DNA of 36,258 nucleotides. It comes from Clostridiaceae bacterium (GTDB taxonomy: Bacteria; Bacillota; Clostridia; Acetivibrionales; DTU013). Position numbers and translations under genes: made by a program. Below are positions 1-36,258 of the stretch, one piece after another (positions within the stretch are counted from its first letter, which is position 1; every line of letters starts with the position of its first letter). The stretch spans positions 1 to 36,258 of the forward strand of contig JAAYBT010000019.1 in the NCBI GenBank assembly GCA_012730015.1. The letters run 5' to 3'. A model generated the notes under the pieces. That model saw nothing but the letters and a program-made list of their open reading frames with translations, did no database searches and had not been told where the DNA came from.

Positions 1-594
1 CCTTGCTGCCATGGCAAGAATTGATGCCTTGTCATCGCCCGAAATGGGTTCGATGGTCGCACTGTCGGATACCTCCTTTGCATTTATCTGGAGCGTAGTA
101 ATCAATATCAAAGAAAAGGGGGCCCCGGTACGCTTAGAGTACTTAATTTCCCGGTCCACATAGTTGTCAAATGACATGCTTATATCACTAATATTTTCTG
201 TATTGTAATGAAAGGCTTTTTCAGCATTAGTTAATACTCTTATCGAATCGTCAAGCCTTTTTATACTGTACGGCTTGACAATGTAGTCATTCACAGAATA
301 TTTCAAGGCTTCAACCTTCAGCTCCTGCCTGTCGGATTGGGAAAGCACTATAATTGGGACATTGACGTTGGAGGAGGTCCTAATTCTTTTCAAGACAAAA
401 AAACCATCATTTTCTGTAGGAAATGACAGGTCTAGAACAACCAGCTTTAGACCCTCTATATTTGAATTCATAAGTAGGAATTGACTTATATCGCCTACCT
501 CAACGACATTCAAATGGCCAATCTTATCTATAATTTGACGTATCCTCTGCCTTTCATAGGCCGAGTAATCCATTACCAAAACTACGCCGTCCAT
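1..594 (-). CDS. Response regulator, receiver domain plus C-terminal region resembling the start of a GGDEF-like domain (truncated by window edge)
   Basis: Hand translation of the minus strand from ATG at 594..592 stays open to position 1: MDGVVLVMDYSAYERQRIRQIIDKIGHLNVVEVGDISQ...LVVLDLSF...IVLSQSD...DYIVKPYS...EIKYSKRTGAPFSLILITTLQI. Receiver D, S/T and K landmarks present; RBS aggggag upstream. Absent from the ORF track because it runs off the edge. Confidence 0.85.
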   Translation of the reverse strand, partial: MDGVVLVMDYSAYERQRIRQIIDKIGHLNVVEVGDISQFLLMNSNIEGLKLVVLDLSFPTENDGFFVLKRIRTSSNVNVPIIVLSQSDRQELKVEALKYSVNDYIVKPYSIKRLDDSIRVLTNAEKAFHYNTENISDISMSFDNYVDREIKYSKRTGAPFSLILITTLQINAKEVSDSATIEPISGDDKASILAMAAR

Positions 595-801
595 GGCTAC
601 TTCTCCCCTTGTATAAAAAATGCTCTTATCCCTGCTCTTATTATATCGGCATTACTGCTCTAAAAGAACAGGTAATTATTGCTATGCTTATACTATTGCC
701 CAGGTTGTAAAATAATACTCTAATGCTATAATATTATTGCAAAACTCCTGGCAATATAATATGAGCTGAAACATTATTCGCAGGATCGAAAGGAGCAAAA
801 G

Positions 802-2088
802 ATGAAGAAAAATGCACTTGTTGCACAATCCGGAGGCCCGTCACCTGTAATAAATGCGTCATTGCAGGGAGTAGTTGAGGCCTGTTTTGATTACCCTGAT
901 AAAATAGAAAAGGTTTATGCCGGTTGGCATGGAATCGAAGGCGTACTGCTGGAGGAGCTGATTGATATGGGCAAACAGCCCAGAGAGGAGCTTCAGCTGC
1001 TGCGCAAAACTCCTGCTTCAGGAGCCGTTGGGACCTGCAGATATAAATTGAGGGAAGATCAAAGAGAGGACTTTAATAGAATCATTGATGTGCTGAAGGA
1101 GCATAATGTAGGATACTTTTTCTACATCGGCGGCAATGATTCAATGGATACTGCCGACAAGGTATCCAGGCTGGCTCGAGAGAGGGGACTGGAGCTAGTC
1201 GTGGCCGGTGTCCCCAAGACTATTGACAATGATTTGGGTGACGATAAGTTTACAATCATAGACCATACACCCGGTTATGGCAGCGCTGCAAGGTACTGGG
1301 CGCATGCTATACAGAATGTCAATGAGGAAAACCGGGGGATGTGCGGCTCGGAGTCAGTTGCAGTATTGCAGGCTATGGGCAGGAAGGCCGGATATATCAC
1401 GGCCGCGGCCAGGCTGGCAGATCCACAGAGGGAAATGCCGCTGCAGCTTTATATGGCAGAGTCGGGACACAATCTTGAGACTCTTGCCGAGAATGTAAAC
1501 AATGAGCTTATGCGCTCAGGACGCTGCATAGTAGTTGTAAACGAAGGCTTTGACGTGGGCAGTCTTGGTGAGGCAAGAGACGCCTTTGGGCATATTGAAT
1601 ATGGAGCCAGCAAGACGACTGCAGCCCAGGTGGTTGTTAATTATCTGAATGAGCATGGGATAAAGGTCAGAGGTCAGGTCACAGGGCAGCTCCCGGGCGT
1701 ACTGCAAAGATCGACGTCAATTCATGCGTCGCCCGTGGATCTGGATGAGGCATATGAGGCAGGGCGCAAGGCAGTTCAGATTGCCATGGAGGACGGAACC
1801 GGCTGGATGGCCACAATACTCAGAGTACCCGGCAAAGAATATAAGGTAATATATGATAAGGTAAAGCTGAATGTAGTTGCCAACTCCGAGAGATTTTTGC
1901 CCAGGGAATGGATCGCAAAGGGCGGAATTGATGTGACTGATGACTTCGTTGCATATGCAGCACCCCTGATTCAGGGCGGGTGGCCTGATATTGAGCTGGT
2001 GAATGGATTGCAGCGATTTGCGAGGCTGGACATTAGGCTTATAGATAAGAAATTGCCGGCATATAAACCGCAGAGTTTTAACGGCTGA
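802..2088 (+). CDS. pfp: 6-phosphofructokinase, probably diphosphate (PPi)-dependent type
   Basis: Motifs YIGGNDSMDTADK and GVPKTIDNDL; 428 aa; RBS gaaaggag before ATG. Confidence 0.88.
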   Translation: MKKNALVAQSGGPSPVINASLQGVVEACFDYPDKIEKVYAGWHGIEGVLLEELIDMGKQPREELQLLRKTPASGAVGTCRYKLREDQREDFNRIIDVLKEHNVGYFFYIGGNDSMDTADKVSRLARERGLELVVAGVPKTIDNDLGDDKFTIIDHTPGYGSAARYWAHAIQNVNEENRGMCGSESVAVLQAMGRKAGYITAAARLADPQREMPLQLYMAESGHNLETLAENVNNELMRSGRCIVVVNEGFDVGSLGEARDAFGHIEYGASKTTAAQVVVNYLNEHGIKVRGQVTGQLPGVLQRSTSIHASPVDLDEAYEAGRKAVQIAMEDGTGWMATILRVPGKEYKVIYDKVKLNVVANSERFLPREWIAKGGIDVTDDFVAYAAPLIQGGWPDIELVNGLQRFARLDIRLIDKKLPAYKPQSFNG

Positions 2089-2336
2089 TATGTGACTATA
2101 CAGTCAGGTAGTTAAATGAAGCAAACGTTAGGATTGGGTTAAAAATGATGGTGGTAGCAATAGAATGAGATTCTTTTATATGCTTAGAATTATTGCCACT
2201 AATCAAGGCAGAAATTATCTTGTGAACATTTATACTATTTGAATAAATATACCCGATATTGTATCATAATAGTAGTGAATAACGGAAGTGTTTTGATTTG
2301 GAGCAAGGCACTCCGAGCGAAAGGAAGGGACCTACT

Positions 2337-2762
2337 ATGTTAGTTCGTAACTGCGCAGGAGGCATTGTCTTCTGCGGGAGCAAAGTGTTCATCCTGAAAA
2401 ATGAAAAGGGTGAATGGGTTTTTCCAAAGGGCGTAGTACGAAGCGGTGAGCTGCCTAACGAGGTTGCACTCAGGAAAGTGAAAGAGGAAGGCGACATAGC
2501 TTCGGAGATAGTTTCTACAGCAGGACATACCAATTATGAGTTCTTTTCCGTTACTCGTCAGAAACCGGTCTGTAACAAGATCATCTGGTACATTATGAAG
2601 TCAAACAATCTGTATTACAAGGTCAGTGAAAATGAGAAATTTATGGATGCGGGGTATTTTGAAGTCGAGGAAGCTATGAAACTGGTTACATACAGTCAAG
2701 ACAAGGCTCTCTTAAATTTATCATACAGAAGGTACAAAGATATTACCTCGGTAGCCGTTTGA
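2337..2762 (+). CDS. NUDIX hydrolase family protein with divergent Nudix box
   Basis: GVVRSGELPNEVALRKVKEEGDI matches Gx5Ex7REUxEExGU imperfectly; start moved from 2298 to ATG 2337 (RBS aaggaaggg). Confidence 0.75.
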   Translation: MLVRNCAGGIVFCGSKVFILKNEKGEWVFPKGVVRSGELPNEVALRKVKEEGDIASEIVSTAGHTNYEFFSVTRQKPVCNKIIWYIMKSNNLYYKVSENEKFMDAGYFEVEEAMKLVTYSQDKALLNLSYRRYKDITSVAV

Positions 2763-2812
2763 AGATAGCATTGAAAAGGTAAGTAGTATCGAAATTATTA
2801 TTAATTTATTGT

Positions 2813-2851
2813 AAAATGAATGATAGCATGTTATCTGCTATCATTCATTTT
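2813..2851. terminator. Strong inverted repeat, likely intergenic terminator
   Basis: aaaatgaatgatagca-tgttatc-tgctatcattcatttt: perfect 16-bp stem, 7-nt loop. Confidence 0.6.
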
Positions 2852-2931
2852 GTATGACGGGCATGCATGGGCAATCCGACCTATTTGCATATCCGGCTGT
2901 AGGACAGAGGGGTTCACAGGAGGTCTCGTTT

Positions 2932-3564
2932 ATGCGTAAGGAGTACTTAACCATATCACATGAAGCTGTTGCAGAGCTAGAGGAGAGAAAGTCCAGATTT
3001 ATTGCAACTGTGAGGCCTGTGACTTCTGAAGAAGACGCAAATAGTTTTATTAGCGAGCTAAAGACCAAGTATTGGAATGCGTCCCACAATGTTTACGCAT
3101 ACTATATATGTGCGAATAATATGCTGCAAAAATTCAGCGATGACGGAGAACCCTCCGGCACTGCAGGCCTGCCTGTGTTGGAAGCGATTAAGAAGTCAGA
3201 TTTACAGGATATTGCTGTAGTCGTTACACGATATTTTGGCGGAACAAAGTTAGGAGCTGCCGGATTGGTTAGAGCATATGGAAAAAGCGCAACGATGGGC
3301 ATCCAAGCAGCCGGGATAGTCAAAAAACAGCTTTGCATACTGTCGCAGGTAACGATGGAGTATACTCTGCTGGGGAAGGTGCAGGCTATGGTAGCATCAA
3401 ATGGCTATAGGGTAAAGGATACCATATATGCACAGGATGTTGACCTGCTTGCATACATTCCTGTTGATGAGCTTGAGGAGTTTACCTCGCTGATAAACGA
3501 AGCCACAAACGGACAGGCTTTAATCGATACAGGTGAGAAGGTATACATTACGATAGAAATGTAA
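2932..3564 (+). CDS. YigZ/IMPACT family protein
   Basis: Motifs ERKSRFIATV, SDDGEPSGTAGLPVLEAI, VVVTRYFGGTKLGAAGLVRAY; start moved to ATG 2932 with RBS caggaggt. Confidence 0.9.
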   Translation: MRKEYLTISHEAVAELEERKSRFIATVRPVTSEEDANSFISELKTKYWNASHNVYAYYICANNMLQKFSDDGEPSGTAGLPVLEAIKKSDLQDIAVVVTRYFGGTKLGAAGLVRAYGKSATMGIQAAGIVKKQLCILSQVTMEYTLLGKVQAMVASNGYRVKDTIYAQDVDLLAYIPVDELEEFTSLINEATNGQALIDTGEKVYITIEM

Positions 3565-3689
3565 GGCATAAGGAAGGTGCTAAAGCGCCTGCAGCGTATT
3601 TTGCGTTGCAAAAAGCGTGGTTTGGCGCTAATTCGCGCAAGCGCTCATTGAACAGGGCAACGCCAATGCAGCCGTTATCAAGAGTGTAT

Positions 3690-4643
3690 TTACGCTGAAA
3701 AGTTAGGAAATATCGAAAACTCCAGCTTTGCTGCTTCTGTAATATCACTTCTAATATCATCTGTCGCTGATTCAGTTGTGTCAGATTTTAGCAGCTTTAT
3801 CGGAAGCTCTATGATGAAATTTGCTCCTTTTCCATGCTCGCTTTTAATGCTTATGGTTCCTTCGTGAAGGTCAACAAAGGATTTAACCAGGGAAAGCCCG
3901 ATCCCGCTTCCTTCATTTTCAACGTGTGGTGAATCCCCTGTTTGGCTATATCGGTTGAATATAGTCTCTTGTTTTTCTTCCGGGATGCCAATGCCAGAAT
4001 CCTTCACCGAGATGCAGGCTCTTTCTCCGGATTTATATGAGCTGACCTGTACAATCCCTCCCGGCTTGGTGAACTTAATTGCATTGGAAAGTAGATTCAG
4101 CATAATCCGCTCAATTTTTTCCATGTCAACAGCCATTATAATGCTTTCATCATAATGGTTATACATTAGCTTGAGTTGTTTGTCTTCGGCATAAGGCTTG
4201 ACGGAATTGACTATCTCATCTAGGAGAACACTCAGTTTGCAATTTTTCGGCTTCAGTATATGATATCCAGCCTCTGCTCTGGTTATGTCCAGCATGTTGT
4301 AAATCAGGCGGAGGAGTCTGAAACAGTTGCATTTTACCACCTTTATATTCCTGGTCAATTTACTGTCTGCCTCTAGAAGAGCTTTATTTCCGGGGGCACC
4401 CAGATAAATCTCCATCACCTGTATCGCACCGAGTATGACGCTCAGTGGGGTTTTCAGCTCATGGGTCATATTTGAAAAAAACTCGTTTCTTTTGCTGCAG
4501 CTATCAGTAATCGAATCGATGCTCTGTAATAACTGTTTTTCATTCATGCGGGATTTTCTTAAAAGGTAAAAAAGAACGGTACACATTATCAGCAGCAAAG
4601 ACGTTAATATAATGCCGGACACAAATAAAGCCTTAGTAATCAT
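3690..4643 (-). CDS. Membrane-anchored sensor histidine kinase
   Basis: N-terminal TM helix; H-box FFSNMTHELKTPLSVILG, N-box LLSNAIKFTKPGG, G1 VKDSGIGIPEEK, G2 GSGIGLSLVKSFVDLH. Start moved to M18 (ATG 4643) with RBS aaggtggg. Confidence 0.92.
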   Translation of the reverse strand: MITKALFVSGIILTSLLLIMCTVLFYLLRKSRMNEKQLLQSIDSITDSCSKRNEFFSNMTHELKTPLSVILGAIQVMEIYLGAPGNKALLEADSKLTRNIKVVKCNCFRLLRLIYNMLDITRAEAGYHILKPKNCKLSVLLDEIVNSVKPYAEDKQLKLMYNHYDESIIMAVDMEKIERIMLNLLSNAIKFTKPGGIVQVSSYKSGERACISVKDSGIGIPEEKQETIFNRYSQTGDSPHVENEGSGIGLSLVKSFVDLHEGTISIKSEHGKGANFIIELPIKLLKSDTTESATDDIRSDITEAAKLEFSIFPNFSA

Positions 4644-4838
4644 ATAAAGCCCACCTTTATCTTTTATAACGGATATGCTATTATATATGTGCAAGTTTTA
4701 CGGACTATGTAATATCATAATAATCTAAAATGCTTCGATTATGATACATTATATTGCACAAGGCATTTAATGTAAATATATTTCCGTGTTATGGAAATAT
4801 AGCCTATATATAATTCAATATATTATGGAGGTAGACAA

Positions 4839-5570
4839 ATGTCAGGCCATTCAAAATGGGCAAATATTAAGATTAAGAAGGGTAAATCAGACGCTCAAAG
4901 AGGCAAGGCGTTCACCAAGCTGGGCAGGGAACTTGCCATAGCGGTGAAGCAAGGCGGCGCTAACCCTGATGCTAATTCGAGACTTAGGGATGCTATTGCA
5001 AAGGCAAAGGCTGCAAATATGCCTAATGACAACATTTCCAGAAGCATTAAGAAGGCCGCGGGCGAAGGTGATGGGGACAATTATGAGGAAATCACCTATG
5101 AAGGCTATGGGCCGGGCGGCGTGGCGGTTATTGTGGAAGCGGCTACTGATAATCGAAACAGGACTGCGGGCGACATTAGACATTATTTTGATAAATTCGG
5201 CGGCAATCTGGGACAGAGCGGCAGTGTGTCATTTATGTTCAATAAGAAGGGCATCATGTTAATCGAAAACGACGGCAAGATTTCTGAGGACAATATTATG
5301 ATGGATGTGCTGGATGCCGGCGCAGATGACCTTTCAACGGATGAGGATTATTTCGAGATTCTCACCGAGCCCGGTGATTTTTCAAAGGTAAGAGAAGCAC
5401 TGGAGAGTAAAGGCTACGAATTTGCTGAGGCATCAGTATCCATGCTTCCCACGACAATGACAAAGCTAACCGATGCCGGTCAGATAGAGCAGATGGAGCG
5501 GCTCATTGACAATCTCGAGGACATGGACGATGTCCAGAACGTCTACCACAACTGGGAGCAGGAGGAGTAG
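4839..5570 (+). CDS. YebC/PmpR family DNA-binding transcriptional regulator
   Basis: MSGHSKWANIKIKKGKSDAQRGKAFTKLGREL and downstream signature; RBS tatggagg. Confidence 0.97.
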   Translation: MSGHSKWANIKIKKGKSDAQRGKAFTKLGRELAIAVKQGGANPDANSRLRDAIAKAKAANMPNDNISRSIKKAAGEGDGDNYEEITYEGYGPGGVAVIVEAATDNRNRTAGDIRHYFDKFGGNLGQSGSVSFMFNKKGIMLIENDGKISEDNIMMDVLDAGADDLSTDEDYFEILTEPGDFSKVREALESKGYEFAEASVSMLPTTMTKLTDAGQIEQMERLIDNLEDMDDVQNVYHNWEQEE

Positions 5571-5640
5571 GCTAGAGCGAAGCGGGTTTGCGGGGTTTTA
5601 CGGCAGCTGAATTATGATATACATGCAATGAGCCATATAA

Positions 5641-5919
5641 CTATGGGTCTTCAGATAGTGAATCAAGCTTGATTTTCTTTTGGATTTTTTTCAGATGATC
5701 CAAATCCGAAAGATCTGAAATGCCGTATGTGCGGCAACACTTGCGGCATACGGACCGGCTGCCGCGATAGCCTGGATGGATACTTACTACCTCATGAATT
5801 CTAAAAAAGGGCCTAAGTTTTTTCCTGTGACAGCAGGAGCATAAGGGATATAAATCAGGTAAGAAAAGCAAAAATAAAAGGAATATAGAAAAACTGATAT
5901 AGAAAATAATAATGTGCAC
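5641..5919 (-). CDS. Small membrane protein with CxxC...CxxC zinc-ribbon-like tail
   Basis: GTG start at 5919; hydrophobic N-terminus then CSCCHRKK...SVCRKCCRTYGI; no competing ORF of better quality. Confidence 0.5.
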   Translation of the reverse strand: MHIIIFYISFSIFLLFLLFLPDLYPLCSCCHRKKLRPFFRIHEVVSIHPGYRGSRSVCRKCCRTYGISDLSDLDHLKKIQKKIKLDSLSEDP

Positions 5920-5995
5920 AAAATCGCCCCCATTCTAAGATATTTATTTGGGGTCGAGTTTATGCAGAGGATGCTGCGCATAGAAAATACATCCT

Positions 5996-6039
5996 AAAGC
6001 ACAGGGGGCTGCCGATTTATCGGCAGCCCCCTGTGCTTT
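5996..6039. terminator. Intergenic hairpin terminator
   Basis: aaagcacagggggctgccga-ttta-tcggcagccccctgtgcttt: perfect 20-bp stem, 4-nt loop. Confidence 0.75.
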
Positions 6040-6075
6040 TCACAGCTTATTATGGTTTTTTATATCCACATAAGG

Positions 6076-6264
6076 TTATTTCTTTTCCAACTGATAAGTG
6101 TTGCCAGTATAAGCTTCGAAGACCTTCTTTACTATGTTGCCACCTATTTTGCCGGCATCTCTGGAGGCGAGGTCGCCATTATAGCCTTGCTTAAGGTTTA
6201 CACCCACCTGGTTGGCAATTTCATACTTCATGTTATCAAATGATGTTTTACTTCTGTTTGCCAT
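6076..6264 (-). CDS. Alpha/beta-type small acid-soluble spore protein
   Basis: MKYEIANQVGVNL...SRDAGKIGGNIVKKVFEAY matches both alpha/beta SASP signatures; RBS ggaggtaac. Confidence 0.93.
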   Translation of the reverse strand: MANRSKTSFDNMKYEIANQVGVNLKQGYNGDLASRDAGKIGGNIVKKVFEAYTGNTYQLEKK

Positions 6265-6370
6265 GATAGTTACCTCCTTATTTCATTTTCGCTACCGGAT
6301 TTACTTAGCAGCGTGATATTATGATTTGTAAAACATAGCTGATTTATTACGGTAATTAATGCTATAACAG

Positions 6371-6604
6371 CTATTCACTAGCATTGGCGGGGCTCTCTCT
6401 AAACAATAGCGAGATAGTATATAAGCCCGAGACCCCCACTAGCGTAAATATAATTCTGCTGAATGCGGATATTGTTCCCTTAAATAAATTGCCTCCAAAT
6501 ATCATAGTAACAATATCGTAATTGGCGATACCTACAAGGAGCCAGTTTATAGCTCCGATGATTACAAGTACAAGTGCAAGCCTATCAATTGCTGTTCTAT
6601 TCAT
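6371..6604 (-). CDS. DUF378 family small membrane protein
   Basis: MNRTAIDRLALVLVIIGAINWLLVGI...; start moved from 6661 to ATG 6604 with RBS aaaggag. Confidence 0.85.
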   Translation of the reverse strand: MNRTAIDRLALVLVIIGAINWLLVGIANYDIVTMIFGGNLFKGTISAFSRIIFTLVGVSGLYTISLLFRESPANASE

Positions 6605-6657
6605 TGAAACAACTCCTTTTCTATTTATTGATATTATTATTACCGCTAACTTTTGAA

Positions 6658-6825
6658 TCATTCGCTTTGCTTTTTGAAGTTTAAAGCAGAAGATCCTTTG
6701 TAAGGCCTTTTTTCAAAATAAGTGCAGTCGGTTTCGGCGGATAGGGTTTCGGAAACGGCATTCTGCAGCATGCACTTACCATCCTGCTGGTGCTTGCATT
6801 TTGAGGAGCAGTTGATTGTTGTCAT
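6658..6825 (-). CDS. 55-aa Cys-rich small protein (possible metal-binding, DUF1540-like)
   Basis: Hand translation MTTINCSSKCKHQQDGKCMLQNAVSETLSAETDCTYFEKRPYKGSSALNFKKQSE*, strong RBS aaggaggg; below the 60-aa cut-off of the ORF track. Confidence 0.8.
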   Translation of the reverse strand: MTTINCSSKCKHQQDGKCMLQNAVSETLSAETDCTYFEKRPYKGSSALNFKKQSE

Positions 6826-7176
6826 AAATGTCCCTCCTTAATATATTATTTTGCCAAATAAGCAACAAAAAATACTGCCATGAATTGTATCTAAAAGGTT
6901 CTTTGTCGGGACATACTGAGCAAAGAGCTATAACAAAAAGGCCGACAGCTGTACACTGACGACCTTTTATTTAAATAACCGACATCAACCGCGGCAGATG
7001 TCAGTTAGTAGTAATATCAATGGCGATGCTCCTGCTTCCTAATCGTGATGTTTATTAGTATTGAGATCAGCGGGTTTACTTTGTATATTATGTATAACAT
7101 GAGGCTTTTGTGTCACAACCATTACTTATTGACACTGTAAATTTCCAAGTGTAAAGTGTTGATAGAGGTTCGAACT

Positions 7177-7944
7177 ATGGATTTTGTATCAAATCCCAAT
7201 TTACCTGATAAACCTGTTGGACTGGCTGTGGCAGGAAGCTGTATTGGAGATAGCTCGGTAGAAAGATTGGAAGGGCTCGGGGTGAAGACTCTCCTGATGC
7301 CTCCGCATTCGTTTTTATACGATGCTGTATCCAGCCATCCGGACATGTTGCTTCATCATGTGGGTGCAGATATCATTGTGTATGCCCCCGAGACCGATGA
7401 AGGCCTACTTGACATGCTTAGATTAAACGGGTTCAAGCTTTTGCGTGGAGAAAAGAGGCTTTGTGCCAGATATCCGGATGATGTTGCATATAATGTAGCC
7501 AGAGTTGGGAAATACTACTTTCACAATCTAAAGCATACCGATAGGCTGCTGACGGAGCTGCTGAATCGGCGGGGGATTGAGCCAGTCCATGTGGAGCAGG
7601 GCTACTCAAAGTGTTCTGTTTTGACGGTTGATGAGCAATCCTTGATTACTACGGATGCAGGAATCGCAAAAGCCGCGCAAAAAGTAGGGCTGGATGTGCT
7701 TTTGGCAAAATGTGGCAGCTCGATTCGACTGCCTGGATTAAACTATGGATTTATTGGCGGTGCCTGCGGACTGATTTCAAAATCCATATGCGTTGTGAAC
7801 GGCTCTTTGGAGAAGCTGGACGACAGCCAGGCTATTGTTTCATTTCTTTCAAAAAGACAAATCAGAGTCATAGAGCTTTCTGACGATTTTGTTACTGATG
7901 TGGGATCAATTATTCCTTTGATGTCAATAAATACGGCGACCTAA
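7177..7944 (+). CDS. DUF6873 family, predicted GME-fold (guanidino-group modifying enzyme-like) protein
   Basis: VEQGYSKCSVLTVDEQSLITTDAGIAKA and YGFIGGACGLI; start set at ATG 7177 with RBS agaggtt. Confidence 0.65.
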   Translation: MDFVSNPNLPDKPVGLAVAGSCIGDSSVERLEGLGVKTLLMPPHSFLYDAVSSHPDMLLHHVGADIIVYAPETDEGLLDMLRLNGFKLLRGEKRLCARYPDDVAYNVARVGKYYFHNLKHTDRLLTELLNRRGIEPVHVEQGYSKCSVLTVDEQSLITTDAGIAKAAQKVGLDVLLAKCGSSIRLPGLNYGFIGGACGLISKSICVVNGSLEKLDDSQAIVSFLSKRQIRVIELSDDFVTDVGSIIPLMSINTAT

Positions 7945-8075
7945 CGCTGTAACTAACTATCCTTTTCTACATATACTATATAAGATTAATCGACGCAGCA
8001 AATGGGCATATATTCCGTGTTGTATACAACATTTTTATAAGACATATACTAGCACCTGAAAGGATGTGAAGCTTG

Positions 8076-8987
8076 ATGCAGTTTCTTTGCATCGGAGTAA
8101 ACGGAAGCGCTGTTGAAGTCATGCAGTATATAGAAAAGGAGCTCCGACAGCTTAAAGACAAGAAGATTAATTACTCCATCAATGAAATCAATTCCGATGG
8201 GTTGACCTCAATAATTTGCACATTGAATGAAGGCAGGATTTATCGTGAAAAATCTCTGGAATCATACAAGGTGCTGATAACATATATTTCTAATGCATTG
8301 GCCGACTATATTATGAAGCAGTATGAGGAACGCCTGCTGACCAGGATTATCAGTGGAAACTTCTGCTATTTCAATGGGGCGGAGAGGAGAGAAATACTTT
8401 CCCGGGCTCTCAAAATTATCAAAAATGAAGACAAGACCTTTATAAACAGTCTTTTTCACATCAAGAGAAGAAGCATTATCATTAAACGGCTGATGGACTA
8501 CTTCGAAAATTCCAATAGCATTATCCTGGATGGCTTTGTTAATTTCAGGCTTAAGGAATATATGAAGGATCTTGAGGATGTAGTTGACAAGGCCGTGGAT
8601 GATTTCCTAACCGATCGTGAGTATAAGGAATTTATTAGATTATTGCGCTATTTTGTCGATATTCAGGAGCCTAAGATTGATACGGTTCACGTGGTTGTCA
8701 ATTTTGACAGCAGGTATGTGCTGCTCGACGGGACGAGGAGGGAAATAACTAATGAATGTGTCCGGGAGTATGTGAACGAGATTTCGACAGAAATTAATTA
8801 TGATGACTTGCTGGTAAGCTCGCTGATAACCTTTGCGCCGAAAAAAATTATTCTTCATGGCACAGGAAGGTTTAGGAATAAAGAGCTGATTGAAACTATT
8901 AAGAGCATTTTTATAGGGCGCGTAGTAATATGCCACGGTTGCGAGGTGTGCTCTGCAAAAATGCTTAAAAGTGAGACGAAGAAGTGA
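8076..8987 (+). CDS. ytxC: Putative sporulation protein YtxC
   Basis: About 300-aa protein ending FAPKKIILHG...IFIGRVVICHGCEVC, recognised YtxC-family pattern; RBS aaggatgtg. Confidence 0.75.
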   Translation: MQFLCIGVNGSAVEVMQYIEKELRQLKDKKINYSINEINSDGLTSIICTLNEGRIYREKSLESYKVLITYISNALADYIMKQYEERLLTRIISGNFCYFNGAERREILSRALKIIKNEDKTFINSLFHIKRRSIIIKRLMDYFENSNSIILDGFVNFRLKEYMKDLEDVVDKAVDDFLTDREYKEFIRLLRYFVDIQEPKIDTVHVVVNFDSRYVLLDGTRREITNECVREYVNEISTEINYDDLLVSSLITFAPKKIILHGTGRFRNKELIETIKSIFIGRVVICHGCEVCSAKMLKSETKK

Positions 8988-9071
8988 CGGGACAAAAATA
9001 TGCTTGCAGATAAATATCTACAAATAAAGCCAACATATCGGCAATTTCAACATAATTATTTAATATTTATA

Positions 9072-9099
9072 TTGACAAGCTGTTATGTCATGGTAAAAT
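9072..9099 (+). promoter_or_regulatory. Sigma-A type promoter
   Basis: TTGACA-16 bp-TAAAAT. Confidence 0.6.
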
Positions 9100-9256
9100 A
9101 GACTTGTAGCACAACATGCTGTATAAAATATGTTGCGCATGTACATAATATAGTTATTCTTGGACATTAAAAGTTTTAGATTTTTTACTAAAGATAAAAT
9201 ATTTAAGAAACAAGCGACAATCTTTCAGTGTACAAATGAAGAGAATCCGGGAAAAG

Positions 9257-9282
9257 AAAAGAGAGTCAATGACTCTCTTTTT
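9257..9282 (+). terminator. Rho-independent terminator
   Basis: aaaagagagt-caatg-actctctttt followed by tt. Confidence 0.7.
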
Positions 9283-9404
9283 CCCTTCTATGGACAAAAT
9301 CATTTCCATTTTGATAAGATATAGATAATTTCTCTAGCATAGTTATAGAGAAGTGGCGTAAGCTTTATCTTACAGATAATATGAACTGTCGGGAGGTTGA
9401 CTGA

Positions 9405-10223
9405 TTGAAAACAATCGGTTTTGTCGGAGCAAGCGGTACCGGAAAGAGCCATAGGGCATCGTGGGTGGCCAGAGAAAGAGGGATAGATTATATCATAGAT
9501 GATGGACTCTTTATTAGGGTAAACCAGGTCCTTGCGGGCACGTCAGCCAAGAAGGAAAAGACCAGGATTGCCTCTATTAAGCATGCACTATTTACCAATG
9601 ATGAGCATGCCAATGAGCTGATGGAGGCTATCCGAGTAAATAAACCCGGCGCCATAATGATACTTGGGACCTCCGAAGGTATGGTGGAACGAATTGCCCA
9701 AAGGCTGCAGCTACCTGAAATAAGTGAGATTATTCGTATCGAGGACGTGGCGGATGAATTTGAAATTAAGCAGGCTGTTGCCACCAGGCGGGAGCAAGGC
9801 AAGCATGTTATCCCCGTTCCTACCTTCGAGATAAAGAAAGACTTCTCCGGCTATTTTCTTGATCCGCTTCAAATATTCAGGCGTAAAGGGAAGGTTAATT
9901 ACCAGCTGGACGGCGAGAAATCTGTTGTAAGACCGACCTTCAGCTATCTTGGCAGCTATACCATATCTGATTATACAGTTTATCAGATTGTGGAATTTGT
10001 TGTAACCAATATGGAGGGAGTAGGTAAGATTTCGAGGTTTCGTGCTGAAAACCATGATGAGGGTATTACTATGGAGATGGAGCTGGTGTTAGTATATGGC
10101 TACAATATCCGCAGACTTATCCAGGAAATCCAGCGCAGGGTTAGTGAGGAAGTGCAAAGGCTGACCGCGCTCAATATTAAGCAGGTTAATGTTACGGTGA
10201 AAAGTCTTATTATTGAAAAATAG
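9405..10223 (+). CDS. P-loop NTPase fused to Asp23/Gls24-like C-terminal domain
   Basis: Walker A GASGTGKS near N-terminus; C-terminal YTVYQIVEFVVTNMEGVGKI...GYNIRRLIQEIQRRVSEEVQRLTALNIKQVNVTVKSLII has the Asp23/Gls24 pattern. TTG start with RBS gggagg. Confidence 0.75.
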   Translation: MKTIGFVGASGTGKSHRASWVARERGIDYIIDDGLFIRVNQVLAGTSAKKEKTRIASIKHALFTNDEHANELMEAIRVNKPGAIMILGTSEGMVERIAQRLQLPEISEIIRIEDVADEFEIKQAVATRREQGKHVIPVPTFEIKKDFSGYFLDPLQIFRRKGKVNYQLDGEKSVVRPTFSYLGSYTISDYTVYQIVEFVVTNMEGVGKISRFRAENHDEGITMEMELVLVYGYNIRRLIQEIQRRVSEEVQRLTALNIKQVNVTVKSLIIEK

Positions 10224-10288
10224 TCGTTTGTCTCGGCTGGCGAATGGGTAACCTATTATGTGGAAGCATATAATTTAGGAGGTTACAC

Positions 10289-11461
10289 ATGAATAATTTT
10301 ACATTCCAAAACACAACAAAGATCATATTTGGCAAGGGTAATGAAAGCACTGTTGGGTCAGAGGTAAGTAAATACTCGAAAAAGGTGCTGTTACACTATG
10401 GCGGAGGCAGCATCAAGAAATCAGGGCTATATGATAAGGTCGTTAATTCCCTGAAGGAAGCGGGAGTTGAATATATAGAGCTTGGCGGAGTAAAGCCCAA
10501 CCCAAGGCTTAGCCTCATTTATGAAGGTATCGATTTATGCAGGAAGAATGATATTGATTTTATACTTGCTGTCGGTGGTGGCAGCGTAATTGATTCGGCA
10601 AAGGGAATCGCCGTGGGAGTACTATATGATGGCGATGTCTGGGATCTATACACTCGAAAGGGCAGCACTGAAAAGGCTCTTCCCATAGGCACAATACTGA
10701 CCATTCCCGCAGCAGGGAGCGAGAGCAGCGGCTCTTCTGTGGTCACAAAAGAGGAAGGTCAGCTAAAGAGAGACATCGGATATGATTTCATTAAACCGCA
10801 GTTTTCAATATTGAACCCCGAATTGTGCTCGACACTCCCTCCATACCAGGTAGCATGCGGCGCAGCGGACATAATGGCGCATATTATGGAAAGATACTTT
10901 ACCAATACGCCTAATGTCGAGTTGACCGACAGACTAAGCGAAGCAACATTATTAACGGTGATTAATAATATACCGCGTGTTTTAGAAGACCTTAATGATT
11001 ACGATGCATTTGCAGAGGTCATGTGGGCTGGGACCATTGCACATAACGGTTTGCTTGGTACCGGCAGGCAGGAGGACTGGTCATCACATAAAATTGAGCA
11101 TGAGCTAAGCGGCATATATGATATCGCCCATGGAGCAGGACTTGCGATTGTATTCCCAGCATGGATGAAATACGTCTACAAGACAAATGTGGACCGCTTC
11201 GTTCAATTTGCCGTGAGGGTCTGGAAGGTGGAGCAGGATTTTGCGAACCCGGAAAAGACGGTACTAGAAGGGATTGCAAGGATGGAGGACTTCTTCAGGA
11301 GCATCGGGCTTCCGGTTCGCTTAAGCGAAGCCGGGATAACAGATGACCGATTTGAGGAAATGGCTCAGAAGGCCATAGATGCCGTGGAGGAAGATTCGTT
11401 TGGTAGCTTCCGGGAGCTGAAGAAGGAAGATATTGTGAATATTTATAAGCTTGCAAAATAA
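10289..11461 (+). CDS. Iron-containing alcohol dehydrogenase (BdhA/YqhD-like)
   Basis: GGGSVIDSAKGIA, TIPAAGSESSGSSVVT, KIEHELSGIYDIAHGAGLAIVFPAWMKY; RBS aggagg. Confidence 0.93.
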   Translation: MNNFTFQNTTKIIFGKGNESTVGSEVSKYSKKVLLHYGGGSIKKSGLYDKVVNSLKEAGVEYIELGGVKPNPRLSLIYEGIDLCRKNDIDFILAVGGGSVIDSAKGIAVGVLYDGDVWDLYTRKGSTEKALPIGTILTIPAAGSESSGSSVVTKEEGQLKRDIGYDFIKPQFSILNPELCSTLPPYQVACGAADIMAHIMERYFTNTPNVELTDRLSEATLLTVINNIPRVLEDLNDYDAFAEVMWAGTIAHNGLLGTGRQEDWSSHKIEHELSGIYDIAHGAGLAIVFPAWMKYVYKTNVDRFVQFAVRVWKVEQDFANPEKTVLEGIARMEDFFRSIGLPVRLSEAGITDDRFEEMAQKAIDAVEEDSFGSFRELKKEDIVNIYKLAK

Positions 11462-11495
11462 ATAAGGTACCTTTCACCGAACCATAAATATAATG

Positions 11496-11527
11496 ATACC
11501 ATGGAGTGTTGCTCCATGGTATTTTTT
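11496..11527 (+). terminator. Rho-independent terminator after the alcohol dehydrogenase gene
   Basis: ataccatggag-tgttg-ctccatggtat followed by T-run. Confidence 0.85.
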
Positions 11528-11530
11528 GTG

Positions 11531-11564
11531 GAGGGACGACACAACAGAAACGTCCCCCTGTGTC
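11531..11564. repeat. REP-like element of the GGGGACGTTTCTGTTGTGTC type
   Basis: gagggacGACACAacagaaacgtcccccTGTGTC; sequence-related to the array at 15700-15860. Confidence 0.55.
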
Positions 11565-11585
11565 ATGGTGAAAGGAGAAATCAGA

Positions 11586-12272
11586 ATGAATTGCTACAAG
11601 GGCTTTCAATACAGGAATAATGTGATGCGGCGGCCATGTCCATATATGGCTGGACACGATATGCGACAGCAATTTTCCTACATGCGTTTGCTTCATGCAT
11701 CGCCAAATATGCAGACGGTGGATGTGTATGCAAACGGCAGCCCTATTGCCTATGGCTTATCCTATGGCGGATTCACGGAGTATCTTCAAATGGTACCTGG
11801 CAGATATATTGTGCAGATATTTGCAGCAGGAACTACAGCTCCGGAATTGCTGAATACTGTTTTTGAGCTCCCGGGGCAGTCAATTAATACGGCAGTTATT
11901 ATTGGCTTAGCTCCAAATATCACAATAAAGACTTTCTTTGAGACTGTAATACAAATTGCGCCGGGCCAGCTATATCTGCGCTTTGCTAATCTGGTGCCCA
12001 ATAGCCCGGATATGGATTTAGTCCTCTCTGACGGAACGAGGCTATTTGAGGATGTTACTTTTGGTATGGCTACAAACTACAGGCCGATAACAGCAGGGAC
12101 GCGCATATTTAATCTACTGCAGAGTGTCACAGGAGCAAGGCTCTTGTATGTGCCCAACATAAGTCTCGCAGAGGGTCGATTCTACACAATTTATGCAGTT
12201 GGTCTGATAGGAGGGACACCGCCGCTTCAGGTGCTGATACCGTTGGACGGGAATTCATATATCCGGGTATAG
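11586..12272 (+). CDS. DUF4397 domain-containing protein
   Basis: YMRLLHASPNMQTVDVYANGSPIAYGLSYGGFTEYLQMVPGRYIVQIF and repeat LYLRFANLVPNSPDMDLVLSDGTRLF; start moved to ATG 11586 with RBS aaaggag. Confidence 0.85.
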   Translation: MNCYKGFQYRNNVMRRPCPYMAGHDMRQQFSYMRLLHASPNMQTVDVYANGSPIAYGLSYGGFTEYLQMVPGRYIVQIFAAGTTAPELLNTVFELPGQSINTAVIIGLAPNITIKTFFETVIQIAPGQLYLRFANLVPNSPDMDLVLSDGTRLFEDVTFGMATNYRPITAGTRIFNLLQSVTGARLLYVPNISLAEGRFYTIYAVGLIGGTPPLQVLIPLDGNSYIRV

Positions 12273-12313
12273 GTTAGGTTAACAAACGCTTGGCGGCTGA
12301 CTTCTTGCTGCCA

Positions 12314-13093
12314 TTATTTCAAGTCGGAATAGCCCTTTAGCTTCTGTATGCTGCGAGGCAATGCATCCTTGGAATTGCCCCAGGGAGCATCATTGTTTCG
12401 GTAATCGAATTTTTTCGTGAACCAATCCAATTCCTTCTCAATTCTATCCAGGTTTTCAATCTGCTGCTCCATGAGCTGACTCAGGAACCTTTCGCTCTCA
12501 GCGGCTTTCAGATATTTTTGTGATGCTTCAATGAGCATTCTTAAATGAACTAGACAAAAACCTTTCTTCTCTGAGAAGAGTTTGCGGAAATCTGCCTCCT
12601 TCGACCAAAGGTACATGATGACATCCAGATATCTGTCCATCGTATGCTCCAGACGGCCGCATATGGTGCAGCTGTTTTCCATATCAATCAACAGCTTAAG
12701 CAGCTTAGTGTGTGGAGAGGAAGCGGACTTCTTCTCTTTGCCAAATCGGCCGGTCAGGGAGCTGAGAACCGAGTCAGAATTTCTTCTAATGTTTGTTGCT
12801 TTGATGATGTCCCTGCTAATCTCCTTAATCTGTGAAAGCTTCTCATTCAAATGGGTGTGTGTCTCAAGAGCCAAGCCCAGTCGATTCTCCTGCCTGTTGT
12901 AGAGCAGCTCAAAATGTCTGCGGCAAAAGCCCTTTTTATTGGTGTCTATTCTGCTATCCGGCTCCATTAGCGCAGGACCAAGATAATAATCGGTATAGTC
13001 ATTTTCAAGCTTACTATGGAGAAGGCATAATGGACATTCACAGTCTTGTCCAAACGCTTCAGTTACAGGGATTGTGTAAATCTTTTCTTTCAT
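12314..13093 (-). CDS. DUF6062 family protein with two CxxC...FCxxH modules
   Basis: CECPLCLLHSKLE...KKGFCRRHFELL and SCTICGRLEHTMDRY...KKGFCLVHLRML; start moved to ATG 13093 (RBS aaggagg). Confidence 0.75.
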   Translation of the reverse strand: MKEKIYTIPVTEAFGQDCECPLCLLHSKLENDYTDYYLGPALMEPDSRIDTNKKGFCRRHFELLYNRQENRLGLALETHTHLNEKLSQIKEISRDIIKATNIRRNSDSVLSSLTGRFGKEKKSASSPHTKLLKLLIDMENSCTICGRLEHTMDRYLDVIMYLWSKEADFRKLFSEKKGFCLVHLRMLIEASQKYLKAAESERFLSQLMEQQIENLDRIEKELDWFTKKFDYRNNDAPWGNSKDALPRSIQKLKGYSDLK

Positions 13094-13127
13094 GGGCTCC
13101 TCCTTAACTGTGGTACAATGTATATGT

Positions 13128-13163
13128 ATTATATCATGAATTCGCATTAATTCATGATATAAT
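13128..13163. promoter_or_regulatory. Palindromic divergent promoter/operator candidate
   Basis: TTATATCATGAATT-cgcatt-AATTCATGATATAA (14-bp perfect arms) with a TATAAT on each strand, between divergent genes. Confidence 0.5.
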
Positions 13164-13243
13164 TGCGCATCGCCGCTTTGTAGGCCTTGGAAACAGGAGC
13201 GGGATCAGCAGCACTACCGCTGCCATGATCGTAAATTTGTGAG

Positions 13244-14161
13244 GTGGTTAGCATTTTATATAGAGACTATGAGGTACATTATGAAGAAGCGTCTGTGGAC
13301 AATCCTACAGAAGGCTGTGTAACAGTGTCGGGAGTCAGGGATTTTAACACGACCCACATTTTTGAATGCGGACAATGCTTCAGATGGTACAAGGAGCATG
13401 ATGGCAGCTATACAGGTGTGGTTCGGGGGAAAGCAGCTAATGTGAAATACACGCCGGACAGGCTAATTCTAAAAAATGTTACACTGGATGATTTTAAGCA
13501 GATTTGGTTTGACTACTTTGATCTCGGAACTGATTATGGCATTATCAAAAAGGCGGTATCCATAGATAGCACCATGGAAAAGGCTGTGGAGTTTGGCAAG
13601 GGAATCCGCCTGCTAAGGCAGGAGCCCTGGGAAACCCTGATTTCATTTATACTGTCCTCAAACAATAGGATACCCCGCATTATGAAAATAGTAGGCGAGA
13701 TATCAAGGCTTTTCGGTGATGGCTTTGAGGCCTTTGGCAAAGAATATTTCAGCTTTCCGCATGCACAAGCTCTTTCAGCCTGCTGCCTTGAGCAGATTCA
13801 GGAGTGTAGAGCGGGCTATAGGTGTGGGTACATATATGACACTGCAAGGGCGGTTGATGAGAGTGGATATGACCTTACGGGGCTTACCAAAATGACTACT
13901 GAGGAAGCCAGAAATGATCTTTTGAGGTTCAAGGGCGTCGGCAACAAGGTAGCGGACTGCGTTTTGCTCTACAGCGGAATTAAACGCGATGTTTTCCCAA
14001 CGGATGTTTGGGTCAAGCGGGTCATGGAGGAGCTATATTTTAAGACAGAGGCCAGCTTCAAGCAAATACAGCAGTTTGCAGCAGAAAACTTTGGCGAATA
14101 TGCGGGGGCGGCACAGCAATACTTGTTCTATTATGCAAGGGAGCATAAAATTGGTACCTAG
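13244..14161 (+). CDS. ogg: 8-oxoguanine DNA glycosylase (HhH-GPD superfamily)
   Basis: FNTTHIFECGQCFRW, ILSSNNRIPRI, LLRFKGVGNKVADCVLLYSGIKRDVFPTDVWVKRVM. Start codon uncertain (GTG 13244). Confidence 0.9.
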   Translation: MVSILYRDYEVHYEEASVDNPTEGCVTVSGVRDFNTTHIFECGQCFRWYKEHDGSYTGVVRGKAANVKYTPDRLILKNVTLDDFKQIWFDYFDLGTDYGIIKKAVSIDSTMEKAVEFGKGIRLLRQEPWETLISFILSSNNRIPRIMKIVGEISRLFGDGFEAFGKEYFSFPHAQALSACCLEQIQECRAGYRCGYIYDTARAVDESGYDLTGLTKMTTEEARNDLLRFKGVGNKVADCVLLYSGIKRDVFPTDVWVKRVMEELYFKTEASFKQIQQFAAENFGEYAGAAQQYLFYYAREHKIGT

Positions 14162-14306
14162 TAGTTGATGCATGGGACTATAAGATTATAAGAGGCTTTG
14201 CAATGCAAAATACTCAATAATTATTGTTCAACGTCACATTATGTGTACTCCTTCAATAACATATAGATGTAAGCTATTATGTTCTGATGTTTGGAGTGTG
14301 AGATAT

Positions 14307-14564
14307 ATGGATTGCATCGCGATAATGGATTCGGGAAATTATGCATTGAAGCTTTGCAGCATACTTGAGAGGAAAGGCTATGTTTTTGAAGTGACGTCGA
14401 CCCCCTGCCAGATTTCAAAAGGCGGATGCAGCTATTGTCTAAGATTCCCACTAGCCTACAAGGAGCTTGTGCTGCAGCAGGCCCATATGAACAATATCAC
14501 AATCAGGGAGATCTACAAAGTAGAGCGGGAAGTAATGAAATACAAATATGTAAAAATATTATAA
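14307..14564 (+). CDS. DUF3343 domain-containing small protein (putative Se/S carrier-like)
   Basis: MDCIAIMDSGNYALKLCSILERKGYVFEVTSTPCQISKGGCSYCLRFP; start moved to ATG 14307. Confidence 0.75.
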   Translation: MDCIAIMDSGNYALKLCSILERKGYVFEVTSTPCQISKGGCSYCLRFPLAYKELVLQQAHMNNITIREIYKVEREVMKYKYVKIL

Positions 14565-14675
14565 TAGTAGCTACAAGATTACTTGCTATGGGAGCGATTT
14601 ATTAGAATGACGTAGATAATAGGAGGCAGAATGAAAAATTCAACGTTCTGTGGGCTTAATTGCTTTTGAGGTTTG

Positions 14676-14704
14676 TTGTTAAACTGGCGCCAAGGTGCTA
14701 TAAT
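14676..14704 (+). promoter_or_regulatory. Sigma-A type promoter upstream of ncRNA candidate
   Basis: TTGTTA-17 bp-TATAAT. Confidence 0.55.
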
Positions 14705-14814
14705 GAAGCTACAGCAAGCGAAACAGTAAGTTTGTACCGCGGGAAATAAGTAATTGAGTTTTGATAAATAAAGAGTTTGCAACCTGAAATGCTCGGATAA
14801 ACCTATTATTTTGA

Positions 14815-15024
14815 ACCTACATTTGAGAAACGGGAGTCCGGCGTTTGATAGTAGATATCAGGCCACAAGCTAATTCCGGCATATGGGTAACCATATGTAT
14901 CGGCGGTGGAAGATTGAATTTGTCGGCAGGACACCCACCTGGCATTGGGCTAGGTGTCAAAATATGGGGGAACGGCTTTTCGGGTTTTAAATGTAAGGGT
15001 GATCTTATTCGATCATCCTTTTTT
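14815..15024 (+). ncRNA. Structured non-coding RNA candidate (family not assigned)
   Basis: Closing stem acctacattt/aaatgtaaggg(t), hairpin gtttgata-gtaga-tatcaggc, GNRA hairpin catatgg-gtaa-ccatatg, hairpin gacacc...ggtgtc, terminal hairpin aagggtgatc/gatcatcctt plus T-run. Confidence 0.6.
14995..15024 (+). terminator. Rho-independent terminator
   Basis: aagggtgatc-ttattc-gatcatcctttttt. Confidence 0.8.
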
Positions 15025-15087
15025 CTATGGTAATTTGCGCGAAGGCCTACATTTCACTGGGTTCTACTGACGCTTAAAACAGGGCAA

Positions 15088-16806
15088 TTACTCCTCGGCT
15101 CCCTGCCACTGTTTAGGCTCCTCCCAATTCTCCCACTCCTGCAGCTTTTCTGGATCGAGGGTAGATCCTGGTGGTGGGTTCTCTTCTTTAGGAGTTTCTT
15201 TAATGATGTCCTCTACTATGATGTCCTCTGCTTTGGTGTCTTCATTTATAGTGTCTTCCTTTATGGTGTCCTCTGCTTTGGTGTCTTCATTTATAACGTC
15301 TTCCTTTATAGTATCCTCTTTTATTGAGTCTTCACTTGTGGTGTTTTCATTTATACTATCATGTGGGAGGCTTTCTTTTTGCGAGACCAACTTTTGCTTG
15401 GCTTCTTCCTTGCACATGATTATTTCCCGGCCTCTTGTGAGTCTTTTATCTTGATTGAGCTGCCTTTTGTTTTGATCTAGTTGATTTTTGACCATGCCTA
15501 ATTGTATCGAATATTTATCAATTTCTTTTTTTAGTTCCAAATATGCGTTGGTAAGCTGGGACATTTCTCTTCTAGCTTCAGTCCACCCTTCTCTTATTTC
15601 CTCGACACTACCCTGTAGCTGGAGGAGAGTGTCGGCTACAAAACGGTTAAGATTTCGCTCGGGGATGTTCGCATTTGAACTATTGACTGAAAAAAGTGAA
15701 GAAGCGCCCCCACGAAGAGAACCGTCCCCTGATAAGAAGAGCAGTCTCAGGCCGTTTGAGAGACTTCCCGGGTATACTCCCGGCGAAAGTGAAGAACCGT
15801 CCCCCCGGAGAGAACCGTCCCCCCGGAGAGAACCGTCCCCGACGAGAGAAGCGTCCCCTTTGATGCGATCGCGGGGGCTGTTGGATTTGTAGCACAGGCA
15901 AAGCAGCTGGCTGCCGGGCTGGTTGCCATAGCGGGATGCCTTGCCCCAGTTACTGCCGTCTTGTGCGCCGCTATTATAATAAACAATGTTTTCGCGAACC
16001 CAGTAGACTATTATATTATCCTGAACTTGTAGTATGGAGGCATTTTCAAAGGAATGAACCGAGGAGTGTATTACTGTTTCGGCGGACCAAAGATTCCTGT
16101 CAGGAGCCTTCTGCTGATATACCATTTCAAAAAGCCTGGGCGTCCGCCTCTGATAACACAAATGTATCACACCGCTGCTGTCAACAAGGGCGTGCGGATA
16201 CTCGCAGTTACCTGCGTATTTAGTCACAGGGATGAAATCACTCCAATGCTTCTGCGCTGCATTGAGCTTTTTATAGCCGATTTGGAGATACTTGCCATCA
16301 TAGGATTGGTAAAAAGCATAAATATTCTGTCCCCGGTCATACACAATTGAGCAGGGCTGGCTGCTTCCAGAGACGTAATCCACTACCTTAGGCGTACTCA
16401 TCCGGAGATCATCGAGAATCTGGTAGGCCAACATAAATGAGTTATCATGTTGCAGGACATAAAAAAAGTAGAGACTGCCACTAAGGGGGGCAAGGTATAG
16501 CTGCTTATCATAGGCGGAGGGTGTCCTGCTATTAAGGACCGAAATGGTCTTTGTCGATTGGCCGTCCAGTCTGGAATAATTGATATTTCCTTTAATATCC
16601 TGAAACAGAATGTGATACACATCATCCTGGTCTATCTCGGCATAAAAATGCCGGTACACATTTTTGTGAAGTACAAATACATTACTCCAGACGCCGGTGT
16701 TTGTTAGTGTGTTGTAACATATGTTTTGCCCGGAATCACAAAAGAAGTTCCATAGCTCGCCGGTGGTCTGCCTGAAAATGAACTGCCTGTTATGAAAATT
16801 AAACAT
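15088..16806 (-). CDS. Beta-propeller-like repeat protein with coiled-coil and acidic repetitive C-terminal tail
   Basis: Repeated YxxxDxxGxxHxxY-like blades, then GDGSLR repeats, then coiled-coil ELKKEIDKYSIQLGMVKNQLDQNKRQLNQDK, then xxEDx repeats; RBS agagagg before ATG 16806. Confidence 0.75.
   Translation of the reverse strand: MFNFHNRQFIFRQTTGELWNFFCDSGQNICYNTLTNTGVWSNVFVLHKNVYRHFYAEIDQDDVYHILFQDIKGNINYSRLDGQSTKTISVLNSRTPSAYDKQLYLAPLSGSLYFFYVLQHDNSFMLAYQILDDLRMSTPKVVDYVSGSSQPCSIVYDRGQNIYAFYQSYDGKYLQIGYKKLNAAQKHWSDFIPVTKYAGNCEYPHALVDSSGVIHLCYQRRTPRLFEMVYQQKAPDRNLWSAETVIHSSVHSFENASILQVQDNIIVYWVRENIVYYNSGAQDGSNWGKASRYGNQPGSQLLCLCYKSNSPRDRIKGDASLVGDGSLRGDGSLRGDGSSLSPGVYPGSLSNGLRLLFLSGDGSLRGGASSLFSVNSSNANIPERNLNRFVADTLLQLQGSVEEIREGWTEARREMSQLTNAYLELKKEIDKYSIQLGMVKNQLDQNKRQLNQDKRLTRGREIIMCKEEAKQKLVSQKESLPHDSINENTTSEDSIKEDTIKEDVINEDTKAEDTIKEDTINEDTKAEDIIVEDIIKETPKEENPPPGSTLDPEKLQEWENWEEPKQWQGAEE
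15200..15360. repeat. 15-bp-period coding minisatellite
   Basis: Degenerate units such as ctttggtgtcttcat/ttatagtgtcttcct encoding [I/K]xEDx pentapeptides on the minus strand. Confidence 0.85.
15700..15860. repeat. Array of GGGGACGGTTCT-type repeats (18-bp period core)
   Basis: gagaaccgtccccccgga repeated at 15793-15855 plus outlying copies at 15700-15730. Confidence 0.85.
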
Positions 16807-17010
16807 ATTAGCCTCTCTAATTCTTAACCCTTCTACTTATATATATGACGGAGGTGATTTCATTTATTGCTCAATCTACGAATGATTTATCAAATGCTCC
16901 TAAGACGCTCATTGAAATTGTTGTAAGAAATATCACAAAAAGCAAGGTGCAACATATTATGAAAATGAGAGGGAAATCAAATATTGATTTTAATGAAGGG
17001 AGATTGAGAT

Positions 17011-17922
17011 ATGGGATGTAGTCATGATAAAGTACTTCCGGGTCTAATAAGTGAACGAGACCTTTGCAGGATAAGAGAAGCAGTTTGTATACAGGTTGAA
17101 AAAATCTATGATTCATGTAAAGAAAAGGACTGCATTGAAGATGCCAGAGTGTTTTTTAAGAATCCGCAGCAGGCTAATTGGCTCATTTGTCATGCGATTA
17201 ACGTAAAAGCAAGGCGGGCCGAAGTAGTGAAGGTATTCTCGGACGTTGAGGAGGTGCCCTTCAAGAGAGGCTTCTACACCGTTGATGTGAAATTTTTCAT
17301 CAAGGTCACACTAGACTTCTTTGTACCAGGTCTTGGTGGCGGAATAAAGATTATCACAGTGCCTGGTATCGTACTCTTTGACAAAAAGGTCATTCTTTTC
17401 GGCTCAGAAGGCAATGTAAAGATATTCAAATCACATTTTGTAGAAAAAGGGTTGGATAATCAGGGCGGCTCAGCTCTTCAACAGGATAATTTACCTATTT
17501 CCAAGATCGAGGTCGCAGAACCGATTACACTGGGTGCAAAGCTTGTTGATGTGCTGGAAAGCTCCTGCGATGACGGCTGTGCGAGAAACCTTCCCAAGGT
17601 TGTCAGTGACTTAATTGAAGACTTCGATTTTGATGAAACAGATCTTGCCGTAGACAACACAAGAGAGCTTAACATCAGAAGGCAGGCAGTGGCGACGGTT
17701 GGGCTTTTCTCGATTATAAAGCTTGCCAGATTTGTTCAGCTATTGATACCTGCATTTGACTTCTGCATTCCAAACAAGCAGTGTGTTGCAGCAACGGAGG
17801 AAAACCCATGCGACTTGTTTGACACAATTGATTTCCCAATCGATGAATTCTTCCCGCCTCAAAAGGCAGATTTCCCGGGGGCGCTCGAAGATGATAGGGC
17901 ATTGACAAAGGATGACCTGTAG
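17011..17922 (+). CDS. Conserved hypothetical protein, unknown function
   Basis: 303-aa ORF with RBS gaaggga; Cys-containing N-terminus (DSCKEKDCIEDARVFF) and acidic C-terminus. Confidence 0.85.
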   Translation: MGCSHDKVLPGLISERDLCRIREAVCIQVEKIYDSCKEKDCIEDARVFFKNPQQANWLICHAINVKARRAEVVKVFSDVEEVPFKRGFYTVDVKFFIKVTLDFFVPGLGGGIKIITVPGIVLFDKKVILFGSEGNVKIFKSHFVEKGLDNQGGSALQQDNLPISKIEVAEPITLGAKLVDVLESSCDDGCARNLPKVVSDLIEDFDFDETDLAVDNTRELNIRRQAVATVGLFSIIKLARFVQLLIPAFDFCIPNKQCVAATEENPCDLFDTIDFPIDEFFPPQKADFPGALEDDRALTKDDL

Positions 17923-17937
17923 TAACAAGATTTGTAC

Positions 17938-17967
17938 ATAAAGGGATGGCTTGAGCCATCCCTTTAT
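17938..17967. terminator. Terminator hairpin
   Basis: ataaagggatggc-ttga-gccatccctttat. Confidence 0.75.
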
Positions 17968-18019
17968 CTCTTGTGTCTGCGAAGCAAATCCGATGTTTAC
18001 GGTGCCCACACCAGTTCGA

Positions 18020-18391
18020 TTACATAGTTTTTCCGGGTATCAAAAGGTTGATGATGCCATACACAAGAGCGCCCAGTACTGCTCCAACCAGTGTTACATC
18101 ATATCCCGGTACAATAAACTTGACGACATAAATAATTATTGCAGCGACGATAAAGCCTGTTATCCCTCTGCCAAAGGGCGTCGCGTCTACTCCAAGAACC
18201 TTTTGTACAAGGTAATCGATGATAGCGATTACAGCGGCGGCAACAATCAATGGCCAGACACCTGATATTGTGAAACCAGGTGTGAGAAAGGCCGTTACAG
18301 CCAATACAACTGCCCCGACCAACCATCTTATTATGAACTGTCCAAAACTGAAATGTTGTGATCTCTCGACATTTTCAGCCAACCATATCAC
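18020..18391 (-). CDS. Phage holin family IV / YvlD-like membrane protein
   Basis: Four TM segments, FIIRWLVGAVVLAVTAFLTPGFTI, GALVYGIINLLI. Confidence 0.7.
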   Translation of the reverse strand: MIWLAENVERSQHFSFGQFIIRWLVGAVVLAVTAFLTPGFTISGVWPLIVAAAVIAIIDYLVQKVLGVDATPFGRGITGFIVAAIIIYVVKFIVPGYDVTLVGAVLGALVYGIINLLIPGKTM

Positions 18392-18579
18392 TTCCTTTCA
18401 AAGGATATTATGAAGATACAAACTGTCGTCGATACTATTATTTATTCATGACGATAGGATTATACAAACTTGACTATCGAATTTGTTTACTTTTTAACTA
18501 ATATTTGATAAAATGAATAAACTGTAGATATAAGAAGAAAAATATTTCAAAGATGATGACCTGGGAAAGTAATTCGAAT

Positions 18580-18817
18580 AAAAGCCACAGAGAGATGCCG
18601 CCACCGGCTGGAAGCGGCGTTGGTAATCGAAGGGATTAAGAGCCCGAGATTTTTATCGGATGAAGTGCCCCATGTGAGTCGGAAGCCTGAACCAAGTAGG
18701 GTTTCCCGGGAACGCGCCGTTATGCGGATAAGATTGGCAGATTTTTGAAATCGTTCTGCCGAACTAGAGTGGAACCGCGGAATACTTCGCCTCTATATTA
18801 GAGGGCGAAGTTTTTTA
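18580..18817 (+). promoter_or_regulatory. T-box leader (probably tRNA-Cys responsive)
   Basis: Canonical T-box AGAGTGGAACCGCGG at 18766-18780, AGAGAG motif, stem III ggcaga...tctgcc, terminator cttcgcctcta...tagagggcgaagtttttt at 18785-18816; candidate specifier TGC 18666-18668. Confidence 0.93.
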
Positions 18818-18940
18818 TTTGCTGCAAGCATAGGTAACGGCAGTGCCGTTTATGGAGGCACTACAGTAAGTGCTTGGAAGCAAAGCAGAAATACACGGTA
18901 CTGCCACCAAGCTAGAATAATAATGAAACGAGGCAATATT

Positions 18941-19654
18941 ATGTTTAAAGGATTGTTGAGCGATGCCAGATCCATAGCAGCAAAGGACCCGGCCGCTAAA
19001 AGTACGTTGGAGGTATTCCTTTTATATCCCGGCTTTCATGCTCTGATTTACCATCGTATTGCCCATTGGTTTTTCAAAAGGAAGCTGTTTTTTCTTGCCC
19101 GTGCTACATCCCAGTTTTCTCGATTCATTACGAGCATTGAGATACATCCCGGAGCAAAGATTGGTCGTGGCCTTTTTATGGATCACGGCATGGGTATAGT
19201 TATTGGTGAAACAGCAGAAATCGGCGACAATTGTACTATTTACCACGGGGTGACTCTGGGGGGGACCGGAAAGGAAAAGGGTAAAAGGCATCCTACGATT
19301 GGGAATAATGTCCTCATAGGAGCAGGCGCAAACCTGCTTGGACCCATCACTGTCGGCGACAATGCCATGATCGGGGCAGGCTCAATTGTGCTCAGTAATG
19401 TTGATGCCGATACCACAGTAACAGGGACGAAGGCGCGAGCTGTGAAACAGGCGGGCAGGAAGCTGGCACCGTCTGTAGAGCTAGATCATATACATGTGGC
19501 GGATCCTTTCTCCCAAGAGCTGTGTAAGCTTCAGGTGCGTATGGAGCGTATGGAGGAAATGCTGCGCAGAGCCAGGCCGGATGATGCATTGGAGGATGCG
19601 GACACGATTGCAAAAATGAATAAATGTGGAGGGAAAGGGAATGAAACTGTATAA
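18941..19654 (+). CDS. cysE: Serine O-acetyltransferase
   Basis: [56 protein letters not shown]; start ATG 18941 preferred (upstream in-frame 18923 also possible). Confidence 0.95.
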
Positions 19655-21038
19655 TACATTATCCAGACAAAAGGAAGAATTCAAGCCGATACAGGAAGGA
19701 GTTGCAAGCATTTATTCCTGTGGGCCCACCGTATATCAGTATGCGCATATCGGTAACATGAGATCCTACGTGTTCATGGACATATTGAGACGTGCCCTCA
19801 AATATAACGGCTATAATCTTAAGCACGTTATGAATATAACCGATGTCGGCCACCTGGTATCGGATGCCGATGAGGGTGAAGACAAGATGGTTAAGACCGC
19901 CAAACAGACACAAAAATCTCCCTTGGAGATCGCAGAGTACTATACTGGTGTCTTTATGAAGGATATTGCCGAGCTGAATATAGAAAAGCCGGAGTATATT
20001 CCAAAGGCGACAGAGCATATCGATGAGATGCTGCAGTTTGTGGAGGAGCTGGCTGAGAAGGGCTTTGCATACGAAACCAGCGATGGCATCTATTTTGACA
20101 TAATGAAGTTCGAGGGCTACGGAAAGTTATCCAGGCTGGATCTGGAGGGGCAAATTGCAGGCGCCAGGGTGGACGTGAATGAGGAAAAAAGGCATCCTGC
20201 CGACTTTGCACTTTGGAAGAAGGCACCCAAAGAGCATATCATGCAGTGGCCTAGCCCCTGGGGCATGGGATATCCAGGCTGGCATATAGAGTGCTCCGCC
20301 ATGAGCAGAAAATACCTGGGAGATGTATTTGACATTCACACAGGTGGTGTGGATCACATTCCTGTACATCATGAAAATGAAATAGCGCAGAGCGAGGCGC
20401 TTCTTGGCAAGCCTGCGGTCCATTACTGGCTTCATGGAGAATTTCTGCTTATCGACAACGGCAAAATGTCCAAGAGCCTTGGCAACGCTTACACGATAGC
20501 TGACATTAAGAAGGAGGGCTATAGCCCTCTGGCATTTAGATATATGTGCCTGAATGCAAACTACAGGAGCAAGCTCAACTTTACCTGGGAGGGAATAAAG
20601 GCTGCACAGGTGGCTTTAGACAGGCTATTTGAGGGAGTGCTGGCTCATAGGAAGGCACCCGAGGGGATAGAGCTGGAGGCTGGCTTACTTAAAAGGTTTG
20701 AAGAGGATTTTAAAGACGCGGTTAATGATGACCTGAACATCCCAAAGGCATTGGGAGTGGCTTGGAATGCTGTGAAGCACGGGACCAAGTCTCAAGATAT
20801 TTATGGGCTGCTCTTAAAAATGGATAATGTTTTAGGATTGGACTTTGCAAACATAGCTCAGAAGCATGAGGATGAGGCGTCGGAGCTCAGCCCTGAGATA
20901 GAGGAGCTTGTGAATATTAGGCAGCAGGCGCGCAAGGATAAAAACTGGAAGCTGGCCGATGAGATCCGGGATAAGCTGAACGGCATGGGAATACAGCTTG
21001 AGGATACTCCCGAGGGAGTTAAGGCGACACGCAAGTGA
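19641..21038 (+). CDS. cysS: Cysteinyl-tRNA synthetase
   Basis: [48 protein letters not shown] 19641 overlaps the end of cysE. Confidence 0.98.
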
Positions 21039-21127
21039 AGTTTTTGTGTATGGTGGGGGATGCAACATTTATGGAGCATTATAATATACTGATTATGTAA
21101 ATAAATCTTGTGTTAGGATGTGATCTA

Positions 21128-21322
21128 GTGGTAATGGATGTAATTAAGTGGGACATGAACATGGCTTACAGATGCTTTGAAAGAGCCGCCAAGAGCTATG
21201 AGACCTTCTTCAACGAGCTTGTTAAGGACAAAAAGGATGCTTCTATAGGGTCTTCCCAACCGGGAGAGTGGGATGATTTTAAATCCGAAGTCAATGAGGC
21301 AATTGCGAAAAGGCGCAGATGA
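21128..21322 (+). CDS. Small hypothetical protein
   Basis: 62-65 aa with GTG 21128 or ATG 21134 start after aggatgtgat; terminator follows. Confidence 0.5.
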   Translation: MVMDVIKWDMNMAYRCFERAAKSYETFFNELVKDKKDASIGSSQPGEWDDFKSEVNEAIAKRRR

Positions 21323-21360
21323 TACCAGGCAGATGCGCTGCGATTGCGTGGTATTGATTA

Positions 21361-21406
21361 AGGAGTATGAACAGTCTTAAGTCAGACTGTTCACACTCCT
21401 TTTTTG
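21361..21406 (+). terminator. Rho-independent terminator
   Basis: aggagtatgaacagtct-taagtc-agactgttcacactccttttttt-like hairpin with one mismatch. Confidence 0.85.
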
Positions 21407-21490
21407 CAGCCAGAGTTCACCATATCCGGCCGGAATCGAGAGGGGCGCGCTGCCTGGGATGCATTGATGAGGGGCAGCGAAGTGAAAGGA

Positions 21491-22441
21491 TTAGTTTTTC
21501 AGACGATACCAGCTGATGAAGCGCTCAATCCCATCCTCCAGCTTTACCTTGGGGCTGTATCCCAATAGGTTTGCCGCTTTGCTGATATTTGCCAATGTTT
21601 TGGGAACATCACCGGGCTGCTGAGGTAAAAACCGGAGATGTGCCTGCCTTTGAAGCTTGCTTTCAATTATCCTTACAAGGGTCAAAACATCGACGGCATT
21701 TGAGTTTCCAATATTCAAAAGCTCAAAAGCACATTTGCAGTCTATGGATGCGACGATTCCATCTACCACATCATCAATATAGGTGTAGTCCCTGGAGCTG
21801 CTTCCGTCGCCGTAAATGCCGACTTCAAGCCCTCGTGAGATGGCCTTTGTAAAGATGTGAATTGCCATGTCAGGTCGCTGCCTGGGGCCGTATACGGTAA
21901 AAAACCTCAGACAGACTGTCGGTATACTATAAAGCTGATGCCAGGTCTTACACAATAGCTCCCCGGAGTATTTGGCGGCGGCATAGGGTGAGGCCTGGCA
22001 GATGAGATTGTTGCTCTCCCTAAAGGGAACCGTGCCGTTGCCGTAGACGGAAGATGAGGATGCAAAAATGAACTTGCTAACCCCATATTTTCTGCAAGCC
22101 TCCAGCATAATGACAGTACCCTTAATATCTGTGTCCACATAATCAAGGGGCGTCAGGATGGAATTCCTTACACCCGCAAGAGCTGCAAGATGCACAAGGA
22201 TATCGATATTATGCTGCTTCATAAGTCGGTCGACCAGGTCGGCGTCGAGTATGTTACCCTCCACAAGTTTGTAGCTTGGGTGCTCAAGTGCGCTGTGCAC
22301 ATTTTCTCTTTTAATTAAGGGATCGTAGTTATCCCGGAAGTTATCCAGACCTATCACATTATAGCCCAACTGCAGCAGCCTTTCACACAAGTGTGAGCCA
22401 ATGAAGCCTGCACTGCCGGTTACTAATATATTGCTCTTCAT
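21491..22441 (-). CDS. NAD-dependent epimerase/dehydratase, UDP-glucuronate 4-epimerase-like
   Basis: VTGSAGFIGSHLCERLL, SPYAAAKYSGE, RFFTVYGPRQRPDMAIH; ATGA overlap with upstream gene. Confidence 0.88.
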   Translation of the reverse strand: MKSNILVTGSAGFIGSHLCERLLQLGYNVIGLDNFRDNYDPLIKRENVHSALEHPSYKLVEGNILDADLVDRLMKQHNIDILVHLAALAGVRNSILTPLDYVDTDIKGTVIMLEACRKYGVSKFIFASSSSVYGNGTVPFRESNNLICQASPYAAAKYSGELLCKTWHQLYSIPTVCLRFFTVYGPRQRPDMAIHIFTKAISRGLEVGIYGDGSSSRDYTYIDDVVDGIVASIDCKCAFELLNIGNSNAVDVLTLVRIIESKLQRQAHLRFLPQQPGDVPKTLANISKAANLLGYSPKVKLEDGIERFISWYRLKN

Positions 22442-25068
22442 TTTTTACCAACTCCTTCATAGTAAAAGCCAAAGCTTCTCACATAATCCGGGTCGTAAAC
22501 ATTGCGCAAGTCCAAAAAAACCGGTTTTCTTACAATGCCTTTTAGAGCGTTGAAGTCCAGACAGGAAAACTCTTCCCATTCGGTTGCTAGTACAATGCAA
22601 TCGCTTTGAGCACAGGCAGAGTACACATCAGTAAAGTATTCCAGACTTAAATCAGGATAACTTTTTTTCATGTTCCCCATGGCTTGTGGATCATAGACTG
22701 CTACAGCAGCCTTTTTTTCTAGAAGCGATGTCAGGACTGTCAGTGAGGGGGATTCGCGAATGTCATCGGTTCCGGGCTTAAATGCAAGCCCCAACACAGC
22801 TATTCTGCGCCCCTCCAAACCATCGAGAGCAGCTTCTATTTTTCCTATCATCCTTTTTTTCTGGCGATTGTTCACTTCAAGCACACCATCCAGAAGCAGG
22901 GGCTCATAGCCGAGACCTCTGCTCAAACCGGTCAGGGCGCGGACATCCTTCGGGAAGCAGCTGCCGCCAAAGCCTGGACCGGGGTTCAGATACTGTAGTC
23001 CAATCCTCTTGTCCAACCCCATTCCCTTAGTAACTGTGCTGATGTCAATGCCGCAAAGCTCACATATATTGGCGACTTCATTAATGAAGCTAATTTTCGT
23101 AGCAAGAAAGCAGTTTGATGCATATTTTATCATCTCAGCCGCCTCAATACTTGTTACAAGCACAGGGATATTAGAATCAATCTGGCTGCGATAGATTTCC
23201 TTTACAATATTTGCTGCCCGGTCATTTTGTGCACCGATGATAATTCTATCGGGGTTTATGAAATCCCCTACGCTTGACCCTTCTCTTAGAAACTCCGGAT
23301 TGGAGACCAGGTCAAAGTCAAGCTTCTCATTTCGCTCCTTCAAAATTTCTGTGATTTCATTTTTTACCCTCATACCGGTGCCTACAGGCACAGTGCTTTT
23401 ATTAACGATGACTTTGTAGCAGCTCATATTTTGAGCGATTTCACGTGCTGCTTCTAATACATGACTGACATCGCAGGTATTGTCCTCGAGGGTTGGAGTG
23501 TTGACGGTGATGAAGATGATATCCGAGCGATTCACAGCGGCTTTAATGTCGCTTGTGAAGTGGAGGCACTTGCGTTTCTTCACACATTCATCTATGATAT
23601 CGTCGAGGGAGGGTTCGAAAATTGGTATTATGCCTCTTCTTAAGCCATTGATTTTTTCCATATCCCGGTCGCAGCAATATACATTCATGCCCATTGATGC
23701 CAGACAGGCTCCTGTCACAAGGCCAACATAGCCTGTGCCTATGATTGAGATGCTTGGCTTGGGCTTAGTCTTCGGTTTCAGCTTGCTTTTGCCGGCTTGA
23801 CGCCGGAGCTTCTTAGTCGAAGCTGAGACACGTATTTCGGGAGCCAGCTTGGCCTGTGCCATGTCAAATGATTTTTTTGGGCCCTGTGTACGGAGCTTCT
23901 CGGGAGGCATTTTGTCCCTTTCTTCCGGCACATATGCTGCAGGAAATATTTCCTCGGCGACTCTCTCCCAGCTAAATCTCTCATCAGCCATTTTTCTGCC
24001 TGCAGCGCCCATATCAAGGGATTTGTTCGGATTGTCCAGCAGATTACAGATTTGCTGAGCCATTACATCAGAGCTATCATACTCATCGATTACAATGCCG
24101 TTGCCGTACCCAGCAATCACTTCTGCATTACCGCCCCTGTTGGTCGTTATAATCGGCAGTCCTGCCGCCATGGCCTCATAGTGGACTCTGGCCAGGGGCT
24201 CGCTCCATTGAGATGCGCAAATAAACAAATCACCAATACTGTAGTAAGCAGGGATATCCGCAGGAGGGATGAAGCCGGTAAAGATAACAGGTCCGGGCAA
24301 ATTCTCCGCATAGCTGCTGATTAGCTTGGTATATTCATCTACATCGTTCTTTCCATACCACTTGCTTCCTACAATGAAAAGAGCGGTATTCTTGTGACTT
24401 TTCATCACGTTGTCCATTGCTCTCAGCAGAACATGGACGCCCTTTTTTATGCTCAGTCTGCCCACATAAAGTACAACCCTATAGTCCTCCAGCCCGTATC
24501 TTTCCTTCATTGTCTGTTTGAGCCGGGCACCCTCCTGTGTCCAGCCGGGATGATATTTCAGCGTGTCAACGCCGGAATAGACCAAACGCATTTTTCCCTC
24601 AGCGGCAGGAAATCTTCCTACAACCGTGTCTGCGATATACTGGCTTACAGTGTTGATGAATTCTGACCTTTCAATACATCTCGAAGCAAGCTCATTTGAT
24701 ATTTTTCCAACATGTAACATTTCGTTATGAAGGCTCAAACTGAATTTAGAATCGGGGAGTCCCTCCGAAAGCGCTAGCAGATATCGGGGACGATTAAATA
24801 CATGGATTAGGTCAAATTCCGGCTTCAATACTGCCTTCAGGTTTCTTACATAGGCAGTGTCCACATTGCCAGCTACTCTGATATATTTGACATTGCCTCT
24901 GGTTTCCTGCTCAGGCAGCGTGGGGTGTTGAATGCTGTAAACTGTAATGTCATGCTGCCTCGATAAATAGGGAAGGATACCGTCTATATATAATTGAATT
25001 GCACCACCGGCAATCGGCGGCATAGGAAGCTTTTCAGTACAAATTAGGGCTATTTTCAAGCTACTCAC
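22438..25068 (-). CDS. Fusion protein: GT4-family glycosyltransferase plus UDP-glucose 6-dehydrogenase
   Basis: N-terminal LYVGRLSIKKGVHVLLRAM...AMAAGLPIITTNRGGNAEVI; Lys/Pro linker KSKLKPKTKPKPS; C-terminal ISIIGTGYVGLVTGACLA...NPGPGFGGSCFPKDVRAL...LGLAFKPGTDDIRESPS. Confidence 0.93.
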   Translation of the reverse strand: MSSLKIALICTEKLPMPPIAGGAIQLYIDGILPYLSRQHDITVYSIQHPTLPEQETRGNVKYIRVAGNVDTAYVRNLKAVLKPEFDLIHVFNRPRYLLALSEGLPDSKFSLSLHNEMLHVGKISNELASRCIERSEFINTVSQYIADTVVGRFPAAEGKMRLVYSGVDTLKYHPGWTQEGARLKQTMKERYGLEDYRVVLYVGRLSIKKGVHVLLRAMDNVMKSHKNTALFIVGSKWYGKNDVDEYTKLISSYAENLPGPVIFTGFIPPADIPAYYSIGDLFICASQWSEPLARVHYEAMAAGLPIITTNRGGNAEVIAGYGNGIVIDEYDSSDVMAQQICNLLDNPNKSLDMGAAGRKMADERFSWERVAEEIFPAAYVPEERDKMPPEKLRTQGPKKSFDMAQAKLAPEIRVSASTKKLRRQAGKSKLKPKTKPKPSISIIGTGYVGLVTGACLASMGMNVYCCDRDMEKINGLRRGIIPIFEPSLDDIIDECVKKRKCLHFTSDIKAAVNRSDIIFITVNTPTLEDNTCDVSHVLEAAREIAQNMSCYKVIVNKSTVPVGTGMRVKNEITEILKERNEKLDFDLVSNPEFLREGSSVGDFINPDRIIIGAQNDRAANIVKEIYRSQIDSNIPVLVTSIEAAEMIKYASNCFLATKISFINEVANICELCGIDISTVTKGMGLDKRIGLQYLNPGPGFGGSCFPKDVRALTGLSRGLGYEPLLLDGVLEVNNRQKKRMIGKIEAALDGLEGRRIAVLGLAFKPGTDDIRESPSLTVLTSLLEKKAAVAVYDPQAMGNMKKSYPDLSLEYFTDVYSACAQSDCIVLATEWEEFSCLDFNALKGIVRKPVFLDLRNVYDPDYVRSFGFYYEGVGKK

Positions 25069-26095
25069 TCCTTTTTAGCAAAACTGCCAGAGCTTCTTCC
25101 TTTGAAAGCTCAAATCTTGCAATCTTTTCTATTTCAGAAGGCCTCAGGGATTTACCCTTTTGAAACAGATTTTTCACCAGCCCGAAAAACCAATGTGGAT
25201 ATGTCAGGTCGGTATAGAGTATATCCTTTTCCTTCTCGGAAAGGGGGTTGATTTGCGTGTACCAACTGAGGATTTGTTCGATTGTATCGCAGGACCAAAG
25301 CCCAGCATTCTCGCAAGCTTTGCCGATGATTTTTCTTAGATCCCTTGCCGGCAGATCATAGGTTACTCCATCTAAATCAATCACATAGGTTCCATCTGCT
25401 GCATCAAGGACATTTCCTCTTCCGAAGTCCTGATGACAAAGCACAATAGAGGGGGAGCCCTCCTGTGTCAGATGTAAATAGTCTGATTCCGAGAGTCTTT
25501 TCAAAGCCAGATCGGCAAGGGCTATAATCTGGTCTATATATGCCAGGTAAGCCTGATAAGGCTCTTTAGAGGCCCCGGAGGAGACTTCCTTCCATTCAAG
25601 CATCCTCCTCTTCATGGAGTTATACTGATCCGGCCACTTTCTCAGCTTTGTGGATATTCTGCATTGCTCATTGGGAATATAGCCCCTTGAGGCAACATGA
25701 AATGCGGCCAGACCCTGCACGGCCTTTCGAAAATCTGTTGTAAGTGAGAAATTCAAGTCGCTGCCATTAATCCACCCGTAGAGTACAAATAATTGACCCT
25801 CATATTCGGTAATGGCTTGTTTGTCTCTATTTAAAATAATTCCGGGAACCTTACCGCCGGAATTCCTAATATATATTTGAGCGTTGACGGAAAATAGAGC
25901 TTTGTCAAGGGTCTGCTTTAGACGTTTGAGACAGAGCCAGCTACCGCTCGCGTTGACTTTCCAGACAGTCTTAATGGTGCCTGCCTGGATCAACACAAGC
26001 TTTTCCGGATTGATGCTGTATCTGCCTAACACATGAGTCGCAGTGGCCTCAAGATTTTCTTCAGTAATTCCTTTTCTATCTATCAATAGTCTCAT
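25061..26095 (-). CDS. CotS-family spore coat protein (aminoglycoside phosphotransferase fold)
   Basis: IVLCHQDFGRGNVL...YVIDLDGVTYDLPARDLRKII; overlaps start of the GT/UGD gene. Confidence 0.85.
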   Translation of the reverse strand: MRLLIDRKGITEENLEATATHVLGRYSINPEKLVLIQAGTIKTVWKVNASGSWLCLKRLKQTLDKALFSVNAQIYIRNSGGKVPGIILNRDKQAITEYEGQLFVLYGWINGSDLNFSLTTDFRKAVQGLAAFHVASRGYIPNEQCRISTKLRKWPDQYNSMKRRMLEWKEVSSGASKEPYQAYLAYIDQIIALADLALKRLSESDYLHLTQEGSPSIVLCHQDFGRGNVLDAADGTYVIDLDGVTYDLPARDLRKIIGKACENAGLWSCDTIEQILSWYTQINPLSEKEKDILYTDLTYPHWFFGLVKNLFQKGKSLRPSEIEKIARFELSKEEALAVLLKRSE

Positions 26096-26195
26096 TCCTT
26101 TCAGTGTTATTCTGGCGGTAAAGCATCGGGCAAGGTCTTTGCGAAACTACGAGTTATTTTGATGCCAGCTCAAAAGCAGCTAATTCGCAAGGAGC

Positions 26196-27227
26196 CTAAG
26201 TGGGAATAATGGATTGGAAGTTATCCAATAGCGGCTCACCGGTCTTCTCAAATGCTGACATTTCCGCAATCCTCTGCATATATTTTTCTTCCGACCACCC
26301 TTTATCTCGCCTCAGATAAAACTTATTGACAGCGCCGATGAAAAGGTGGGGGAACAAAAGATCAAGCCTTACGACCTCCCACTGGGATGGAGTTAGCGGA
26401 TTGTACCTGTGATAATAACGAAGAATGTCCCCTGTCAGCTTCGGTTGCCATTTACCCGATTTCTTCATTACCTTGTTCAAGAGCTTTCTAATATCCCGCG
26501 CAGCGATATCAACTGTCAACGAATCCGTATCAAGGACATACAGGTCTGATGCAGGAGTGATGAGCAGATTTCCTGCGGCAAAGTCCTGGTGACAAAGGCT
26601 TCCCAGCTCTTTGGCTTCATAAACCCAGTCGGTATATTCCTTTCCCCGCAGCCCCTCGATTGCTTTTTCTGCTCGTTGGTAAAAATGTGCGAACTCACTG
26701 ATAATAAGTGCAGTGATTGGCTTGCGCTCCTTTGTAAGTAAATCGTTATCGTAATAGGTCTTGATGTCTTCAAGCTGCTTTATATAATCCTCGACCCATA
26801 AGCCCAGGTGATACTTGGGCTTAGTTCCGGGCGAGGGGAAAAAGCCTTTAGAAGCCCTGTGGAACTTAGCTAACCCGCCTGCGACCATAGCAAGCTCTGT
26901 GGGCGAGGTGTATAGTGGATTTTTCCCCATAACTGCCTCTGAGAGCAGGTAGCACACTCCGTCGATGCAGACATACTCTCTTCCATCAATAGTTTTCTGT
27001 ATCTGTGGAAGGAGAATGCCCCTGTGGGCCAGGTGCCTGACCGCATCCAATATGAATAGCAGGGTTTGCTCGGAATTTGATACCTTTTTGAGGACCTTCA
27101 TTCCTTTATTTGTATTAATCCACCAGACTCCCTTTTTGCCCTTATAGGATTCATTTCTTATGTCCAAAACAGTAAGGGCATATTGCTTCAACACAATATC
27201 CAGGGGTTCGTTCTCAGTTAAGGCCAA
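26196..27227 (-). CDS. CotS-family spore coat protein (aminoglycoside phosphotransferase fold)
   Basis: SLCHQDFAAGNLLITP...YVLDTDSLTVDIAARDIRKLL; paralogous to 25061-26095. Confidence 0.85.
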   Translation of the reverse strand: MALTENEPLDIVLKQYALTVLDIRNESYKGKKGVWWINTNKGMKVLKKVSNSEQTLLFILDAVRHLAHRGILLPQIQKTIDGREYVCIDGVCYLLSEAVMGKNPLYTSPTELAMVAGGLAKFHRASKGFFPSPGTKPKYHLGLWVEDYIKQLEDIKTYYDNDLLTKERKPITALIISEFAHFYQRAEKAIEGLRGKEYTDWVYEAKELGSLCHQDFAAGNLLITPASDLYVLDTDSLTVDIAARDIRKLLNKVMKKSGKWQPKLTGDILRYYHRYNPLTPSQWEVVRLDLLFPHLFIGAVNKFYLRRDKGWSEEKYMQRIAEMSAFEKTGEPLLDNFQSIIPT

Positions 27228-27325
27228 AGCGCTTACCTCCTTTATAGTTGTAAGACTAATATGGCTAGTCTTGGCTGCAAAAGAAACAGGGGGAGTTGAA
27301 CCCCCTGCCCTGCTCCGTCGGTTAA

Positions 27326-27559
27326 CTACACATCAAGCTCTAGGTCCATTTCAGGATTGTCCCAGGATACTTTGATTGAGACAGATCCGCCCTCTATGTC
27401 GTCATCGTACTTTACCTTGTAAGTAAGCTCAGTATCTGACGGTAAGGCAACCGGGTTTCCTTCAACGGTGAGATTACCTGCAAAAAGATCCGGGATAGCC
27501 TTTTTAATGAATTCTCCGAACTCAGCTCTTGAACCAAGATATGATTCCTGATACTTCAT
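27326..27559 (-). CDS. amphi-Trp domain-containing protein
   Basis: SRAEFGEFIKKAIPDLFAGNLTVEGNPVALPSDTELTYKVKYDDDIEGGSVSIKVSW; start moved to ATG 27559 (RBS aaggag). Confidence 0.65.
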   Translation of the reverse strand: MKYQESYLGSRAEFGEFIKKAIPDLFAGNLTVEGNPVALPSDTELTYKVKYDDDIEGGSVSIKVSWDNPEMDLELDV

Positions 27560-27763
27560 GAAAACCACTCCTTATAAATAGTGTATACATTTACATAATA
27601 TTTTTTGGGAGGGGATTATGTTACATATATTTGTAAAATGAGTCGCGCCGATTGAATACTGCATTGAAATCCATGGATATGTTCAGTATAATAATGAAAG
27701 CTACTTTAAAGATTTGACAATTCGTTTCACAGAGTTTGAATGAGTATAGCCGGAGGCCTTCGA

Positions 27764-28816
27764 ATGGCAGATAATTCACGGATAATCTTTACAAAATCAA
27801 TAGATCCCTGGTGGAACCTGGCGGGGGAGGAATATCTGCTGGACAGGGTAGAGCCGGGACAGTGCATATTGTATCTGTGGCAAAACAATGATACTGTCGT
27901 TATAGGAAGAAATCAGAATCCATGGAGAGAGTGCAGAGCACAGGAGCTTGAGGCAGACGGAGGCAAGCTTGCACGAAGGCTTTCGGGTGGCGGCGCAGTG
28001 TTTCATGATATTGGCAATATTAATTTCACCTTCGTTGTAAGTAAAGAGCTCTATAATTTGGACAAGCAGCTGGATGTTATCCTAAATGCAGTAAGAAGCT
28101 TTGGGATAGGTGCGCAAAGGAGCGGCAGGAATGACATAATTGCCGACGGACGAAAGTTTTCAGGGAATGCCTTCTGCTTCAGAAAAAGGAGTGCATATCA
28201 TCACGGAACGATCCTGGTTTCGTCTGATTTTGACAAGCTTTCGAAGTATCTGCAGGTTTCCGAGGAGAAAATGCGCTACAAAGGAGTTCAATCCGTTCAA
28301 TCCAGGGTGGTAAACCTTTCTGAACTGAGTCAGGATATTACTGTCGAAAGAATGGCTGATGCCCTGATTGATTCCTTTAGGGCTTCATATGGCAGCGCAG
28401 CGCCTGTTGAAAAGTGTGTGACTGTAGATAAAGAGGGAAAGGAAGCTCTTGAGGAGCTTTATTGCAAGTATTTATCCTGGACATGGCGCTATGGAGAAGC
28501 CCCCAAGTTTGATGTGACTATTGAGAAAAGATTTGACTGGGGTTCAGTGGAGCTTGGCATTAAGCTGGAGGGCGGCATTGTTAGCAGTTTGGCGGCATAT
28601 TCGGATGCGCTGGATGAGGAATATATTGCACTACTGCCGGAGCTTTTTAGAGGATGCCACTTTGATTCGAAGAAGCTGGCTCAAAGGCTTCGCCAATCTG
28701 TCTGTGAGCAAGTGGCAGCTATTGAGCCCGAGGCGGCTGATGAGCCCCTTGGATCTGATTTGCGGCGGACTATGGCGCTCGATCTTGCTCAATGGGTTGA
28801 GAGCAAGAAATTTTAA
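27764..28816 (+). CDS. lplA: Lipoate-protein ligase A
   Basis: DPWWNLAGEEYLLD, GRNQNPWREC, RRLSGGGAVFHDIGNINFTF, SGNAFCFRKRSAYHHGTILV; RBS ggagg before ATG 27764. Confidence 0.93.
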   Translation: MADNSRIIFTKSIDPWWNLAGEEYLLDRVEPGQCILYLWQNNDTVVIGRNQNPWRECRAQELEADGGKLARRLSGGGAVFHDIGNINFTFVVSKELYNLDKQLDVILNAVRSFGIGAQRSGRNDIIADGRKFSGNAFCFRKRSAYHHGTILVSSDFDKLSKYLQVSEEKMRYKGVQSVQSRVVNLSELSQDITVERMADALIDSFRASYGSAAPVEKCVTVDKEGKEALEELYCKYLSWTWRYGEAPKFDVTIEKRFDWGSVELGIKLEGGIVSSLAAYSDALDEEYIALLPELFRGCHFDSKKLAQRLRQSVCEQVAAIEPEAADEPLGSDLRRTMALDLAQWVESKKF

Positions 28817-28902
28817 GTGGAATTTTGATTACATTGCATATATTATTGATGTAGCTGAAGATTTCAGCAGTTGCTGAAGGATGGATTTGATGGGGAGGGA
28901 TT

Positions 28903-30009
28903 ATGGAAATGCACAGTGAGGCTCAGAAAACACCCCTATACGAGGCACATGGGTCTGCCGGAGCGAAAATTATTGATTTTCATGGTTGGCTATTACCTGT
29001 GCAGTACAGCGGCATTTTGCAGGAGCATGAAGCTGTACGTACTAAGGCGGGACTTTTTGATGTTTCGCACATGGGTGAGCTGGAGGTTAGCGGAGAAGAT
29101 GCCTACCAATTCCTCCAGAGTGTACTGGTCAATGACATTAATGCAAAGCCCGGAAAGGCCGTATATTCGCCTATGTGCTACCCAAGCGGAGGCACGGTGG
29201 ACGACCTGATTGTCTACAAGCAAAATGAAGCAAAGTATTTGCTGGTGGTAAACGCAGCGAATACAGCCAAGGATTTTCAATGGTTACAGGAGAACAAGAG
29301 GGGCCGTGTCAATCTAGTGAACCGCTCCGCAGAGTTTGCCCAGCTCGCGCTGCAAGGGCCGAAAGCAGAAGAAATATTGGGTCAGCTAATGGCGGAGGAT
29401 TTAACTCAGTTGCGCTACTTCAGCTATGATAATGATGCGAAGGTAGGAGATATGTCCCTTATTCTTTCACGTACCGGCTATACCGGCGAGGATGGATTCG
29501 AGCTCTACTGCCGGCCTGAGGACGCTCAAAGGCTGTGGGACATGCTTCTGGAGAAGGGCTTTCCCCTTGGCTTGGTGCCTGTAGGCCTTGGAGCAAGAGA
29601 TACCTTGCGGCTTGAGGCGGCATTGCCTCTGTATTCACAGGAGCTTTCGGAGGACATTTCACCGGTTATGGCTGGATTGCAACGCTTCATTAAGCCTGAA
29701 AAGGGAGAATTTATCGGAAGGGAGCCCCTTTCTGCTCAGCTTCAGGGAAGCATTCAGCAGAAAATTGCCGGCTTTGAGATGATCGACAGGGCGGTCCCGA
29801 GAAGCGGTTATGAGGTATATTGCAATGGCAGCAGGGCCGGACATGTTACCAGCGGGGGATATTTCCCTACATTAAAGAAGAACATGGGACTGGCTCTTAT
29901 TGATAATGGTTGCGCACAGGTGGGAAATACGATAGATGTAGAGGTAAGAGACAAGCTGTATAAGGCGGAAATTATTCAGTTACCCTTTTACAGCAGAAAA
30001 CGGGGATAA
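28903..30009 (+). CDS. gcvT: Glycine cleavage system T protein (aminomethyltransferase)
   Basis: [48 protein letters not shown]. Confidence 0.97.
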
Positions 30010-30061
30010 TAAGCGCGGTTAGTCGTATAAACATAGTTTAGCAGAAGGATGGAGGATTGTT

Positions 30062-30445
30062 ATGAAAACATATCAAGGAATCAAATACACCAGGGAACAT
30101 GAGTGGGCAAGGGTTGAGGATGGATTGGTATACGTCGGAATATCGGATTTTGCGCAGAATGCGCTGGGCGATATCGTATTCGTCGAGCTGCCAAATCCGG
30201 GAAAGAGCCTGAAGGCAGGCGAACAGGCCAGCGTGGTAGAATCGGTAAAGGCTGCGTCTGACATTTATTCACCTGTATCCGGTACCATTGTAAAGGTGAA
30301 TGAGGCGCTCGAAGACACCCCGGAGTTACTGAATGCCGAGCCTTATGAGAACTGGATTGTCGCACTTGAGCCGGAAAATTTATCAGAAATGGACGCCCTT
30401 ATGGATGAACAGCAGTATGGCGACTTCTGTGCAAAGGAGGCATGA
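30062..30445 (+). CDS. gcvH: Glycine cleavage system H protein
   Basis: YTREHEWARVEDG..., lipoylation site SVKAASDIYSPVSG. Confidence 0.98.
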   Translation: MKTYQGIKYTREHEWARVEDGLVYVGISDFAQNALGDIVFVELPNPGKSLKAGEQASVVESVKAASDIYSPVSGTIVKVNEALEDTPELLNAEPYENWIVALEPENLSEMDALMDEQQYGDFCAKEA

Positions 30446-30446
30446 C

Positions 30447-31874
30447 ATGTCCCGATATATTCCTAATACACAGGAAGATATGGAGCAAATGCTTTCAGAG
30501 ATTGGCTTATCGAGTGTTGACCAGCTGTTTACAGACATTCCTGAGGGAATGAAGCTTAGTAGAGCCCTGGATTTGCCGGGGAGCTTGTCGGAGATGGAGT
30601 TGTCCGGCCTAATGAGGGGCCTGGCAAAGAAAAACGCACATTGCGGAGAATACGCCTGTTTCCTGGGTGCGGGGGCATATGACCACTTTGTTCCCGCCAT
30701 GGTGAAGCAGGTGTTGTCAAAGCCCGAATTCTATACCTCCTATACGCCATACCAGCCTGAAATCAGCCAGGGGATGCTGCAGGCAATTTTTGAATACCAG
30801 ACAATGATCTGCCAATTAACCGGCATGGATGTGTCCAATGCGTCCATGTATGACGGTGCTACCGCCGTAACAGAGGCCGCACTCATTGCCGTGCGTTCCA
30901 CGGGGAAGAGCAGGCTTCTGGTATCACAGGGTCTGCACCCGGAATACCGGGAGGTACTGAAAACCTACGGGAAGTACAATGATCTCGTAATAGAAGAGAT
31001 ACCCTTACGAGATGGGATAACGGCTGTAAGTGAGCTCGATGTAATGTCGGGAGTAAAGGGTAGCGATGGCGCAAATGCAGCGAACACCACTTTAGGTGAT
31101 GAAAACGCAGGGAAAGCCACCACAGGGAAGAGTGATATTGCGGCTGTAATCGTGCAAAGCCCCAATTTCCTGGGAGCCGTAGAGGATTTGAAATGGTTTG
31201 GGGAGTTTGCTGCCAGCAAAGGGGCGCTTTCTATAGCATGTGTGGATCCTATTTCTATTGCCCTGCTAGAGCCCCCGGGAGCATGTGGGATTGACATCGC
31301 TGCAGGAGAAGGACAGGGGCTCGGAAACGCTCTAAACTACGGCGGTCCCTATCTGGGTTTTCTGGCAGCAAAAAAAGCATTTGTCAGAAAAATGCCCGGC
31401 AGAATTGTCGGTCAGACCACAGATAATGAGGACAAAAGAGGCTTTGTTCTCACGCTGCAGGCTAGAGAGCAACACATCCGAAGAGAGAAGGCGGTTTCTA
31501 ACATTTGCTCAAATCAGGCTTTAAACGCACTGGCGGCGGCGGTCTACATGTCCGTAATGGGCAAGGAAGGCATTAAAGAGGCGGCTAACCTATGCCTACA
31601 GAAGGCGCATTATGCTGCAGAGAAACTATTTGCTACCGGCAAATTTGCCAAGCTGTCAGAGGCAGCCTTTATAAAGGAGTTCGCAGTAAGAGCATTACAT
31701 GAGCCGATTCAGGCAATCAATGAAAGGCTTCTCAGGCATGGCATTATAGGTGGCTTGGATTTGGAGAAGTATTATCCGAAGATGAAGGACTGCTGGCTAT
31801 TGGCAGTGACCGAGAAGCGCACAAAGCAGGAAATAGATGATATGGTGAGAATTGCTGCAGGAGGTGAGAGCTGA
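30447..31874 (+). CDS. gcvPA: Glycine dehydrogenase (decarboxylating) subunit 1
   Basis: [16 protein letters not shown]...; ATG 30447 with RBS aaaggagg in the end of gcvH. Confidence 0.97.
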
Positions 31875-31875
31875 G

Positions 31876-33411
31876 ATGGCAGATAAGATAAATGAGCGGC
31901 AGGTGAATTCTATTGATAATGGACGGGCCGAGCTGGAGGATAGGAGGCAAATAGAGCAGAATAATAGGGAGCAAGCGATGCTGATATTTGAGATGAGCAG
32001 GGATGGGAGAAGGGCATATAGCCTGCCCGCCTGTGACGTACCAGTGAAGGAGGGCTTGATTCCCGACGCTTTTGCCAGAAGAAGGGATGCCGATCTGCCC
32101 CAGGTCAGCGAAGTAGACGTGGCCCGGCATTACACGCGGCTTGCAGGACGTAACCACGGTGTGGATTCCAGCTTTTATCCACTTGGCTCCTGCACAATGA
32201 AATACAATCCGAAAATCAATGAAGAAATAGCCTCTCTTGATGGATTTACAGGGGTTCACCCCTATCAGAATGAGGAATCTGCTCAGGGCAGCCTGCAGGT
32301 ACTATATGAAATGGACAGGATGCTCTCGGAGATAACTGGTATGAAGCGTGTAACACTGCAGCCTGCGGCAGGAGCTCATGGCGAATTGACTGGACTTATG
32401 ATAATCGGTGCATATCATAGAAGTCGCGGCGATGCGGCGCGGACAAAGATAGTTGTTCCGGATTCGGCGCATGGGACAAACCCGGCTTCGGCAGCCTTTG
32501 CAGGCTTTGAGGTGGTTGAGGTGAAGTCGAATCCGTCAGGCGGAGTAGACATCGAAGACCTAAAGCTTGCTGTGGGTCAAGATACAGCCGGATTGATGCT
32601 GACAAATCCCAATACCCTGGGATTGTTTGACGAGAATATTGAGGAGATTGCCAGGATTGTCCACGATGCAGGCGGGCTCCTGTATTATGACGGCGCCAAT
32701 GCCAACGCAATAATGGGCATTTGCAGGCCAGGCGATATGGGCTTTGATGTGGTACACCTGAATTTACACAAGACCTTCAGCACTCCGCATGGCGGCGGCG
32801 GACCGGGTTCGGGCCCTGTTGGGGTTAAAGAGGAGCTTGTTCCCTTTTTACCGGTACCGGTGGTGGAATGTGAAAATGACCGATATTGGCTGGATTATGA
32901 CCGGCCCCAGACAATTGGGCGCGTGAGATCCTTCTATGGAAACTTTGGGGTTGTGCTCAAAGCCTATGCTTATATTAGGACAATGGGTCCCGATGGTCTC
33001 AAAAATGTTTCGGAGTTGGCTGTGCTAAATGCCAACTATATGATGAAGCGACTGGAGGATTCCTTCGACATCCCCTATAAACGCATTTGCATGCATGAGT
33101 TTATTTTGTCCAATAAGAAGCAGGAGCACAATGGCGTGCGTACGCTAGATATAGCTAAAAGGCTGCTGGATTTCGGCTATCACCCGCCAACTGTTTATTT
33201 CCCGCTGATTGTACATGAAGCAATGATGATCGAGCCTACGGAAACAGAGAGCAAGGAGACGCTGGACAGCTTTGTAGACGCGCTTATCAGCATTGCCCGG
33301 GAGGCGGAGAATGAACCCGACAGGGTCAGGAAGGCCCCTTATACAACTGTCGTTTCAAGGCTGGATGAGGTCAAGGCAGCTAGGAATCCTGTGCTGAAGT
33401 GGGGAGATTGA
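31876..33411 (+). CDS. gcvPB: Glycine dehydrogenase (decarboxylating) subunit 2
   Basis: PLP-lysine motif [40 protein letters not shown] 31876. Confidence 0.97.
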
Positions 33412-33415
33412 TAGG

Positions 33416-33856
33416 ATGAACGAAGAGGTATTCAGGGAAATGGGGAAGGAGCTCCAGATCAGGCGTGAGGACTTGAAGATGTATTCGCCCCTTGTGCTGG
33501 CCTATGTGGGCGATGCGGTTTTTGAGCTTTATATAAGAACGCTGCTGGTCGGCAAGGGCAACGCGCCGGTCCACAAGCTTCATAAGCAGTCCATTGACTA
33601 TGTGAAGGCAAAATCACAATCGGACACCATTCACAGGATGCTTGAGGACTTGTCAGCCGAGGAGCAGGATGTTGTGCGCAGGGGCAGGAATGCCAAGTCC
33701 GGTACTATTCCTAAGAATGCAGATGTGACAGACTACAAATATGCAACGGGCTTTGAGAGCTTGATAGGATACCTCTATCTGAAGGAGGACTATCCACGGC
33801 TACTGGAGCTGCTGAAAATCTCGGTTGAAAGCAATCATGAGGACAAAAAGGCATAA
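33416..33856 (+). CDS. mrnC: Mini-ribonuclease III
   Basis: SPLVLAYVGDAVFELYIRTLL, RRGRNAKSGTIPKNADVTDYKYATGFESLIGYLYL. Confidence 0.95.
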   Translation: MNEEVFREMGKELQIRREDLKMYSPLVLAYVGDAVFELYIRTLLVGKGNAPVHKLHKQSIDYVKAKSQSDTIHRMLEDLSAEEQDVVRRGRNAKSGTIPKNADVTDYKYATGFESLIGYLYLKEDYPRLLELLKISVESNHEDKKA

Positions 33857-33984
33857 GGGCAGGCAGAGGAGCGAAGGCTAAGGCTGAGACATTGAGGGCC
33901 GGTGCAAGAGGAAGCAAAGAATAGGCTAAGAGCAGGCGAAGAATAGGCGAAAATGGGAGTTAAGGAAGGATAAAGTGAACTTGT

Positions 33985-35109
33985 ATGGCAGCAGATAGAA
34001 AAGGAAAATTTAGCAAGGATAACCGCAATGTGAGCCCTGGCGATAGGCGGGGCGAAGGCCGATACGAGAGCCGGAACGATAGGCGGGGCGAAGGCAGGAA
34101 GGAAAACGAAGGCGAAGCCTGGAACAAAAATGTTAACCGCAGCAGAAACGAAAACCCCGTGGATAGGCGGGGCGAAGGCCGATACGAGAGCCGGAACGAT
34201 AGGCGGGGCGAAGGTAGGAATAAAAACGAAGGCAGAAAAATTGCTTATAAGGGCGAGAAGGCAAATAAGAGAGATTTCAAAAGCGAAAGCATTGACAGGA
34301 GTGAGAAGCTGAGAGATAGCCTTAAGAACGAGTTTATGAAGCCGGACATTGAGGGCTTTCATGAGGAGCAGGACTTGCTGGAGGGTAGAAATTCGGTGCT
34401 TGAGGCACTCAGGTCTGGCAGGAGCATCAATAGGATATTCGTTGCAAAGGGTGACCGTGAGGGTTCAATAAACCAGATAATAGCAATGGCCAGAGAACGC
34501 CATACTATTATCCAGGAGGTCGACAGGTCCAAGCTGGATGCAATGTCACAGACATTTGCTCACCAAGGGGTAATAGCCCTAGTAGCCGCCAAGGATTATG
34601 TCGATGTGGACGATATCCTGAAGGCTGCGCAAGAGAGCGGCCGACCACCCTTCATTATCATATTGGATGAAATAACAGATGCTCATAATCTGGGATCGAT
34701 TCTAAGAACTGCGAATGCCGCAGGGGTACATGGAGTTATTATTCCGAAGAGAAGGGCGATTGGGCTGACCTCAACTGTTTCGAAGGCCTCGGCCGGCGCG
34801 GTTGAATATGTTCCTGTAGCAAGGGTTACGAATATAGCACAAACAATAAAGAATCTGAAAAAGCAGAATATTTGGGTAGTCGGCACGGATGCAACAGGGG
34901 AGAAGGCCTACTTCGACAACGATCTATCAGGACCCATTGCGCTTGTAATCGGCAGCGAGGGAGAGGGAATGGGCAAGCTGATTCGGGAGAGCTGCGACTT
35001 TGTTGTAAATATTCCTATGCTGGGGCAGATAAGCTCCTTGAATGCGGCTGTAGCGGGGGCTATTGTTACCTTTGAAATACTGAGGCAGAGAAGTAATAAG
35101 CAGCCTTGA
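33985..35109 (+). CDS. rlmB: 23S rRNA (guanosine-2'-O)-methyltransferase, RlmB/TrmH family, with RG-rich N-terminal extension
   Basis: EGRNSVLEALRSGRSINRIFVAKG, DAHNLGSILRTANAAGVHGVIIPKRRA, LVIGSEGEGMGKLIRESCDFVVNIPMLGQISSLNAAVAGAI. Confidence 0.94.
   Translation: MAADRKGKFSKDNRNVSPGDRRGEGRYESRNDRRGEGRKENEGEAWNKNVNRSRNENPVDRRGEGRYESRNDRRGEGRNKNEGRKIAYKGEKANKRDFKSESIDRSEKLRDSLKNEFMKPDIEGFHEEQDLLEGRNSVLEALRSGRSINRIFVAKGDREGSINQIIAMARERHTIIQEVDRSKLDAMSQTFAHQGVIALVAAKDYVDVDDILKAAQESGRPPFIIILDEITDAHNLGSILRTANAAGVHGVIIPKRRAIGLTSTVSKASAGAVEYVPVARVTNIAQTIKNLKKQNIWVVGTDATGEKAYFDNDLSGPIALVIGSEGEGMGKLIRESCDFVVNIPMLGQISSLNAAVAGAIVTFEILRQRSNKQP
34042..34214. repeat. Perfect 53-bp direct repeat, 120-bp spacing, inside rlmB
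   Basis: gataggcggggcgaaggccgatacgagagccggaacgataggcggggcgaagg at 34042-34094 and 34162-34214. Confidence 0.97.
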
Positions 35110-35254
35110 TTGGTGTCTTATCGCATTTTTAGCCGGTGAGGGCTGGGGCAACTCGAGGGTTGCGTGAGTATAGCTTACCAGACAGGATTATTAGCCTGCG
35201 ACGGAAAATGCGACCTTGCATGCATACGAAGCTATGCTCCGGTATCGCGCCAAC

Positions 35255-35283
35255 TTGACATAAAGGCTTGTGAACCTTATAAT
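35255..35283 (+). promoter_or_regulatory. Perfect-consensus sigma-A promoter upstream of sigH
   Basis: TTGACA-taaaggcttgtgaacct(17)-TATAAT. Confidence 0.75.
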
Positions 35284-35354
35284 TGAGTATGGTGAAGCCA
35301 AGTATACTGCCATGATCATCAGAAGAATCGCATTTTGTATGAGGGGGCATATTA

Positions 35355-36008
35355 TTGAAGCTAAATGCTCGAGCCGAGGCACAATTAATTTACAATCCGG
35401 CAGATGACGAGGAAATCATCAGAGACGCAAAAGCTGGTGATGGCCGGGCCCTCGAATTTCTGATCAACAAATACAAGAGTTTTGTCCGAGCTAAGGCTAG
35501 GACCTATTTCTTAATTGGTGCTGACCGGGAAGATATAATTCAAGAAGGTATGATTGGCCTTTACAAGGCCATAAGAGACTACCGAGGGGACAAGCTCTCA
35601 TCATTCCGGGCTTTTGCTGAGCTTTGTATTACGCGTCAGATAATAACGGCAATAAAGACGGCTACCCGGCAGAAGCATATTCCGCTCAATTCCTACATAT
35701 CCCTTAACAAGCCTATCTTTGATGAGGATTCGGATCGTACACTTCTCGACATACTGAGCGAGGAGAATATTAACGACCCCGAGGAAATGATGATAAACAG
35801 GGAGGAATTTGCAGGGATTGAAGTGAAGATGGGTGAAATCCTTAGCAGCCTTGAGTGGGAGGTTCTATCCAGGTATTTGCAGGGGCGCTCTTACCAGGAA
35901 ATCGCCGTTGACCTGAACAGGCATGTCAAATCAATAGACAATGCCCTACAGCGCGTGAAACGCAAGCTGGAAAAGCATTTACAGGAGAACAGAGAAGACA
36001 AAAATTGA
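35355..36008 (+). CDS. sigH: RNA polymerase sporulation sigma factor SigH
   Basis: REDIIQEGMIGLYKAIRDYRGDKLSSFRAFAELCITRQIITAIKTATRQKHIPLNSYISL; TTG start with RBS gaggggg. Confidence 0.96.
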   Translation: MKLNARAEAQLIYNPADDEEIIRDAKAGDGRALEFLINKYKSFVRAKARTYFLIGADREDIIQEGMIGLYKAIRDYRGDKLSSFRAFAELCITRQIITAIKTATRQKHIPLNSYISLNKPIFDEDSDRTLLDILSEENINDPEEMMINREEFAGIEVKMGEILSSLEWEVLSRYLQGRSYQEIAVDLNRHVKSIDNALQRVKRKLEKHLQENREDKN

Positions 36009-36071
36009 GGTATAGACACGAGCGTGAGCGATGTGTTATAATGTTATTCGCTTGTTGGTTTCCGCATACTT

Positions 36072-36145
36072 GCGGGTGTAATTCAGTGGTAGAATATCAG
36101 CTTCCCAAGCTGACTGTGTGGGTTCGATTCCCATCACCCGCTCCA
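36072..36145 (+). tRNA. tRNA-Gly (anticodon CCC)
   Basis: Cloverleaf GCGGGTG...TCAGC-TTCCCAA-GCTGA...GTGGG-TTCGATT-CCCAT CACCCGC TCCA. Confidence 0.95.
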
Positions 36146-36182
36146 TAGCAATATCGGTGTCACAGCCCCAAATTGCATATCC

Positions 36183-36258
36183 GCCCTCATAGCTCAGTAG
36201 GCAGAGCGCATCCATGGTAAGGATGAGGTCATCGGTTCGATTCCGATTGAGGGCTCCA
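36183..36258 (+). tRNA. tRNA-Thr (anticodon GGT)
   Basis: Cloverleaf GCCCTCA...CATCC-ATGGTAA-GGATG...ATCGG-TTCGATT-CCGAT TGAGGGC TCCA, ends at the window edge. Confidence 0.96.

Follow-up and report, generated by a model that had tools for sequence, protein, structure and literature searches.

The stretch of DNA analysed here, a window of 36,258 nucleotides, carries on its forward strand a gene for 6S RNA (ssrS) with its own promoter and terminator (Table 1). Just upstream of it, at 14307-14564 (+), lies a gene of the DUF3343 family (Se_S_carrier, PF11823), whose product is a putative Se/S carrier.

Table 1. Features of the 6S RNA locus in the window.
Feature	Positions	Strand	Basis
Sigma-A type promoter TTGTTA-N17-TATAAT, TG before -10	14676..14704	+	scan; same type upstream of homologues
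5' leader of the putative primary transcript	14711..14777	+	promoter and family boundaries
6S RNA (ssrS)	14778..14990	+	full-length RF00013 match, alignment, homologues
Closing stem P1, 5' strand	14782..14795	+	partner 14973-14985; 96% cells paired; core probability 0.96-0.98
Helix P2, 5' strand (CCU and UUUUGA)	14802..14814	+	partner 14957-14968; 96-100% cells; probability 0.96-0.97
Central bubble, 5' strand	14815..14831	+	near-invariant TTTTGAACCTAC; holds predicted pRNA start
Apical arm: P3, P4, P5, GTAA-loop hairpin (14880-14897)	14832..14936	+	alignment pairing and covariation
3' central-bubble hairpin ACCTGGC/GCTAGGT	14937..14955	+	100% cells paired; probability 0.95-0.98
P2 and P1, 3' strands	14957..14985	+	RNAalifold and alignment pairing
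Intrinsic terminator (hairpin 14995-15020 and T-run)	14995..15023	+	scan; pairing probability 0.97

Elsewhere in the window, an open reading frame (ORF) at 15088-16806 (-), for which no Pfam family was found, contains two kinds of repeats. A dispersed short repeat, GGGGACGGTTCT, at 15718-15858 (strand -), is read in frame as GDGSLRGDGS repeats; the 2.85 Mb assembly contains 102 copies of this sequence, often in arrays with a spacing of ~18 bp, against 0 of its reversed control. A 15/45-bp tandem repeat at 15203-15355 encodes the acidic repeat EDTIKEDTINEDTKAED near the C terminus. Further, a single ORF of 876 aa at 22438-25068 (-) comprises a glycosyltransferase (group 1) domain and a complete UDP-glucose/GDP-mannose dehydrogenase.

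6S RNA is widespread in bacteria, where it mimics an open promoter and thereby holds RNA polymerase inactive; members of the family are expected to be abundant and to build up in stationary phase. When the complete Rfam 15 library was scanned against the whole window, three matches were obtained, namely 6S/SsrS RNA (RF00013) and two tRNAs at the window end. The RF00013 match spans 14778-14990 (+) and model positions 1-187, i.e., the full length of the model, with 70.9 bits (E 3.2e-12); membership in the family was defined as a score above the curated cut-off, 46.4 bits, over the full model, and the score lies above this value. An initial annotation of this DNA, made from the sequence alone, had described here a discrete, conserved and independently transcribed structured non-coding RNA, neither a 3' UTR nor coding, a description that our results bear out; all the sequences that it quoted were found where it had placed them, and 6S was among the families that it had proposed for an Rfam test. 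It had stated that no family could be assigned, leaving a raiA-type RNA or something new as options, whereas the full-length match assigns the locus to 6S, and the 5' boundary of the RNA lies ~37 nt further upstream than was drawn.

The promoter recognized in that annotation was confirmed by our scan and is conserved upstream of the 6S homologues, nearly all of which are preceded by TTGTTA-N17/18-TATAAT or a close variant. Transcription would start 7 nt after the -10 element, as judged from the promoter and the family boundaries, and the leader (14711-14777) is presumably removed by processing. The distance from promoter to 6S is 71-78 nt in the window and in four of the five aligned members of its family, compared with ~15-30 nt in most other relatives; the leader in this family exceeds that of most relatives by ~55 nt, a mildly unusual trait, and one member of the family (L042) displays the short form. 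The terminator with its T-run, also noticed initially, was equally confirmed.

Helix pairing (as the percentage of alignment cells paired, "% cells") and double changes were scored on an alignment of 38 sequences, in which the closing stem, the central bubble with its 3' hairpin, and a long, strongly covarying apical arm are all kept. Independently, RNAalifold yielded the same 6S architecture from 40 sequences, and none of 200 dinucleotide shuffles folded as well as the region itself (z -3.3). Within the apical arm, P3 is paired in 100% of cells, 2 of its 7 pairs show double changes, and its probability in the window sequence is 0.73-0.81; the corresponding values among the 38 sequences are 93% and 6 of 8 pairs for P4, and 98% and 4 of 7 pairs for P5. 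The apical GTAA-loop hairpin, proposed initially and found to be both real and covarying, is paired in 90% of cells, and each of its 7 pairs shows double changes. The 3' bubble hairpin is nearly invariant, and therefore contributes little covariation despite its 100% pairing. P4 has a low probability (0.12-0.14) in the single window sequence because a local hairpin competes with it. This hairpin, GTTTGATA/TATCAGGC, had been annotated as part of the structure, and it is indeed favoured in the window sequence (P ~0.7); however, it is paired in 78% of cells, compared with 93% for P4 and 98% for P5, which covary more, and it constitutes a local alternative to these two helices. Compared with the RF00013 consensus, the RNA shares the full-length model match, the closing stem, central bubble and apical arm, the length of ~210 nt, and its own promoter and terminator, and differs in nothing essential, its apical hairpin being extended relative to the consensus, as it is in the relatives.

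A 6S match was present in 55 of 60 related genomes, including 5 of the 7 from the same family. Two to four copies occur in several relatives (G022, G023, G029, G034, G038 and G041), and the bubble is clearly divergent in some of these copies, e.g., in L016. The presence of 2-4 copies in some relatives would agree with the locus being a 6S pseudogene or a second, divergent 6S paralogue; nevertheless, the window's own assembly holds a single copy, and a search for a second one found none, with the reservation that the assembly is 87% complete and a second copy could be absent from it. Moreover, every 6S helix is intact, and promoter and terminator are present, so that we regard a pseudogene or paralogue as very improbable.

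A different closing stem, pairing 14815-14824 with 14989-14998, had been drawn around the region in the initial annotation, and with it the RNA could be conceived as a new structured family. The complementary arms do exist, and the alternative minimum-energy fold has a different, closing-stem-like topology over the region. This fold of the whole transcript departs from the 6S structure, which is nonetheless recovered as the centroid of the ensemble, and the deviation illustrates how the drawn stem can look plausible. Against a new family, the stem has a probability of 0.00-0.01 in the window fold and is paired in only 32% of cells in the relatives, its 3' arm is unconserved, and RF00013 spans the region at full length; the 5' arm, CCTACATTT, belongs instead to the central bubble, as a portion of its 5' strand. 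We consequently discard the stem as spurious, and a new family, which the 6S match and the unconserved 3' arm already refute, is scarcely credible. A gacacc/ggtgtc stem drawn in the same annotation did not hold either, since its probability is 0.00 and its bases are engaged instead in two competing helices, GGG/CCC and the ACCTGGC/GCTAGGT hairpin of the 3' bubble, both of which all relatives conserve.

For a raiA-motif (ModT) RNA or another large clostridial RNA, nothing but the host group and the dense structure can be adduced, these being what the window RNA shares with the large structured raiA RNA of clostridia; conversely, the full Rfam 15 scan of the window, whose library presumably includes raiA, gave no match to the raiA covariance model at the Rfam cut-off, and a permissive scan (E up to 1) across 14600-15100 found no family other than 6S reaching its cut-off, its only sub-threshold hit being STnc390 (19.4 bits, cut-off 50), a weak, terminator-like chance match that we rejected, which leaves this option with a negligible probability. 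Equally negligible is a small protein gene of 62 aa at 14845-15033, since the open frame does exist, yet it has no Pfam match and no counterpart in relatives, being interrupted by a stop within 36 codons or shifted by an indel in 35 of 37 aligned relatives, and this want of a conserved frame already refutes it, in line with the non-coding reading favoured initially.

Turning to the function of the 6S RNA, a template for a product RNA (pRNA) is found, at the level of sequence, beside P2 in the 5' bubble, within the near-invariant TTTTGAACCTAC. The bubble strand reads TATTTTGAACCTAC, its last C being C14820, and the register matches that of the template AGUUUUGACCGAAC of B. subtilis 6S-1 RNA, whose pRNA starts at nt 40 and reaches the 14-mer GUUCGGUCAAAACU (PMC8876501). 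As the distance from C14820 to UUUUGA equals that of the B. subtilis start, the pRNA would start at C14820, with GUAGGUUCAAAAUA as the predicted 14-mer, and the predicted pRNAs would begin with GUAGGUUC. In B. subtilis, the small 3' bubble hairpin is already formed in the free RNA, and release is aided by a collapse helix in which the 5' bubble pairs with the 3' strand of P2 (PMC8876501). When 14807-14820 was blocked, mimicking a bound pRNA, P2 was lost (zero) and the collapse helix UUUGA/UCAAA rose from 0.00 to 0.39, which fits a release cycle of the B. subtilis type; this helix is not evident in every relative.

With the integration of these observations, the following cycle can be proposed. 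The RNA would be transcribed from its own promoter and ended by the intrinsic terminator, its 5' end probably being trimmed, and the closing stem, central bubble and apical arm would imitate an open promoter. As its family suggests, the RNA would bind RNA polymerase, sitting in the active site of the housekeeping holoenzyme when nutrients are low. Once nucleotides are back, the polymerase would start at about C14820 and copy the 5' bubble strand into the short pRNA, which would open P2; the released 3' strand of P2 could then pair with the distal 5' bubble in the collapse helix, and the 6S RNA would let the polymerase go. For the binding of polymerase and for the start site, processing and timing, we infer this course by analogy with E. 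coli and B. subtilis. The RNA resembles B. subtilis 6S-1 (bsrA) in its 3' central-bubble hairpin, which is of the Firmicutes 6S-1 type, in the UUUUGA strand of P2 with the pRNA-starting C six bases on, and in the potential collapse helix (PMC8876501); it differs in the predicted pRNA (GUAGGUUCAAAAUA versus GUUCGGUCAAAACU), and in its leader and neighbouring genes.

Among these neighbours, the DUF3343 gene shares the strand of 6S and is located 139-339 nt upstream of it in 22 of the 43 loci analysed, including the window, and is absent in a large family belonging to the order. The named relatives harbouring the gene are clostridial, namely Anaerobacterium chartisolvens and several metagenome assemblies, and in six of those clostridial relatives 6S lies just downstream of it. 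DUF3343 was unmentioned among the best five literature matches for DUF3343 or 6S RNA, and to our knowledge the DUF3343-6S linkage has no known role. That 6S RNA in the window's family may gain a further level of regulation from this linkage or from the long leader seems to us unlikely.

Taken together, our results provide good support for an ordinary 6S RNA gene, of a kind already known, whose family, architecture, promoter and terminator can be read from the DNA itself. We are almost certain that the best explanation as a whole is a clostridial 6S RNA (ssrS) gene with its own promoter and terminator, whose product would imitate a promoter and be released through pRNA synthesis. This gene does not extend the knowledge of RNA families; it illustrates that an unaided reader of sequence is able to find a real 6S gene and yet to misdraw its enclosing stem. 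Useful by-products are the predicted pRNA start, conserved in the order, and the linkage of the DUF3343 gene to 6S RNA.
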